64,000 bases of DNA. Source: Klenkia taihuensis (GTDB lineage Bacteria; Actinomycetota; Actinomycetes; Mycobacteriales; Geodermatophilaceae). The stretch covers positions 1,116,001-1,180,000 of the forward strand of contig NZ_FOMD01000001.1 in the NCBI RefSeq assembly GCF_900112525.1. The letters run 5' to 3'. This document shows, piece after piece, positions 1 to 64,000 of the stretch. Each line of letters begins with the position of its first letter. Positions within the stretch are counted from its first letter, which is position 1. The notes beneath the pieces were generated by a model. It was not told the DNA's origin. It searched no databases and saw only the letters and a list, made by a program, of their open reading frames with translations. The translations under genes and the position numbers were made by a program.

Positions 1-1
1 G

Positions 2-643
2 GTGCTGGTCGGCGTGGTGCTCGCGACCGCGCCGCTGTGGCGCCGGTTGCTGGACTCCCGCGCCGACGAACGCGCCGCCCGGATCCGCTCGGAGGAGCGG
101 GCCGCGGTGGCCGCGCACCTGCACGACTCGGTGCTGCAGACCCTCGCGCTGGTGCAGAAGCACGCCGGCGACCCCGCGCAGGTCACCCGGCTGGCCCGGG
201 GCCAGGAGCGCGAGCTGCGGAGCTGGCTGTACGACCCGCGCGCCGCCGAGGGGGGTACCTGGGCCGGCCGGGTGTCCGAGCTGGTGGCCGAGGTGGAGGC
301 CGACCACGAGGTCGCCGTCGACCCGGTCGTGGTGGGTGACCTGGACGTCGACGACGCCGTGGAGGCGCTGGCGCGGGCGACCCGCGAGGCGGTGGTCAAC
401 GCCGCCAAGCACGCCGGGGTGTCCTCGGTCGACCTCTACACCGAGGTCGCCCCCGACGCGGTCACCGTCTACGTGCGCGACCGGGGTGCGGGGTTCGACC
501 CCGACCGGGTGCCCGAGGACCGCCGTGGGCTGCGGGACTCCGTGGTCGGGCGGCTGCAGCGGGTCGGCGGCACCGCGACGGTGCACACCGCGCCGGGCGC
601 CGGCACGGAGGTCGAGCTGGTGCTGCCGAGGAGGACGACGTGA
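2..643 (+). CDS. Sensor histidine kinase, NarL/LuxR-type partner (5' truncated)
   Basis: C-terminal part of a two-component sensor kinase; the true start lies before the window. What remains is one possible membrane segment at the very start, then the HisKA_3 dimerisation helix with HLHDSVLQ, whose His41 (counted from the first visible codon) is the predicted phosphate acceptor. A HATPase_c domain follows, with the N-box REAVVNAAKHAG and the G-box DRGAGFDP. HisKA_3 kinases pair with LuxR-type regulators, and just such a gene follows with a 4-nt GTGA overlap, so the two are translationally coupled. The sensed signal cannot be told because the input domain is missing. Confidence 0.9.
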   Translation: MLVGVVLATAPLWRRLLDSRADERAARIRSEERAAVAAHLHDSVLQTLALVQKHAGDPAQVTRLARGQERELRSWLYDPRAAEGGTWAGRVSELVAEVEADHEVAVDPVVVGDLDVDDAVEALARATREAVVNAAKHAGVSSVDLYTEVAPDAVTVYVRDRGAGFDPDRVPEDRRGLRDSVVGRLQRVGGTATVHTAPGAGTEVELVLPRRTT

Positions 644-1287
644 CACGGGTGTTCCTGGTCGACGACCACGCCATGGTGCGCTCGGGGGTGCGCGCCGAGC
701 TGGGCGACGCCGTCGAGGTGGTCGGCGAGGCCGCCGACGTCGCCGAGGCCGTCGCGGGCGTGCGGGCCACCCGCCCCGACGTCGTGCTGCTCGACGTGCA
801 CCTGCCCGGCGGGGGAGGGCGCGCGGTGCTGGAGACGCTGCGCGCCGAGCTCCCCGACGTCCGGTGGCTGGCCCTGTCGGTCTCCGACGCCGCCGAGGAC
901 GTCATCGCCGTCATCCGGGCCGGCGCGCGCGGCTACGTCACCAAGACGATCAGCGGCCCCGACCTGCGCGACGCGGTCGCCCGGGTGGCCGAGGGCGACG
1001 TGGTGTTCTCCCCCCGGCTGGCCGGCTTCGTGCTGGACGCCTTCGCCGCCGGGCCGGCCGCCCCCACCCCCGAGCCGGACGTCGACCCCGGCCTGGACCT
1101 GCTGTCGGCGCGGGAGCGGGAGGTCATGCAGCTGCTGGCCCGCGGCTACACCTACCGCGAGATCGGCCAGCGGCTGTTCATCTCGGTGAAGACGGTGGAG
1201 TCGCACGCCTCGGGCGTGCTGCGCAAGCTGCAGCTGTCCAACCGCAACGAGCTCACCCGCTGGGCGGTGGACCGCAAGCTCGCCTGA
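640..1287 (+). CDS. LuxR/NarL-family response regulator
   Basis: DNA-binding response regulator of 215 aa that should be phosphorylated by the kinase encoded just upstream. The receiver domain (about 1-120) shows the acidic pair D8/D9, the phospho-acceptor D52 in LLDVHLPG and the conserved Lys in YVTKT. The C-terminal GerE/LuxR helix-turn-helix (about 145-210) reads LSAREREVMQLLARGYTYRE, with the recognition helix in SVKTVESHASGVLRKL. The GTG start is fixed by the 4-nt overlap with the kinase stop. Target genes are unknown; nothing adjacent is an obvious one. Confidence 0.93.
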   Translation: MTRVFLVDDHAMVRSGVRAELGDAVEVVGEAADVAEAVAGVRATRPDVVLLDVHLPGGGGRAVLETLRAELPDVRWLALSVSDAAEDVIAVIRAGARGYVTKTISGPDLRDAVARVAEGDVVFSPRLAGFVLDAFAAGPAAPTPEPDVDPGLDLLSAREREVMQLLARGYTYREIGQRLFISVKTVESHASGVLRKLQLSNRNELTRWAVDRKLA

Positions 1288-1305
1288 CCCCCGGGTCGCG
1301 TCGAC

Positions 1306-2043
1306 CTAGGCGGTGTGCACCACCTGGAAGGCCTCGGCGAGGCGGCCCTCGGGCAGCCGGTGCCGGGCGGCGGTCTGCCGCATCCAGCCGGTCACGAACT
1401 CCCGCAGCTGGCCCTCGGGCTGGTGCGCGACCTGGGTGACGTGCGACTCCAGCGCGGCGAACTTCCGCTCGACCACGTCGGTGACGTCGACGGCGTGGTC
1501 GGTGCGCGGGCTGGCGCCCAGCCACACCTCGGCGACGGCCCAGGCGTCCAGGCCCTCGTCGGCGAGCAGCTCGGGGAAGGCGAAGGGGTTGCGGGCGTCG
1601 GGGTAGACCGCGCGCAGCGTGGACTCGCCGACCGTCATGTGGTCGGGGTGGCTGGCCCCGATCCGGTCGTACATCCGCTCGGGCGAGGAGGTCAGCACCC
1701 GCTGCGGGCGGACCTGCCGGATCACCCGGCTGATGTCGCGGCGCAGGTCCAGGGTGAGCTCGAGCCGGCCGTCGGGGTAGCCGAGGAACCGGACGTCGGT
1801 GACGCCGACGGCCGCCGCGGCCGCCCGCTGCTCGGCCTGCCGGAGCCGCGGCATCTCCTCGCGGGGGGTGTCGTCGAACCCGCCCGCGTCGCCGTCGGTG
1901 ACGATCAGGTAGGTGACCTCGGTGCCGGCCGCGGTCCAGGTGGCGACCGTGCCGGCGCTGCCGAAGTCGACGTCGTCGGGGTGGGCGAGCACGCACAGGG
2001 CGCGCTCGACGTGCTCGGCGGGGGGACGCTGCGGGGAGCTCAC
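1306..2043 (-). CDS. PIG-L (LmbE-like) family deacetylase
   Basis: Zinc-dependent N-acetylglucosaminyl-type deacetylase, 245 aa. The N-terminal AHPDD motif (about 19-23) and the downstream SHPDH supply the family's metal ligands and catalytic Asp. Relatives include MshB and Mca of mycothiol metabolism; at 245 aa this is shorter than typical MshB, so a different substrate is possible. The GTG start follows a TTCACT hexamer by 6 nt, preceded by TG, which suggests a leaderless transcript. It is convergent with the response regulator, 18 bp apart. Confidence 0.85.
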   Translation of the reverse strand: MSSPQRPPAEHVERALCVLAHPDDVDFGSAGTVATWTAAGTEVTYLIVTDGDAGGFDDTPREEMPRLRQAEQRAAAAAVGVTDVRFLGYPDGRLELTLDLRRDISRVIRQVRPQRVLTSSPERMYDRIGASHPDHMTVGESTLRAVYPDARNPFAFPELLADEGLDAWAVAEVWLGASPRTDHAVDVTDVVERKFAALESHVTQVAHQPEGQLREFVTGWMRQTAARHRLPEGRLAEAFQVVHTA

Positions 2044-2089
2044 GAGGGGAGTGAAGCAGCCCGGGCAGCCCGGTGTTCCCCCGTGCGGC

Positions 2090-2362
2090 TCAGAGCCGGC
2101 CGCGGCCCTGGCGGAGCAGCATCATGCCCAGCGCGGCACCGTCGGTGCCCAGGGCCTGCTGGAACTTCGCCAGCACCTGCTGCTCGCGGGCCAGGGACAG
2201 CCGGGTGCCGCCGGTGGAGCGGCGCAGCGCACCGATCTCCTGGGAGATGGCGAGCCGCTGCTGCACGAGCCGGATGATCTCGGCGTCGCAGGCGTCGATG
2301 TCGCCGCGCAGTTCGCCGATGCGGGCGGCGGCGTCCACGGTGGTGTCGGTGGTCGTGCTCAT
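2090..2362 (-). CDS. Chorismate mutase, AroQ class
   Basis: Small all-helical chorismate mutase (90 aa) converting chorismate to prephenate for Phe and Tyr synthesis. The CM_2 pattern is visible: ELRGDIDACDAEIIRLVQQR at the front, the catalytic-type Arg/Lys-rich helices, and a short C-terminal helix. It has no signal peptide, so it is the cytosolic type, like mycobacterial Rv0948c, which is also divergent from uvrD1. The ATG is preceded by a good GGAGG site. Upstream lies a short ORF containing Phe-Tyr-Tyr and a strong hairpin (see 2408-2510), so expression is probably controlled by attenuation. Confidence 0.9.
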   Translation of the reverse strand: MSTTTDTTVDAAARIGELRGDIDACDAEIIRLVQQRLAISQEIGALRRSTGGTRLSLAREQQVLAKFQQALGTDGAALGMMLLRQGRGRL

Positions 2363-2407
2363 GGGGTTCCTCCTGGGTGGGAGGGCCGTCGGACCCCGGA
2401 GACGAAG

Positions 2408-2435
2408 GAACCCCGGGCTCGTGGGCCCGGGGTTC
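2408..2435 (-). terminator. Attenuator terminator hairpin before chorismate mutase
   Basis: Perfect 11-bp stem GAACCCCGGGC / GCCCGGGGTTC with a 6-nt loop, 13 nt after the stop codon of the leader ORF and about 45 nt before the chorismate mutase start. There is no U-tract, as is common for actinobacterial terminators. A CCGGGT stretch in the leader ORF could pair with the ascending arm as an antiterminator. Confidence 0.6.
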
Positions 2436-2447
2436 GTCTGTCAGTGG

Positions 2448-2510
2448 CTAGCGCTGAGGGACGGCGACCGGTACCCGGTGGCCGTAGTAAAACTCGCGCG
2501 CGCTCAGCAC
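2448..2510 (-). CDS. Candidate Phe/Tyr leader peptide of the chorismate mutase gene
   Basis: A 20-codon ORF, GTG to TAG, reading MLSAREFYYGHRVPVAVPQR. The run Phe-Tyr-Tyr (codons 7-9) names exactly the end products of the pathway whose enzyme lies 86 nt downstream. No Shine-Dalgarno precedes it, but an extended -10 (TGG-CAGACT, 2518-2526) ends 7 nt before the GTG, so the mRNA probably begins at the start codon. A hairpin inside the ORF and a terminator-like hairpin after it complete a classical attenuator. The assignment is inference from layout, not from homology. Confidence 0.7.
   Translation of the reverse strand: MLSAREFYYGHRVPVAVPQR
2463..2483 (-). promoter_or_regulatory. Pause (1:2-type) hairpin of the attenuator
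   Basis: On the minus strand GGCCACCGG-GTA-CCGGTCGCC folds into a 9-bp stem with one C-C mismatch and a 3-nt loop. It starts directly after the two Tyr codons of the leader ORF, so a ribosome waiting for charged Phe- or Tyr-tRNA would open it. That is the expected position of the pause hairpin in ribosome-mediated attenuation. Confidence 0.5.
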
Positions 2511-2579
2511 GGAGGGGAGTCTGCCACACCTCGCGGCCCCGGGGGAATGTCGGTGCCGGCGCCTAAGCTCGACGTCGTC

Positions 2580-4871
2580 ATGAGCAGCCCCCAGATCTCC
2601 CTCCCCGGAACCGCCGCCCTGCCCCGCCAGACGTCCGGCCAGGTCGGCCGCGAGCTGGAGCGGATGCTCGCCGGGCTCAACGGCCCGCAGCGCGACGCGG
2701 TGGTGCACGAGGGCGGCCCGCTGCTCATCGTGGCCGGCGCCGGGTCGGGCAAGACCCGGGTGCTCACCCACCGCATCGCCTACCTGCTCGGTGCCCGCGG
2801 CGCGCACCCCGGCGAGATCATGGCGATCACCTTCACCAACAAGGCCGCCGGCGAGATGAAGGAGCGGGTGGCCCAGCTGGTCGGCCCGCGGGCCCGGGCG
2901 ATGTGGGTGTCGACCTTCCACTCGATGTGCGTGCGCATCCTGCGCGCCGAGGCCGACAAGCTCGGCATGAAGAGCTCGTTCACCATCTACGACCAGGGCG
3001 ACTCGGTCCGGCTGATGACAATGGTGGCCCGCGACCTCGACCTCGACGCCAAGCGCTACCCCGGCCGCAGCCTCGCCGCGCAGATCTCGAACCTGAAGAA
3101 CGAGCTGGTCGACGAGGAGTCGTTCAACCCGCAGACGGCGCCGGAGAAGGTGCTGCGCGACGTCTACGCCCTGTACCAGCGGCGGCTGCGCGAGGCGCAC
3201 GCCATGGACTTCGACGACCTGATCATGACCACGGTCAACCTGCTGCAGGCCTTCCCCGACGTCGCCGAGCACTACCGGCGCCGGTTCCGGCACGTGCTGG
3301 TCGACGAGTACCAGGACACCAACCACGCGCAGTACGCCCTGGTCCGCGAGCTCGTGGGGTTCCCCGGTGGGCCGGTGCCGCCGGCCGAGCTGTGCGTGGT
3401 GGGCGACGCCGACCAGTCCATCTACGCCTTCCGCGGCGCCACGATCCGCAACATCGACGAGTTCGAGCGCGACTACCCCGAGGCCACCACCATCGTGCTG
3501 GAGCAGAACTACCGCTCCACCCAGCGCATCCTGCGCGCGGCCAACCAGGTGATCGCCCGCAACACCGCCCGGCGGCCGAAGAACCTGTGGTCCGACGCCG
3601 GCGACGGCGAGCTCATCGAGGGCTACGTCGGGGAGAACGAGCACGACGAGGCCGCCTGGGTCGCCGAGCAGATCGACAAGCTGGTCGACGACGGCCTGGC
3701 CAAGCCCAAGGACATCGCGGTCTTCTACCGCACCAACAACGCCTCCCGCGTCTTCGAGGAGGTGTTCATCCGGGTCGGCATGCCCTACAAGGTGGTCGGC
3801 GGGGTGCGCTTCTACGAGCGCAAGGAGGTCCGCGACGCGCTGGCCTACCTCAAGGTGGTCAGCAACCCCACCGACGTGGTCAGCCTGCGCCGGGTGCTCA
3901 ACACCCCCAAGCGCGGCATCGGCGACCGCGCCGAGGCGTGCGTGGAGACCCTCGCCGACCGGGAGCGGATCGCCTTCGCCACCGCGCTGCGCCGGGCCGA
4001 GGAGGCGCCGGGGCTGGCCACCCGGTCGCTGAAGAACATCCAGGAGTTCGTGTCGCTGCTCGAGGAGTTCGAGCACCTGCTGGCCACCGGCTCGGGACCC
4101 TCCGCGCTGCTGGAGTCGATCCTGGAGCGCAGCGGGCTGCTGTCCGAGCTCGAGGCCTCCACCGACCCGCAGGACGAGGGCCGGGTGGACAACCTGCACG
4201 AGCTGGTCAGCGTCGCCGCCGAGTTCGAGGCGGTGAACCCCGAGGGCAGCGTCACCGACTTCCTCGAGCAGGTGTCGCTGGTCGCCGACGCCGACCAGAT
4301 CCCGGTCAGCGGCGACGACGCCGGTGTGGTGACGATGATGACGCTGCACACCGCCAAGGGCCTGGAGTTCCCGGTCGTCTTCCTGACCGCGCTCGAGGAC
4401 GGCGTCTTCCCGCACCTGCGCGCCCTGGGCGACAGCAAGGAGCTGGAGGAGGAGCGCCGGCTGGCCTACGTCGGCATCACCCGCGCCCGCGAGCGGCTGT
4501 ACCTGTCGCGGGCGACGGTGCGCACCTCGTGGGGCCAGCCGGCCTACAACCCGCCGTCCCGGTTCCTGGACGAGCTCCCCGACGACGCCGTGCACTGGAC
4601 CGGCGTGGACCCCAAGCCCTCGGCGTCCTTCGGGTCGGCCCAGCGCCGGGTGGCCGCCACGGGGCTGTCCACCGGCGGGCTGCGCGGCGGTGCGGGCAAC
4701 CGTCAGGTCATCAGCGTCGACGTCGGCGACCGGGTCAGCCACGACGCGTTCGGCCTCGGCACCGTCGTCGAGGTCAACGGCGTCGGTGACAAGGCCCAGG
4801 CCACCGTCGACTTCGGCTCCGGCGGCACCAAGCGCCTCGTCCTCCGCTACGCCCCGGTCGTGAAGTTGTAG
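2580..4871 (+). CDS. pcrA: UvrD/PcrA-type ATP-dependent DNA helicase
   Basis: Superfamily 1A 3'-5' helicase of 763 aa for nucleotide-excision and recombination-linked repair. Motifs seen in order: Q-motif and LNGPQRDAV (about 32-41), Walker A GAGSGKT (53-59), FTNKAA, the DEYQDTN Walker B (about 242-248), GDADQSIYAFRGA, EQNYRST, TMMTLHTAKGLEF, and VGITRARERLYL near the end. The C-terminal Tudor-like tail (DRVSHDAFGLGTVVEV) is typical of PcrA/UvrD1 and binds RNA polymerase in studied homologues. The ATG was chosen because it follows a TAAGCT hexamer (2564-2569) by 10 nt and gives a family-length protein; longer in-frame starts would run through the divergent promoter. Confidence 0.95.
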   Translation: MSSPQISLPGTAALPRQTSGQVGRELERMLAGLNGPQRDAVVHEGGPLLIVAGAGSGKTRVLTHRIAYLLGARGAHPGEIMAITFTNKAAGEMKERVAQLVGPRARAMWVSTFHSMCVRILRAEADKLGMKSSFTIYDQGDSVRLMTMVARDLDLDAKRYPGRSLAAQISNLKNELVDEESFNPQTAPEKVLRDVYALYQRRLREAHAMDFDDLIMTTVNLLQAFPDVAEHYRRRFRHVLVDEYQDTNHAQYALVRELVGFPGGPVPPAELCVVGDADQSIYAFRGATIRNIDEFERDYPEATTIVLEQNYRSTQRILRAANQVIARNTARRPKNLWSDAGDGELIEGYVGENEHDEAAWVAEQIDKLVDDGLAKPKDIAVFYRTNNASRVFEEVFIRVGMPYKVVGGVRFYERKEVRDALAYLKVVSNPTDVVSLRRVLNTPKRGIGDRAEACVETLADRERIAFATALRRAEEAPGLATRSLKNIQEFVSLLEEFEHLLATGSGPSALLESILERSGLLSELEASTDPQDEGRVDNLHELVSVAAEFEAVNPEGSVTDFLEQVSLVADADQIPVSGDDAGVVTMMTLHTAKGLEFPVVFLTALEDGVFPHLRALGDSKELEEERRLAYVGITRARERLYLSRATVRTSWGQPAYNPPSRFLDELPDDAVHWTGVDPKPSASFGSAQRRVAATGLSTGGLRGGAGNRQVISVDVGDRVSHDAFGLGTVVEVNGVGDKAQATVDFGSGGTKRLVLRYAPVVKL

Positions 4872-4884
4872 GAGCTCCGCTCCT
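4870..4884 (+). terminator. Small hairpin at the end of pcrA
   Basis: AGGAGC-TCC-GCTCCT, a 6-bp stem overlapping the last base of the pcrA stop codon. It is weak and there is no T-run; it may be part of the repeat block that follows rather than a true terminator. Confidence 0.25.
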
Positions 4885-4900
4885 GCGACGGCACGACCGA

Positions 4901-5188
4901 CTGCATCGCGATACTCCGGATCGGACCGCGGCCACGAGCCAGGTACCGGCTGAGCGGAGGGCGCCCGGCCGGCCGGGGCTCTGCCCGGGGTCGGCGGGGG
5001 CTCCGGCCCCCACGGGCACGACCCAGGGCGTGGGGCGCGAACAGGGCCGACACATCGCCGATCTTGCAGTTCGGCACCATGGACACGCTGGTGGACGGCG
5101 TGTCGCCGGTGCGGTTCTGCAAGATCAACGGCGGTGGGGTGCCGTGGTGCCGGGCCGGGGGCCGGGTCGCGATCCGGAGGATCGCAGG
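4901..5188. repeat. Non-coding block bounded by imperfect inverted repeats
   Basis: The 324-bp gap between pcrA and the M23 gene holds no convincing gene. Its left part (4901-4933) and its right part (about 5159-5188) are inverted copies of each other. After reverse complementing, both read CTGC..GATnCTCCGGATCG followed by ACC and CGGCC, with a 5-nt indel. A long nested hairpin sits between them (5060-5126). This layout resembles a small non-autonomous mobile or dispersed repeat. No transposase is present and no target-site duplication was identified. Confidence 0.45.
5060..5126. repeat. Nested 67-nt inverted repeat
   Basis: The outer arms are GATCTTGCAG and CTGCAAGATC (perfect, 10 bp). Then come a TT/TT mismatch, CGGCACC against GGTGCGG (one mismatch), a symmetric 3x3 internal loop, and an inner perfect stem GACACGC / GCGTGTC around a 9-nt loop. 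The symmetry of mismatches on both arms suggests a maintained RNA or DNA hairpin rather than chance. Confidence 0.6.
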
Positions 5189-5195
5189 GGCCAGG

Positions 5196-6068
5196 TCAGG
5201 CGCCGCGGACGGTGATGTCCCGGTCGGCGAGCCAGGCCTCGGGGTCGGTGGGGCGGCCGGTCATCGAGCCGAGGTGGATCTCGAAGTGCAGGTGCGGGCC
5301 GGTCGACTGGCCCTCGCTGCCCACCTTGGCGATGAGGTCGCCGGCGGAGACGACGTCCCCGGCCTCGACGTAGAGGTACCGCATGTGGCCGTAGATCTCG
5401 ACGTTGCCGTCGGCGTCCTGGATGTAGATGGCGTTGCCGTAGCCGGTGGCCGGCCCGGCCCGCAGCACGACGCCGTCCGCGGCGGCCAGGATCGGGGTGC
5501 CCAGCGGGGCGGCCAGGTCGATGCCCCAGTGCATCTGGCCCCAGCGCTGGCAGAAGCAGGTCGTCATCACGCCGTCGGTCGGCAGCACGAAGGCGGGCTC
5601 GCGGGCGGCCCGGGAGGCGGCCAGGTCGTCCAGGCGGGCCTGCGCCTCGGCGGCGGTGATCTCGCGGCGGGCGTCGGCGTCGTCCATGCCGCCGGCGAAG
5701 TTCGCGTCGGTGGCCGACAGGCCGTAGTCCGCGGCGTCGGCGGCGGCCACGCTCGTCGGTGCGGTCGCGCCGGTGCCCCCGACGGCGGCGGCGAGCACAC
5801 CGCCGGCGGTCAGCGCGGCCAGCAGCAGGCCGCCGCGGCGGCGGGGCGGGCGGGGCACCCGGTGGCGCCCGCGCTGCGGCGCGGCGGGCCGGCTGGTGAG
5901 GACCTCGACGCGGCCGGTGGGTGCGGCGAGCGCGTCGTCGGCGGGGGTGCGCGGCGTCGGCAGGTCCTCCAGCGCGGACAGGTCCAGCGCGGGGACGTCC
6001 AGCACCGACCGGTCGCGGACCGGACGCCCGGGTCGGGGAGGGCCGACCAGGTCGCGGGAGCGGGACAT
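5196..6068 (-). CDS. M23-family metallopeptidase, membrane-anchored
   Basis: Predicted cell-wall peptidase of 290 aa. A proline/arginine-rich cytoplasmic N-terminus (1-78) precedes a single hydrophobic segment (about 80-97), so the protein is membrane-anchored or exported. A linker and a C-terminal LytM/M23 domain (about 160-285) follow. The Zn ligands H180 and D184 in HWGIDLAAP and the HLH of GPHLHFE (H259/H261) are present, as is YGHM, so the domain looks active. The position between uvrD1 and sucC matches mycobacterial Rv0950c. The ATG has a GGAAGG site about 10 nt upstream. Confidence 0.9.
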   Translation of the reverse strand: MSRSRDLVGPPRPGRPVRDRSVLDVPALDLSALEDLPTPRTPADDALAAPTGRVEVLTSRPAAPQRGRHRVPRPPRRRGGLLLAALTAGGVLAAAVGGTGATAPTSVAAADAADYGLSATDANFAGGMDDADARREITAAEAQARLDDLAASRAAREPAFVLPTDGVMTTCFCQRWGQMHWGIDLAAPLGTPILAAADGVVLRAGPATGYGNAIYIQDADGNVEIYGHMRYLYVEAGDVVSAGDLIAKVGSEGQSTGPHLHFEIHLGSMTGRPTDPEAWLADRDITVRGA

Positions 6069-6244
6069 GGGGGTACCGCCTTCCGGTCCGTCGGAGGAGT
6101 GACGAGCGCCGGCGGAGATGCCGACCGCGTGACCGGAATGTCACCACGGGTCACCGGAGGGGGCGGGGAGGCGGTCCGGCGTGTCGCTGAGTCGACTTGT
6201 GCTCACCGACCGTGATCCCGGCCGCGAACGGCCCGGGGAACGGC

Positions 6245-7144
6245 TCAGGCGACGGCGACGTCGCGGCCGGTCGCCCCGGACCGGTGCCCGGCCAGCGTGG
6301 CGGCGACCTCGTCGACCACGCCCCGGTGGATCGGCAACGACATGTGGCCCACCCCGTGCACGGCGACGTTCCGGGCGTCGAGGTCGGGGTGGTCGCAGCG
6401 GCCGTGCGCGACGGGCAGCACCAGCTGGTCCAGGTCGCTCCACACCGCGGTGACCGGGACGTCGATCCCCGGTGCCGGGCGGGCGAGCTCGGCCATCAGG
6501 TCCGAGCCCGAGCGCAGCTGGCGGATGAGAGGGGTGGGCACCGCGTGCGCCCAGAGGGTGCCGCCGTGCGGCGAGCCCAGGGTGGTCAGGGAGGCGAACC
6601 GGTCGCTGCCGCCGCACTGCATCAGCCAGCGGGCCACGATGCCGCCCAGGCTGTGGCCCACCACGTGCACCCGGTCGTGGCCGCTGTCCTCGCAGACCCG
6701 GGCCAGGTGCTCCTCGAGCTGGCGGGCGGCGACCCGGACGTCCTGCACCAGCGGGCTGTAGTTCCAGGTGCTCACCGAGGTGAAGCCCCGCCGCCGCAGC
6801 GCGCGGGACATGACGGTGAACACCGACCGGTTGTCGACCATGCCGTGCACCAGCACGACCGGGACGCGGGCGGCCAGCGGGTCGCCGGCGAAGAACGCGC
6901 GGACCGCGGGCGGCTGCCACTCGGGACGGATGCGGTCGTCGACCGCCGGGGTCTCGGGGCGGGTGCCCAGCGGCCACAGCAGGGCGTGCGCGCTGACCCA
7001 GGCCAGCTCGGTCAGCCCGCCGGCCAGCACCGAGGGGGTGCACAGCTGGCGGACGGTCCGCGCCGCGCGGGCCACGCCGGACACGCCGCTCGCCACGACG
7101 GCGGGGGTCGCGTGCCACGCTGGGGCGGACGCGGACGTCGTCAC
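6245..7144 (-). CDS. Alpha/beta-hydrolase, class 2 lipase-like
   Basis: Esterase/lipase of about 299 aa. The oxyanion-hole segment VLVHGMVDNRS (about 98-107) and the nucleophile elbow GHSLGG with Ser165 are clear. The later SDLDQLV Asp and GVGHMSL His complete a plausible triad. The family (EstA/triacylglycerol lipase-like) hydrolyses acylglycerols or short esters. Two in-frame GTG codons lie 6 nt apart; the second (7144) is preferred because GGGAGG (7150-7155) is 5 nt before it and overlaps the first. No clear signal peptide is visible. Confidence 0.82.
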   Translation of the reverse strand: MTTSASAPAWHATPAVVASGVSGVARAARTVRQLCTPSVLAGGLTELAWVSAHALLWPLGTRPETPAVDDRIRPEWQPPAVRAFFAGDPLAARVPVVLVHGMVDNRSVFTVMSRALRRRGFTSVSTWNYSPLVQDVRVAARQLEEHLARVCEDSGHDRVHVVGHSLGGIVARWLMQCGGSDRFASLTTLGSPHGGTLWAHAVPTPLIRQLRSGSDLMAELARPAPGIDVPVTAVWSDLDQLVLPVAHGRCDHPDLDARNVAVHGVGHMSLPIHRGVVDEVAATLAGHRSGATGRDVAVA

Positions 7145-7328
7145 CGGCACCTCCCGGGTCGTGTCGGACCGCAGGAGGCTGCGGTCGAGCTGTGGCGGGG
7201 CTCACGAATTCCTGCCCCGTTCACGGCACGGTAATGCCCTCGTGTGCTCGACGTCACACATGGGCACCAGACGACACGATCACGATGCGGTCACGGCCGC
7301 CGCCGGTCGCACCCCGAGGAGGACTCCC

Positions 7329-8453
7329 GTGGCCACCCGCAGGACCGGAGACCCGCAGCGCCGTCCCGGCGGTGCCCGGACCCCCGCTGCCCGCCGGACC
7401 CCCGCGGCGCGGCGGACCGCCGACGCCCGGGGCGGTCGCGGCGCACCGGGCGCCCGGGGCAGGCAGGCGACGCCGCCCGGCGACGGCCTGGTGACCGGCA
7501 CCGTGCCGCCCACCGCCCGGCTGGCCGGTGCCCTGCTCGCGCTGGCCGGCCTGGTCGGCGCCGTCGGGGTGTTCCCTACCTACCTGGACGTCGACGGCCG
7601 GGCGCTCTCGCTGGCGACCGGGCCGCTGGACGTGCTCGTCGCGCTGCTCACCCCGCTGGTGGCCCTCGCGGTGGGGTCGCTCACCGCGACCGCCCGGGTG
7701 CCGCGGTTCGGGCTGGCCTACGCCGGCGCCGCCGGGGCGCTGGCGGTCGGGCGGCTGCTCATCGAGCTCTACCAGGGCCTGGCGTCGACCACCCGGCCCG
7801 GCGTCGAGGTGCTGGCCGGTGACCTGGTGGTCACCTCCACCGTGACGACCGGGCCGGGGTGGCTGCTGGGCGTGGTCGCCCTCGGCCTGACCGTGCTGGC
7901 CGGGGTGGTCGCCGTCGTGGCCTTCGGGCGCACGGTCATGGAGGACGCCGGCCGGCTCGACCCGCTGCGCCCCGCCCTCGCCGGGGCCGGGGTGCTGGCC
8001 GGCGCGGGCACCGTGCTCTGCCTGGCCCTGCCGGCGGCCGACGTCACCGACCAGCTGGTGACCGACCCGGCCACCGGGCTGGTGACCGTGGTGACCACCG
8101 AGGGGCCGCGGGCCCTGCTCGAGCGCCCCGGGGTGGCGCTGCTGGGTGGGCTGCTGCTGGCCGCGGCGCTGCTGCTGGCCGCGGTCGTGTCGGCGTCGCT
8201 GCGGCCGCGCCTCGCCGCCGTCGGCGGGCTGCTCGCGGTGGGCGTCGCCGTCCTGCAGGCGGGTCTGTCCGGGCTGCGGGACGCACTGCACTCCCTGGAC
8301 CTGGCGTGGACGCTGCCCGGGACGGGCCTGCTGCTGCTCGGCGTGGCCAGCACCGGCCTGGCGCTGCTGGCCTGGCGCTGGCAGCCGAGGGAGCGCACCC
8401 CCGTCGCCGGGCCGCACGAGCTCGACGACGAGGACGCCCCGCTCAGCCGGTGA
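7329..8453 (+). CDS. Multi-pass membrane protein, unknown function
   Basis: A 374-aa protein with an Arg/Pro/Ala-rich cytoplasmic tail (about 1-55) and then about eight hydrophobic segments, ending in a short acidic tail. Segments include LAGALLALAGLVGAVGVF, LLGVVALGLTVLAGVVAVVA and LLGGLLLAAALLLAAVV. I see no catalytic motif and do not recognise the family. The GTG start is supported by GAGGAGGA 6 nt upstream; longer in-frame starts would run into the divergent lipase promoter. Its 3' end overlaps the convergent hydrolase gene by 11 bp. Confidence 0.75.
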   Translation: MATRRTGDPQRRPGGARTPAARRTPAARRTADARGGRGAPGARGRQATPPGDGLVTGTVPPTARLAGALLALAGLVGAVGVFPTYLDVDGRALSLATGPLDVLVALLTPLVALAVGSLTATARVPRFGLAYAGAAGALAVGRLLIELYQGLASTTRPGVEVLAGDLVVTSTVTTGPGWLLGVVALGLTVLAGVVAVVAFGRTVMEDAGRLDPLRPALAGAGVLAGAGTVLCLALPAADVTDQLVTDPATGLVTVVTTEGPRALLERPGVALLGGLLLAAALLLAAVVSASLRPRLAAVGGLLAVGVAVLQAGLSGLRDALHSLDLAWTLPGTGLLLLGVASTGLALLAWRWQPRERTPVAGPHELDDEDAPLSR

Positions 8454-10272
8454 CCGGCAGCTGCAGCTCCCCGGCCACACCGGGACCGGTGCGCAGCACC
8501 ACCGGCTGCGGCAGCGTCGACCCCCGGTAGGCCAGGTCGCCCCCGGCCAGCACGACGGCGAGGGAGTGCCCGGCCTCGAACCGGTGCACGACCCCCGGCA
8601 GCTGGACCGTCACCGGCGCGGTCACGTCGGCCACCCGCACCGGGCTGACCAGCCGGTGCGGCAGCTCCACCACGCCGTCCGGCCCGACGTCGTAGAGCTT
8701 GGCGACCAGCACCAGCTGGCCGCCGGGGCCCAGAAGCTGGGTGCCGGCGACCGTCGGCGTTTCCAGCGTGACCGTCAGCCGGGGCGACCCGACGACGTCG
8801 ACCGGCGCGGTCAGCGGCGGCGAGGTGAACCGCACCGCCGTCCCCGGCGGGTCGGTGACCGGGCCGGTCTGGTCCAGGAAGGACGTCTCGGTGTAGTTCG
8901 GCCCCACCGGCGCCACCGAGCTCCAGGACGCCGACCCGGCGACGACGGCGGCCGGGTCGGCGACCAGGTCACCGCTGCCGGACAGGTGCAGGGTCTCCGT
9001 GGCGCCCACCGGGTAGGCGTCGGCGTGCGCGTAGGCGGCCGCGACGTCGCCGGTCTGCTCGTGCACCCAGTCGCGGTAGTAGGAGAAGCCGAGCTGGGGA
9101 GCCGGGCCCTCCCCGCGCAGGAAGTGGTCGAACCAGGCCAGCACCTGCCGGCCCTGCACGGACTCCGCCGGGTGGCGCATGTCCAGCTCGCCCGGCTGCG
9201 GGGTCAGGTCGCTGTGCCCCCAGGACTGCCAGACCAGCGCCGTCGGCGTCCCCTGGTCGCGCAGCGCGGTGTAGGTGGCCACCGACTCCTGCAGGTCGAA
9301 CAGGGTGTCGGCCTGGCCCTGCGCGAGCAGGGTCGGCACGCGGACGTCGGACACGTAGGAGGCCACCGACCGCTCCCGCAGGAACGCCGTCGACGCCGCG
9401 CTCGGGTAGCCGGTCGTCGCCACCTCCAGCAGGGCGGTGCAGACCCGCGCGTCGAAGTTCGCGCAGTCGCCGGTGGCCAGGCCCGCCAGCTGCGCCGGGT
9501 CGGTGACCGCCGGGAGGTCCTGCAGGCCGTTCGCGACGCCGAGGACGGTGAACAGCGCCATCCACTGGTACTTCGGGACGCCGGTGCCGGTCGAGGTCAC
9601 CGAGGTGGGGGAGACCGCGCCGTTCTCCGGGGCCAGGGAGTAGGCCAGGTCGTTCCAGGTGATCAGCGGGACGACGGCGTCCAGCCGGTCGGTGCCCGCG
9701 GCGTGCTCCACCGCGGCGGTGGCGAACTGCACCTGGCCGCCGTAGGAGCCGCCGATCATCCCGGCGGCGGGGTCGAACGGGGTGCCGGTGACGTCGTCCT
9801 GCCGGACCACCTGGTCGACGACGACGGTCGCGCCGGTCGCGTCGTCCACGGCCCGCACCGACGGGTCCCCGCCCAGCAGCCGCAGCAGCTGGCCGGCCGC
9901 CGCCCCGTCGTGCTCGCGGTCGTCGAGGGTGATCGGGCACAGGTCGCCGTCGACGAAGCCCAGCCCGGTGTAGGCCAGCACCACGTAGCCCTGCTCGCCG
10001 AGGCCCCGGGCGACGTCGGCCTGGTCGGCCTTGGTGCCGCCGAAGCCGTTGGTGGTCAGCACGGCCGGGGCCGGGGAGCCGGCGTCCACCCCGGCGGGCA
10101 CGTACAGGTCGGCGTCGACCTGGCAGGTGCGGCCCGCGGGGCCCAGACCCGTGACGGTGACCGTGAGGTCCCGCGGCACGATCTCCACCGGGACCGTGGC
10201 CGCGGCGGGGGCGGTGACGGCGCCGGTGCCCAGCAGGGCGGCGGTCAGCAGGGCGGTGGTTCCTCGGCGCAC
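8443..10272 (-). CDS. Secreted CocE/NonD-type (X-Pro dipeptidyl-peptidase S15-like) hydrolase
   Basis: A 609-aa alpha/beta-hydrolase with an N-terminal signal peptide (TALLTAALLGTGAVTAPAAA, cleavage near residue 25). The catalytic core contains the nucleophile elbow GGSYGG (Ser176). The C-terminal beta-jelly-roll (about 390-600, with DGVVELPHRLVSPVRV) is typical of S15/CocE proteins that cleave acyl esters or X-Pro peptides outside the cell. The GTG start is preceded by GAGGAG 6-7 nt upstream. Substrate unknown. Confidence 0.85.
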   Translation of the reverse strand: MRRGTTALLTAALLGTGAVTAPAAATVPVEIVPRDLTVTVTGLGPAGRTCQVDADLYVPAGVDAGSPAPAVLTTNGFGGTKADQADVARGLGEQGYVVLAYTGLGFVDGDLCPITLDDREHDGAAAGQLLRLLGGDPSVRAVDDATGATVVVDQVVRQDDVTGTPFDPAAGMIGGSYGGQVQFATAAVEHAAGTDRLDAVVPLITWNDLAYSLAPENGAVSPTSVTSTGTGVPKYQWMALFTVLGVANGLQDLPAVTDPAQLAGLATGDCANFDARVCTALLEVATTGYPSAASTAFLRERSVASYVSDVRVPTLLAQGQADTLFDLQESVATYTALRDQGTPTALVWQSWGHSDLTPQPGELDMRHPAESVQGRQVLAWFDHFLRGEGPAPQLGFSYYRDWVHEQTGDVAAAYAHADAYPVGATETLHLSGSGDLVADPAAVVAGSASWSSVAPVGPNYTETSFLDQTGPVTDPPGTAVRFTSPPLTAPVDVVGSPRLTVTLETPTVAGTQLLGPGGQLVLVAKLYDVGPDGVVELPHRLVSPVRVADVTAPVTVQLPGVVHRFEAGHSLAVVLAGGDLAYRGSTLPQPVVLRTGPGVAGELQLPVTG

Positions 10273-10379
10273 GGCGCGCTCCTCGTCGACGGTGACGGGT
10301 GTGCGGACGCTGTGATGCGCCCCATAGAGGGCAACGAGGGTTCGGCGCAGGGGTTGCGGGGGCGTTACGGTGCCTGCTC

Positions 10380-11543
10380 GTGGATCTCTTCGAGTACCAG
10401 GCCCGTGACATGTTCGCAGCGCACGGCGTGCCCGTGCTCCCCGGCGGCGTCGCCGAGACCCCTGAGCAGGCCGAGGCCATCGCCCGCGACATCGCGGGCC
10501 AGGTCGTCGTCAAGGCCCAGGTCAAGGTCGGCGGCCGGGGCAAGGCCGGGGGCGTCAAGCTCGCCGACAGCCCGGAGGAGGCGAAGGCCCGCGCCACCGA
10601 CATCCTCGGTCTGGACATCAAGGGCCACGTGACCCGCAAGGTGATGGTCGCGCAGGCCAGCGACATCGCCGAGGAGTACTACTTCTCCTACCTGCTCGAC
10701 CGCTCCAACCGCACCTTCCTGGCCATGGCCAGCGTCGAGGGCGGCATGGAGATCGAGGAGATCGCGGTCAGCAAGCCCGAGGCGCTGGCCCGCATCCCCG
10801 TCGACGCCACGGTCGGCGTCGACCGCGCCAAGGCCGAGGAGATCGTCGACGCGGCGAAGTTCCCCGCCGAGGTCCGCGACCAGGTCATCGAGATCGCCAT
10901 CAAGCTGTGGGAGGTCTTCTCCGAGGAGGACGCCACCCTGGTCGAGGTCAACCCGCTGGCCAAGGCGCCCGACGGCACCGTCCTGGCACTGGACGGCAAG
11001 GTCACCCTCGACGAGAACGCCGGGTTCCGGCAGGCCGGCCACGACGCCCTCGAGGACGTCGCCGCCGCCGACCCGCTCGAGGCCGCAGCCAAGGAGAAGG
11101 ACCTCAACTACGTCAAGCTCGACGGCGAGGTCGGCATCATCGGCAACGGCGCGGGCCTGGTCATGAGCACCCTGGACGTCGTCGCCTACGCCGGCGAGGA
11201 GTTCGGCGGGGTCCGCCCGGCCAACTTCCTGGACATCGGCGGCGGCGCCTCGGCGCAGGTCATGGCCGACGGCCTGGGCATCATCCTGTCCGACCCGGCC
11301 GTGAAGAGCGTCTTCGTCAACGTCTTCGGCGGCATCACCGCCTGCGACGCGGTCGCCAACGGCATCGTGTCGGCGCTGTCGATGCTCGGCGACGAGGCGA
11401 CCAAGCCCCTCGTCGTCCGGCTGGACGGCAACAACGTCGACGAGGGCCGCCGCATCCTCGCCGAGGCCGCCCACCCGCTGGTGACCGTGGTCGACACCAT
11501 GGACGGCGCCGCCCGCCGGGCCGCCGAGCTCGCCGCCGCCTGA
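10380..11543 (+). CDS. sucC: Succinyl-CoA synthetase (ADP-forming) beta subunit
   Basis: The 387-aa beta subunit of the TCA-cycle enzyme that interconverts succinyl-CoA and succinate plus ATP. It starts with the family's [18 protein letters not shown] and carries an ATP-grasp fold with [18 protein letters not shown]. The Mg site lies in VEVNPLA, and [13 protein letters not shown] and [14 protein letters not shown] close the CoA/phosphate site. The GTG start fits because TACGGT (10366-10371) ends 8 nt before it and no Shine-Dalgarno exists, suggesting leaderless mRNA. It forms an operon with sucD, 33 nt downstream. Confidence 0.96.
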
Positions 11544-11576
11544 CCCCGACCTGCTGACCCCGAAGGACACCAGAAC

Positions 11577-12455
11577 ATGAGCATCTTCCTCACCGAGAAC
11601 AGCAAGGTCATCGTCCAGGGCATCACCGGGTCCGAGGGCCGCAAGCACACCCAGCGCATGCTGGCCTCCGGCACCGCGGTCGTCGGCGGCGTGAACCCCT
11701 CCAAGGCCGGCCAGACCGTCGACTTCGACGGCACCAGCGTGCCGGTCTTCGGCTCGGTCGCCGACGCCATGAAGGAGACCGGCGCCGACGTCACCGTCGT
11801 CTTCGTGCCCCCGAAGTTCGCCAAGGGCGCCGTCGTCGAGGCCGTGGACGCCGGCATCGGCCTGTGCGTGGTCATCACCGAGGGCATCCCGGTCAAGGAC
11901 TCCACCGAGTTCTGGGCCTACGCCCAGGGCAAGAGCACCCGGATCATCGGCCCCAACTGCCCGGGCCTGATCAGCCCCGGGCGCTCCAACGCCGGCATCA
12001 TCCCGGCCAACATCACCCAGGCCGGCAAGATCGGGCTGGTCTCCAAGTCCGGCACGCTGACCTACCAGATGATGTACGAGCTGCGTGACATCGGTTTCTC
12101 CACCGCCATCGGCATCGGCGGCGACCCGGTCATCGGCACCACGCACATCGACGCGCTGCAGGCCTTCCAGGACGACCCGGAGACCGAGGCCATCGTGATG
12201 ATCGGCGAGATCGGCGGCGACGCCGAGGAGCGGGCCGCCGAGTTCATCAAGGAGCACGTGACCAAGCCCGTCGTGGGCTACGTCGCCGGGTTCACCGCCC
12301 CCGAGGGCAAGACGATGGGCCACGCGGGCGCCATCGTGTCCGGCTCGGCCGGCACGGCGCAGGCCAAGAAGGAGGCCCTCGAGGCCGCCGGCGTCAAGGT
12401 CGGCAAGACCCCCTCGGAGACCGCGCGCCTCATGCGGGAGATCGTCGGCGCCTGA
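11577..12455 (+). CDS. sucD: Succinyl-CoA synthetase alpha subunit
   Basis: The 292-aa catalytic alpha subunit. The Rossmann start ([20 protein letters not shown]) binds Co[12 protein letters not shown] and the phospho-histidine loop near [18 protein letters not shown] (His about 248) identify the active site. An AAGGA site precedes the ATG. It is followed by a strong terminator, so the sucCD unit ends here. Subunits pair with the sucC product. Confidence 0.96.
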
Positions 12456-12479
12456 CCGGCGACACCCTCTGCACCGCCC

Positions 12480-12517
12480 GACGGCGGGGCACCCCTCGTC
12501 CGGGGTGCCCCGCCGTC
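12480..12517 (+). terminator. Terminator of sucCD
   Basis: Perfect 16-bp inverted repeat (12480-12495 / 12502-12517, GACGGCGGGGCACCCC) with the 6-nt loop TCGTCC, 25 nt after the sucD stop. No T-tract. Confidence 0.85.
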
Positions 12518-12616
12518 TCGCGGTTGCGGGGCGTGTCGGGCGTGGAGACGATGCGTCGCGGATGCTGACATCCTGATCACGTCCACACCGGAACCACGCA
12601 GGGGAGAAGTCGAGCG

Positions 12617-14023
12617 ATGACGAGCAGCGGACCCGACCAGACCGGGGGTCCCGGGCAGGGTCAGCCCGGCTACGGTCAGCAGCCCGGCTACGGACAGTCC
12701 CAGGGCGGCTACGGGCAGCCGGGGCAGTCCGGTCAGCCGGGGCAGTCCGGTCAGCCCGGGTACGGCCAGCAGCCGTCGTACGGGCAGCAGCCCTCCTACG
12801 GCCAGCCGGGCCAGCAGCAGCCGGGTCAGTCCGGGTACGGCCAGCCCCCCTACGGGCAGCAGCAGGGTGGCTACGGCCAGCAGGGCGGCTACGGCCAGCC
12901 CGGCCAGCCCGGTCACGGCCAGCCCTACGGCCAGCCCGGCTTCGGTCAGCAGCCCGGCCAGGGCGGCGGCGGGCTGGACCTGAAGAAGCTCAAGCTCGGC
13001 GACTACGTCGTCGCCGGCAGCGCACTGCTCTACCTGCTGTTCGCGCTGCTGCCGTGGTTCAGCGGCGACTTCGGGTTCGGCTACAGCTACAGCGTCAACG
13101 GCTTCGAGTCCGGCCTGATCATCTTCTCCTTCATCCTGCTGCTCGCCGCCGCCGTCTGGGCGCTGCTGCCGGCCGTCACCGACCTCAAGCTCGGCTTCCC
13201 CCGCAGCTTCGTCACCGTCGGGCTCACCGGGTTGGCCTTCCTGCTGACCCTCATCGAGTGGATCCAGACCTTCTCCGCCGGGTTCAGCGTCTTCGCGCTG
13301 CTCACCTTCCTGGTGTCGGCCGCGGCGCTGGCCTTCGCGGTGCTCGGCCTGCTGCCGGAGCTGAAGAACAAGCCCGCGCTGCCCGGCGGCGTGGCCAACG
13401 CGGCCTCGTGGGCCAACCAGCCCGCGCCCCAGTTCGGCCAGCCCGGTCACGGCGGCCCCGGGCAGGGCTCCCCGCAGGGCTACGGCCAGCAGGGCCAGCA
13501 GGGCCAGCAGGGCCAGCAGGGCCAGCACGGCCAGCAGGGTCAGCACGGTTACGGCCAGTCGCAGGGCCAGTCGGCCCAGGGCTACGGCCAGCAGGGCCAG
13601 CAGGGCCAGCAGGGCCAGCAGGGCCAGCCGGGCCAGGGCTACGGGTCGTCGCAGGGCCAGCCCGGCGGGTGGGGCTCGCCCCAGCAGTCCTCCGGCTACG
13701 GCCAGCAGCCCGGTCAGGGCGGCCCGTCCTCGGGCGGCTACGGCCAGGGCACCCCGGGCCAGCCCGGCCAGCAGCAGGGCGGGTGGGGCCAGTCCGCCAC
13801 CCCGTCCGCGCCGCAGTCCCCGTCGTCCTCCCCGTCGTCCTACGGCTCGACCGGGTCGTCGGCGTCCTCGGCCGGGTCCGCGGCCGGCGGCTGGAGCTCG
13901 ACGCCGTCCGGCCCGCCGCCGGCCCCGCCGACCTACGCGGCCGGCACCACCCCGCCGCCGCCCCCGGCGGCCGGCGGCGACCGCGACCGGGGCACCGACG
14001 GCGACGAGCCCGCCGGGTCCTGA
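12617..14023 (+). CDS. DUF5336-type membrane protein with GYGQ-rich low-complexity arms
   Basis: A 468-aa protein. Residues about 10-115 and 265-465 are low-complexity, dominated by Gly, Gln, Tyr, Pro and Ser in [10 protein letters not shown] and GQQ repeats. Between them lie four membrane helices (about 130-250: [19 protein letters not shown] and others), matching the DUF5336 core of mycobacterial Rv0954, which is also just before DUF6350-purN-purH and has been linked to the divisome. The C-terminal arm is encoded partly by tandem GGCCAGCAG 9-mers (about 13484-13545 and 13586-13640), so its length may vary between strains. GGGGAGAAG precedes the ATG by 7 nt. Confidence 0.85.
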
Positions 14024-14044
14024 CCCGCACCGCGCAGCACCACC

Positions 14045-14080
14045 CGAGACCCGCTCCGGCACCCGCCGGGGCGGGTCTCG
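14045..14080 (+). terminator. Terminator after the DUF5336 gene
   Basis: Perfect 10-bp stem CGAGACCCGC / GCGGGTCTCG with a 16-nt GC-rich loop, 21 nt after the stop codon. Confidence 0.7.
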
Positions 14081-14136
14081 CCGTTCCCCGGCGGGTTCGG
14101 CGCGGCCTCCCGCGGCGGGCTTGGGAGAGTGGGGGC

Positions 14137-15312
14137 GTGCGCCCGCTCCCGACCCGACTCCCGCTCCGCGGCGCGACCGACCGGCTCCCCGCCCCCGCGC
14201 TGGCCGCGGCCGCCACCGCCGCCGTGACCGTGGTGGGTCTGCTGGTGCTGACCCTGGCGCTCGTGGTGGTCGGCGCCCTGGACCCCGACGGCGGCCTGTC
14301 GGTGGGTGAAGACCTGGCGCTCGCCGTCCGGCTCTGGCTGCTTGCCCACGGGGCGTCCCTGCAGCTGGCCGGCGGCCCCGTGGCGCTGGCCCCGCTCGTG
14401 CTCACGGCGGTGGCGGCCTGGGGGTGCTCCCAGGCCGTCCGCTGGGTGGTCGCCCAGCGCGACGTCGCCGGCGCCGGGCCGGTCGGCGTCGTCGTCGCCG
14501 CCGCGACCGGCACCCACCTCGTGCTCGCCCTCCTGCTCGGCCTGGCCGTCGACGACCCCGCCGCCGGCGTCGACTTCCTGCGGCTGGCGGCCGGGGGGCT
14601 GCTCCTCGCGCTGCTGGCCACGGCCTGGGGCGCCGGCCGGGAGTCCGGGACGGCGGGGGAGCTGCTCGACCGCTTCCCGGGCCCGGGCCGGGCGCTGGCC
14701 CGCGGCGTGCTCGCCGGCACCCTGACCGCCCTCGCCCTGGCCCTCGCCGTGGTCGCCGTCGCGCTGGTCGGCGACGTCGGCGGGGTCGCCGCGCTGGCCA
14801 CCAGCCTGGGCGGGGCCGGCGCCGGCGCGGTCGGCCTCGTGGGCCTGTCCGCGCTGCTGCTGCCCAACGCCGCCGCCGCCGTGCTCGGCCTGGCCGCCGG
14901 GCCCGGGTTCGCCGTCGGCGCGGGCACCCTGGTGTCCACCAGCGGGGTCACCCTCGGCGCCGTCCCCGCGCTGCCGTTGCTGGCCGCGCTGCCCGACACC
15001 CAGGCCGTGCCCCTGCTGGCCTTCCTGGCCCAGGCGCTGCCCGCCCTGGCGGGGCTGGTCGCCGGCACCGCCACCGCCCGCGGGCTGTCCGACCGCGACG
15101 GCGGCTCGGTCACCGCTGCGCTGTGGGGCGTGGTGACCGGCGTGGGCGTCGGCATCGCCGCCGGGCTGCTGGCGCTGGCCGGGGGCGGGGCGCTGGGGGC
15201 CGGCGGGCTGGCCGAGGTCGGGGCGCCCGCCCTGGCCACCGGGCTCGCGACCGCCGCCCAGGCGGGGCTGGCCGCCGCGCTGGCCGCCGCGGTCACCCGC
15301 TGGCGACGCTGA
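14137..15312 (+). CDS. DUF6350 multi-pass membrane protein
   Basis: A 391-aa, very hydrophobic protein with about ten predicted membrane helices, rich in Ala, Leu and Gly. Mycobacterial Rv0955 in the same position (between Rv0954 and purN) belongs to DUF6350. Function unknown. The GTG start is chosen because TGG-GAGAGT ends 6 nt before it, suggesting a leaderless message. Its stop is 34 nt before purN. Confidence 0.8.
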   Translation: MRPLPTRLPLRGATDRLPAPALAAAATAAVTVVGLLVLTLALVVVGALDPDGGLSVGEDLALAVRLWLLAHGASLQLAGGPVALAPLVLTAVAAWGCSQAVRWVVAQRDVAGAGPVGVVVAAATGTHLVLALLLGLAVDDPAAGVDFLRLAAGGLLLALLATAWGAGRESGTAGELLDRFPGPGRALARGVLAGTLTALALALAVVAVALVGDVGGVAALATSLGGAGAGAVGLVGLSALLLPNAAAAVLGLAAGPGFAVGAGTLVSTSGVTLGAVPALPLLAALPDTQAVPLLAFLAQALPALAGLVAGTATARGLSDRDGGSVTAALWGVVTGVGVGIAAGLLALAGGGALGAGGLAEVGAPALATGLATAAQAGLAAALAAAVTRWRR

Positions 15313-15346
15313 GCGGGCCGGGGGCCGCCGGGTAGCCTCCCGGTAC

Positions 15347-15940
15347 GTGTCCCCGGACTCCCCGCCCCCCGCCCGGGTGGTGGTGCTGATCTCCGGCGCG
15401 GGCACGCTGTGCGCGGCGCTGCTGGCCGCCGGCGAGCCCTCCTTCGACGTCGTCGCCGTCGGGGCCGACCGCGAGGCCCCCGGCCTGGCCGCTGCCCGCG
15501 AGCGCGACCTGCCCACCTTCGTCGTCGGGCTGCGCGACCACCCCGACCGCGCCGCCTGGGACGCCGCCCTGGCCGAGCGCATCGCCGACCACCGACCCGA
15601 CTGGGTCGTGTGCGCCGGGTTCATGAAGCTGCTCGGCCCGGCGGTGCTCGCCGCGTTCGGCGGCCGGCTGGTCAACACCCACCCGGCCCTGCTGCCGTCC
15701 TTCCCCGGTGCGCACGCGGTGCGCGACGCCCTGGCCGCCGGGGTCGCCGCCACCGGCGCCACCGTGCACCTCGTGGACGCCGGGCTCGACACCGGACCGG
15801 TGCTCGCCCAGACCCCCGTGCCCGTGCTGCCCGACGACGACGAGCAGCGGCTGCACGACCGGATCAAGGCCGTCGAGCGGGTGCTGCTCGTCGACACCCT
15901 CGTCTCCCTCACCACCTCCCCAAGGAGCAGCGCCCCGTGA
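15347..15940 (+). CDS. purN: Phosphoribosylglycinamide formyltransferase
   Basis: A 197-aa enzyme of de novo purine synthesis that moves a formyl group from 10-formyl-THF to GAR. The substrate loop reads [13 protein letters not shown] (usually SGxGSN/SL). Catalytic residues are in [16 protein letters not shown] (Asn, His) and [12 protein letters not shown] (Asp). The GTG start sits 8 nt after TAGCCT (15333-15338), consistent with leaderless mRNA. It overlaps purH by 4 nt, coupling two folate-dependent purine steps. Confidence 0.95.
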
Positions 15941-17487
15941 CCGATCGCACCCCCGTCCGCCGTGCCCTGCTGGGCGTCTACGACAAGTCCGGCGTCGAGG
16001 ACCTCGCCCGCGGGCTGGTCGAGGCCGGCGTCGAGCTGGTCAGCACCGGCGCCACCGCCCGCCGGATCGCCGAGGCCGGCATCCCGGTCACCCCCGTCGA
16101 GCAGGTCACCGGCTTCCCCGAGTGCCTGGACGGCCGGGTCAAGACGCTGCACCCGGGGGTGCACGCGGGGATCCTGGCCGACCGGCGCAAGGCCGACCAC
16201 GTCCGCCAGCTCGAGGACCTCGGCATCGCCGCGATCGACCTGGTCGTGGTCAACCTCTACCCGTTCCGGGAGACCGTGGCCTCGGGCGCGACGCCCGACG
16301 AGTGCATCGAGCAGATCGACATCGGCGGGCCGGCGATGGTGCGGGCCGCGGCGAAGAACCACCCGTCGGTCGCAGTCGTCGTCGACCCCGCCCGCTACGC
16401 GGAGGTGCTCGACGCCGTCCGGGCCGGCGGCACCACCCTCGACCAGCGGCGGCGGTTGGCCACCGACGCGTTCCGGCACACCGCCTCCTACGACATCGCC
16501 GTCGCCTCGTGGCTGGGCGACGTCGTCGCCCCCGACGAGTCCGGCTTCCCGGCCTGGACCGGCGCGGCGTGGGAGCGGGCGGACGTGCTGCGCTACGGGG
16601 AGAACCCGCACCAGGCCGCCGCGCTCTACCGGGGCGACCGGCCCGGCCTCGCGCACGCCGAGCAGCTGCACGGCAAGCAGATGTCCTACAACAACTACGT
16701 CGACACCGACGCCGCCTGGCGGGCCGCGCACGACCACGACGCCCCCTGCGTGGCGATCATCAAGCACGCCAACCCGTGCGGCATCGCGGTCGGCACCGAC
16801 CTCGCGCAGGCCCACCGCCGGGCGCACGCCTGCGACCCCGTCTCGGCCTTCGGCGGCGTGATCGCGGCCAACCGCGAGGTCGACCTGTCCACCGCCGAGC
16901 AGATCGCCGAGGTGTTCACCGAGGTCGTCGTCGCGCCGTCGTTCACCGAGGACGCCGTCGAGGTGCTCACCCGCAAGAAGAACGTCCGGCTGCTGCGCAT
17001 GCCCGAGGCCGCGGAGGCCGCCGCGCTCGAGCTGCGCCCGGTCAGCGGCGGGCTGCTGGTGCAGCAGGTCGACCGGGTCGCGGCCGAGGGCGACGACCCC
17101 TCGACCTGGACGCTGGCCACCGGCTCACCGGTCGACGCCGCCACCCTCGACGACCTGGCCTTCGCCTGGCGGGCGGTGCGCGCGGTGAAGTCCAACGCCA
17201 TCCTGCTGGCCGCCGACGGCGCCACGGTCGGTGTCGGCATGGGCCAGGTCAACCGGGTGGACGCCGCCCGGCTGGCCGTGCAGCGGGCGGGGGAGCGGGC
17301 CACCGGGTCGGTCGCGGCCTCGGACGCCTTCTTCCCCTTCGCCGACGGGCTGCAGGTGCTGCTGGACGCCGGGGTCACCGCCGTCGTGCAGCCCGGCGGG
17401 TCGGTGCGCGACGAGGAGGTCGTCGCGGCCGCCGCCGAGGCGGGCGTGGCGCTGTACCTGACCGGCACCCGCCACTTCGCGCACTAG
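15937..17487 (+). CDS. purH: Bifunctional AICAR transformylase / IMP cyclohydrolase
   Basis: A 516-aa enzyme for the last two steps to IMP. The N-terminal MGS-like cyclohydrolase domain (about 1-200) shows [19 protein letters not shown] and [12 protein letters not shown]. The C-terminal AICAR transformylase domain shows [20 protein letters not shown] (catalytic Lys-His), [10 protein letters not shown] and FFPFADGL. The GTG overlaps the purN stop (GTGA) and is preceded by AAGGAG. Its TAG lies inside the tetranucleotide CTAG, which also provides the stop of the convergent gene. Confidence 0.96.
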
Positions 17488-18188
17488 CGGAGCCTGCGGC
17501 CCGTCAGCAGGGCCTTGAGCGCGCCGAGCACACCCAGCCCGGCGACGCCCATCGCGAACCAGAAGCCGACGTCGAACCGGCCGGGCTGCCACGCCCGGCC
17601 GGCCAGCGGCACCAGGACGGCGGCCACCACCAGGCCGGCGACCAGCAGCGCGAGCAGGCCGAGGAAGCGGTGCGCGCGCGCCGGCACGAGCAGCAGCAGA
17701 CCGAGCAGGAACAGCACCGCCCCGCCGGCCAGCACCGCACCCGGCTGCCACAGGCCGGTGTCGAACAGGCCGGTCCAGCCGGTGCGGGCCTGCTCGACCA
17801 CCCGGCGGGCCAGCTCCAGCCCGGTGGCGCCGTCGGGCACCCAGGGCAGCAGCAGGCTCAGCGCGGCGGCCACCCCGGCCAGCAGCAGGCACAGCGCGCC
17901 GAAGGAGTCCGCGCGGCGGACCGCGACCGGCTTGGTGGACCAGGCGGGGGCGGTGGCCTGGTCGGCCGGCGGCCGCCAGGTCTGCACCGGGGGCTCGGGC
18001 TGCGGGGCCGGCCGGGGGGCAACGGGCGCCGGTGCGGTCTCCTGCCGCAGCGGGGCCACCGGGTGGACCTCGGTGGTCTGCTGGTCGGCGAGGTCCGGAC
18101 GGGCGGGCTCGGAGCGGGCGGGCTCGGGGTGGGCGGGTCCGGACCCGGCGGCGGGGAAGGCCCGGGTGCGGTCGTCGGACTGGCTCAT
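17484..18188 (-). CDS. Membrane protein with proline-rich N-terminus, unknown function
   Basis: A 234-aa protein. The first about 95 residues are Pro/Ala/Glu-rich and cytoplasmic in style. Four hydrophobic segments follow: [56 protein letters not shown] and [16 protein letters not shown]. No catalytic motif is visible and the family is not recognised. It is convergent with purH, sharing the CTAG stop site. The ATG has GGAGGA 5 nt upstream on the minus strand. Confidence 0.75.
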
Positions 18189-18227
18189 GGGTCCTCCTCG
18201 GCGGCAACCGGTCGGTGCCCGAGCCTA

Positions 18228-18295
18228 GAAGAAGGACCTCGTCCTCACCCACGACGCGCTCCGCGCGCCGCCGGGCCCGGGGACGACGCCGTCCC
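18228..18295. repeat. Dispersed-repeat-like hairpin element (copy A)
   Basis: Begins with AGAAGAAGGACC and contains a small hairpin around CGCGCTCCGCGCG, then GGGCCCGGGG, then a partial complement of the first arm (GACGACGCCGTCC). The same start and overall plan recur at 46734-46794, so this is probably one copy of a dispersed intergenic element. It lies between two divergent genes. Confidence 0.35.
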
Positions 18296-18350
18296 AGCTC
18301 CTCACCGTCGCCGGGACGTGCGGCGAGGCCGGTGCGGCAGGATGGGCGGC

Positions 18351-19214
18351 GTGACGGCGACGCGACTGGACGGCAAGGCGACCGCGGCCACCATCCGCAC
18401 CGAGCTCACCGAGCGGGTGGCGGCGCTGGCCGCGGCGGGCCGGCGCCCGGGTCTGGGCACCCTGCTGGTCGGCGACGACCCGGGCAGCCGGTGGTACGTC
18501 GACGCCAAGCACAAGGACTGCGCCCAGGTGGGCATCGCCAGCATCCAGCGCGAGCTGCCCGCCGACGCCTCGCAGGCCGACGTCCTCGCCGTCGTCGCCG
18601 AGCTCAACGCCGACCCGGCCTGCACCGGCTACATCGTGCAGCTGCCGCTGCCGCGCCAGGTGTCCGAGGCCGCCGTCCTGGAGGCCGTCGACCCCGACAA
18701 GGACGCCGACGGCCTGCACCCGACCAACCTCGGCCGGCTGGTGCTGGGCATCCCCGGTTCCCTGCCGTGCACCCCGCTGGGCATCGTCGAGCTGCTGCGC
18801 CGGTACGACGTGCCGCTGGCCGGCGCGGAGGTCGTGGTGGTCGGCCGCGGGGTGACCGTGGGCCGTCCGCTGGGCCTGTTGCTCACCCGGCGCACCGAGA
18901 ACGCCACGGTGACCCTGTGCCACACCGGCACCCGGGACCTGGCCGCGCACACCCGCACCGCCGACGTCGTCGTCGCCGCGGCCGGCGTCCCGGGGCTGGT
19001 CACCGGCGACATGGTGAAGCCGGGGGCCGCCGTCCTCGACGTCGGCGTCAGCCGGGTCGACGGGAAGATCGCCGGGGACGTCGCCGCGGACGTGGTGGAC
19101 GTCGCCGGCCACGTCGCCCCCAACCCCGGCGGGGTGGGGCCGATGACCCGGGCGATGCTGCTGTCCAACGTGGTGACCCTCGCCGAGCGGGCCGCCGCCC
19201 CCGTGGTGGCCTGA
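18351..19214 (+). CDS. folD: Methylenetetrahydrofolate dehydrogenase / cyclohydrolase
   Basis: A 287-aa bifunctional enzyme making 10-formyl-THF from 5,10-methylene-THF with NADP, feeding purN and purH nearby. Typical segments are [12 protein letters not shown] (catalytic Lys), [47 protein letters not shown] and a C-terminal [17 protein letters not shown] 18351 is preferred over ATG 18342: the hexamer CAGGAT (18338-18343) ends 7 nt before the GTG and would overlap the ATG. A DUF3017 gene follows at 15 nt, a common actinobacterial pair. Confidence 0.94.
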
Positions 19215-19229
19215 GACCGGGAGGACGCC

Positions 19230-19529
19230 GTGGCCCGCACCCCGCTGTACACCCGCCGGCCGGTCCTGGCCGGGGTGCTGCGCCAGCTGCCGCTGACCGC
19301 GGTGCTGGTGGTGGTCGCGGTCGGCCTGCTGATGGTGACCGCCGGCAACTGGCGGCGCGGGCTGGTCGTCGTCGGCCTCGCGCTGGTCGGGGCCGGGGTG
19401 CTGCGGATGCTGCTGCCGGTGCGCCGGCTGGGGTTCCTGGCCGTGCGCAGCACCACCACCGACGTCGTCCTCACGACCTCCGCCGGCCTGACCCTGGCCC
19501 TGGTCGCGCTGGCGATCCCCCAGGGCTGA
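19230..19529 (+). CDS. DUF3017 small membrane protein
   Basis: A 99-aa protein with three hydrophobic segments: LPLTAVLVVVAVGLLMVTAG, GLVVVGLALVGAGVLRMLL and VLTTSAGLTLALVALAI. The family commonly follows folD in Actinobacteria (Rv3355c next to Rv3356c), and its role is unknown. The GTG is preceded by GGGAGGA at about 6 nt and lies 15 nt after folD, so the genes are co-transcribed. Confidence 0.85.
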   Translation: MARTPLYTRRPVLAGVLRQLPLTAVLVVVAVGLLMVTAGNWRRGLVVVGLALVGAGVLRMLLPVRRLGFLAVRSTTTDVVLTTSAGLTLALVALAIPQG

Positions 19530-19577
19530 GCGGGCCCGGGGGCGCAGGCGACCGGCCCCGGCGCTAGGTTGGCGACC

Positions 19578-20525
19578 ATGGCGACGAAGCCCGGCAAGAT
19601 CACCGTGGTGGGTTCCGGCTTCTACGGCTCCACCACCGCACTCCGTCTGGCGCAGTACGACGTCGTGGGCACCGTCGTGCTCACCGACATCCTGGAGGGC
19701 CGCCCCGAGGGCCTGGCCCTGGACATCAACCAGTCGCGGTCCATCGAGGGCTTCGAGACCGAGGTCGTCGGCGTCGGCGGCGGGTCCTACGAGGGCACCG
19801 AGGGCTCCGACGTCGTCGTGGTCACCGCGGGGCTGCCCCGCAAGCCCGGCATGAGCCGGATGGACCTGATCGAGACCAACGCCGGGATCGTGCGCGAGGT
19901 GGCCGAGAACGTCGCCCGCACCTCCCCGGACGCCGTCGTCATCGTGGTGAGCAACCCGCTGGACGAGATGACCGCGCTGGCCCAGCTGGCCACCGGGTTC
20001 CCCACGCAGCGGGTGATGGGCCAGGCCGGCATGCTCGACACCGCCCGGTTCACCGACAACGTGGCCCGCGAGCTCGGCGTCCCCACCGCCTCGGTGCGCA
20101 CGCTGACGCTGGGCAGCCACGGCGACACGATGGTGCCGGTGCCCAGCCGCTGCACCGTCGACGGCAAGCCGCTGGCCGACGTCATGGACGCCGACCGCAT
20201 CGCGCACCTGGTCGACCGCACCCGCAACGGCGGGGCCGAGGTGGTCGCGCTGCTCAAGACCGGGTCGGCCTACTACGCGCCGTCCGCGGCGGCGGCGCGG
20301 ATGGCCAAGGCGGTCATCGAGGACGCAGGCGCCGTGATGCCGGTGTGCGCGTGGGTCGACGGCGAGTACGGGATCTCCGGGGTGTACCTGGGGGTCGAGG
20401 CCGAGATCGGCCGCGAGGGTGTCCGTCGGGTGGTCGAGGGCGACCTCACCGACGACGAGCTGGCCGGGCTGCGCGAGGCAGCCGAGGCCGTACGGGCCAA
20501 GCAGGCCGACGTGGCCGACCTCTGA
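19578..20525 (+). CDS. mdh: Malate dehydrogenase, lactate-dehydrogenase-like type
   Basis: A 315-aa NAD-dependent malate dehydrogenase of the LDH-like class. The Rossmann loop is [12 protein letters not shown], and the Asp of VLTDILEG implies NAD. The substrate loop [12 protein letters not shown] supplies the Arg pair, SNPLDEMT follows, and the catalytic His is in [11 protein letters not shown]. The ATG is chosen because TAGGTT (19565-19570) ends exactly 7 nt upstream, a textbook leaderless start; the in-frame TTG inside that hexamer is rejected. It is followed at 32 nt by icd. Confidence 0.93.
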
Positions 20526-20557
20526 GTCGGCCTCCAACAGAGAGGGATCACCACCAC

Positions 20558-21775
20558 GTGAGCAAGATCAAGGTCAAGGGCACGGTCGTCGAGCTCGACG
20601 GCGACGAGATGACCCGGATCATCTGGCAGTTCATCAAGGACGAGCTGATCCTCAAGTACCTCGACGTCGACCTCGAGTACTACGACCTGGGCATGGAGCA
20701 CCGGGACGCCACCGACGACCAGGTCACCATCGACGCGGCCAACGCCATCAAGAAGCACGGCGTCGGCGTCAAGTGCGCCACCATCACCCCCGACGAGGCG
20801 CGGGTGGAGGAGTTCGGCCTCAAGCAGATGTGGCGCTCCCCGAACGGCACGATCCGCAACATCCTCGGCGGCGTCATCTTCCGCGAGCCGATCATCATGC
20901 AGAACGTGCCGCGCCTGGTGCCGGGCTGGACCAAGCCGATCATCGTCGGCCGCCACGCCTACGGCGACCAGTACCGCGCCACCGACTTCAAGTTCCCCTC
21001 GGCCGGCACCCTGAAGGTCGTCTTCACCCCCGAGGACGGCTCCGAGCCGATCGAGCGCGAGGTCTTCCAGGCCCCGGGCGCCGGCGTCTCGCTGTCGATG
21101 TACAACCTCGACGACTCGATCCGGGACTTCGCCCGCGCCTCGCTGAACTACGGCCTGGCGCGCAACTACCCGGTGTACCTGTCGACGAAGAACACGATCC
21201 TCAAGGCCTACGACGGCCGCTTCAAGGACATCTTCCAGGAGGTGTTCGACGCGGAGTTCAAGGAGAAGTTCGACGCCGCCGGCATCACCTACGAGCACCG
21301 CCTCATCGACGACATGGTCGCGGCCAACCTCAAGTGGGAGGGCGGCTACGTCTGGGCCTGCAAGAACTACGACGGCGACGTGCAGTCCGACACCGTGGCG
21401 CAGGGCTTCGGCTCGCTGGGCCTGATGACCTCGGTGCTGGCCACCCCGGACGGCAAGACCGTCGAGGCCGAGGCCGCCCACGGCACGGTGACCCGGCACT
21501 ACCGCCAGCACCAGCAGGGCAAGGAGACCTCGACGAACCCGATCGCGTCGATCTTCGCCTGGACCCGGGGCCTGGCCCACCGCGGCAAGCTCGACGGCAC
21601 CCCCGAGGTGACCGAGTTCGCCGAGACCCTCGAGCGGGTCTGCATCGAGACGGTCGAGGGTGGTCAGATGACCAAGGACCTCGCCCTGCTGATCAGCAAG
21701 GACGCGCCCTGGCTGACCACGCAGGACTTCCTCGCCGCGATCGACGCCAATCTGCAGAAGGCCATGGCCGCCTGA
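20558..21775 (+). CDS. icd: NADP-dependent isocitrate dehydrogenase
   Basis: A 405-aa homodimeric-type isocitrate dehydrogenase (the eukaryote-like subfamily II, as mycobacterial Icd1). Recognisable are [47 protein letters not shown] (isocitrate-binding Ser/Arg), [29 protein letters not shown] (metal Asp) and [12 protein letters not shown]. The GTG is preceded by AGAGGGA. Together with mdh it forms a short TCA-cycle operon, ended by a strong hairpin. Confidence 0.95.
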
Positions 21776-21790
21776 TCCACCGCACGCCCC

Positions 21791-21827
21791 GACGGCCCCC
21801 CTCCCGCACCGCGGGAGGGGGGCCGTC
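21791..21827 (+). terminator. Terminator of mdh-icd
   Basis: Perfect 17-bp stem (21791-21807 / 21811-21827) with a 3-nt ACC loop, 15 nt after the icd stop. Confidence 0.88.
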
Positions 21828-21853
21828 GCACGTCCGGGCGCCGTGGGGCTGGC

Positions 21854-21913
21854 CCGATGTCGGGGACATCGGGGTCTGGGATCCACGATGTGCCCCGATG
21901 TCCCCGACATCGG
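21854..21913. repeat. Long palindromic repeat, left of the DUF559 gene
   Basis: Two perfect 21-bp inverted arms (21854-21874 and 21893-21913) around an 18-nt loop. Each arm is itself a small palindrome, CCGATGTC-ggg/ccc-GACATCGG, so the block has four copies of the GATGTC half-site. Almost the same structure recurs at 22868-22927 on the other side of the gene. Confidence 0.8.
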
Positions 21914-21979
21914 TGGGGGACCGACCGGTGGCCTGTGGACAACCCGGGTCCGGGCCCGTCACCGGGGGAGGCTTCGGCC

Positions 21980-22861
21980 GTGCCCCCCGCCCATCGCCCC
22001 GCCCACCTGGTCGGAAGGGTCTTCCTCGGCCGGACGGCGCGCGAGCGCGGGTGGCTCACCCCGGAGCAGCTGCGCAGTGCGGCCTGGCGGCGGGTGATGC
22101 GCGGGGTCTACGCCGATGCCGGGCTCGCCGACACCCACGGCCTCCGGCTGGCCGCGGCGCGCCTGGTGCTCCCGCCGGCCGCGGTGGTCGCCGGGCGCAG
22201 CGCGGCGTGGTTGCTCGGGGTCAGGGAGGCGGCCGACGCGGCGACGCCGGTCGAGGTGCTGGTGCCGCGGGATCGCCGGTTCGGGCCGGTGACCGGTCTC
22301 CGCGTCCGTCAGGGCGTCGTTGATCCAGTCGACGTCACCGAGCTCCGGGGGCTGCGCTTCACCACCGGCCTGCGGACGGCGTCGGACGTCGCCCGCTGGG
22401 AGCCCACGCTGGAGGCGGTGGTGCTCGTCGACCTCCTGCTCGCCCGCGACGTCGTGCAGCACGCCGAGCTGCGGACGCGGGTCGCCGGGCTCGGAACCGG
22501 ACCGGGTGCCCGGCGGGCGGTGCAGGCCGTGCAGCTCGCGGACCGGCGCGCCGAGTCCCCGCAGGAGTCGCGGACCCGCGTGGTCCTGAGCCAGGCCGGT
22601 TTCACCGTCGTCCCGCAGTTCGAGGTGCGCGACGACGACGGGCGGTGGGTGGCCCGCGTCGACCTCGCACTGCCGGAGCTGCGCATCGCGGTCGAGTACG
22701 ACGGCGCCTGGCACGGCGAGGGCGGCCAGCTGGCGAAGGACCGCCGACGGCTGAACCGGCTGACGGAGGCGGGTTGGCTGGTGCTCCACCTCACCGCGGC
22801 GGACCTCCGCCGTCCCGAGGAGGTCGTCGCCCGCCTCCGCGCGCTCGTCGCGCTCCGCTGA
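21980..22861 (+). CDS. DUF559 endonuclease-like protein with AbiEi-like N-terminus
   Basis: A 293-aa protein. The N-terminal half begins like AbiEi antitoxin-type winged-helix proteins (FLGRTARERGWLTPEQL, MRGVYADAG). The C-terminal domain (about 190-293) is DUF559, a Vsr-like PD-(D/E)XK fold, with SRTRVVLSQAGF, ARVDLALPELRIAVEYDGAW and DRRRLNRLTEAGWLVL holding the Asp/Glu candidates. GTG 21980 is chosen for its GGGGGAGG site 8 nt upstream. The gene stands alone, flanked on both sides by copies of one palindrome. Nuclease activity is inferred from the fold only; the biological role is unknown. Confidence 0.8.
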   Translation: MPPAHRPAHLVGRVFLGRTARERGWLTPEQLRSAAWRRVMRGVYADAGLADTHGLRLAAARLVLPPAAVVAGRSAAWLLGVREAADAATPVEVLVPRDRRFGPVTGLRVRQGVVDPVDVTELRGLRFTTGLRTASDVARWEPTLEAVVLVDLLLARDVVQHAELRTRVAGLGTGPGARRAVQAVQLADRRAESPQESRTRVVLSQAGFTVVPQFEVRDDDGRWVARVDLALPELRIAVEYDGAWHGEGGQLAKDRRRLNRLTEAGWLVLHLTAADLRRPEEVVARLRALVALR

Positions 22862-22867
22862 CGTCCC

Positions 22868-22927
22868 CCGGTGTCGGGGACATCGGGGTCCGGTAGGAGC
22901 GGCAGGGCCCGATGTCCCCGACACCGG
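22868..22927. repeat. Long palindromic repeat, right of the DUF559 gene
   Basis: Inverted arms of 20 bp (22868-22887 and 22908-22927) around a 20-nt loop, each arm again a near palindrome (CCGGTGTC-ggg-GACATCGG). It begins 6 nt after the DUF559 stop and could end transcription for both this gene and the convergent CAP gene. Relative to the left copy, the outer A:T pair is changed to G:C on both arms, a compensatory change that keeps the pairing. Confidence 0.8.
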
Positions 22928-22945
22928 TGGGCGGAGCGGAGGGGG

Positions 22946-23662
22946 TCAGCGGCCGAAGAGCTGGGTCCACCAGGGGCCGCCGGCGCCCTGGGCGACGCCG
23001 ACGCCCAGGCGGGTGTTGGCGCAGTCCAGGATGTTGGCCCGGTGGCCGGGGCTGTCCATCCAGCCGGCCATCACCGACGCCGCGTCGCCGTGGCCCTGCG
23101 CGATGTTCTCCGCCGAGGCGCCCGGCACCCCGGCCGCGGCGGCCCGGTCCCAGGGCGAGCGGCCCTCGGGCGTGGTGTGGCTGAAGTACCCGCGGTCGCG
23201 CATGTCGGCGCTGTGCGCCCGGGCCACCCCGGCCAGCCCGGCGTCGGACGCCACCGGCCCGCACCCCGCCGCGGCCCGCTCCGCGTTCACCAGCGCGACG
23301 ACCTCGCCCTCGGCACCGGGGTCGGCGGCGGGCGCAGCCGGGGCGGGTGCGGGGGTCGGCGCCGGGGCCGGGGTCGGCGGGGGAGGGGCCGCGGTGGTGG
23401 TGGGCACGGGGGTGGTGGTCGGCGGCGCGGACGTCGCGGTGGTCGGTGCGGTCGTGGTCGGCGCCGGCACGGTGGTGCTGGGCGCCGTCGTCGAGGTGGG
23501 GGGCGTCACCTCGGCGGTGGTCGCCGCCGCGGGCACCGGGTCGGCGGACCCGGGCAGCAGCCACCAGCCGCCCCCGACGACGGCCAGCACCGCGAGGACG
23601 ACCGCGGCGGGCCACCAGCGTCGGGCCTGCGGGCGGTGACGGTGCCGTCGCGCTCCGGTCAT
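22946..23662 (-). CDS. Secreted CAP/SCP-domain protein
   Basis: A 238-aa protein with a basic start, one hydrophobic segment (PAAVVLAVLAVVGGGWWLL, about 18-37), a long Thr/Pro/Ala linker (about 45-110), and a C-terminal CAP (SCP/PR1, YkwD-like) domain. Typical CAP residues are LVNAERAAAGCGPV, HSADMRDRGYFSHTTPEG, ENIAQG and MDSPGHRANIL (conserved His). Such proteins sit outside the membrane; their function is mostly unknown. The ATG follows TACGGT by 8 nt, suggesting leaderless mRNA. Confidence 0.88.
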   Translation of the reverse strand: MTGARRHRHRPQARRWWPAAVVLAVLAVVGGGWWLLPGSADPVPAAATTAEVTPPTSTTAPSTTVPAPTTTAPTTATSAPPTTTPVPTTTAAPPPPTPAPAPTPAPAPAAPAADPGAEGEVVALVNAERAAAGCGPVASDAGLAGVARAHSADMRDRGYFSHTTPEGRSPWDRAAAAGVPGASAENIAQGHGDAASVMAGWMDSPGHRANILDCANTRLGVGVAQGAGGPWWTQLFGR

Positions 23663-23799
23663 GGCCGACCACCGTAGCCGCCGGGCACCCCGCTGCGGAA
23701 CGTCCGGGACCGGGCCGACGTTGCCGGTTGGACCCTCCGCACGGGACCCGCGATCCTGGGACCCCGCCCCACCAACCCCGCAGAAGGAGCACGCCGCCG

Positions 23800-25113
23800 G
23801 TGAGCGACGTCTGGCTCAACATCGTCATGGTCGTCGTCTTCGTGCTGATCGGCGGAGCGTTCGCCGGCGCCGAGATCGCGCTGGTCTCGCTGCGGGAGTC
23901 GCAGGTGCGGGCGCTCGGCGAGCGCGGCAGCCGCGGCCGGGCGCTGTCCAAGCTGCTCGGTGACCCCAACCGGTTCCTCGCCGCCGTGCAGGTCGGGGTC
24001 ACCCTGGCCGGCTTCTTCTCCGCGGCCTTCGGCGCCAGCACGCTGTCCGAGCCGCTGGGCGACTGGCTGACCTCGCTGGGCCTGCCGCAGGGCGTGGCCG
24101 ACCCGCTGAGCTTCGTGCTGGTCACCATCGCGATCAGCTACCTGTCGCTGGTGGTCGGGGAGCTGACGCCGAAGCGGCTGGCCCTGCAGCGCGCCGAGGG
24201 CTTCTCCCTGGTCGTCGCCGGCCCGCTGAACCGCATCGCCGCGGTCTTCCGGCCGGTGATCTGGCTGCTGTCCCGCTCCACCGACCTGCTGGTCCGGCTG
24301 CTGGGCGGGGACCCCAAGCAGAGCGGGGAGTCGATCAGCCAGGAGGAGCTGCGCGACCTGGTCGCCGCCCACGAGTCGCTGTCCACCGACGAGCGCCGCC
24401 TCATCGACGAGGTGTTCCGGGCCGGGGGCCGCGAGGTGCGCGAGGTGATGACCCCGCGCACCGAGGTCGACTTCCTCGAGGCGTCGCTGACCGCCAGCCG
24501 CGCCGCCAAGCTGATCGCCGACTCCGGCCGCTCCCGCTACCCGGTGGTCGGCCGCACCCAGGACGACGTCGTCGGCTTCGTGCACGTGCGCGACCTGCTG
24601 CTGCCCGGTCACCCGGCCGGGCGGGCCGCGACCGTGGGCGACCTGGCCCGCGAGGTCAAGCAGCTGCCGGGGACGGCGGGGGTGCTCACCGCGCTGTCGG
24701 AGATGCGCCGGGAGAGCCAGCACCTGGCGATCGTGGTCGACGAGTACGGCGGCACCGACGGCATCGTGACCCTGGAGGACCTCATCGAGGAGGTCATCGG
24801 GGAGATCTACGACGAGTACGACGAGGACGCCGTCCCGGAGACCGACGAGCCGGCCGAGGGGCCGCACGACGTGGACGGGCTGCTCAACCTGGACGACTTC
24901 GCCGAGGCCACCGGGCTGGAGCTGCCCGAGGGGCCCTACGAGACCGTGGCCGGCTGGGTGCTGGCCGAGCTGGGCCGCATCCCCGCCCTCGGCGACACCG
25001 CCGAGCACGAGGGCCGGGTGCTCACCGTGACCGAGCTCGACGGCCGCCGGATCGCCCGCATCGCGGTGTCCCCGGCGCCGCCGGCGGAGGTCAGCCCGAC
25101 GCCGGCCGGCTGA
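23800..25113 (+). CDS. CNNM/CorC-type membrane protein (hemolysin C family)
   Basis: A 437-aa protein of the DUF21-CBS-CorC_HlyC architecture. The N-terminal CNNM domain (about 1-180) has several membrane helices (VWLNIVMVVVFVLIGGAFAGAEIALVSLRES and on; GELTPKRLAL is the family signature). It is followed by two CBS motifs (about 205-330, VMTPRTEVDFLEA and LAIVVDEYGGTDGIVTLEDL) and a C-terminal transporter-associated domain. Homologues move or sense Mg or Co, or affect membrane stability. GTG with AGAAGGAG about 10 nt upstream. Its 3' end overlaps galE by 23 bp. Confidence 0.9.
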   Translation: MSDVWLNIVMVVVFVLIGGAFAGAEIALVSLRESQVRALGERGSRGRALSKLLGDPNRFLAAVQVGVTLAGFFSAAFGASTLSEPLGDWLTSLGLPQGVADPLSFVLVTIAISYLSLVVGELTPKRLALQRAEGFSLVVAGPLNRIAAVFRPVIWLLSRSTDLLVRLLGGDPKQSGESISQEELRDLVAAHESLSTDERRLIDEVFRAGGREVREVMTPRTEVDFLEASLTASRAAKLIADSGRSRYPVVGRTQDDVVGFVHVRDLLLPGHPAGRAATVGDLAREVKQLPGTAGVLTALSEMRRESQHLAIVVDEYGGTDGIVTLEDLIEEVIGEIYDEYDEDAVPETDEPAEGPHDVDGLLNLDDFAEATGLELPEGPYETVAGWVLAELGRIPALGDTAEHEGRVLTVTELDGRRIARIAVSPAPPAEVSPTPAG

Positions 25114-26050
25114 GCTCCCAGGCGTCGCGCACCATCGTGGTGAGCTCGGCGTGCTGCGGCGCCCAGCCCAGGTCGGCCCGGATCCGCGCCGACGAGGCGA
25201 CCAGCTGGGCGGGGTCGCCGGCCCGGCGGGCGCCGACCACCACCGGCACCGGGTGGCCGGTGACCTCGCGGACGGCGTCGACGACCTGCTGCACGCTGAA
25301 CCCGGTGCCGTTGCCCAGGTTGTAGACCCGGTGCTCGCCCGGTGCGGGGGCGGGCAGCGCCAGCAGGTGGGCGTCGGCCAGGTCGAGCACGTGCACGTAG
25401 TCGCGGATGCAGGTGCCGTCGGGGGTGGGGTAGTCCTCGCCGTAGACGGTGATCGCCTCGCGGGTGCCCGCGGCGACCTGCAGCGCGATCGGGATGAGGT
25501 GGGTCTCGGTGGCGTGCCGCTCGCCGCGGCCGAACCCGGCGCCGGCCACGTTGAAGTAGCGCAGGCTCACCGCGGCGAAGCGGTGGGCGACGGCGTAGGA
25601 GGTCAGCATGTGGTCCACGGCCAGCTTCGAGGCGCCGTAGGTGTTGGTCGGCCGGGTGGGCGCGTCCTCGGTGATCGGCACGCTCTCGGGCTCGCCGTAG
25701 GTGGCCGCGGTGGAGGAGAAGACGATGCGCCGGCAGTCCACGGCGCGCATCGCCTCCAGCAGCGCCAGCGAGCCGCCGACGTTGGTGTGCCAGTAGTCCT
25801 CCGGCTGGGTCTGGGAGACCCCGACCAGGCTCTTGGCCGCGAAGTGCAGCACCGCATCGGGGCGGACGTCGGCGAGCACCGGCGCGGAGTCGTGCAGCGA
25901 CGCCTGCACGAAGGTCGCGCCCTCGGGCACGGCGTCGGCGTGACCGGTGGACAGGTCGTCCAGCACGGTCACGTCGTGACCACCGGCGAGCAGGGCCGCC
26001 GTGACTACGCTGCCGATGTAGCCGGCTCCACCGGCGACGAGAACTCGCAT
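25091..26050 (-). CDS. galE: UDP-glucose 4-epimerase
   Basis: A 319-aa extended SDR enzyme interconverting UDP-glucose and UDP-galactose. The NAD loop GGAGYIGS, the FSSTAATYGEP serine region, NTYGASKLAVDHML (catalytic Tyr-Lys) and LRYFNVAGAG are typical of GalE, as is GTCIRDYVHVLDLADAH. The ATG lies 6 nt after TAGGGT on the minus strand, so the transcript is probably leaderless. Divergent from hisC with only 25 bp between starts. Confidence 0.93.
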   Translation of the reverse strand: MRVLVAGGAGYIGSVVTAALLAGGHDVTVLDDLSTGHADAVPEGATFVQASLHDSAPVLADVRPDAVLHFAAKSLVGVSQTQPEDYWHTNVGGSLALLEAMRAVDCRRIVFSSTAATYGEPESVPITEDAPTRPTNTYGASKLAVDHMLTSYAVAHRFAAVSLRYFNVAGAGFGRGERHATETHLIPIALQVAAGTREAITVYGEDYPTPDGTCIRDYVHVLDLADAHLLALPAPAPGEHRVYNLGNGTGFSVQQVVDAVREVTGHPVPVVVGARRAGDPAQLVASSARIRADLGWAPQHAELTTMVRDAWELSRPASG

Positions 26051-26075
26051 GCGTGCACCCTACGGAGGCGTCCCC

Positions 26076-28245
<2,170 letters not shown>

Positions 28246-28252
28246 CCCGGCG

Positions 28253-28858
28253 ATGACCCTGCCACCCCCGCCGCACCGCCGGCGGCACGACGACACGTTC
28301 GTGCCGCGCAGCGCGAACCGCGACGTCGGTGCCACCGCGGTGCTGGGGGTGGTCGTCGACGTCCCCGAGCCCTGGGCCCAGCTGCTGGTGGAGTGGCGCA
28401 CCAAGTGCGGGGACCCGCAGGCCAGCGTGGTGCCCCCGCACGTCACGCTGCTGCCGCCGACCGAGGTCGCCGTCGCCGACCGGTCGCTCATCGCCGCGCA
28501 CCTGGCCGGGGTGGCCCGCACGCACCCGCCCTTCGAGATCCACCTGCGCGGCACCGGGACCTTCCGGCCGGTGTCGGAGGTGGTGTTCGTGACCGTGGCC
28601 CGCGGCATCCTGGACTGCGAGCGCATCGCCACCGACGTGCGCAGCGGCCCGCTGGCCCGCCCGCTGTCCTTCCCGTACCACCCGCACGTCACCGTGGCCC
28701 ACGACGTCCCCACCGACGCCCTGGACATGGCCGCCGCGGAGCTGGCCGACCTGACCGCCACGTTCCCGGTCGCGCACTTCACCGAGTTCGAGCAGCTGCC
28801 GAACGGTGCCTGGTCGGTGGCCCGCCGCTACCCCCTGACGGGTCCCGCCCGGGGCTGA
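28253..28858 (+). CDS. 2'-5' RNA ligase / 2H phosphoesterase family protein
   Basis: A 201-aa protein with two HxT motifs, PPHVTLL (about residue 63) and HPHVTVAH (about 145), the paired catalytic signature of 2H phosphoesterases. The family handles 2',3'-cyclic phosphates or 2'-5' linkages, often linked to RNA repair. The in vivo substrate is unknown. ATG 28253 lies 7 nt after the trpS stop. Confidence 0.85.
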
Positions 28859-28899
28859 CCTCCCTGCGGGTCGGGCGACCTGCCTGCACACTCTGCGGC

Positions 28900-30027
28900 G
28901 TGACGACACCGCAGGAGAACACCGGCAACGTCATCACACGCTCCGTCGACGGCGTCCGTGACCTCATCCACCGCGGCCGGGCCCGCTACGGCTGGTTCGA
29001 CCACCTGGTGCACGCCGGCGGCCACTACAACCGCGCGCAGGCCGACACGCTGGCGGCCGCGGTCACCTACTACGCCTTCCTCGCGCTGTTCCCCGTCGTC
29101 CTGCTGCTGGCCTCCATCGCCGGGTTCGTGCTGGCCGGCAACCCCCTGCTGCAGCTGCAGCTGGTGGACGCGATCCGCGAGGCCGTCCCGGGCGACACCG
29201 GGGCCAACCTGGCAGCCGCGGTGCTCGACGCCATCGACGCCCGCCGCACCACCGGCGTCATCGGCCTGGTCGGCTTCCTGCTGGTCGGCCTCGGCGCGGT
29301 GGACAAGCTCCGGGTGGGCATGGACGTCGTCTGGCGGGGGAAGCCGGACCAGCCCGACTTCGTGCAGGACCGGCTCAAGGACCTGCTGGTGCTGCTCGGC
29401 CTGGCCGGGGCCGGGGCGCTGTCCATCGCGCTGAGCGCCGGGACGACGGCGGCGTCGTCCTGGTTGTTCGACCTGCTGGGCATCGACGAGGTACCCGGGT
29501 TCTTCCTGCTGACCGCCGCGCTGGGCATCGGCCTGGCGCTGGTCGGGGACACCCTGGTGTTCCTCTGGGTGCTCAAGGGCGTCCCGGACACGCCCCACCC
29601 GGCCCGGATGCTGCTGCCCGGCGCGGTCTTCGGCGCCGTGGGCTTCGAGCTGATCAAGCTCGTCGGCGGTTACTACCTGCAGGTGCTGTCCGGCAACGTC
29701 ACGGTGTCGGCGCTGGGCAGCTTCGTCGGCCTCATCATCTGGATCAACGTGGTCGCCCGGTTCGCCTTCTTCACGGCCTGCTGGACCGCGACCCTCCCGG
29801 CGGTCGAGCACTCGGACGCGCAGGTGCCGTTCGGTCCCGAGGCCCCGACCCGGCTGCCCGACGTGGTGCTGGTCGACGAACGGGGGCCGCGTCCCGGTCC
29901 GGTCCGGCTCGCGGCGGGACTGGTGGGGGCAGGGGCGCTGATGGGTGCGGCGGCCGCAGGTCTGGTCCCGGCCGCGCTGCGGCGCTCACGCCGGCGGCCT
30001 CGGGACGGCGGGGCGGCGGGCGCCTGA
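28900..30027 (+). CDS. YihY/BrkB-family inner-membrane protein
   Basis: A 375-aa protein with about six membrane helices. The family motif ADTLAAAVTYYAFLALFPVVLLL (about 45-65) is evident, and the conserved core ends near ARFAFFTACWTAT. Historically called RNase BN or BrkB by misassignment; the true function is unsettled. GTG 28900 follows CACACT by 7 nt. The last 86 codons (from 29771) are antisense to the 3' end of the D,D-carboxypeptidase gene. Neighbours match mycobacterial trpS-YihY-dacB order. Confidence 0.87.
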   Translation: MTTPQENTGNVITRSVDGVRDLIHRGRARYGWFDHLVHAGGHYNRAQADTLAAAVTYYAFLALFPVVLLLASIAGFVLAGNPLLQLQLVDAIREAVPGDTGANLAAAVLDAIDARRTTGVIGLVGFLLVGLGAVDKLRVGMDVVWRGKPDQPDFVQDRLKDLLVLLGLAGAGALSIALSAGTTAASSWLFDLLGIDEVPGFFLLTAALGIGLALVGDTLVFLWVLKGVPDTPHPARMLLPGAVFGAVGFELIKLVGGYYLQVLSGNVTVSALGSFVGLIIWINVVARFAFFTACWTATLPAVEHSDAQVPFGPEAPTRLPDVVLVDERGPRPGPVRLAAGLVGAGALMGAAAAGLVPAALRRSRRRPRDGGAAGA

Positions 30028-31309
30028 CCGCGCGGTCGTCGGACCAGCCACCGGCCGGCACCAGCCGGACGGCGCGGCGCCGGCCGACCACCGTGGCCGC
30101 CACGATCGCCACCGCGCCGGTGGCCAGCGCGACCGGCAGCAGCACCGACTCCTGCGGTGCGGTGCTCGCTGCCGGGTCGACGGCGGGGGAGGCGGCCGCG
30201 GCCGCGGCGTAGGCGGAGCTCAGCGTGCCGTCGGCGGGGGAGGGTGCGGGCAGGGTGACCGCCGCGGCGGTGCTCGCGACGTCCTCCGGGCGGACCAGGG
30301 TCCCGACGCCGTCGCCGGCCGGTGTGGCGAAGCCCCAGTCCAGCAGCCGCTCCGCCTGCTCGGTGGTCGACACCGGGTAGCGCTCGGTCTGCATGAGCGC
30401 GACCACCAGCCGGCGTCCCCCGCGCTCGGCGGCGGCGACGAAGGTGTGCCGGGCGGCGTCGGTGAACCCGGTCTTGCCGCCCAGCGTGCCGGCGTACTCG
30501 GTGAGCAGGGTGTTCTGGGTCTGGATCTGGTAGCCGTCGCTCTTGCCCGGGACGGCGGGCATCTGCGCGGTGGTCTGCTGCAGGATCGCCGCGGTCGCCG
30601 GGGTGTCGACCAGCTGCCGCATGATCAGCGCCAGGTCGTAGGCCGAGGACGACTGCCCGGCCACGTCCAGCCCCGACGGGGTGCCGGCGACGGTGTCGTA
30701 GGCGCCGATCCGCTGCGCGGTGGCGTTCATCGCGGCCAGCGTGGCGTCCACCCCGCCCGCCGCGCGGGCCAGGGCGTTGGCCGCGTCGTTGCCCGACTGC
30801 ATGACCAGCGCGTCGTAGAGCAGGGACACCGGGTACTGCCCGCCGGCGACGAGGCCGACGCGGCTGCCCTCGACCTGCTCGTCCTCGGTGGTGCCCTCCA
30901 CGACCAGCGCAGGGTCCAGCACCGGCGCCAGGGTGAGCAGGGTCAGCGTCTTCAGGGTGCTGGCCGGGTAGTAGCGCCCGTGCGGGTCCTGTGCGCCGAG
31001 CACCTCGCCGCTGTCGATGTCGGCGACCAGCCAGCCGTGCGCGTCGATGCCCTCGGGCAGCGCCGGGGCGCCGCCGGCCACGACCAGGCCGCGGGTGTCC
31101 AGGCCCTCGCCGCCGACGGTGCTCCCGTCGGGCGCTGTGCCCTGCGCGGGTCCGCCGTCCGGGGGCGCGGTGGGGGTGGGTGCGGCCGGGTCGACCGTCG
31201 GCCGGGCACCCGGGGCGGCCACGGCGGCCGGCGCGCCGGCCAGCAGCAGCAGCAGACCGGTCACCAGCGCCACCGCGGCCGCGCGGGAGGCGGGCAGCAG
31301 GGATCGCAT
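29771..31309 (-). CDS. D-alanyl-D-alanine carboxypeptidase (S11)
   Basis: A 512-aa exported penicillin-binding protein trimming peptidoglycan stem peptides. It has a signal peptide (about 1-32), a Pro-rich linker, then the S11 domain: SxxK in YPASTLKTL, SxN in MQSGNDAANA and KTG in LGGKTGFTDA. A C-terminal membrane anchor (LLPVALATGAVAIVAATVV, about 390-408) is followed by an Arg/Pro-rich tail of about 100 residues. Most of that tail is antisense to yihY (257-bp overlap), so it may be a read-on after loss of the original stop. The ATG follows TAGCGT by 8 nt: likely leaderless. Confidence 0.9.
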   Translation of the reverse strand: MRSLLPASRAAAVALVTGLLLLLAGAPAAVAAPGARPTVDPAAPTPTAPPDGGPAQGTAPDGSTVGGEGLDTRGLVVAGGAPALPEGIDAHGWLVADIDSGEVLGAQDPHGRYYPASTLKTLTLLTLAPVLDPALVVEGTTEDEQVEGSRVGLVAGGQYPVSLLYDALVMQSGNDAANALARAAGGVDATLAAMNATAQRIGAYDTVAGTPSGLDVAGQSSSAYDLALIMRQLVDTPATAAILQQTTAQMPAVPGKSDGYQIQTQNTLLTEYAGTLGGKTGFTDAARHTFVAAAERGGRRLVVALMQTERYPVSTTEQAERLLDWGFATPAGDGVGTLVRPEDVASTAAAVTLPAPSPADGTLSSAYAAAAAASPAVDPAASTAPQESVLLPVALATGAVAIVAATVVGRRRAVRLVPAGGWSDDRAVRRPPPRRPEAAGVSAAARPGPDLRPPHPSAPLPPPVPPRAGPDRDAAPVRRPAPRRAAGSGPRDRTAPARPSARPPGGSRSSRP

Positions 31310-31366
31310 GGGGAGCGACGCTAACCGCGCGGGCGTCCGCCGTCGTCGGTCCGGAGCGTGTCGGGT

Positions 31367-31382
31367 CCCGTCACGTGACGGG
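31367..31382. promoter_or_regulatory. Perfect 16-bp palindrome, candidate operator
   Basis: CCCGTCACGTGACGGG, fully self-complementary with a CACGTG core, in the 306-bp gap (31310-31615) between the divergent carboxypeptidase and nucleoside-transport genes. The rest of the gap holds the carboxypeptidase -10 (31318-31323), a possible TAGCGT -10 for the transporter operon (31501-31506, about 110 nt before its start) and no ORF I trust. Confidence 0.5.
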
Positions 31383-31615
31383 TGCGACGGGTGGGGTCCG
31401 GGGCGTGGCCGGTGTGCCCGATGTGGCCCGGGCGTTGCCGGGTCCTAACGATCGGGTCTCGGTGTCACCGGCGTCCTGCCGGGCGGGCCCCGCGCGCGGA
31501 TAGCGTGCCGTGATCGCCGCCCGGCCGACCGGTGCGAGGTGGCGGACACCGAGTGCACACCCCAGGGGGTGCCCCGGCCCCCGGGCCGGAGGACCCCGTA
31601 CGAGAGGAGACCGTC

Positions 31616-32680
31616 TTGCGCCGAGCGCGTGGGATGAAGCTGGCCGCGCTTGCGCTGGCCGGCAGCCTGGCCCTGGCCGCCTGTGCCAGCGACGAGACCG
31701 GCAGCGGCGGCAGCGGCAGCGGCGCCAGCGGCGGCAGCGAGGACGGCCCGAAGATCGGCCTCGCCTACGACACCGGCGGCCGCGGCGACAAGTCGTTCAA
31801 CGACTCGGCCTACGCCGGCGTCGAGGCCGCGATCGAGGCCGACGGCGGTTCGGTGCAGGAGCTCTCGCCCAACAGCGACGCCTCCAACCGCGCCGACCTG
31901 CTGACCCAGCTGGCCGACCAGGGCTTCAACCCGATCATCGCGGTGGGCTTCGCATACGGCGACGTCATCGGCGAGGTCGCCCAGCAGTACCCCGACGTCT
32001 CCTTCGCCATCGTCGACTCCACCGGCGTCGACGTGGCCGACAACGTCACCGGCCTGCTGTTCGCCGCCAACGAGGGCTCCTTCCTCGGCGGCGTCGCGGC
32101 GGCGACCAAGTCCGAGACCGGGCACATCGGGTTCGTCGGCGGCGTCGAGACCCCGCTGATCCAGAGCTTCGAGGCCGGCTACGTCGCCGGTGCCCGGGCG
32201 GTGAACCCGGACATCATCATCGACCGGCAGTACATCTCGCCGGCCGGTGACTTCTCCGGCTTCAACGACCCGGCCCGCGGCCAGGTCGTCGCGCAGGGCA
32301 TGTTCGACGCCGGCGCCGACATCGTCTACGCCGCCGCCGGTGGCTCGGGCATCGGCGTCTTCCAGGCCGCCGCCGCCTCCAACGGCCGCGCGATCGGCGT
32401 CGACTCCGACCAGTACGAGACCGTGGGCGACCCGGCCCTGCAGCCGGTCATCATGACCTCGGTGCTCAAGCGCGTGGACAACGCCGTCGAGGCCTACATC
32501 GGCCAGTTCGTCGACGGCACCGTCGAGGGCGGCAGCGACGAGGTCTACGACCTCGCCAGCGAGGGCGTCGGCCTGTCCTACTCGGGCGGGTTCATCGACG
32601 ACATCCAGTCGACCATCGACGACTACACGCAGCAGATCGTCGACGGCGAGATCACCGTGCCGGAGACCCCGACCGACTGA
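31616..32680 (+). CDS. BMP-family nucleoside-binding lipoprotein
   Basis: A 354-aa substrate-binding protein of an ABC importer. The signal peptide ends in a lipobox LALAAC (Cys about 22), followed by a Gly/Ser linker and the BMP (PnrA/Med) domain: IGLAYDTGGRGDKSFNDSAY (purine-nucleoside binding loop), VGFAYGDVIGEVA, GFVGGVETPLIQSFEAGY, AAAGGSGIGVFQAA and GVDSDQYE. The TTG start is set by GAGGAGA 5-6 nt upstream. The next genes encode the ATPase, both permeases and pyrimidine-nucleoside enzymes, so nucleosides are the likely cargo. Confidence 0.93.
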   Translation: MRRARGMKLAALALAGSLALAACASDETGSGGSGSGASGGSEDGPKIGLAYDTGGRGDKSFNDSAYAGVEAAIEADGGSVQELSPNSDASNRADLLTQLADQGFNPIIAVGFAYGDVIGEVAQQYPDVSFAIVDSTGVDVADNVTGLLFAANEGSFLGGVAAATKSETGHIGFVGGVETPLIQSFEAGYVAGARAVNPDIIIDRQYISPAGDFSGFNDPARGQVVAQGMFDAGADIVYAAAGGSGIGVFQAAAASNGRAIGVDSDQYETVGDPALQPVIMTSVLKRVDNAVEAYIGQFVDGTVEGGSDEVYDLASEGVGLSYSGGFIDDIQSTIDDYTQQIVDGEITVPETPTD

Positions 32681-32707
32681 TCGCGGCACAGCACAGCAGC
32701 AGGACGG

Positions 32708-32741
32708 CGGCGGGCCCGGGCGGTGACGTCCGGGCCCGCCG
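32708..32741 (+). terminator. Hairpin between the binding-protein and ATPase genes
   Basis: Perfect 12-bp stem CGGCGGGCCCGG / CCGGGCCCGCCG with a 10-nt loop, followed by TTTCTCC. Likely a partial terminator that keeps the binding protein more abundant than the transporter; GTATTCG further on could re-initiate transcription. Confidence 0.7.
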
Positions 32742-32805
32742 TTTCTCCTGTGTACGGTCCAACCGGCCGCAGGTCGTGCGGAGCTCGAGGTATTCGGGAG
32801 TGGTA

Positions 32806-34338
32806 GTGACGGACTCAGCGCCCCTGGCGGTGGAGCTGCGGGGCATCACCAAGCGGTTCCCCGGCGTGGTGGCGAACAAGGACATCGAGCTGCGGGTCGC
32901 CCGTGGCGAGGTGCACGCCATCGTGGGGGAGAACGGCGCCGGCAAGTCGACGCTGATGAAGACCCTCTACGGCATGCACCGACCCGACGAGGGCCAGATC
33001 CTGCTCGACGGCCGCGAGGTCGTGTTCAAGAGCCCCGCCGACGCCATCGCCGCCGGCGTCGGCATGGTCCACCAGCACTTCATGCTCGCCGACAACCTCA
33101 CGGTCCTGGAGAACGTCGTGCTGGGCGCCGAGAAGGCGCACGGCATCGGTGCCGCCGCCCGCGCCCGGATCGTGGAGATCTCCGACTCCTACGCGCTGGG
33201 CCTGGAGCCCGACACCCTGGTCGAGGACCTCGGCGTCGGCGACCGGCAGCGGGTGGAGATCGCCAAGGTGCTCTACCGCGGCGCCACCACGCTGATCCTG
33301 GACGAGCCGACCGCCGTCCTCGTGCCGCAGGAGGTCGACGAGCTGTTCGGCAACCTCGCCGAGCTCAAGCGCGAGGGCCTGACCGTCATCTTCATCTCGC
33401 ACAAGCTCGACGAGGTCCGCAAGGTCGCCGACTCCATCACCGTCATCCGCCGCGGCACCACCGTCGGCACCGCCGACCCGCGGACGACGACGGCCAAGCA
33501 GCTCGCCGAGCTGATGGTCGGGGCCGAGCTGCCCACCCCGCAGACCCGGGCCAGCACCGTCCGCGACACCCCCGTGCTGCAGCTGCGCGGGGTCACCGTC
33601 GCCGGCCAGGGCACCCGCCCGGCGGTCGACGGCGTCACCCTCACCGTCCGCGAGGGCGAGGTGCTGGGCATCGCCGGCGTCGAGGGGAACGGCCAGGCCG
33701 AGCTGGTCGACGCGATCATGGGCCTGCGCCCCCTCGCCGCCGGCACCGTCGTGCTGGGCAGCGACGACATCAGCGCCTGGACCACCCGGGCCCGCCGCGA
33801 GGGCGGCATCGGGTTCATCCCCGAGGACCGGCACCGCCAGGGCATGCTGCTGGACGCCCCGCTCTGGGAGAACCGCGTGCTCGGCCACCAGACCGAGGCC
33901 CCCGCGGCCAAGGGGCTGTTCATCGACCGCAAGGCCTCGATCGCCGACACCGAGCGCATCATGCGCGAGTACGACGTCCGCGCCCCGGGCCCGGACACCC
34001 TGGCCGTGGCGCTGTCCGGCGGGAACCAGCAGAAGCTGATCGTGGGCCGCGAGATGAGCGCGCACCCCCGGCTGCTCATCGCCGCCCACCCCACCCGGGG
34101 TGTCGACGTCGGCGCGCAGTCGGTCATCTGGGAGCTGCTCAAGGACGCCCGAGCCGAAGGGATGGGGATCGTGCTGGTCTCGGCCGACCTCGACGAGCTG
34201 ATCGGCCTGTCCGACACGCTCGTGGTCATGCTCCGCGGCGCCGTGGTCGCCACGCTCGACCCCGGGCAGGTGACGCCGGAGCAGCTCGGCGGCCACATGA
34301 CCGGTGCGGTCACCGACACCCCGGCCGGTGCGGCGTGA
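32806..34338 (+). CDS. Nucleoside ABC transporter ATPase (double-domain)
   Basis: A 510-aa sugar/nucleoside-type ATPase with two ABC domains. The first has Walker A GENGAGKST, LGVGDRQRVEIAKVL as signature, and LILDEPTAVL. The second has the degenerate P-loop GVEGNGQAELVDA, LSGGNQQKLIVGRE and a Walker B ending AAHPTRGVD in which the usual catalytic Glu position is not acidic. This asymmetry is normal for the RbsA/BmpC class. GTG 32806 is chosen for CGGGAG 5 nt upstream; in-frame GTGs at 32776 and 32800 are alternatives. It overlaps the permease gene by 4 nt. Confidence 0.92.
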   Translation: MTDSAPLAVELRGITKRFPGVVANKDIELRVARGEVHAIVGENGAGKSTLMKTLYGMHRPDEGQILLDGREVVFKSPADAIAAGVGMVHQHFMLADNLTVLENVVLGAEKAHGIGAAARARIVEISDSYALGLEPDTLVEDLGVGDRQRVEIAKVLYRGATTLILDEPTAVLVPQEVDELFGNLAELKREGLTVIFISHKLDEVRKVADSITVIRRGTTVGTADPRTTTAKQLAELMVGAELPTPQTRASTVRDTPVLQLRGVTVAGQGTRPAVDGVTLTVREGEVLGIAGVEGNGQAELVDAIMGLRPLAAGTVVLGSDDISAWTTRARREGGIGFIPEDRHRQGMLLDAPLWENRVLGHQTEAPAAKGLFIDRKASIADTERIMREYDVRAPGPDTLAVALSGGNQQKLIVGREMSAHPRLLIAAHPTRGVDVGAQSVIWELLKDARAEGMGIVLVSADLDELIGLSDTLVVMLRGAVVATLDPGQVTPEQLGGHMTGAVTDTPAGAA

Positions 34339-35576
34339 GGGCGGTCTCCCGGCTCGGGCAGTCCCTGCTGGCGCCCGCGCTGGCCGTCGTCATCGCGCTG
34401 GTCATCTCCGCGGCGGTCATGCTGGCCATCGGCGTCGACCCGTTCCGCGCGCTGGAGGTCATGGTCGACTTCGGCGACACCCCCAGCCAGCAGGTCACGG
34501 CGATCGTCGTGGTGCTCAACCGCGCCGTGCCGCTGTTCCTCGCCGGCCTCGCCGTCGCCATCGCCTTCCGGATGGGCCTGTTCAACATCGGCGTGGAGGG
34601 CCAGTACCGGATGGCCACCGTGCTGTCGGCCGGCGCCGGCGCGGCGATCTCGCTGCCCGCGCCGCTGCACATCCTGGTGATCGTGGTCGTCGCGATGCTG
34701 GTGGGCGCCGTGTGGGCGGGCATCGTCGCCGTCCTCAAGGTCACCCGCGGGGTCAGCGAGGTGATCAGCTCGATCATGCTGAACTTCATCGCGCTGGGCC
34801 TGGCGTCCTTCCTGCTCACCGGCCCGCTGCGCGGCAGCGAGCCCGGCGCCTCCATCATCACCACGAAGGAGATCCCGGAGTCGGGCTGGTTCCCCTCGCT
34901 CAACGGCGTCCTGGGCGCGCTCGGCCTGGCCAACCCGCCCCGCCAGCTCTACGGGTTCCTGCTCGTCGCGGTCGTCGTCGGCGTGCTGGTCGCGGTGCTG
35001 CTCCAGCGCACCCGCTTCGGCTTCGACCTGCGTGCCACGGGCCTCTCGGCCTCGGCGGCGTCGGCCTCGGGCGTGGACGCCAAGCGGATGGTCATCACCA
35101 CCATGCTGCTGTCCGGCGCCGTCGCCGGGCTGATCGGCCTGCCCGACCTGCTGGGCTCCAACCACACCTACGGCACCGAGTTCACCTCGGGCCTGGGCTT
35201 CCTGGGCATCGCGGTCGCCCTGCTGGGCCGCAACAACCCGGTGGGCATCGCGGTCGCCGCGCTGCTGTTCGCCTTCCTGGACCGGGCCGCGGTGCCGCTG
35301 CAGATCGCCGGCATCCCGTCCTCGGTGGTCACGATCATCCAGGGCACGATCGTGCTGGCCGTGGTCGTAGCCAACGAGGTCTCCCGCCGGATCGCCCGCC
35401 GCCAGGCCGAGTCCGGCGTCGCGGTCGCCCCGCCGGCCACCGGCGACGGCAGCACCGGCGGCGGCCAGGGACCCGACGGCGGCCCGCCGCCGGACGGGCC
35501 CACCGGCACCGGTCCCGCCCTCACGAACGCCAGCGGCGCCGCCGGCCGCACCAGCCCCACGGGGAGCACCTCATGA
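34335..35576 (+). CDS. Nucleoside ABC transporter permease 1
   Basis: A 413-aa BPD_transp_2 permease with about ten membrane helices. Family segments FRMGLFNIGVEGQYRMA and the repeated GLGFLGIAVALLGRNNPVG are visible. The Pro/Gly-rich C-terminal tail (about 355-413) is extra and probably cytoplasmic. Start and stop overlap its neighbours by 4 nt (GTGA, ATGA), so the four transport genes are translated together after the ATPase. Confidence 0.92.
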   Translation: MRAVSRLGQSLLAPALAVVIALVISAAVMLAIGVDPFRALEVMVDFGDTPSQQVTAIVVVLNRAVPLFLAGLAVAIAFRMGLFNIGVEGQYRMATVLSAGAGAAISLPAPLHILVIVVVAMLVGAVWAGIVAVLKVTRGVSEVISSIMLNFIALGLASFLLTGPLRGSEPGASIITTKEIPESGWFPSLNGVLGALGLANPPRQLYGFLLVAVVVGVLVAVLLQRTRFGFDLRATGLSASAASASGVDAKRMVITTMLLSGAVAGLIGLPDLLGSNHTYGTEFTSGLGFLGIAVALLGRNNPVGIAVAALLFAFLDRAAVPLQIAGIPSSVVTIIQGTIVLAVVVANEVSRRIARRQAESGVAVAPPATGDGSTGGGQGPDGGPPPDGPTGTGPALTNASGAAGRTSPTGSTS

Positions 35577-36847
35577 GCACCGCCGCGACGACGACGGCTC
35601 CCTCGCGCGGGCCGGTCACCGAGCTGTTCCTCGGCGGTGGCCGCGGCCGTCGGATCACCTGGCTGGTCGTCGGCCTGCTGGTGCTGGTCTCCGCCGTCCG
35701 GGTCGTGTCCGGCCAGGAGGCGCTGACGTCGTCCTCGACGATGTCGGCCACCCTGCTGCTGGCCGTGCCGCTGCTGCTGGTCGCCCTGGGCGGGTTGTTC
35801 GCCGAGCGGGCCGGCGTGGTCAACATCGGCCTCGACGGGATGATGATCCTGGGCACCTGGGGAGCCGGGTTCGCCGGCTACCAGTGGGGCTGGCAGGGCG
35901 CTGTCGTCGGCGGCATCCTCATGGGCGCCCTCGGTGGCCTGCTGCACGCCGTCGCCACGGTCACCTTCGGCGTCGACCACGTCATCTCCGGTGTGGCCAT
36001 CAACATCCTGGCCGCGGGCGTCGTCCGGTTCCTCTCCGAGACGCTCTACACCGACAACCCGGCCGGCGGCGGGGTCACCCAGTCCCCGGCGCTGTCCTCC
36101 CGGCCGCCGACGTTCTCGCTGCCGGTGCTCTCCAGCGGCCCGGACCTGCTCGGGTCCCTGGAGAGCAAGCACTGGTTCCTGGTCAGCGACCTGGCCGGCG
36201 TGCTGCGCGGGGTCTCCGCCGGCGTCGGCGTGCTGACCGTCATCGCCGTCCTGCTGGTGCCCGCGGCCTACCTGCTGCTGTGGCGCACCGCGTTCGGGCT
36301 GCGGCTGCGCTCGTGCGGGGAGAACCCGGCCGCGGCGGACTCCCTGGGCGTGCCGGTCTACCGGCTGAAGTACACCGCGGTGATCATCTCCGGCGCGCTG
36401 GCCGGCCTCGGCGGTGTCTTCCTGGTCTTCATCGCCAACATCTACCGCGAGGGCCAGACCAACGGCCGCGGGTTCATCGGCCTGGCCGCGCTGATCTTCG
36501 GCAACTGGCGGCCCGGTGGCCTGGCCGCCGGTGCAGGCCTGTTCGGCTTCGCCGACGCCCTGCAGCTGCGCAGCCGCACCGGGGTGGTCGCGCTGCTGCT
36601 GCTGGTGGCGGTCCTGCTGCTGGGCGTGGCGGTCTTCCAGGCCTCCCGCCGCCGGTTCGCCCAGGCCGTCACGGCCGCGGTGTTCGCCGCGGCGTCGCTC
36701 ACCGCGTACCTGACCATCGACGAGCTGCCCGAGGGCATCGTCTCCTTCACCCCGCACATCACCACGCTGCTGGTGCTGTCGCTGGCGTCCCAACGGTTGC
36801 GGATGCCCAAGGCCGACGGCCTGGTCTACCGGAGAGGCGAGCATTGA
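35573..36847 (+). CDS. Nucleoside ABC transporter permease 2
   Basis: A 424-aa partner permease of the same family. It contains FAERAGVVNIGLDGMMILGTW (matching NIGVEG in permease 1), RSCGENPAAADSLGVPVYRLKY and GFIGLAALIFGNWRPGG. About nine or ten helices, plus an extra hydrophobic pair near the C-terminus. The heterodimer with permease 1 would form the channel. ATG overlaps the upstream stop, and its own TGA overlaps the TTG of cdd. Confidence 0.92.
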   Translation: MSTAATTTAPSRGPVTELFLGGGRGRRITWLVVGLLVLVSAVRVVSGQEALTSSSTMSATLLLAVPLLLVALGGLFAERAGVVNIGLDGMMILGTWGAGFAGYQWGWQGAVVGGILMGALGGLLHAVATVTFGVDHVISGVAINILAAGVVRFLSETLYTDNPAGGGVTQSPALSSRPPTFSLPVLSSGPDLLGSLESKHWFLVSDLAGVLRGVSAGVGVLTVIAVLLVPAAYLLLWRTAFGLRLRSCGENPAAADSLGVPVYRLKYTAVIISGALAGLGGVFLVFIANIYREGQTNGRGFIGLAALIFGNWRPGGLAAGAGLFGFADALQLRSRTGVVALLLLVAVLLLGVAVFQASRRRFAQAVTAAVFAAASLTAYLTIDELPEGIVSFTPHITTLLVLSLASQRLRMPKADGLVYRRGEH

Positions 36848-37245
36848 TCGACTGGGATGCCCTGCGGGCCGCGGCCCGCGAGGCGATGACGCACGCGTAC
36901 GCGCCGTACTCGAACTTCCCCGTCGGGGTGGCCGGCCTGGTCGACGACGGCCGCGTGGTCACCGGCTGCAACGTGGAGAACGCCTCCTACGGCATCGGGC
37001 TGTGCGCCGAGTGCGGGATGGTCAGCGAGCTGGCCCGCACCGGCGGCGGCCGGCTGGTCGCGGTGGCCTGCGTGGGCGGTGACGGCCAGCCGCTGATGCC
37101 CTGCGGGCGCTGCCGGCAGCTGCTCTGGGAGTTCGGCGGCGCGGAGATGATGATCGAGACGGTGTCGCTGGGCATCGTGCCGATGCGCGAGGTGCTCCCC
37201 GACGCCTTCGGCCCCGACGACCTGGTCAAGGCGGCGAACCGGTGA
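36844..37245 (+). CDS. cdd: Cytidine deaminase
   Basis: A 133-aa homotetrameric-type cytidine deaminase converting (deoxy)cytidine to (deoxy)uridine. The active site reads CNVENASYGIGLCAECG and the zinc-binding PCGRCRQ; YSNFPVG starts the fold. The unusual TTG start is supported by the 4-nt TTGA overlap with the permease stop, GGAGAGG about 7 nt upstream and a family-normal length. Fused tightly to the transporter operon, it processes imported cytidine at once. Confidence 0.95.
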   Translation: MIDWDALRAAAREAMTHAYAPYSNFPVGVAGLVDDGRVVTGCNVENASYGIGLCAECGMVSELARTGGGRLVAVACVGGDGQPLMPCGRCRQLLWEFGGAEMMIETVSLGIVPMREVLPDAFGPDDLVKAANR

Positions 37246-38522
37246 GCGCGCACGACGCGATCGACGTCATCCGGGCCAAGCGGGACGGCATCGAGCTGAC
37301 CGGCGACCAGATCCGCTGGGTGATCGGTGCCTACACCGCCGGCCAGGTGCCCGACGAGCAGATGAGCGCGCTGCTGATGAGCGTGTTCTTCCGCGGCATG
37401 ACACCGGCCGAGCTGGCCGCCTGGACCCAGGCGATGATCGATTCCGGCGTCCGCAAGGACCTGTCGCCGCTGGGCCGCCCGACCGCGGACAAGCACTCCA
37501 CCGGCGGCGTGGGCGACAAGGTCACCCTGCCGCTGGCCCCGCTGGTCGCCGCCTGCGGGGTCGCCGTCCCGCAGCTGTCCGGCCGCGGGCTCGGGCACAC
37601 CGGCGGCACGCTGGACAAGCTGGAGGCCATCCCCGGCTGGCGCGCCTCGCTCACCGAGGACGAGTACCTCGGCCAGCTCCGCGACGTCGGCGCGGTCATC
37701 TGCGCGGCCGGCAACGACCTGGCCCCGGCCGACAAGCTGCTCTACGCCCTGCGCGACGTCACCGGCACGGTCGAGTCCATCCCGCTGATCGCCAGCTCGA
37801 TCATGAGCAAGAAGATCGCGGAGGGCGCCGACGCGCTGGTGCTGGACGTCAAGACCGGCTCGGGCGCGTTCATGAAGGACGTCGAGAGCTCCCGCGAGCT
37901 GGCCCGCACGATGGTCGGTCTCGGCGAGGCCGCCGGCGTCCGCACCGTCGCGCTGGTGACCGCCATGGACCGCCCGCTGGGCCGCTCGGCGGGCAACGCC
38001 GTCGAGGTGGCCGAGTCCCTCGAGGTGCTCGCCGGCGGCGGCCCGGCCGACCTGGTCGAGCTGACCCTGGCGCTGGCCCGCGAGATGCTCGCCGGCGCCG
38101 GCCGGTCCGACGTCGACCCCGCCGCGGCGCTGGCCGACGGCCGGGCGATGGACACCTGGAAGGCGATGATCCGCGCGCAGGGCGGCGACCCGGACGCCCC
38201 GCTGCCGCAGCCGGCCGAGCGGCACGTGGTCACCGCCCCGGCCACCGGCACGCTCACCCGGCTGGACGCCTTCGCCCTCGGCGTCGCGGCCTGGCGGCTG
38301 GGTGCCGGCCGGGCCCGCAAGGAGGACCCGGTGAGCGCCTCGGCCGGCGTCGTGTGGCACGCGTCGGTGGGGGAGCAGGTGACCGCCGGGCAGCCGCTGC
38401 TGGAGCTGCAGACCGACGACGCCGCGCGCATCGAGCGGGCGCTGGCCGCCCTCGACGGCGCGGTCGGGGTGGACACCGACGACACCGTGCTGCCGCTGGT
38501 GGTCGACCGCATCACCGCCTGA
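37242..38522 (+). CDS. deoA: Thymidine phosphorylase
   Basis: A 426-aa pyrimidine-nucleoside phosphorylase splitting thymidine or deoxyuridine into base and deoxyribose-1-phosphate. Family signatures: DKHSTGGVGDKVTLPL (phosphate loop), SGRGLGHTGGTLDKLE (the PROSITE-type motif) and KTGSGAFMK; the C-terminal PYNP domain includes GVVWHASVGEQVTAGQPL. GTG overlaps the cdd stop (GTGA). Its sugar-phosphate product is what the mutase and DeoC elsewhere in this window would use. Confidence 0.95.
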   Translation: MSAHDAIDVIRAKRDGIELTGDQIRWVIGAYTAGQVPDEQMSALLMSVFFRGMTPAELAAWTQAMIDSGVRKDLSPLGRPTADKHSTGGVGDKVTLPLAPLVAACGVAVPQLSGRGLGHTGGTLDKLEAIPGWRASLTEDEYLGQLRDVGAVICAAGNDLAPADKLLYALRDVTGTVESIPLIASSIMSKKIAEGADALVLDVKTGSGAFMKDVESSRELARTMVGLGEAAGVRTVALVTAMDRPLGRSAGNAVEVAESLEVLAGGGPADLVELTLALAREMLAGAGRSDVDPAAALADGRAMDTWKAMIRAQGGDPDAPLPQPAERHVVTAPATGTLTRLDAFALGVAAWRLGAGRARKEDPVSASAGVVWHASVGEQVTAGQPLLELQTDDAARIERALAALDGAVGVDTDDTVLPLVVDRITA

Positions 38523-38558
38523 CGGGGGTCCCAGGTCGATCAGGGACACTGGCTCCCC

Positions 38559-39419
38559 GTGAGCAGCCCCCTCGACCCCGGCGCGGCCATCAGCATCCGC
38601 GGGCTGGTCAAGCGCTACGGCGACCGCAACGCCGTCGACGGCGTCGACCTGGACATCCGGCGCGGTGAGATCTTCGCCCTGCTCGGCCCCAACGGTGCCG
38701 GCAAGACCACCACCGTGGAGATCCTCGAGGGCTACCGGTCCCGGGACGGCGGCGACGTCGCCGTCCTCGGCCAGGACCCGGCCGAGGGCGGCCGGCGGTG
38801 GCGCGCGGAGATCGGCATCGTGCTGCAGTCCGGCGCCGGCGACAGCCAGCTGACCTGCCTGGAGGTGCTCACCGCGCAGGCCGCCTACTACCCCGACCCC
38901 CGTGACCCCGCCGAGGTGCTCGAGCTGGTCGGGCTCACCGACAAGGCCGGGGCCCGCGGCCGGTCGCTGTCCGGCGGCCAGCGTCGCCGGCTCGACGTCG
39001 CGATGGGCATCGTCGGCCGCCCGGCGCTGCTGTTCCTCGACGAGCCCACCACCGGCTTCGACCCGGAGGCCCGCCGGCAGTTCTGGTCCCTGATCCGCTC
39101 GCTGCGCGACCTGGGGACGACGATGCTGCTCACCACGCACTACCTGGACGAGGCCGAGGAGCTCGCCGACCGGGTCGGCGTCATCACCGCCGGCCGGCTG
39201 GTCGAGGTCGCCGTCCCGGCCGAGCTGGGGGGCCGCGGGCAGGCGCCGGCGGTGGTCAGCTGGACCGAGGACGGCGCCCGCCGCAGCCAGGACACCCCGA
39301 CGCCGACCGCGCTGGTCGCCGAGCTCGCCGCCCGCTTCCCCGGTGAGGTGCCCGACCTCGCCGTGGCCCGCCCGACCCTGGAAGACGTGTACCTGCAGAT
39401 GATCGGCCAGTCCCGGTGA
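38559..39419 (+). CDS. ABC-2 type exporter ATPase
   Basis: A 286-aa ATP-binding protein of the DrrA-like class. Walker A GPNGAGKTT, signature LSGGQRRRLDVAMGI, Walker B LLFLDEPTTGFDPEA and H-loop LLTTHYLDEAEELADRV are all intact. GTG follows GACACT (38545-38550) by 8 nt. With the next gene it forms an exporter of unknown substrate (drug, lipid or polymer), an insertion between deoA and add. Confidence 0.9.
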   Translation: MSSPLDPGAAISIRGLVKRYGDRNAVDGVDLDIRRGEIFALLGPNGAGKTTTVEILEGYRSRDGGDVAVLGQDPAEGGRRWRAEIGIVLQSGAGDSQLTCLEVLTAQAAYYPDPRDPAEVLELVGLTDKAGARGRSLSGGQRRRLDVAMGIVGRPALLFLDEPTTGFDPEARRQFWSLIRSLRDLGTTMLLTTHYLDEAEELADRVGVITAGRLVEVAVPAELGGRGQAPAVVSWTEDGARRSQDTPTPTALVAELAARFPGEVPDLAVARPTLEDVYLQMIGQSR

Positions 39420-40222
39420 GCGCCCCGACCCTGCCGCCGCTGGCCCGCGTCTACCGGGTCCGCGCCGCCGTCGAGCTCAAGGAGTTCTTCCGGCAGCGGG
39501 AGTCGGTGGTCTTCACCCTGATGTTCCCGGTGATCCTGCTGGTCGTGTTCGGCGCGGTGCTGGACTACGACATCGGTGGCGGCGTCAGCTTCACCCAGTA
39601 CTTCATGGCCGGGGTCATCGCCGCGGGCATCCTCGGCGCCAGCCTGCAGAACATGGCGATCGGCATCGCCACCGAGCGCAGCGACGGCACGCTCAAGCAC
39701 CTGGCCGGCACCCCGATGCCCAAGAGCGCCTACTTCGTCGGGAAGATCGCCCAGGTCGTCGCGGTCACCGTCGCCACCATCGCGATCCTGCTCGTCGTGG
39801 GCGTGGTGCTCTACGGCGTCGACCTGCCCAGCGGCACCCAGTGGCTGACCTTCACCTGGGTGGCGCTGCTGGGGTCGGCGGCCTGCACCCTGCTGGGCAT
39901 CGCGGTGTCCAGCCTGGCCAAGAACGGCCGCTCGGCCTCGGCCACGGTCACCCCCGTCGCGCTGGTCCTGCAGTTCATCTCCGGGGTGTTCTTCCGGTTC
40001 GACCAGATCCCCACCTGGATGCAGACCATCTCCTCCTTCTTCCCGCTGAAGTGGATGGCCCAGGGCCTGCGGTCGGTGTTCCTGCCCGACGCCCTGGCCG
40101 CCCAGGAGCCGGCCGGGTCGTGGGAGCTGGGCCGGGTCGCGCTGGTGCTCACCGCGTGGGTCGTCGTCGGCCTCGTGCTCTGCGTCCGCACGTTCCGCTG
40201 GCGGGACAGGGCGGACGGGTAG
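39416..40222 (+). CDS. ABC-2 type exporter permease
   Basis: A 268-aa membrane partner with six predicted helices (FTLMFPVILLVVFGAVL, YFMAGVIAAGILGASL, VVAVTVATIAILLVVGVVL and others), typical of ABC2_membrane proteins. GTG overlaps the ATPase stop by 4 nt. Its own stop TAG is part of the likely -10 (TAGCGT) of the add gene downstream. Confidence 0.9.
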   Translation: MSAPTLPPLARVYRVRAAVELKEFFRQRESVVFTLMFPVILLVVFGAVLDYDIGGGVSFTQYFMAGVIAAGILGASLQNMAIGIATERSDGTLKHLAGTPMPKSAYFVGKIAQVVAVTVATIAILLVVGVVLYGVDLPSGTQWLTFTWVALLGSAACTLLGIAVSSLAKNGRSASATVTPVALVLQFISGVFFRFDQIPTWMQTISSFFPLKWMAQGLRSVFLPDALAAQEPAGSWELGRVALVLTAWVVVGLVLCVRTFRWRDRADG

Positions 40223-40232
40223 CGTCGCGCGG

Positions 40233-41288
40233 GTGCCCGCGCCGCTGACCCAGGAGACCCTCGCCCGCGCCCCCAAGGTGCTGCTGCACGACCACCTGGA
40301 CGGCGGCCTGCGCCCGCAGACGGTCCTCGAGCTCGCCGACGCGGTCGGCTACACCGGCCTGCCCGCCGACGACGCCGAGGCGCTGGGCACCTGGTTCCGG
40401 CAGGCCGCCGACTCCGGCTCGCTGGTGCGCTACCTGGAGACTTTCGCGCACACCGTCGCGGTCATGCAGACCCCCGAGGCCGTCCAGCGCGTCGCCCGGG
40501 AGTGCGTGCTGGACCTCGCCGCCGACGGCGTCGTGCACGCCGAGGTGCGGATGGCCCCCGAACTGCTCACCGCGATGCCCATCGAGACGGCCGTCGAGGC
40601 CATGCTCGACGGCTACGCCGCCGGTGCGCGCGAGACCGGCACCACCGTCGGCGCGCTGCTGTGCGCCATGCGCCAGGCCGACCGCTGGGACGAGGTGGCC
40701 GGGCTCGTGGTCCGGTACCGCGACGCCGGGGTGGTCGGCTTCGACCTGGCCGGCCCCGAGATCGGGTTCCCCGCCGACCGGCACCCCTCGGCCATCGCGC
40801 TGCTGGACGAGGCCGGGGCGCACCGCACCGTCCACGCCGGCGAGGCCGACGGCATCGGCAGCATCCGCGGCGCCCTGGACGGCGCCCGCGCGGAGCGGCT
40901 GGGCCACGGGGTGCGGATCGCCGACGAGGTGCCCGAGGACGGCGGCCCGCTCGGCCCGGTGGCGCAGCGCGTGCTCGACGACCAGGTGACCCTGGAGGTC
41001 GCGCCGTCGTCGAACGTGCAGACCGGCGCCTACCCCTCGATCGCCCGGCACCCGGTCGACCGGCTGCACCGCGCCGGGTTCGCCGTCACCCTCAACACCG
41101 ACAACCGGCTGATGAGCGGGGTCACCCCGACCAGCGAGTTCGTCGCCGTCGTCGAGGCGCACGGCTGGGGCTGGGACGACGTGCAGACCGTCACCGAGCG
41201 CGCCGTCGCCGCGGCGTTCCTCGGCGACGGCGCCCGCGCGGACCTGCTGGGGCGGGTCCGGGAGGGGTTCGCCGCCGCCCGGGCGTGA
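40233..41288 (+). CDS. add: Adenosine deaminase
   Basis: A 351-aa TIM-barrel deaminase converting (deoxy)adenosine to (deoxy)inosine. Metal and catalytic residues: LLHDHLDGGLRPQT (HxH; HDHLDG replaces the usual HxHLxG with D), VHAGEADG, RLGHGVRI and NTDNRLMS, where the second metal Asp pair is TD. GTG start with TAGCGT (40220-40225) exactly 7 nt upstream, overlapping the previous stop codon: a very compact leaderless promoter. It feeds inosine to the PNP gene at 57 kb. Confidence 0.94.
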   Translation: MPAPLTQETLARAPKVLLHDHLDGGLRPQTVLELADAVGYTGLPADDAEALGTWFRQAADSGSLVRYLETFAHTVAVMQTPEAVQRVARECVLDLAADGVVHAEVRMAPELLTAMPIETAVEAMLDGYAAGARETGTTVGALLCAMRQADRWDEVAGLVVRYRDAGVVGFDLAGPEIGFPADRHPSAIALLDEAGAHRTVHAGEADGIGSIRGALDGARAERLGHGVRIADEVPEDGGPLGPVAQRVLDDQVTLEVAPSSNVQTGAYPSIARHPVDRLHRAGFAVTLNTDNRLMSGVTPTSEFVAVVEAHGWGWDDVQTVTERAVAAAFLGDGARADLLGRVREGFAAARA

Positions 41289-41332
41289 TCACACCCACCG
41301 CTGCGGGGGAATGCCGCGGCCCCGTTCGCTGC

Positions 41333-41516
41333 TAACCTGGGCGAGTCGGCGATCGCCGGCCACACCTCCCGGGCGGTCCAGCCCGGGGTAGAGCGCATCC
41401 GTGCAGACCTCCGCGTCACCGCAGACGCACCCCTCGAGGTCGCCCAGTGAGTCCCGCCACCGGCGGGCCCGGCACCACACCACGGGACGCGCCCGATCTG
41501 CATCGGAGTCCCCAGC
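41333..41516 (+). promoter_or_regulatory. Promoter and long leader of the DEAD-box helicase gene
   Basis: A TAACCT -10 hexamer (41333-41338) lies about 180 nt before the helicase start, leaving a leader of roughly 170 nt. It holds the palindrome GGCGATCGCC (41348-41357) and a 7-bp hairpin CCCGGGC-ggtcca-GCCCGGG (41368-41387). Long leaders are common for RNA-helicase genes with post-transcriptional control; here that is inference. Confidence 0.4.
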
Positions 41517-43088
41517 TTGTCCTCGATCGACCCTGTCGACACCCCCAGCACCACCCCCGAGAACACCACCGCCGTCGAGGCGCCGACCGGCCCCTCCTTC
41601 GCCCAGCTCGGCCTCCAGCAGCAGCTGGTCACCGCGCTCGAGCGCCGCGGCATCCACCACCCCTTCGCCATCCAGACCTCCGCGCTGCCCGACGCCATGT
41701 CCGGCCGCGACGTGCTCGGCAAGGCCGCCACCGGCTCCGGCAAGACGCTGGCCTTCGGCCTGCCGATGCTGCACCGGCTCGGCCAGGACGTGCAGCACGG
41801 CCGCCGCGCCCCCCGCGGGCTGGTCCTCGTGCCCACCCGCGAGCTCGCGCAGCAGGTGCACGACAACCTCGCCCCGCTCGGCCAGGCCAACGGCGTGCAG
41901 TTCGCCGCGGTCTACGGCGGCGCCTCCATGTACCGCCAGATCCAGCAGCTGCGCCGCGGCGTCGACGTCGTCATCGCCACCCCCGGCCGCCTGCAGGACC
42001 TGATCAGCCAGGGCGAGTGCACCCTCGCCGACGTCGAGATCGCGATCATCGACGAGGCCGACTTCATGTCCGACCTGGGCTTCCTGCCCGTGGTCAAGGA
42101 GCTGCTCGACCAGGTCCGCCCGGACGGCCAGAAGATGCTCTTCTCGGCCACCCTGGACGGCGAGGTCGACACCCTGGTCCGTCGCTACCTGCAGGACCCG
42201 GCCCGCCACGAGGTGGTCAAGGCCGCCGACAGCGCGCCCCCGGCCGAGCACCGCGCCTACAGCGTGTCCTTCCCCGACCGGCTCAAGGTCACCGAGCAGC
42301 TGGCCGCCCGCCCGGGCCGCACGATCATCTTCGTGCGCACCCAGCACGGCGCGGACCGGCTGGCCACCAACCTGCAGGCCGTGGGCATCAAGGCCGAGCC
42401 GATCCACGGCGGCCTGCCGCAGTCGGCCCGCCGCCGCGCGCTCGAGGCGTTCACCGACGCCCGCTCGCCGGTCCTGGTCGCCACCGACGTCGCCGCCCGC
42501 GGCATCCACGTCGACGACGTCCAGCTGGTGCTGCACTACGACCCGCCGGCCGACCACAAGACCTACCTGCACCGCTCGGGCCGCACCGCCCGCGCCGGGG
42601 CTGCCGGTGTCGTGGTCTCGCTGCTGCTGCCCGACCAGGTCGGCCAGGCCAAGCGCCGGTTCCGCCAGGCCGCGGTGAGCACCGACGTGTCCCGGATCCG
42701 CCCCGGTGACGCGCCGATCGCCGAGCTCGTCGCCTCCGGCGTGCACGTCGAGCCGGTCGAGCGCCCCGTGCGCCCGGCTCGCAGCGGTGCCGGTCGCCCG
42801 CGTCGGGACGGCGACCGCCGGCCCCCGCGCCGCGACGGCGACCGCCCGGCCCGCTCCTACGGCGACCGCCCGGCCCGCTCGGACCGCCCGTCCTACGGCG
42901 ACCGGCCGGCCCGCCCGGCGGGTGACCGCCCGTCCTACGGCGACCGCCCGGTGCGCTCGGACCGCCCGTCCTACGGTGACCGGCCCGCGCGCCCGGACCG
43001 CCCGTCCTACGGCGACCGCCGCCCCGGTGGCCAGCGCCCGCAGGGCAGCACCGGTGGGCGCCCGCAGCGCCCCGCCCGCTCGTACTGA
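41517..43088 (+). CDS. DEAD-box ATP-dependent RNA helicase with RGG-like tail
   Basis: A 523-aa RNA helicase. The core (about 30-390) shows Q-motif HPFAIQTSALP, Walker A AATGSGKT, PTRELAQQ, TPGRL, DEAD, SATL, ATDVAARGI and HRSGRTARAG. The tail (about 420-523) is low-complexity and basic, made of repeats such as SYGDRPARSDRP, likely for RNA binding. TTG was chosen because no ATG/GTG fits before the conserved region and GGAG lies about 8 nt upstream. Expected role: RNA unwinding in ribosome assembly or cold adaptation. Confidence 0.92.
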   Translation: MSSIDPVDTPSTTPENTTAVEAPTGPSFAQLGLQQQLVTALERRGIHHPFAIQTSALPDAMSGRDVLGKAATGSGKTLAFGLPMLHRLGQDVQHGRRAPRGLVLVPTRELAQQVHDNLAPLGQANGVQFAAVYGGASMYRQIQQLRRGVDVVIATPGRLQDLISQGECTLADVEIAIIDEADFMSDLGFLPVVKELLDQVRPDGQKMLFSATLDGEVDTLVRRYLQDPARHEVVKAADSAPPAEHRAYSVSFPDRLKVTEQLAARPGRTIIFVRTQHGADRLATNLQAVGIKAEPIHGGLPQSARRRALEAFTDARSPVLVATDVAARGIHVDDVQLVLHYDPPADHKTYLHRSGRTARAGAAGVVVSLLLPDQVGQAKRRFRQAAVSTDVSRIRPGDAPIAELVASGVHVEPVERPVRPARSGAGRPRRDGDRRPPRRDGDRPARSYGDRPARSDRPSYGDRPARPAGDRPSYGDRPVRSDRPSYGDRPARPDRPSYGDRRPGGQRPQGSTGGRPQRPARSY

Positions 43089-43096
43089 GCTGAACC

Positions 43097-43136
43097 GCAG
43101 AACGGCCCGGCCCCGAGAGGGGCCGGGCCGTTCTGC
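43097..43136 (+). terminator. Terminator of the DEAD-box helicase gene
   Basis: Perfect 18-bp stem (43097-43114 / 43119-43136) capped by the tetraloop GAGA, 8 nt after the stop codon. One of the strongest hairpins in the window; it may serve the convergent gene too. Confidence 0.9.
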
Positions 43137-43182
43137 GTGGTGACCCGCACCCGCAGTCGATGATCGACTGCCGGGGGAGGGG

Positions 43183-44556
43183 CTAGTCGCGGAAGACGAG
43201 CGCGGTGCTGACCTCGCGGACGAGCTCGTCCCACGGGCCGGTCAGGCGGGCGGCGTCCTCGGCGCGCAGCGCGGCGCGGGGGTCGCGCTCGGCCCGGGCC
43301 ACCGCCTGCCCCAGCGGGGTGCCGGCCCCCAGCAGCTCCTCGACGCGGGCCAGCCCGGCGTACTCGGCGAGGTCGCGCACCCCCTCGACCGCCTGCACCA
43401 GGACGGCGTGGTCGACCAGCCCGGCGGCGCCGTCGGCCACCTCGGCCAGCACCTCGGCCACCTCGACCAGGTCGTAGCGGTCCTGGTCCACCGGCAGCGG
43501 CGACACCGTGGTCTCCTCGACCTCGGGCCAGGACGCGATGTCGGCCAGGTCGTGCTCCTCGTCGCCCTGCACGAAGGCGGTCAGCTCGGCCGGCGTGCCG
43601 AACAGGTAGACCTCGCCGTCGGCACCGAGGAACCGGGCGGTGTCCTCGACGTAGCAGCGCAGGGTCAGCCCGGCGCCCTCGGGGACGACGACCTCGACCG
43701 GCAGGATGCCCACGCCCTCCCAGAAGCCGGCCGCGGCGGCGACGGCGGCCGGGTCGGCGGAGAACCGGCCGCCGCTGCTGATCGCGCTGGTCGGGGCGGC
43801 GGCCACCGGTGCGGCGACGGCGTCGTCCGCGGCGGTGTCGTCCTCGTCGTCGGCGGCGTCCTCGACCTCGTCGTCCAGGTCCTCGTCGTCGGCCTCGGCC
43901 TCCTCCGCGGAGGGGTACTCGGAGAGCTCGGCGGTGCCGGCCCCGGTCCAGTCCAGGTGGTCCTCGAGCTCGCCGAGGACGTCCTCCCACAGCTCGTCGA
44001 CCGCGCTGCCGAGCCGGATCCACGCGTCCTCGCCGGACCGCCCGGTGAAGGCGTCCAGGCCCAGGCCGAGCAGGGCGACCTCGGGCTTGGCCATCAGCTC
44101 GGCGAGGGACTCGAAGGTCGTCCCCTCGTCGTCCTCGTCCTCGTCCTCGTCGTCGTCCTCGGGTGCGGTGTCGCAGCACTCGGCGAGGCGGCCGGTGATG
44201 TCGAAGGTGGCCGCGAGCTCGTCGACCGCCCACCGGTCGGGGTTCTCGGCGACCACGTCGTAGACGCCGTCGAGGTCGTAGCGGTGGTCGTCGTCGGGGG
44301 TGACGTCCGCGGGGCCCAGGCCGGCCACGACCGGCCAGACCGGGTGGTCGGCGAGGTCGTGGTCGGTGCTGGTGCGGCAGAACGCGGCCAGCGCGGCGGG
44401 GGTCGGGAACAGGTGCACCACGGCGGTGCCGTCGACCGAGCCACCGAGGAAGGCCTGCCACTCCTCGCCGTCCTCCTCCCACGGGGGAGCCCACAGGGTG
44501 TAGCCCGTGCGGTCGTCGAGGGTGAGGGCGATGGGGACGATGCTGGGCCTGGCCAC
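43183..44556 (-). CDS. Acidic protein with internal duplication, unknown function
   Basis: A 457-aa, soluble, very acidic protein. Two related units are visible: residues about 16-105 (VVHLFPTPAALAAF, HDLADHPVWPVV, YDLDGVYDVV) and about 284-372 (EVYLFGTPAELTAF, HDLADIASWPEV, YDLVEVAEVL). They are separated by a linker with two Asp/Glu runs (about 133-145 and 218-245). No enzyme motif is seen. The GTG start follows CAGGAT by 6 nt, so probably leaderless. I do not recognise a named family. Confidence 0.78.
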   Translation of the reverse strand: MARPSIVPIALTLDDRTGYTLWAPPWEEDGEEWQAFLGGSVDGTAVVHLFPTPAALAAFCRTSTDHDLADHPVWPVVAGLGPADVTPDDDHRYDLDGVYDVVAENPDRWAVDELAATFDITGRLAECCDTAPEDDDEDEDEDDEGTTFESLAELMAKPEVALLGLGLDAFTGRSGEDAWIRLGSAVDELWEDVLGELEDHLDWTGAGTAELSEYPSAEEAEADDEDLDDEVEDAADDEDDTAADDAVAAPVAAAPTSAISSGGRFSADPAAVAAAAGFWEGVGILPVEVVVPEGAGLTLRCYVEDTARFLGADGEVYLFGTPAELTAFVQGDEEHDLADIASWPEVEETTVSPLPVDQDRYDLVEVAEVLAEVADGAAGLVDHAVLVQAVEGVRDLAEYAGLARVEELLGAGTPLGQAVARAERDPRAALRAEDAARLTGPWDELVREVSTALVFRD

Positions 44557-44597
44557 GCGCCCATCCTGCCTGTCCCCGGCGGGGCGGGCCGAGCGGG

Positions 44598-46118
44598 TCA
44601 GTTCCGGGGGCTGCGCCAGACCGCCGCGACCAGGGCCGCCGCGGCCAGCATGACCACCAGGCCCAGCGCCGCGCTGGTGTCGGTGGCCGCCGCGAACGCC
44701 GCCCGCGCGCTGGTGGCGAGCGCGTCGGCGGTGCCGGTGGGGAGCCCGTCGGCGACGTCGAGCGCACCGCCCAGGGTCTCCGCGGCGCCGGTCTGCGCGG
44801 CGTCCAGCCCGCCGGGGAGCACCAGCTGGGAGGTGTAGACCCCGGCCAGCACGCTGCCGAAGACGGCCACGCCCAGACCGGTGCCCATCTCGTAGGCGGT
44901 CTCGCTGACCGCGCTGGCCTGGCCGGCCCGCTCGGCGGGGGCCTCGGTGAGGATGGCGTCGTTGGTCAGCGTCTCGGCCAGGCCGGCGCCCGCCGCGACG
45001 AGCACGAAGGCGAGCACGACGGTGGTCACCGCCGTCCCGGTGCCCAGCTGCGTGGCGACCGCGAACCCGGCCGCGCCCAGCAGCAGGCCCACCACGACCA
45101 GCAGGCGCACCGGCACCCGCCGGGCCAGCGGCACGGCCAGCAGGCCGGCGACGACGGCCGCGGCCAGGCCGGGGACCAGCACCAGCCCGGCCTCCATCGG
45201 GCTGCGGCCGAGCACCAGCTGCAGGTACTGCGAGCCGATGAGCAGCAACCCGCCGAAGGCGGCGATGCTCAGCAGGTTCGCCCCGATCGCGGCGCGCACC
45301 ACCCGGGAGCGGAACAGCGCCAGGTCCAGCAGCGGCACCGGCCGGCGCAGCTGCCGCCGGACGAAGACGGTGCCGGCGACCAGGCCGAGCACCGCGGCGG
45401 CCACCGGGAGCGGCGCGACGGTGCCCGCGGCCAGCTTCTTGATCGCGTAGACCAGCGGCAGCATGGTGGCCAGCGACAGCGCGACGCTGGTCCAGTCCAG
45501 CGGCCCGGGCTGCGGGGCGCGCGACTCCGGCAGCAGCAGCGACCCGGCGACCAGGAGCAGCGCCAGCACGGGGACGTTGAGCAGGAAGACCGAGCCCCAC
45601 CAGAACCGCTCGAGCAGGAACCCGCCCACCACCGGGCCCAGCGCGGCGCCGCCGGAGAACCCGGCGGCCCAGATCGCGATGGCCAGCCGGCGCTGCTGCC
45701 CGTCCAGGAACAGGTTGCGCAGCAGCGACAGGGTGGAGGGCATGAGCGCGGCGCCGAAGACGCCCTGCAGGGCGCGGGCGGCGATCAGCCAGCCGATGGA
45801 CGGCGCGAACGCGGCCAGTGCCGACGCGACGCCGAAGCCCGTGGCACCCACGAGCAGCAGCCGGCGGCGGCCGAACCGGTCACCGAGGGACCCGGCGGTG
45901 ACCAGCAGGCCGGCCAGCACCAGGGGGTAGACGTCGACGGCCCAGAGCAGACCGGCGTTGCTGGGGGTCAGCGCCGCGGCGATGGAGGGGACGGCGAAGG
46001 TGAGCACCGTGCCGTCCACGGCCACCAGCAGCACGGGCAGCATCAGCGCCGCCAGGCCGGCCCACTCGCGCCGTCCGGCCCGCGGGGCCTGCACCGGGGC
46101 GGGCGTGGTGGTGCTCAT
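44598..46118 (-). CDS. MFS drug-efflux transporter (DHA2/EmrB-QacA-like)
   Basis: A 506-aa transporter with 14 predicted helices. Family motifs: motif A GSLGDRFGRRRLLL, motif D1-like LLVAVDGTVLTFAVPSIA, and GGAALGPVVGGFLLERFWWGSVFLLNVP (motif C plus the following helix). It should export toxic organic compounds by proton antiport. The ATG has GAGGAACG upstream. It is divergent from a TetR gene, with an operator overlapping both -10 elements, so it is very probably repressed by it. Confidence 0.92.
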   Translation of the reverse strand: MSTTTPAPVQAPRAGRREWAGLAALMLPVLLVAVDGTVLTFAVPSIAAALTPSNAGLLWAVDVYPLVLAGLLVTAGSLGDRFGRRRLLLVGATGFGVASALAAFAPSIGWLIAARALQGVFGAALMPSTLSLLRNLFLDGQQRRLAIAIWAAGFSGGAALGPVVGGFLLERFWWGSVFLLNVPVLALLLVAGSLLLPESRAPQPGPLDWTSVALSLATMLPLVYAIKKLAAGTVAPLPVAAAVLGLVAGTVFVRRQLRRPVPLLDLALFRSRVVRAAIGANLLSIAAFGGLLLIGSQYLQLVLGRSPMEAGLVLVPGLAAAVVAGLLAVPLARRVPVRLLVVVGLLLGAAGFAVATQLGTGTAVTTVVLAFVLVAAGAGLAETLTNDAILTEAPAERAGQASAVSETAYEMGTGLGVAVFGSVLAGVYTSQLVLPGGLDAAQTGAAETLGGALDVADGLPTGTADALATSARAAFAAATDTSAALGLVVMLAAAALVAAVWRSPRN

Positions 46119-46137
46119 CGTTCCTCGTTCCGTCGTT

Positions 46138-46161
46138 TCTGTACCGTCCAGCTGGTACAGT
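46138..46161. promoter_or_regulatory. TetR operator overlapping two divergent promoters
   Basis: Inverted repeat CTGTACC (46139-46145) and GGTACAG (46154-46160) with an 8-nt spacer. The right arm lies in the -10 TACAGT (46156-46161) of the TetR gene; the left arm lies in the -10 TACAGA (46138-46143, minus strand) of the MFS gene. One bound dimer would block both promoters. Confidence 0.7.
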
Positions 46162-46169
46162 AACCCACC

Positions 46170-46703
46170 ATGGCGAGGCCGTCGAACAGGGACCGGGTGC
46201 TGGACGCCTACGAGACGCTGCTGGTGGACGGCGCGGGTGTGACGGTCACCCTCGACGCGGTCGCCGAGGCGGCCGCGGTCTCCAAGGGCGGGCTGCTGTA
46301 CCACTTCCCGAGCAAGGAGGCCCTGGTCGACGGGCTGTGCGGCCGGCTGCGCGAGCGGGCGGCCGCGGACGTCGTCCGGCTGCGGGCAGCACCCGAGGGC
46401 CCGGTGGCCTACTGGGTGCGCACCGCGACCGGGGAGGCCGAGATCGGCATCGGGCGCACCTACCAGGCCGCGCTCGGGCTGGCCGGCACCGGGCAGCCGG
46501 GGGCCCGCCGGGCGATCGCCGACGTCGAGCGCGGCTGGACCACGGCGCTGGAGGACCTGATCGGGGACCCCGTGGTCGCCCGGGTGGTGCGGCTGGTGGG
46601 CGACGGCCGCTACCTGGAGAGCCTCACCGGCCTGCCCGGCGACGAGGACGACGCCGCCGTCGTCGCCCTCCTGGAGTCCCTCCTCGACCGCCCCTCCCCG
46701 TAG
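46170..46703 (+). CDS. TetR-family transcriptional repressor
   Basis: A 177-aa regulator. The N-terminal helix-turn-helix (about 5-50) has the family signature VTLDAVAEAAAVSKGGLLYHFPSKEALV; the rest is a helical ligand domain. ATG 8 nt after the TACAGT hexamer, likely leaderless. Divergent from the efflux gene, so an efflux substrate is the expected inducer. Confidence 0.92.
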   Translation: MARPSNRDRVLDAYETLLVDGAGVTVTLDAVAEAAAVSKGGLLYHFPSKEALVDGLCGRLRERAAADVVRLRAAPEGPVAYWVRTATGEAEIGIGRTYQAALGLAGTGQPGARRAIADVERGWTTALEDLIGDPVVARVVRLVGDGRYLESLTGLPGDEDDAAVVALLESLLDRPSP

Positions 46704-46712
46704 GCGGGCGGG

Positions 46713-46735
46713 TCAGACCCCGATCGGGTGCCAGA
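46713..46735. repeat. Diverged second copy of the ALDH-like gene's 3' end
   Basis: On the minus strand it reads TGG CAC CCG ATC GGG GTC TGA, i.e. WHPIGV-stop. The current gene end at 46795-46817 reads WHPMGV-stop. About 17 of 23 positions match. The repeat element 46736-46794 separates the two, as if an insertion brought or duplicated a gene terminus. Confidence 0.45.
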
Positions 46736-46794
46736 AGAAGGACCCCCTCGCCCCCCGAGCCTCGTTCCTCGGCCCGGGCCCCTGCAAGGGGGCC
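46734..46794. repeat. Dispersed-repeat-like hairpin element (copy B)
   Basis: Starts AGAAGAAGGACCCCCT and ends AAGGGGGCC, which can pair with the start with one bulged base. Inside is a hairpin CCGAG-CCTCGTTC-CTCGG. Same start and plan as 18228-18295. It abuts the stop codon of the ALDH-like gene and may act as its terminator. Confidence 0.45.
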
Positions 46795-47658
46795 TTACAC
46801 GCCCATCGGATGCCAGACGGTCTTGGTCTCCAGGAACGGGGTCATCCGGGACAGGCCGGGGTCGCCGGTCCAGTCGGGTTCGTCGGCCGGCGCCCGCAGC
46901 ACGCGCTTGAGCGTGCCCGCGGCCGAGCGCTCCAGCTCCATCGCCGCCGTCCCCGCGCCGGTCAGGTCGATGCCGTCGACGTCGGCGTGCTCGGCCAGCC
47001 ACGGGCCGATCTCGGCCGCGTCGCCGGTCAGCAGGTTCGCCACCCCGCCGGGGACGTCGGAGGTGGCCAGCACCTCCGACAGCGTGATCGCCGGCAGCGG
47101 GCGCTGGTAGGAGCTGACCACGACCGCGGTGCAGCCGGTGGCCAGCACCGGGGCGAGCGCGCTGACCAGGCCGAGCAGCGACGACCGCTGCGGGGCCAGG
47201 ACGGCGACGACGCCCGTGGGCTCGGGCACCGAGAAGTCGAAGTACGGCCCGGCGACCGGGTTGGTGCCGCCGAGCACCGCGGCGAGCTTGTCGGTCCAGC
47301 CGGCGTACCAGACCCAGCGGTCGACCGCGGCGTCCACCGCGGCCCGCGCCTTGGCGGCCGACAGGCCCTCGCCGGCGGCGACCTCCTCGGCGAACTGGGC
47401 CGCGCGGCCCTCCATCACCTCGGCCACCCGGTAGAGCACCTGGCCTCGGTTGTAGGCGGTGGCGCCCGACCAGCCGGCGAAGGCGGCGCGGGCGGCCACG
47501 ACGGCGTCCCGGGCGTCCTTGCGGGAGGCCTTCGCGGCGTTGGCGACGAAGTGCCCGCGGCCGTCGGCGACGGAGTAGGTGCGGCCGGACTCCGAGCGGG
47601 GGAACTTCCCGCCGACGTAGAGCTTGTAGGTCTTGCGGACCTCGATGCGCTCGCTCAT
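46795..47658 (-). CDS. Truncated, apparently non-catalytic aldehyde dehydrogenase paralogue
   Basis: A 287-aa ALDH-family protein that ends after the N-terminal cofactor-binding half. The usual VVLKPAE is VVVSSYQRP here, and neither the LELGGK Glu nor the catalytic-Cys region exists. A normal ALDH is near 480 aa. The reading frame is intact and it is translationally coupled (TGATG) to the full ALDH upstream, so it may be a partner or scaffold subunit rather than debris. It is third in the deoC-aldh-aldh operon. Confidence 0.8.
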   Translation of the reverse strand: MSERIEVRKTYKLYVGGKFPRSESGRTYSVADGRGHFVANAAKASRKDARDAVVAARAAFAGWSGATAYNRGQVLYRVAEVMEGRAAQFAEEVAAGEGLSAAKARAAVDAAVDRWVWYAGWTDKLAAVLGGTNPVAGPYFDFSVPEPTGVVAVLAPQRSSLLGLVSALAPVLATGCTAVVVSSYQRPLPAITLSEVLATSDVPGGVANLLTGDAAEIGPWLAEHADVDGIDLTGAGTAAMELERSAAGTLKRVLRAPADEPDWTGDPGLSRMTPFLETKTVWHPMGV

Positions 47659-49094
47659 CAGGACTCCTTCAGGTACGCGCGCAGGCCGGTGCGGCCACCC
47701 TCGCGGCCGTAGCCGGACTGCTTGTAGCCGCCGAACGGCGAGGTCGGGTCGAACTGGTTGAAGGTGTTGGCCCACACCACGCCGGCCCGCAGCTGGTCCG
47801 CCACGGCCAGGATCCGGGAGCCCTTCTCCGACCAGATGCCGGCCGACAGCCCGTAGGTGGTGTTGTTCGCCTTGGCCACGGCTTCGTCGGGTGTGCGGAA
47901 GGTGAGCACCGACAGCACAGGGCCGAAGACCTCGTCGCGGGCGATCCGGTGCGCCGGGGTGACGTCGGTGAACACGGTCGGCTTGTGCCAGTAGCCGCGC
48001 TCGGGCAGGTCGCCCTCGGGCTGCCAGGCGTGCGCGCCCTCGGCCTCCCCGATGCCGACCAGCTCGCGGATGCGGGCCAGCTGCTCGGGGGAGTTGATCG
48101 CGCCGACGTCGGTGTTCTTGTCCAGCGGGTCGCCGACCCGCAGCGTGCCGATGCGCCGCTGCAGCGAGGCGATGACCTCGTCGTGCACCGACTCCTGGAC
48201 CAGCAGCCGCGACCCGGCGCAGCAGACGTGGCCCTGGTTGAAGAAGATCCCGCGCACGATGCCCTCGACCGCCTGGTCGACGGGGGCGTCGTCGAAGACG
48301 ATGTTGGCCGCCTTGCCGCCCAGCTCCAGGGTCAGCGCCTTGCGGGTGCCGGCCACCGAGCGGGCGATCTGCTTGCCCACCTCGGTCGAGCCGGTGAACG
48401 CGACCTTGTCCACGTCGGCGTGCTCGACCACGGCCCGGCCGGTGTCGCCGGCGCCGGTCACGATGTTCACCACGCCCGGGGGCAGGTCGGCCTGCTGGCA
48501 GACCTCGGCGAACAGCAGCGCGGTCAGCGGGGTGGTCTCGGCGGGCTTGAGGACGACGGTGTTGCCCGCCGCCAGCGCCGGGGCGACCTTCCACGCCAGC
48601 ATGAGCAGCGGGAAGTTCCACGGGATGACCTGGCCGGCCACGCCGAGCGGGCGCGGGGCCGGGCCCAGGCCCGCGTGCTCGAGCTTGTCGGCCCAGCCCG
48701 CGTGGTAGAAGAAGTGCGCCGCGGCCAGGGGCACGTCGACGTCGCGCGACTCGGTGATCGGCTTGCCGTTGTCCAGGGTCTCCAGGACGGCGAACTCCCG
48801 CGCGCGCTCCTGCAGCAGGCGGGCGATGCGGAACAGGTACTTGCCGCGGTCGGCCGGGCGCATCGGCCCCCAGACCCGGGTGAAGGCCTTGCGGGCGGCG
48901 CGGACGGCCCGGTCGACGTCGGCGTCGGTGCCGACCGCGACCTCGCCGAGCACCTCCTCGGTGGCCGGGTTGACGGTCTTGAGCGGGGCGCCGCCGCCGT
49001 CGGTGAACTCGCCGTCGACGAACAGGCCGTAGTGCGACCGCAGGGTGACGATCGAGCGGGACTCGGGGGCGGGGGCGTACTCGAAGACGCTCAT
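47658..49094 (-). CDS. NAD(P)-dependent aldehyde dehydrogenase
   Basis: A 478-aa full-length ALDH. Key features: VIPWNFPLLMLAWKVAPALAAG, VVLKPAETTPL (cofactor Lys), FTGSTEVGKQIA, LELGGKAANIV (general-base Glu), FFNQGHVCCAGSR (nucleophile Cys) and EVFGPVLSV. Coupled by TGATG to deoC, so acetaldehyde from deoxyribose-5-phosphate cleavage is the most likely substrate, oxidised to acetate. Start chosen from the overlap. Confidence 0.92.
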   Translation of the reverse strand: MSVFEYAPAPESRSIVTLRSHYGLFVDGEFTDGGGAPLKTVNPATEEVLGEVAVGTDADVDRAVRAARKAFTRVWGPMRPADRGKYLFRIARLLQERAREFAVLETLDNGKPITESRDVDVPLAAAHFFYHAGWADKLEHAGLGPAPRPLGVAGQVIPWNFPLLMLAWKVAPALAAGNTVVLKPAETTPLTALLFAEVCQQADLPPGVVNIVTGAGDTGRAVVEHADVDKVAFTGSTEVGKQIARSVAGTRKALTLELGGKAANIVFDDAPVDQAVEGIVRGIFFNQGHVCCAGSRLLVQESVHDEVIASLQRRIGTLRVGDPLDKNTDVGAINSPEQLARIRELVGIGEAEGAHAWQPEGDLPERGYWHKPTVFTDVTPAHRIARDEVFGPVLSVLTFRTPDEAVAKANNTTYGLSAGIWSEKGSRILAVADQLRAGVVWANTFNQFDPTSPFGGYKQSGYGREGGRTGLRAYLKES

Positions 49095-50083
49095 CAGACG
49101 ACGCTCACGTGGTCGGGGCCGGAGTAGTGGCCGGTGCGGAGCTTCTGCCGCTGCAGGAGCAGGTCGTCGAGGAGGCTGGAGGCGCCGAACCGGAACCACA
49201 CCGGGTCCAGCCAGTCGGGGCCGGCCACCTCGTTGATCATCACCAGGTGCTTGATCGCGTCCTTGGTGGTGCGGATGCCGCCGGCGGGCTTGACGCCGAC
49301 CTGGGTGCCGGTGGCGGCGCGGAAGTCCCGGACCGCCTCGAGCATGACCAGGCAGACCGGGAGGGTGGCGGCGGGGGAGACCTTGCCGGTGGAGGTCTTG
49401 ATGAAGTCGCCGCCGGCCAGCATGGCCAGCCAGGAGGCGCGCCGGACGGCGTCGTAGGTGCGCAGCTCGCCGGTCTCCAGGATCACCTTGAGGTGGGCGT
49501 CGCCGCAGGCCTCCTTGACCGCCACGACCTCGTCGAAGACGTCGAGGTAGCGGCCGGAGAGGAAGGCGCCGCGGTCGATGACCATGTCGATCTCGTCGGC
49601 GCCGTTGGCCACGGCGTCGCGGACGTCGGCGAGCTTGACCTCGCGGCTGGCCCGGCCCGAGGGGAAGGCGGTGGCCACCGCGGCGGTGTGGATGCCGGTG
49701 CCGGCCAGCGCGTCGCGGGCCACCCCGGCGAGGTCGCCGTAGACGCAGACCGCGGCGACCTGCGGGCAGCTGCCGTCGGCGGGGTCGGGCCGCCGGGCCT
49801 TGGCGGCCAGCGAGCGGACCCGGCCGGGGGTGTCGGCGCCCTCGAGGGTGGTCAGGTCGACCATCGAGATGGCGGTGTCGATCGCCCAGGCCTTCGCCGT
49901 CGTCTTGATCGACCGGGTGCCCAGCTGCGCGGCGCGGGCCTCGGCGCCGACCTGGTCCACGCCGGGCAGGCCGTGCAGGAAGGCCCGGAACGCGGCGTCG
50001 GAGCGGGTGACGTCGGCGAACGCGTCCGGTGCTCCGGGGGCGACCGGGCGGCCCGGTGCGGTGGGGTCGAGCACGTGCGTCAT
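49094..50083 (-). CDS. deoC: Deoxyribose-phosphate aldolase
   Basis: A 329-aa class I aldolase cleaving 2-deoxyribose-5-phosphate to glyceraldehyde-3-phosphate and acetaldehyde. The Schiff-base region is GGDFIKTSTGK, and the second conserved Lys is in VGVKPAGGIRT. Substrate residues lie in VCVYGDL and EIDMVIDRG. Longer than E. coli DeoC because of an N-terminal extension. The second of two ATGs (50083) is chosen: GAGAAT ends 7 nt before it and overlaps the first ATG. First gene of a coupled three-gene operon. Confidence 0.94.
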   Translation of the reverse strand: MTHVLDPTAPGRPVAPGAPDAFADVTRSDAAFRAFLHGLPGVDQVGAEARAAQLGTRSIKTTAKAWAIDTAISMVDLTTLEGADTPGRVRSLAAKARRPDPADGSCPQVAAVCVYGDLAGVARDALAGTGIHTAAVATAFPSGRASREVKLADVRDAVANGADEIDMVIDRGAFLSGRYLDVFDEVVAVKEACGDAHLKVILETGELRTYDAVRRASWLAMLAGGDFIKTSTGKVSPAATLPVCLVMLEAVRDFRAATGTQVGVKPAGGIRTTKDAIKHLVMINEVAGPDWLDPVWFRFGASSLLDDLLLQRQKLRTGHYSGPDHVSVV

Positions 50084-50121
50084 GCCCGGCATTCTCCACG
50101 CCGCCGGGGGAGCGGCGGTCC

Positions 50122-50655
50122 TCAGGCGGCGACGGCGACGCAGTCCGGGCAGGTCGCGGCCTCGTGACGGCCCCGCCGCAGCGCACCGAGCCCGGCGAGC
50201 AGGACGGCCCCGCCGGCCAGCAGGGTCAGCGTCGCGACCGGCCCGCCGGCGAGCGCCCGGCCGACCAGGGGGACGACGAGGACGGCGCGGCCGAAGGTGC
50301 CCTGGGTGAGCGAGACCCGCCACGGGTCGGCGTCGGGGTTCGCGTCGCCCTGCGTCGTCATGACCGGGCCGTCCGCGGTCTGCGCGACGTCGGCGGCGCG
50401 GTGCAGGACCGGCCGGCCGCCGGCGACCTCGAACGGCGCCGGCGGCCGGAAGGCCACGACGTCCCCGGTGCGGACCTCGGCGCCGGGGACGTCGACGGTG
50501 AGCACCAGGGAGCCGGCCGGGGCGTAGGGCGTCATCGAGCCGGTGAGCACCGGCACGAGCCGGACGCCGAGCAGGTGGGCCACCACGACGGCGCCGACGA
50601 GGGCGACCTGCAGTGCGGTGAGCACGGTGCGGCGGAGGTCCATCCGGGTCCTCAT
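50122..50655 (-). CDS. Type I signal peptidase, SipW/ER-like (S26B)
   Basis: A 177-aa membrane peptidase. An N-terminal helix (about 11-30) is followed by TGSMTPYAPAG with nucleophile Ser40, GDVVAF, VLHR with His85 and GDANPDADPW. A His in place of the bacterial general-base Lys marks the SipW/archaeal class. A second membrane helix (about 138-158) and a short Cys-containing tail follow. ATG overlaps the stop of the secreted-protein gene (ATGA). Its neighbours are the likely substrates. Confidence 0.88.
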   Translation of the reverse strand: MRTRMDLRRTVLTALQVALVGAVVVAHLLGVRLVPVLTGSMTPYAPAGSLVLTVDVPGAEVRTGDVVAFRPPAPFEVAGGRPVLHRAADVAQTADGPVMTTQGDANPDADPWRVSLTQGTFGRAVLVVPLVGRALAGGPVATLTLLAGGAVLLAGLGALRRGRHEAATCPDCVAVAA

Positions 50656-51221
50656 CCCTGGGTGCGGTCGCCCGCGGGGCGCGGCACGACGGTGGTGGCG
50701 GTGACGGTGACGCCGCTGATGACCCCGCCGAGCTTCACGCGCAGGTGGACGCCGTCGCCGGCGGCGACCAGGGCGGGGGAGGTGTGGGACCCGGCCGTGC
50801 GGCCCACCAGGGCGGTCAGGCTGACCGTGGTGGTGGTGCCGGCGCAGGTGTCGGCGGTGGTGTTCCAGGCGACCGAGCAGACCGTCGCCGGGGCGCCGCC
50901 GACGACCGCGCCGATGGCCACGTCCAGGGACAGCGTCGCGGGCACGGTGCCGGTGTTGACCAGGTCCAGGTAGCCGGCCTGGGTGGCCACCGTGGTCGAC
51001 ATCGAGTACGTGCTGCGGTCGGCCGAGACGGTCCCGGCCCCGGCGACGAGCACCAGCCCGCTGGACACCCGGGCCGTCGAGACCGTGGCCGACCGGGCGG
51101 CCGAGCCCTGCCAGGGCGCGGCCTGGGCCGGGACGACCCCGGCGACCAGGCCGAGCAGGACCCCCGCCGCGACGACGGCGGCGGCGCGCGTGCGCCCCCT
51201 CCGGCGCCGTGGCGGGGTCAT
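50652..51221 (-). CDS. Secreted protein of the SipW cluster, unknown function
   Basis: A 189-aa protein with an Arg-rich start, a hydrophobic signal (AAAVVAAGVLLGLVAGVVPAQA, about 12-34) and a beta-rich, Thr/Ser/Val-rich exported part with two Cys (VCSVAWNTTADTC). Placed between a SipW-type substrate and the SipW peptidase, 5 nt and -4 nt from each, so it should be processed together with them. No catalytic motif is seen; a surface or matrix protein is the best guess. Confidence 0.75.
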   Translation of the reverse strand: MTPPRRRRGRTRAAAVVAAGVLLGLVAGVVPAQAAPWQGSAARSATVSTARVSSGLVLVAGAGTVSADRSTYSMSTTVATQAGYLDLVNTGTVPATLSLDVAIGAVVGGAPATVCSVAWNTTADTCAGTTTTVSLTALVGRTAGSHTSPALVAAGDGVHLRVKLGGVISGVTVTATTVVPRPAGDRTQG

Positions 51222-51226
51222 CGTGG

Positions 51227-51853
51227 TCAGCCCCCGGTGCGGTCGGACCCGCCGACCACCGTGTTGCTCACGGACGCGGCGATGCTGCCGGTCTTGCCCT
51301 GCATGGTCGTGGGCGCCCCGGAGGCGAAGGTGACCTTGTAGCGGACGTGCTGGGCGGCGGCGGCCCCGGTCCCGATGGTGCCGTGCGCGACGGTGAGCGG
51401 GGTGCTCGTGGTCGGGGTGCCCGTGGCCAGCACGCTCGTGGTGCCCGTGCAGGTGCTGGCACCGGAGACCGTCGTCCACGCGACCGAGCAGCTGGTGACC
51501 TCCACCTGCAGCTGGCCGGCGAGGTCGCCGGTGGCCGAGACCGACCCGGTAAAGGTGCTCGCGGCCGACCCGGAGTTGGTCACGTCGACGTAGCGGTAGA
51601 AGTAGTCGGCGGGCAGCAGGTTGGCCACGCCGGTGCTGAAGGAACCGCCGTTGGCGTCCACCATGCTCACCGCGACGCTCCCGGCGCCGAGGGTGCCGGT
51701 CGCGGACGCGGTCGCGTCCCAGGCGGAGAACGCGCCGGTGCCCACCAGGGCGGTGCCGGCGACGGCGAGGGCGGCGGCACCCGCGAGCCGCCGGCGGCGG
51801 CCGTGCCGCGCGCAGTGCGCGGGGGTCTCGGGGTGCTGCGGGTCGGTGGTCAC
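51227..51853 (-). CDS. SipW-dependent-type (TasA/camelysin-like) secreted protein
   Basis: A 208-aa exported protein. The long basic N-region and RRRRLAGAAALAVAGTALVG, then GAFSAWDATASATG.LGAGSVAVSM, closely follow the SipW-type signal pattern of TasA-like proteins. The rest is Thr/Ser/Gly/Ala/Val-rich and beta-rich, with a probable disulphide (SCSVAWTTVSGASTC). GTG start preceded by GAGGAG. It heads a three-gene operon ending with the matching peptidase. Homology to TasA itself is not demonstrated. Confidence 0.78.
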   Translation of the reverse strand: MTTDPQHPETPAHCARHGRRRRLAGAAALAVAGTALVGTGAFSAWDATASATGTLGAGSVAVSMVDANGGSFSTGVANLLPADYFYRYVDVTNSGSAASTFTGSVSATGDLAGQLQVEVTSCSVAWTTVSGASTCTGTTSVLATGTPTTSTPLTVAHGTIGTGAAAAQHVRYKVTFASGAPTTMQGKTGSIAASVSNTVVGGSDRTGG

Positions 51854-52018
51854 GGGGCTCCTCCGGTCGGACGGTCGTTTCTCGGAACGAATCCGTCCCG
51901 TTGCACGCAATCAACGGCCGGGCGACGGGTCCGCCTGAGCGGTCTCCCCCCCACGGGGTGAGACGGGCCGGCCCCCGGTGGCGGAGGCAGGGGTTCCCGG
52001 GGCCGATACCGTGCAGCC

Positions 52019-52642
52019 GTGCAGCTCACCGTCGTGGACCACCCGATCGCCCGTGCCCGTCTGACCCGGATGCGCGACGAGCGCACCGACAACGCCGCGT
52101 TCCGGGCCGCGCTGCGCGACCTCACCGAGCTGCTGGTCTTCGAGGCCACCCGCGAGCTGGCGGTCGAGGAGTACCCGATCACCACCCCGGTCACCGGCAC
52201 CACCGGCTACCGCCTGGCCGCCCCGCCGCTGATCGTGCCGGTGCTGCGTGCCGGGCTGGGCATGGCCGACACCGCGCACTCGCTGCTGCCGGAGTCGCAG
52301 ATGGGCTTCGTCGGGCTGGCCCGCAACGAGACCACCTTCGAGCCCGAGGCCTACATGGCGTCCCTGCCGGAGTCCCTGGTGGGCCGCGAGGTGTTCGTGC
52401 TGGACCCCATGCTGGCCACCGGGGGCTCGCTGGTGCACTGCTGCACGCTGCTGACCGAGCGCGGCTGCACCTCGATCACCGTGCTGTGCGCGCTGGCCGC
52501 CCCCGAGGGCATCCGCCGGCTGGAGGAGTCGGGCCTGCCGCTGCGGGTGTTCACCGGCAGCATCGACGAGGAGCTCAACGACAACGCCTACATCGTCCCG
52601 GGCCTGGGCGACGCCGGCGACCGCCAGTTCGGCGCCGTCTGA
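52019..52642 (+). CDS. upp: Uracil phosphoribosyltransferase
   Basis: A 207-aa PRTase making UMP from uracil and PRPP. Features: [13 protein letters not shown] (PRPP-contact Arg), the PRPP loop [14 protein letters not shown] and the C-terminal uracil-binding [18 protein letters not shown] with a TACCGT or GATACC hexamer 6-8 nt upstream and no Shine-Dalgarno: leaderless. It salvages uracil released by deoA-type phosphorolysis after Cdd action. Confidence 0.95.
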
Positions 52643-53538
52643 TGCGCTTCGCCGTCCTCGGCAGCGGCTTCTGGGCCACCGAGGTGCACGCCGCGTCGCT
52701 GGCCGCGCACCCCGACGCCGAGCTGGTCGGCATCTGGGGCCGCGACGGGGCGAAGGCGTCCGCCGCGGGTGAGCGCCACGGCGTCCCCGGGACGACGGAC
52801 CTGGACGCGCTGCTGGCCGACGTCGACGCGGTGAGCATCTCGCTGCCGCCGTCCGTGCAGCCCGACCTCGCCGTCCGCGCGGCGCAGGCCGGCTGCCACC
52901 TGCTGCTGGAGAAGCCCGTCGCGCTCTCGGTCGCCGACGCCGACCGGGTGGCCGGCGCGGTGGCCGACGCCGGCGTCGCCTCCGTGGTCTTCCTGACCTA
53001 CCGGTTCCGCGACTCCACCGCGACCTGGCTGGAGCAGGCGGCCCGCTCCACCCTGGTCGGCGGCCACGTCACCTGGCTGGCCAGCACCTTCGCCGCCGAC
53101 AGCCCGTTCCGGCAGTCGGTGTGGCGGGCCGAGCCCGGCGCGCCGCTGTGGGACCTGGGCCCGCACGCGCTCTCCCTGCTCGAGCCCGCCCTCGGCCCGG
53201 TGGTGGCCGCGCAGGGCGCCCGGGCGGCCGACGGCACGGTCAACGTGGTGCTCGAGCACGAGGGCGGGGCCACCAGCACCGTCACCGTGTCGGCCACCGC
53301 GTCGCCGCTGTCGGCCGGCGAGGAGTTCTGGGTGCACGGCGACGCCGGCCGGCTGGTGCTGCTGCCCCCGCCGGCCCGGTCGGCGCACGAGGCGCACGCG
53401 GTGGCGGTCTCCGAACTGCAGGCCGCCGCGCTCACCGGCGGGGCGCACCCGTGCGACGCCGCCTACGGTGCTGCGCAGGTGCGGGTGCTGGCCGCGGCCG
53501 AGCGGGCCGTCGAGGCCGGCGCCCGGCAGACCGTCTGA
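52642..53538 (+). CDS. Gfo/Idh/MocA-family oxidoreductase
   Basis: A 298-aa NAD(P)-dependent dehydrogenase-like protein. Rossmann loop AVLGSGFWATEVHAASL, then HLLLEKPVALSVADA carrying the family's EKP (catalytic Lys), and a C-terminal beta-sheet domain. The usual substrate is a sugar or inositol derivative; not predictable here. ATG overlaps the upp stop (TGATG), so it is co-translated with upp. Confidence 0.87.
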   Translation: MRFAVLGSGFWATEVHAASLAAHPDAELVGIWGRDGAKASAAGERHGVPGTTDLDALLADVDAVSISLPPSVQPDLAVRAAQAGCHLLLEKPVALSVADADRVAGAVADAGVASVVFLTYRFRDSTATWLEQAARSTLVGGHVTWLASTFAADSPFRQSVWRAEPGAPLWDLGPHALSLLEPALGPVVAAQGARAADGTVNVVLEHEGGATSTVTVSATASPLSAGEEFWVHGDAGRLVLLPPPARSAHEAHAVAVSELQAAALTGGAHPCDAAYGAAQVRVLAAAERAVEAGARQTV

Positions 53539-53554
53539 GGGACCGGGGGACGTC

Positions 53555-54016
53555 GTGGACTTCGTGACCTGGTTCGTGCGGCGCGGCCGGATCGGCCGCC
53601 GGGTGTTCTGGCTGCACTACGTCCTGCCGCTGGCGGTGCTCGGCGTGCTGGCGTTCCTCGCCGACCTGTCCTTCGGCGACACCAACGTCGACGACGTGCT
53701 CGCCGGCCGCGCCACGGTGCTCGAGCTCGGCACGATCAGCACGGTGGTCGGCTACGCCACGCTGGTGCCCACGCTCAGCGCGCACGCCTGCCGGCTGCAC
53801 GACCAGGGCCGGTCGGCCTGGTGGCTGCTGCTGAACCTCGTGCCGCTGTTCGGCCAGCTCGCGCTGCTGGGCATCTGCGGCTTCGTCCCCGGTCAGCCGG
53901 TGGCCAACCGGTACGGCCCGCCCGAGGGGCAGCTGCCCGCCGCCGGGCCCGGGCAGCCCTACGCCCCCGGCCCGGCCGACCGCGCGCCGGACTACCCGCC
54001 CTCCGACTGGCGCTGA
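53555..54016 (+). CDS. DUF805 membrane protein
   Basis: A 153-aa protein with the DUF805 start RRGRIGRRVFWLHYVLPLA, HACRLHDQGRSAWWLLLNLVP as its second signature, four membrane helices and a Pro/Gly-rich tail. Function unknown. GTG start with CGGGGGA upstream, 16 nt after the previous gene. Overlaps the convergent DedA gene by 25 bp. Confidence 0.83.
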   Translation: MDFVTWFVRRGRIGRRVFWLHYVLPLAVLGVLAFLADLSFGDTNVDDVLAGRATVLELGTISTVVGYATLVPTLSAHACRLHDQGRSAWWLLLNLVPLFGQLALLGICGFVPGQPVANRYGPPEGQLPAAGPGQPYAPGPADRAPDYPPSDWR

Positions 54017-54606
54017 CGGCGCCGGGACCGCACCCGCACCAGCACGACGGCGCCCACGGCCAGGACGGCGACCGCCACCAGCCCGCCCGTGGACACCCGG
54101 CCCAGCACCTGCTCGGCCGCCGCGCCCAGCGCCACGACCACCGCGGTGGTGACCCCGGCCCACACCGCTGCGCCGGTCCAGTTGGCGATGGCGAACGTCC
54201 GGTACGGCATGCGGAGCGACCCGGCCAGCGGGCCGGCGAGGATGCGCAGCAGCGCGACGAACCGGCCGAAGAAGATGGCCCACACCCCGTGCCGTTCCAT
54301 CAGCGACGCCGCCGCGGCCAGCCGGTCGGGCCCCAGGTGCCTGGGCGAGCGCCGGGCGGCCCAGGCGAACAGCCGGTCACCGTACCGGCGGCCCAGCAGG
54401 TAGCCGATGCTGTCGCCGACGGCGGCCGACAGCGCGGCGCAGACCGCGACGGTCACCGGCGACACCACGCCCTGCCCGGCCAGCAGCGCCGCCCCGACCA
54501 GCACGGTCTCCCCGGGCAGCGGCACGCCGATGCTCTCGATGCCGACGACCAGCAGCACCGTCGCGTAGACGACCAGCGGTGGCAGCCCGTGCAGCCACTC
54601 GATCAC
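53992..54606 (-). CDS. DedA-family membrane protein
   Basis: A 204-aa SNARE-associated/DedA (VTT-domain) protein. GIESIGVPLPGETVLVGAALLA is the family's re-entrant E-x-x-PGE motif, and FFGRFVALLRILAGPLAGSLRM carries the F/G-R-F-x-x-x-R motif. Members act as proton-coupled lipid scramblases or undecaprenyl-phosphate flippases. GTG overlaps the phosphomutase stop by 4 nt, so it is the last gene of the PNP operon. Confidence 0.9.
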   Translation of the reverse strand: MIEWLHGLPPLVVYATVLLVVGIESIGVPLPGETVLVGAALLAGQGVVSPVTVAVCAALSAAVGDSIGYLLGRRYGDRLFAWAARRSPRHLGPDRLAAAASLMERHGVWAIFFGRFVALLRILAGPLAGSLRMPYRTFAIANWTGAAVWAGVTTAVVVALGAAAEQVLGRVSTGGLVAVAVLAVGAVVLVRVRSRRRQRQSEGG

Positions 54607-56225
54607 AGGCCCAGGGCCGCCGACATCTCGTCGCGCAGCCGGGCCAGGTCGGCGTCGCCCTGCGCGCGGGCGGCGGTGACGTCGTCACCGGGAACCGGGA
54701 CGACGGACTGCAGGTAGGCCTTGAGCTTGGGCTCGGTGCCGCTGGGCCGCACGACGACGCGCACGCCCTCGCCGGCCAGCCGGACGCCGTCGACCTCGGG
54801 CAGCAGGTCCTCGTAGATCACCGGCCGGCCCAGCAGCTGCACCGGCGGGGTGGCCCGCAGCCGGGCCATCGCACCGGAGATCAGCGACAGGTCGGTGACC
54901 CGGACCGAGAGCTGGCCGGTGGCGTGCAGGCCGTGCTCCCGGGCCAGGTCGTCGAGGCGGTCCAGCAGGGTGCGGCCCTCGGCGGCGAGCTCGGCGGCCA
55001 GCAGGGCCACGGCGAGGCAGGCGGAGATGCCGTCCTTGTCATGGGCCACCTGCGGGGTGACCGCGTAGCCCAGGGCCTCCTCGTAGCCGAACACCAGCGG
55101 CGCCGCGGCCGAGCCGGCCCGGATGATCCACTTGAACCCGGTGGGGGTCTCCTCGGTGGGCTGCCCGGCCGCCGCGGCGAGCTCGCCCAGCAGCGAGCCG
55201 CTGACCAGCGACCGGGCGTAGGTGCCGGCCACGCCGCGGCGCAGCAGCCAGTCGCCGAGCAGCGCACCGACCTCGTCGCCGGTGAGCTGCCGGCCGCCGC
55301 ACACCACCGAGCACCGGTCGGCATCGGGGTCCTCGGCCAGCGCGACGTCGGCGCCCACCCGCTCGGCGAGGGCGAGCAGCAGGTCGACGGCGCCGGGCTC
55401 CTCGGGGTTCGGGAAGGCGACGGTCGGGAAGTCGGGGTCGGGGTGCTCCTGCTCGACCACCGCGTGCAGCGGCGCGAACCCGGCGGCGGCGAACACCGCG
55501 CGGGTGGTCGCCGTCCCCACGCCGTGCATCGCGGTCGTGGCGACGACCAGCCGTTCCCGGCCGGGAACGCGGCCGGGCTCGAGTGCGGCGACGACGGCGG
55601 CGACGTAGTCGGCCTCGACGTCGTCGCCGAGGGTGGTCCACTCTTCGCCGAGCGGCAGCTCGGCGGCGGGCCCGGCCGCGGCGATGGCGGCCTCGATCTC
55701 GCGGTCGGCCGGCGGCACCAGCTGGGCGCCGTCGCCGAGGTAGACCTTGTAGCCGTTGTCCTGCGGCGGGTTGTGGCTGGCGGTGACCATCACCCCGGCC
55801 ACCGCGCCGCGGTGCCGGACGGCGAAGGACAGCACCGGGGTCGGCAGCGGCCGCGGCAGCACCTCGACGACGAACCCGGCGCCGGTGAGCACCTGCGCGG
55901 TGACCCGGGCGAACTCGTCGGAGCGGTGCCGGCCGTCGTAGCCGACCACCACGCCCTGCCCGGCGTGCCCGTGGTCGGCCAGGTACCGCCCCAGCCCGGC
56001 GGCGGCGCGGGCCACCACAGCGGCGTTCATGCCGCCCGGCCCGGCGCGCAGCGGACCGCGCAGGCCGGCGGTGCCGAAGGTCAGCGGCCCGGCGAACCGG
56101 TCGGCGAGCTCGGCGTCGGCCCGGTCGTCGCCGGCGTCGAGCAGTGCCTGCAGCTCGGCCCGGTCACCCGGGTGCGGGTCGCCGGCGACCCACTCCTCGA
56201 CGGTCGCCCGGTCGACCCCGGTCAC
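54603..56225 (-). CDS. Phospho-sugar mutase, PGM2-like (PmmB); candidate phosphopentomutase
   Basis: A 540-aa alpha-D-phosphohexomutase-superfamily enzyme. Domain 1 starts with FGTAGLRGPLRAGPGGMN (PGM2-type). The catalytic phospho-Ser loop is TASHNPPQDNGYKVY, the metal loop EDPDADRC, the sugar loop GYEEALGY and the phosphate loop RPSGTEPKLKAY. Mycobacterial pmmB is likewise next to PNP. PGM2-like members can be phosphopentomutases. Here the operon with PNP, and no classical deoB in the window, suggest it converts (deoxy)ribose-1-P to 5-P for DeoC. Phosphomannomutase activity is the alternative. Confidence 0.88.
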   Translation of the reverse strand: MTGVDRATVEEWVAGDPHPGDRAELQALLDAGDDRADAELADRFAGPLTFGTAGLRGPLRAGPGGMNAAVVARAAAGLGRYLADHGHAGQGVVVGYDGRHRSDEFARVTAQVLTGAGFVVEVLPRPLPTPVLSFAVRHRGAVAGVMVTASHNPPQDNGYKVYLGDGAQLVPPADREIEAAIAAAGPAAELPLGEEWTTLGDDVEADYVAAVVAALEPGRVPGRERLVVATTAMHGVGTATTRAVFAAAGFAPLHAVVEQEHPDPDFPTVAFPNPEEPGAVDLLLALAERVGADVALAEDPDADRCSVVCGGRQLTGDEVGALLGDWLLRRGVAGTYARSLVSGSLLGELAAAAGQPTEETPTGFKWIIRAGSAAAPLVFGYEEALGYAVTPQVAHDKDGISACLAVALLAAELAAEGRTLLDRLDDLAREHGLHATGQLSVRVTDLSLISGAMARLRATPPVQLLGRPVIYEDLLPEVDGVRLAGEGVRVVVRPSGTEPKLKAYLQSVVPVPGDDVTAARAQGDADLARLRDEMSAALGL

Positions 56226-57052
56226 GGCTGCTGGGCGCGGGCCGCCACCGCGTCGACCGCGAAGTCGGGGCCGGCGTACTCCCCGCCGACCCGGTCGAAC
56301 TCGACCGTGCCCGGCGTGGGCTCACCGTGCGCGGCGGTGATCGCCTCGGCGTAGGCCTCGGCGTCGTCGGCCGGCGCGTAGCCCAGGGCCCGGGCGGAGG
56401 TGAGGTCCCACCAGCCGCGGGTGTTGGCCGAGATGCCCCACACCACGGCGAAGCCCGGGGAGGGCGCGGTGAGCGCGGCGTCGACGAGCGCCACGGTGTC
56501 GCTCGGGGACAGCCAGGTGGACAGGTGCCGCGGCGCCCGTGGTTCGGGCAGCGCCGAGCCGATCCGCAGGCAGACGACGTCCATGCCGTAGCGGTCGACG
56601 TAGAGCGAGCCGAGGGCCTCCATCGCCACCTTGGAGACCCCGTAGTAGGTGTCCGGGCGCGGCTGGGCGTCGGTCTGCGCGTTCTCCACCCGCGGGGACA
56701 TGCCGGTCGCGTGGTTGCTGCTGGCCAGCACCACCCGGCGCACGCCGGCGCGGCGGGCGGCCTCGAGGGCGACGTAGGTGCCCTCGACGTTGGCGTGCTT
56801 GATGGCCTCCCACGAGGACTCGGTGGCGATGCCGGCCATGTGCACCAGCGCGCCCGCCCCCTGCGCGGCGGCGGTGACGGCGTCCAGGTCGGTGGCGTCG
56901 GCGACCAGGTGCTCCTCGCCGGGCCGGGGCTCGGCGATCTCCACGACGTCCAGCGAGCGCAGCGCGTGCCCGCGCTCGGGCAGGCCCTCGCGCAGCAGCG
57001 TGCCGATGTAGCCCGCGGCGCCGGTCAGCAGGACCGGGCCGGCGGTGCTCAC
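56222..57052 (-). CDS. NAD-dependent epimerase/dehydratase (uronate-dehydrogenase-like SDR)
   Basis: A 276-aa extended SDR. NAD loop [31 protein letters not shown] and catalytic [14 protein letters not shown]. The SSNHxxG and YYGxSK combination is like uronate dehydrogenases, though sugar-nucleotide enzymes share it. Coupled by GTGA overlaps to PNP before and the mutase after. A sugar oxidation or epimerisation tied to nucleoside-derived sugars is possible. Confidence 0.82.
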
Positions 57053-57867
57053 GAGCGGCCGATCAGGTCGACGAGGAAGGCGCCCAGCCGGGTGGCGGCG
57101 GCCTTGCCCGCGGCGAGCACCTCGTGGTGGTCCAGCGGCTCGCCGGTCATCCCGGCCGCGGCGTTGGTGACCATCGACAGCCCGAAGACCTCCATGCCCT
57201 CGGCGCGGGCGGCGATGGCCTCCAGGGCGGTGCTCATGCCGACCAGGTCGGCGCCGAGCGCGCCCAGCATCCGGATCTCGGCCGGGGTCTCGAAGTGCGG
57301 GCCGGGCAGCGCGGCGTAGACGCCCTCGACCAGCGACGGGTCGATCTGCTGCGCCAGCGCGCGGAGCCGGGGGGAGTACAGGTCGGTCAGGTCGACGAAG
57401 CGGGCGCCCACCAGCGGGGAGCGGGCGGTGAGGTTGAGGTGGTCGCTGATGACCACGGCCTGGCCGACGGAGTGCTGGGGGGAGAGCCCGCCGGCGGCGT
57501 TGGTGAGCAGCACGGTGCGCACGCCGGCGGCGGCCGCCGTCCGCACGCCGTGGACCACCGGCTCGACCCCGCGGCCCTCGTAGAGGTGGGTGCGGCCCAG
57601 GAACAGCAGCACCTTGTGGTCGCCGACGGCGACCGAGCGGATCTCCCCGCCGTGGCCCTGCACGGTGGGCGCGGCGAAGCCGGGCAGCTCGCCGATGCCG
57701 ACGCTGGCCAGCGTCTCGCCGAACGCGTCGGCCGCCGGTGCCCAGCCCGAGCCCATCACGACGGCGGTGTCGTGGCCCTCGCCGAGCGCGGCGACCAGGT
57801 CGTCGGCGGCGCGTCGGGCGAGGGCGGCGGGGTCGGAGGGGGAGGTCGGGGTGCTGGTCTCGCTCAC
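57049..57867 (-). CDS. punA: Purine nucleoside phosphorylase, trimeric type
   Basis: A 272-aa trimeric (low-molecular-mass) PNP splitting inosine/guanosine into base and ribose-1-phosphate. Signatures: VMGSGWAP (phosphate Ser), [10 protein letters not shown] (catalytic His), [21 protein letters not shown] (base-site Glu) and [13 protein letters not shown], then MVTNAAAG (Asn). GTG with TAGCGT exactly 7 nt upstream: leaderless. Heads the four-gene operon PNP-SDR-mutase-DedA. Confidence 0.94.
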
Positions 57868-57905
57868 GGCCGTGACGCTAGCCGAGCACCCCGACGGTGG
57901 ACCGG

Positions 57906-57926
57906 GGATATCCACCGGGTATATCG
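57906..57926. promoter_or_regulatory. Candidate promoter/operator of the toxin-antitoxin pair
   Basis: An AT-rich patch in GC-rich surroundings with an inverted repeat GATAT / ATATC about 10 nt apart and a TATATC -10-like hexamer. TA operons are usually self-repressed through such sites. Confidence 0.4.
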
Positions 57927-57954
57927 TCGGCGACCCACGAGGGAGGTGGTCGCG

Positions 57955-58161
57955 GTGGCCAAGACGCTGGTCGACATCCCGGCCGAGAAGCTGGCCGAGG
58001 CCCAGGCGGTGCTCGGCACGACGTCCAAGCGGTCCACCGTCGAGGCGGCGCTGGACCTGGTGCTCATGCAGGCGCGGCAGCGGGCGATGATCGAGGCGGT
58101 GGCCGCGGGGGAGGTCTTCCCGGACTTCGACGCCGAGTTCTTGGCGAAGGTCCGTGCCTGA
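57955..58161 (+). CDS. VapB-type antitoxin
   Basis: A 68-aa protein beginning [20 protein letters not shown] and continuing [20 protein letters not shown], a ribbon-helix-helix pattern of the VapB class (type II TA). The tail [17 protein letters not shown] would wrap the toxin. GTG 57955 is preferred over GTG 57946 because GGGAGG sits 8 nt upstream. It overlaps the toxin gene by 8 nt. Confidence 0.85.
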
Positions 58162-58579
58162 GGCGGTCCTGGACAACTCGGCGTACGCGCGCATCCGCAC
58201 CACCCCGGCGGTGCGGGACGCGGTGCTCGAGTACGTCGGCTCACCGCTGCACACGCTCCGGTCCGTGCTGGTCCAGCGGATGGAGATCGGGGTGAGCGCT
58301 CGCGACGTCGCGGAGTACGACGCAGGCATGTCGGTCCTGGCGGGCATGCCCGTGCTGCCCCAGACCGACGCCGTCGTGGCGGTCGCACACGAGATGCAGC
58401 GAGCCCTGGTGCAGCGGGGCACGCACCGCGGCCCGAAGGTCGTCGACGTGGTCATCGCGGCGACGGCGCTCGTGCACGACGCCGAGGTGCTGCACTACGA
58501 CGCCGACTACGACCTGATCGCCGACGCCGAACCCCGGCTCCGCACGCGCTGGGTCGTGCCCCGGGGCAGCGTGGCCTGA
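58154..58579 (+). CDS. PIN-domain ribonuclease toxin (VapC-type)
   Basis: A 141-aa PIN-domain protein. Acidic residues expected for the Mg site are present: D7 in [11 protein letters not shown] in [11 protein letters not shown] in [11 protein letters not shown] and D in [10 protein letters not shown]. It should cleave RNA unless held by the antitoxin just upstream. GTG start lies inside the end of the antitoxin gene, so the two are translated together. Confidence 0.88.
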
Positions 58580-58618
58580 CGACCTGCCCGGAGACCGGGC
58601 AGCTCCTAGACTCGCCCG

Positions 58619-59755
58619 GTGCAGATCCGCTTCACGTCGTCCGAGCGCGCGAGCCTGGGGGTGGAGTGGGAGCTGCAGCTGGTCGACCGCGAGACCCGCC
58701 AGCTGACCTCCGGCGCCAACGAGATCCTCGCCGAGCTCACGCCCGAGGGTGCCGAGGAGCACCCGAAGGCCAAGCACGAGCTGCTGCAGTCGACCATCGA
58801 GATCATCACCGGCATCTGCGGCACCGTCGCCGAGGCCAAGGCCGACCTGGCCGGCACCCTGGCCGAGGTGGTCGAGGCCGCCGACCGGCGCGGGCTCGGC
58901 GTGCTGTGCGCCGGCACCCACCCGATCACCGACTGGCAGACCCAGGACATCTCCCCGAAGGAGCGCTACGCGCAGCTGGTGGAGAAGATGCAGTGGCTGG
59001 CCCGCCGGCTGCAGATCTTCGGCGTCCACGTGCACGTCGGCGTCCGGTCGCCGGACAAGATCATCCCGATCGTCAACGCGCTGACCCAGTACGTGCCGCA
59101 CTTCCTCGCACTGTCGGCGTCCTCGCCGTACTGGGTGGGCGCGGACACCGGCCTGGCCAGCGCCCGGTCCAAGGTGTTCGAGGGCATGCCGACCGCCGGC
59201 CTGCCCTACCAGCTGTCGGGCTGGGACGGGTTCGAGGACTACATGGAGACGCTCATCTCCACGCACGCCATCGAGAGCGTCCGCGAGGTCTGGTGGGACA
59301 TCCGCCCGCACCCGGACTTCGGCACGGTCGAGCTGCGCATCTGCGACGGCCTGCCCACCCTCGACGAGATCGGCGCGGTGGCCGCGATGAGCCAGTGCCT
59401 GGTCGAGCGGTTCGACCGCGAGATCGACCGCGGCTACACCCTGCCGGTGCCGGCGAGCTGGGTGCTGCGCGAGAACAAGTGGCGGGCGGCCCGCTACGGC
59501 CTGGACGCCGAGATCATCGTCGACGACCGGGGCACGGTCCGGCCGGTGCGCGAGGCGCTGACCGACCTCGTCGACGACCTCATGCCGACCGCCAAGCGGC
59601 TGGACTGCGCCGCCGAGCTCGCCGACGTGCTGCGCATCCTCGAGGTGGGCGGGTCCTACCAGCGGCAGCGCGCCGTCGCCGCGGCGCACGACGGCCGGCT
59701 GGAGCCCGTGGTGGACAGCCTGCTCGCCGAGCTGCGGGACGGGCTGCCCGGGTGA
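58619..59755 (+). CDS. Carboxylate-amine ligase, YbdK type (GCS2 family)
   Basis: A 378-aa ATP-dependent ligase of the glutamate-cysteine-ligase-like family. SLGVEWELQLVD starts the fold, GTHPITDW, VHVHVGVRS and WWDIRPHPDFGTVELRICDGLP form the active site. Weak glutamate-cysteine ligase activity is known for YbdK; mycothiol organisms do not need glutathione, so the true product is open. GTG follows TAGACT by 6 nt. Coupled (GTGA) to an amidohydrolase. Confidence 0.9.
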   Translation: MQIRFTSSERASLGVEWELQLVDRETRQLTSGANEILAELTPEGAEEHPKAKHELLQSTIEIITGICGTVAEAKADLAGTLAEVVEAADRRGLGVLCAGTHPITDWQTQDISPKERYAQLVEKMQWLARRLQIFGVHVHVGVRSPDKIIPIVNALTQYVPHFLALSASSPYWVGADTGLASARSKVFEGMPTAGLPYQLSGWDGFEDYMETLISTHAIESVREVWWDIRPHPDFGTVELRICDGLPTLDEIGAVAAMSQCLVERFDREIDRGYTLPVPASWVLRENKWRAARYGLDAEIIVDDRGTVRPVREALTDLVDDLMPTAKRLDCAAELADVLRILEVGGSYQRQRAVAAAHDGRLEPVVDSLLAELRDGLPG

Positions 59756-60969
59756 GCGACCCCGACACCGACGCAGGGACCGTCGACCGCTGGGTCGCCG
59801 CGCACCACGACGAGCTGGTGGCCACCCGCCGGCACCTGCACGCCCACCCCGAGCTCGGGTTCGCCGAGCACGAGACCACCGCCTACCTGGAGCGCCAGCT
59901 GCGCCGGGCCGGGCTGCCCACCCGCCGGCTGCCCGGTGGGACCGGGCTGGTCTGCGACGTCGGCACCGACGGCCCGGTGACCGTGCTGCGCGCCGACATC
60001 GACGCGCTGCCGCTGGCCGACCTCAAGGACGTGCCCTACGCCTCCACCCGGCCGGGCATGTGCCACGCCTGCGGGCACGACGTGCACACCACCGTCCTGC
60101 TCGGCGTCGCCCGGGCGCTGGCCACGCTGCCCGACCTGCCCGGCACGGTGCGCTGCGTCTTCCAGCCGGCCGAGGAGCAGGTGCCCGGTGGCGCGCTGCA
60201 GGTGCTCGAGGCCGGGGTGCTCGACGGCGCCGTCCGGGCCTTCGCGCTGCACTGCGACCCGTCGGTGCCGGCCGGGCGGGTCGGGCTGCGCACCGGCTCG
60301 ATCACCGCGGCCTGCGACCGGATCGAGGTCACCCTCACCGGCCCGGGCGGGCACACCGCGCGGCCGCAGCTGACCGTCGACCTGGTGCACGCCCTGGCCC
60401 GGGTGGTCACCGAGGTGCCCGGCCTGCTGTCCCGGCAGGTGGACCCGCGCGCGGCGCTGTCGCTGGTCTGGGGGTCGGTGGACGCCGGGGTCGCGGCCAA
60501 CGCCATCCCGCAGACCGGGTCGCTGCGCGGCACGCTGCGGGTGCTGGACCGCAGCGTCTGGGAGGGCGCCGAGGAGCTGGTCCGCCGCCTGGTGCACCGG
60601 GTGGGGGAGGACTCCGGTGCCGCCGTCGAGGTCGAGTACGTGCGCGGCGTGCCCCCGGTGGTCAACGACCCCCGCGGCGTCGCGCTGCTGCGCACCGCGG
60701 CCATCGAGACCGTCGGCGCCGAGGGGGTCGTGCAGTCCCCGCAGAGCATGGGCGGGGAGGACTTCGGCTGGTTCGCCGAACGGCTCCCGATCGCCCTGGC
60801 CCGGCTGGGCACCCACGGCAGTGACCTCGGCGGACCTGCCCGGGATCTCCACCAGGGCACCTTCGACGTCGACGAGCGGGCGATCGGCGTCGGGGTCCGG
60901 CTGATGGCGCGCACCGCGCTGCACGCGCTGGCCGCCGACGTGCCTGCCTCCACGGGCAGTCAGGTGTGA
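59752..60969 (+). CDS. M20-family amidohydrolase/peptidase
   Basis: A 405-aa zinc hydrolase of the amidohydrolase (HipO/AbgA-like) M20 group. LHAHPELGFAEHET starts the protein. Metal ligands: CHACGHDVH, QPAEEQVPGGA (Glu pair, catalytic Glu), LHCDP and a late HQGTF. The dimerisation lid lies between about 185 and 300. Such enzymes remove acyl groups from amino acids or peptides. GTG overlaps the ligase stop: ligase plus hydrolase may make and break the same amide. Confidence 0.9.
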   Translation: MSDPDTDAGTVDRWVAAHHDELVATRRHLHAHPELGFAEHETTAYLERQLRRAGLPTRRLPGGTGLVCDVGTDGPVTVLRADIDALPLADLKDVPYASTRPGMCHACGHDVHTTVLLGVARALATLPDLPGTVRCVFQPAEEQVPGGALQVLEAGVLDGAVRAFALHCDPSVPAGRVGLRTGSITAACDRIEVTLTGPGGHTARPQLTVDLVHALARVVTEVPGLLSRQVDPRAALSLVWGSVDAGVAANAIPQTGSLRGTLRVLDRSVWEGAEELVRRLVHRVGEDSGAAVEVEYVRGVPPVVNDPRGVALLRTAAIETVGAEGVVQSPQSMGGEDFGWFAERLPIALARLGTHGSDLGGPARDLHQGTFDVDERAIGVGVRLMARTALHALAADVPASTGSQV

Positions 60970-61057
60970 CCGTCCCGACATCCGCCAGCCGCGCCGCCGT
61001 CGGACCCATCCGGTAGACACAGCGGCGACGCCCTCGCAGGAGAACGGTGATTCGACG

Positions 61058-62944
61058 ATGAGCCACCCCGCCCCCGAGTCCGAGCCGGTCGCCGCCCCCG
61101 ACGACCCGCCGGCCCCCGACGCCCTCGTGCTCGCCGGGGAGTTCCCCCCGGTCGACCGCGACCGGTGGCGCGAGCTGGTGGCCGGGGTGCTGCGCAAGGC
61201 CGGCCGCGAGGACCTGCCCGACCCGGTCGAGGACGCCCTGCGCCGGACCGTGGCCACCGGTGTCTCGGTGGCGCCGCTGTACACCGCGGCCGACGTCGCG
61301 GACCTGCCCGACCCGGGTGCACCGGGGCTACCGCCGTTCGTCCGCGGGTCACGGGTGGTCCGCCCGGCGCCGTCGGCGGCCGACGGGCAGGCCGCGACGT
61401 CGACGCCGGCGGGCTGGGACGTCCGCCAGCGGCACGCCGACCCCGACGTGGGGACGACGAAGGACGCGATCGGCGCCGACCTGGAGAACGGCGTCACCTC
61501 GCTGTGGCTGGTGCTGGGCGAGGGCGGCGTGCCGGTGGAGGCACTGGGCGAGGTGCTCGACGGGGTGCTGCTGGACCTGGCGCCGGTGACCCTGCAGGGC
61601 GGGGTAGCCGCGGCCGAGGCGTTCCTGTCCCTCGTGGGTGACCGCCCGCTGGCGCCGGGGGGCACCCTGGGCCTGGACCCGCTGGGCGACCAGGCCCGCA
61701 CCGGGGTCCCCGCCGACCTGTCCGGGCTGGGCGGGTGGGCCCGCCGGGCCGCGGCGCACGGTGACCTGCGGGCGGTGGTCGTGGACGCGACCGTGGTGCA
61801 CGAGGCCGGGGCGACCGCGGTGGAGGAGCTGGCCTGCGCGCTGTCGAGCGGGGTGGCCTACCTGCGGGCGCTCACCGGGGACGGGCTGCCGGTCGAGGAG
61901 GCGGCCCGGGCGCTGGAGTTCCGGTTCGCCGCCACGGCCGACCAGTTCACGACGATCGCGATGCTGCGGGCGGCGCGGCGGCTGTGGGACCGGGTGGGCG
62001 AGGCCTCCGGCGTCCCGGCCGCCGACCGCGGGATGCGGCAGCACGCGGTGACGTCGTCGGTCATGGTGACCGCACGCGACCCGTGGGTGAACATGCTGCG
62101 CACCACCGTCGCCGCGTTCGCCGCAGGGGTCGGCGGGGCGGACGCGATCACGGTGGCCCCGTTCGACGCCGCGCTGGGTCTGCCCGACCCCTTCGCGCGG
62201 CGGATCGCCCGGAACACGCAGTCGCTGCTGCTGGAGGAGAGCCACCTCGGCCGGGTGCTCGACCCGGCCGGGGGCTCCTGGTACGTGGAGTCGCTGACCG
62301 ACGCGCTGGCGCACGCGGCGTGGGAGCTGTTCACCGAGCTGGAGCGGGCCGGTGGGTACGCCGCGGCGCTGTCCTCGGGGCTGGTCGCGGAGAGGACCGC
62401 CGCCGCGTGGGCCGCCAGGTCGGGGCGGCTCGCCACCCGCGAGGACGCGATCACGGGCGTGAGCGAGTTCCCGAACATCGCGGAGAAGCTGCCCGACCGG
62501 CGTCCGGCCCCCGCCGTCGCCTCCGGGGGCGGGCTGCCCCGGGTGCGCGCGGCGCAGGTCTTCGAGGACCTGCGCGACCGCGCGGAGGAACCGGCCGACC
62601 GTCCGGCGGTGTACCTGGCGACCCTGGGGAAGCCGGCCGCGCACACCGCGCGGCTGACCTTCGCCACCAACCTCTTCCAGGCCGGGGGGCTGGCGACGCC
62701 GTCCGGCGACGGGGCGTCCGGGCTGGGTGGGGCGACCGTGGCCTGCATCTGCGGGTCGGACAAGGACTACGGCGGTGCGGCCGCCCTCGCCGCCGAGCTC
62801 CGGGAGGCCGGGGCGTCGCGCATCTGGCTGGCCGGGAAGCCCGACCTGGCCGTCGAGGGCGTCGACGGCTACGTGTTCGCCGGCTGCGACGCCGTCGACG
62901 TCCTGACCACCACCCTCGACGAGCTGCTGGGAGCACGGGCATGA
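61058..62944 (+). CDS. mutA: Methylmalonyl-CoA mutase small subunit
   Basis: A 628-aa non-catalytic subunit of the B12-dependent mutase that interconverts methylmalonyl-CoA and succinyl-CoA. It has the TIM-barrel half ([55 protein letters not shown]) and a C-terminal flavodoxin-like domain ([25 protein letters not shown]) that lacks the DxHxxG cobalamin-His motif, as expected for MutA. ATG overlaps mutB by ATGA. The product joins the TCA cycle at the step handled by sucCD. Confidence 0.94.
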
Positions 62945-64000
62945 GCGCGATCCCCGACTTCGGGTCCTTGGAGCTGGGCACCCCGGCGCAGGCCGCGTCG
63001 GCTGCGGACTGGGCGGCGGAGTTCGCCTCGCGGACCGGTCGGTCGGTGGGGGAGGCGGCGTGGGAGACGCCCGAGGGCATCGAGGTGCCCCCGCTGCTCA
63101 CCGCGGACGACCTCGAGGGCCTGGACTTCCTGGACGGGTACCCGGGCCTGCCGCCCTACGGCCGCGGGCCCTACCCGACGATGTACACCACCCAGCCGTG
63201 GACGGTGCGCCAGTACGCGGGGTTCTCCACCGCGGCGGCGTCCAACGCCTTCTACCGGCGGAACCTGGCGGCGGGCCAGAAGGGCCTGTCGGTGGCCTTC
63301 GACCTGCCCACCCACCGGGGCTACGACTCCGACCACCCGCGGGTGCCCGGCGACGTCGGCATGGCCGGGGTGGCCATCGACTCCATCTACGACATGCGGC
63401 AGCTCTTCGACGGCATCCCGCTGGACCGGATGAGCGTGTCGATGACCATGAACGGCGCCGTGCTGCCGGTGCTCGCGCTCTACATCGTGGCCGCCGAGGA
63501 GCAGGGGGTGGCGCCGGAGCAGCTGTCGGGGACCATCCAGAACGACATCCTCAAGGAGTTCATGGTCCGCAACACCTACATCTACCCCCCGGGGCCCTCG
63601 ATGCAGGTGATCAGCGACATCTTCGCCTACACGTCGCAGCGGATGCCCCGGTTCAACTCGATCTCGATCTCCGGGTACCACATCCAGGAGGCGGGGGCGA
63701 CGGCCGACCTGGAACTGGCCTACACGCTCGCCGACGGGGTGGAGTACCTCAAGGCGGGCCGCGAGGCCGGGCTGGACGTCGACGCCTTCGCCCCCCGGTT
63801 GAGCTTCTTCTGGGGCATCGGCATGAACTTCTTCATGGAGGTCGCCAAGCTCCGCGCCGGCCGGCTGCTGTGGGCCAAGCTGGTGGAGCGCGAGGGCGCG
63901 ACCAACCCCAAGTCGCTGTCGCTGCGCACGCACTCGCAGACCTCGGGCTGGTCGCTGACCGCGCAGGACGTCTACAACAACGTCGTCCGCACCTGCGTGG
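62941..64000 (+). CDS. mutB: Methylmalonyl-CoA mutase large subunit (3' truncated)
   Basis: The first about 353 codons of the catalytic subunit; the rest is beyond the window. It reads [15 protein letters not shown]..., then [25 protein letters not shown] (the substrate-tyrosine region), [76 protein letters not shown] and [21 protein letters not shown]. All match MutB. ATGA overlap with mutA gives equal expression. The B12-binding C-terminus cannot be seen here. Confidence 0.95.

Follow-up and report, generated by a model that had tools for sequence, protein, structure and literature searches.

Two described attenuators of aromatic amino acid genes come closest to the locus presented here. 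The aroR leader of Corynebacterium glutamicum precedes aroF, the gene of a DAHP synthase (Neshat et al. 2014, as reported in PMC11802643 and PMC4046766), and is described as responding to Phe and not to Tyr (PMC11802643). The pheL-pheA attenuator of Escherichia coli is named in the same account (PMC11802643). Leaderless leader peptides are also known from attenuators, namely ilvL of C. glutamicum, trpL, leuL and ilvL of S. lividans, and the polycysteine uORFs of mycobacteria (PMC11857589, PMC8079986; the reports of Canestrari 2020 and Morbach 2000 enter through the papers that cite them). In the parts of these sources that were covered, none of the eight leader peptides in the S. lividans list lies at a chorismate mutase (CM) gene (PMC8079986), and a comparative survey of 2005 reports no conserved RNA structure upstream of Phe/Tyr operons in Actinobacteria (PMC1262725). 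Within the sections covered, no CM leader is described in PMC4046766, PMC5784534, PMC11802643, PMC13236596 (its figure of predicted attenuated genes aside), PMC9094748, PMC4633059, PMC6437058, PMC11857589 or PMC11109978. At the level of titles and abstract openings, with supplementary tables outside the scope and an earlier mention possible there, a CM leader is undescribed in the literature searched.

Such a leader stands in the window, by which we mean the whole analysed stretch of 64,000 nucleotides from Klenkia taihuensis (Geodermatophilaceae). We read it as a ribosome-mediated transcription attenuator in which CM synthesis depends on how much charged Phe-tRNA and Tyr-tRNA is available, and consider this reading very likely to be correct. 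Its features are:

2528-2518, minus strand: extended -10 promoter element, TGTGG + CAGACT, as read in the sequence
2510-2448, minus strand: leader peptide ORF of 20 codons, GTG to TAG, VLSAREFYYGHRVPVAVPQR
2492-2484, minus strand: control codons TTT TAC TAC, encoding Phe7 Tyr8 Tyr9 (codons 7-9)
2485-2461, minus strand: hairpin 1:2 (anti-antiterminator), 10/11 pairs with one C-C mismatch, loop 2474-2472
2471-2460, minus strand: segment 2, CCGGTCGCCGTC, the 3' side of hairpin 1:2 and 5' side of the proposed antiterminator
2438-2427, minus strand: segment 3, GACGAACCCCGG, proposed antiterminator partner, overlapping the 5' arm of the terminator
2435-2408, minus strand: hairpin 3:4, terminator-like, GAACCCCGGGC/GCCCGGGGTTC, 11/11 pairs, 6-nt loop
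2374-2369, minus strand: AGGAGG, the CM ribosome site, 6 nt 5' of the CM ATG and downstream of the terminator
2362-2090, minus strand: CM, 90 aa, Pfam CM_2, E 2.7e-11

The leader GTG (2510-2508, minus strand) follows the extended -10 after a spacer of 7 nt. Hairpin 1:2 opens within the Tyr9 codon, at its second base. Between the leader stop codon and hairpin 3:4 lie 12 nt, and the 3' tail of hairpin 3:4, CTTCGTCT, has only a modest T content (4/8). The elements listed in the original prediction (extended -10, ORF, FYY codons and two hairpins) are all present in the sequence. Its perfect 11-bp hairpin past the stop codon is there too, at 12 nt rather than the 13 nt given, and the hairpin placed right after the Tyr codons exists with a start that falls inside the Tyr9 codon. 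Against the covariance models of Rfam 15, neither the window nor 20 loci gave a match above the gathering score; at E values up to 1 the sole match within 2380-2560 was RF02657, which at 17.2 of 61 bits is far below its cut-off.

The Klenkia taihuensis genome contains one match to the CM protein of the window. The plus-strand gene from 2580 we take to be a helicase, uvrD-like going by its sequence. An ORF at 1306-2043 (minus strand), 46 nt behind CM, may share the CM transcript; from a motif it presumably resembles a deacetylase of the PIG-L/LmbE type. By eye, positions 2414-2406 in the 3' arm of the terminator are complementary to 2371-2363 (AGGAACCCC), which overlaps the CM ribosome site; most relatives apparently do not have this pairing, again by eye, and it was taken as chance.

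The search within the family used the CM protein alone and disregarded the leader. It gave 63 loci, made up of 61 from Geodermatophilaceae, one from a Mycobacteriales MAG (L063) and a partial cyanobacterial match of 42 residues (L064), which was excluded from the leader count. The leader lies upstream of CM in all 61 other Geodermatophilaceae loci and also in L063. Chance origin of the leader is excluded because it is conserved in 61/61 family loci that were selected by CM. Phe7 and Tyr9 are invariant in 71/71 distinct family leaders, some of them found through the motif itself, and the 61 CM-selected loci agree. Position 8 is variable in the 71 leaders (Y 39, S 13, F 11, A 5, P 3), of which 21 contain just two Phe/Tyr residues. 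Beyond the control codons, the residues G, R, P, V and V hardly vary among the Geodermatophilaceae.

Beyond the family, the pattern FxYG[HY]RxPV matched once each in 42 of the 200 genomes from the order, including 27 of the 28 genomes of the family itself, while the reversed pattern used as a control matched 1 of 200. CM lies downstream on the same strand at each of the 43 motif-found loci (27 from the family and 16 others, all among the 132 leader rows). A motif search selects for the motif, and CM genes were therefore also taken from 32 genomes without it. All 32 have CM, and the leader is present at 26 of the 30 loci read (weak at L130); at the remaining four CM loci, L132, L134, L137 and L139 of family f8, no leader was found. 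At L137 a short ORF with a single Phe follows a -10-like hexamer, by eye. CM matches without a locus were left out (five from the motif-less genomes and three from a further sample of 30 genomes). Among 30 genomes of the class, seven had a CM-like match: the leader is present at L144 and L146 and doubtful at L145, and four weak matches have no leader.

The further sample for the CM leader comprised 30 genomes, one of them repeated. In Mycobacterium-like genomes (f8 g14; the genus is inferred) the leader precedes CM in 12 of 13 and is of the type RF[FSP]YGY..AVPV; in Streptomyces-like genomes (f31; genus likewise inferred) it does so in 13 of 13, mostly as the type F.FTYG...GCHGRAA. Three Mycobacterium-like leaders (L154, L157, L164) are extended at the N-terminus to 28-34 aa with a similar core. 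In the further sample the f8 CM loci lacking the leader are L168 and L177, and the 2.3-Mb f8 genome G522 is among the genomes without one; at three f30 CM loci of that sample the leader is doubtful. L145, L178 and L179 (f30) were treated as doubtful and left out of the leader counts. Clear CM leaders occur in 17 families (f1-f5, f7-f13, f15, f16, f26, f31, f46).

A broadened pattern matched 9 of 393 genomes class-wide and its reversed control two genomes; six of the nine matches were rejected by eye as coding sequence, and the leaders are those of the own genome, G016 and G270. Model R1 found matches in 32 of the 296 phylum genomes, 8 of them f31. At 16 weaker R1 loci (14 outside the class; L227 and L228 within) there is no CM within 2.3-3.1 kb; nine are aromatic leaders of other kinds, and the remaining seven resemble hairpins formed by chance.

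The 132 leader rows reduce to 114 distinct leaders, with the window represented by its copy L086, L063 being the same as L129, and L114 not entered. A [TC]AnnnT hexamer precedes the start codon by 6-7 nt in 71/71 distinct family leaders and in 29 of the 43 others, the remaining 14 having none at that distance, and at shifted control positions it occurs in 0.4% and 1.2%. The start codons for this count were picked partly by the -10 score; when the 3'-most in-frame start is taken regardless of the -10, the hexamer is found at 6-7 nt in 65/71 family leaders and 26/43 others. A further 25 Mycobacterium- and Streptomyces-like leaders were pre-filtered for at least two Phe/Tyr residues and a -10 at 6-7 nt, and because they were filtered on the -10 distance they carry no weight in the spacing statistics. 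Of the 114 distinct leaders, 110 have a C immediately 5' of the start codon, and C followed by G or A is the usual pyrimidine-purine dinucleotide of transcription starts. The -10 spacing and the C at -1 fit a transcript whose 5' end is the first nucleotide of the start codon, and with this presumed start the leader transcript would have no room for a ribosome site. As far as the comparison of leaders goes, the probable leaderless initiation, known from other actinobacterial attenuators too, is conserved here as part of the leader design.

RNA pairing hardly explains the constancy of Phe and Tyr, because these codons lie 5' of hairpin 1:2 or just reach its base. The Phe codon is TTT in 68 of 87 cases in family leaders compared with 49 of 830 in the longest ORFs nearby, and outside the family in 54 of 89 leader codons compared with 59 of 426 in neighbouring ORFs; since the sequences are related, the p-values of this codon bias are not to be read literally. 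The Tyr codons of the leaders show no such bias. Trp occurs in only 5 of 139 CM leaders (the 114 distinct leaders and the 25 pre-filtered ones), Phe and Tyr being the norm. By contrast, type-I DAHP synthase genes in the class have a leader at 12 of the 14 read, and 12/12 of these leaders contain Trp, Phe and Tyr. The comparison of CM with type-I DAHP synthase indicates that the leader residues match the pathway place of the downstream enzyme. In 11 of the 12 type-I DAHP synthase leaders TAnnnT stands 6-7 nt before the start codon.

The leaders of type-I DAHP synthase (L182-L186, L194-L200) make up a second leader family, with the types YWRFIEAPGG, YFWF, YRWF and YYWF. None was found at the type-I DAHP synthase loci L201 and L202, the latter from the own genome, where a script found no such leader upstream of type-I DAHP synthase and inspection by eye found none upstream of type-II DAHP synthase and prephenate dehydratase. 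A shift of control to type-I DAHP synthase in f8 genomes without a CM leader was considered and dropped, being clean in seven genomes and not strict. Five f8 genomes without a CM leader have type-I DAHP synthase with a leader before it, G123 has a CM leader and no type-I DAHP synthase, and G522 has neither. Five of the 12 Mycobacterium-like genomes with a CM leader also have type-I DAHP synthase, four of the five with a YWRF leader.

Elsewhere in the phylum, outside the class, DAHP synthase is preceded by leaders of which MRHVFGDWFFYGGRGPA and MKRYFWFFGTSGSPEADAS are examples (L214, L217-L219, L221-L223, L229). The identity of the downstream enzyme is confirmed by Pfam at L214, L218, L221, L223 and L229, judged by the N-terminus only at L217, and putative at L219 and L222. 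At L226 a WFW leader stands before anthranilate synthase. It is an even call whether Actinobacteria have in common an old set of leaderless aromatic leaders in which the residues name the guarded branch (Trp, Phe and Tyr for type-I DAHP synthase, Phe and Tyr for CM, Trp for trpE) and in which the gate that bears the device varies by lineage, the CM leader being the Phe/Tyr gate in most larger lineages of the class.

Covariation of the stems was assessed on the alignment A1, whose 40 sequences are diverse and which left out 16 f8/f31 loci and L144 from the 57 prepared; seven harder leaders (L103, L115, L116, L123, L130, L133, L146) had previously been left out of it. Among 103 leaders with a common geometry, 93% of the cells at the ten positions of hairpin 1:2 are paired, compared with 30-53% in slid versions, and one of the ten positions is paired in only 54/103 leaders. 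On A1 the corresponding values are 92.0% and 25-45%. A1 contains 26 double-changed cells in this hairpin compared with 9.3 in shuffles, a count that 0/500 shuffles reached, and four pairs with a double change, a number matched by 75/500 shuffles. By this comparison hairpin 1:2 is strongly supported. For hairpin 3:4, 83.1% of cells are paired on A1 (slid 22-64%), 6/500 shuffles reached the covariation score and 327/500 the count of double-changed pairs, which amounts to modest covariation. A terminator-like hairpin 3:4 upstream of CM is conserved among the leaders. The 8-nt terminator tail holds a mean of 3.65 T in the family and 3.7 elsewhere and is thus only moderately U-rich, and in four Mycobacterium-like loci (L158, L160-L162) a simple search for hairpins returned no clear terminator. 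RNAalifold unaided recovers most pairs of hairpin 1:2 and the core of hairpin 3:4.

The antiterminator 2:3 is the most weakly supported element. On A1 74.1% of its cells are paired (slid 28-52%), with a score reached by 49/500 shuffles. In 47 representatives the own antiterminator arms pair with -18.6 kcal/mol compared with -15.8 kcal/mol for swapped arms (p 1e-8), the own arms rank in the top tenth for only 14/47, and dinucleotide shuffles of segment 2 still form the antiterminator in 82% and 77%. The swap and slid tests speak for it better than the shuffles do, if modestly.

Comparison of the leaders shows a conserved promoter spacing, conserved Phe/Tyr codons, hairpins 1:2 and 3:4 and a constant place before CM. 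The original prediction had proposed an alignment of relatives for FYY codons and covarying stems, the absence of which would speak against it. Phe7 and Tyr9 hold throughout the family and Tyr8 does not, being replaced by S, F, A or P; hairpin 1:2 covaries (0/500 shuffles as high); and Phe/Tyr codons and stems are kept far beyond the Geodermatophilaceae, so such an absence is refuted.

The near-invariant G, R, P, V and V of the family, which recur in the AT-richer lineage L129, could also mean that YG[HY]RxPV is an arrest peptide, read in the ribosome tunnel and sensing a small molecule, with codon supply secondary. We regard this as very improbable. The ACCGG...CCGGT of hairpin 1:2 encodes [HY]RxPV and largely forces those residues, the freer positions of the hairpin covary, and L117, L119 and L144 (leaders of f13, f16 and f31) have other residues there and keep the predicted hairpin. 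The control residues, moreover, change with the pathway step catalysed by the enzyme behind the leader.

How the position of the ribosome would switch the attenuator was predicted by folding each leader through segment 3; the ribosome footprint was assumed to end 12 nt away from the A-site codon, counted from its first base. The folds covered the 114 distinct leaders, 71 of the family and 43 others. With the ribosome at the last aromatic codon, 2:3 is predicted in 69/71 family leaders and 41/43 others, and with the ribosome two codons before it in 70 and 39, respectively. With the ribosome at the stop codon, 2:3 is predicted in one family leader and four others. Without a ribosome, 1:2 is predicted in 61 family leaders and 38 others and 2:3 in 10/71 and 16/43. 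In these predictions the leaders act like a classical attenuator that terminates by default, a minority forming the antiterminator without a ribosome.

A predicted default of termination in the absence of a ribosome, together with the few control codons of many leaders, would also be expected if premature termination were constitutive or dependent on coupling, the device reporting general translation (like the whiB7 uORF) instead of Phe/Tyr. This has an equally slim chance of being right as the arrest peptide: Phe7 and Tyr9 are invariant in 71/71 although pairing hardly forces them, and the DAHP synthase I leaders add Trp. That the short conserved ORF with its own terminator-like hairpin is a small protein, with a separate CM promoter between 2408 and 2362 and an incidental adjacency, is the least credible reading and can practically be dismissed, given that at least 17 families keep the leader beside CM, that the less constrained positions of the leader show covariation in line with RNA pairing, and that a Phe/Tyr sensor would be expected to have just this composition.

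The leader of the window is real and probably a working attenuator of a known kind. For its transcription start, translation, termination and response to Phe and Tyr, we infer the following course. Transcription would start at the GTG or within a base or so, and because the transcript starts about there, the ribosome would load directly at the 5' end, with no Shine-Dalgarno site to guide it. When Phe and Tyr are ample, the ribosome would reach the stop codon and mask segment 2, segment 3 would pair with segment 4, as the folding prediction suggests, and transcription would terminate at or just after 2408. When Phe or Tyr is short, the ribosome would stall at codons 7-9 and mask the 5' side of hairpin 1:2; again according to the folding prediction, 2:3 would then pair, the terminator would be blocked and the polymerase would proceed into CM. 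Without a ribosome, hairpin 1:2 would form and the terminator would be the default.

Conservation across many actinobacteria suggests a common feedback switch before the enzyme that commits chorismate to Phe/Tyr. The leader is a candidate Phe/Tyr feedback switch for a large part of the Actinobacteria, for which none was reported in the covered part of the 2005 survey (PMC1262725). The presumed leaderless initiation at a fixed distance from the promoter, kept over large evolutionary distances, may make the role of ribosome loading at the 5' end in attenuation testable. CM determines how chorismate divides between Trp and Phe/Tyr, and the leader would therefore be a handle for strain engineering.

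Among the known systems, the leaderless leaders described so far share with the CM leader a start codon at or next to the transcription start and a place before amino acid genes, while ilvL, trpL, leuL and the polycysteine uORFs differ from it in their amino acids and genes as described. The leaderless start that had been put forward as a neat solution fits the conserved promoter spacing and is not unique, being known in other actinobacterial attenuators. The aroR leader, known here by description only, is likewise an actinobacterial leader peptide (Phe-Tyr-Phe) with ribosome-mediated attenuation of an aromatic pathway gene, with the difference that it controls the first step, DAHP synthase, and not CM. 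The DAHP synthase I leaders are probably closer relatives of aroR than the CM leader is, and likely represent the wider family to which aroR belongs. The pheL-pheA attenuator of E. coli, also by description only, resembles the leader of the window in having a Phe leader before a CM gene, alternative hairpins and ribosome stalling. E. coli pheA encodes a fused mutase-dehydratase, pheL has a ribosome site and many Phe codons, and we know of no control of pheL-pheA by Tyr. Measured against the literature searched, the mechanism and leaderless leader peptides as such are already known, and the CM locus, the breadth of its distribution and the conserved leaderless design are undescribed.
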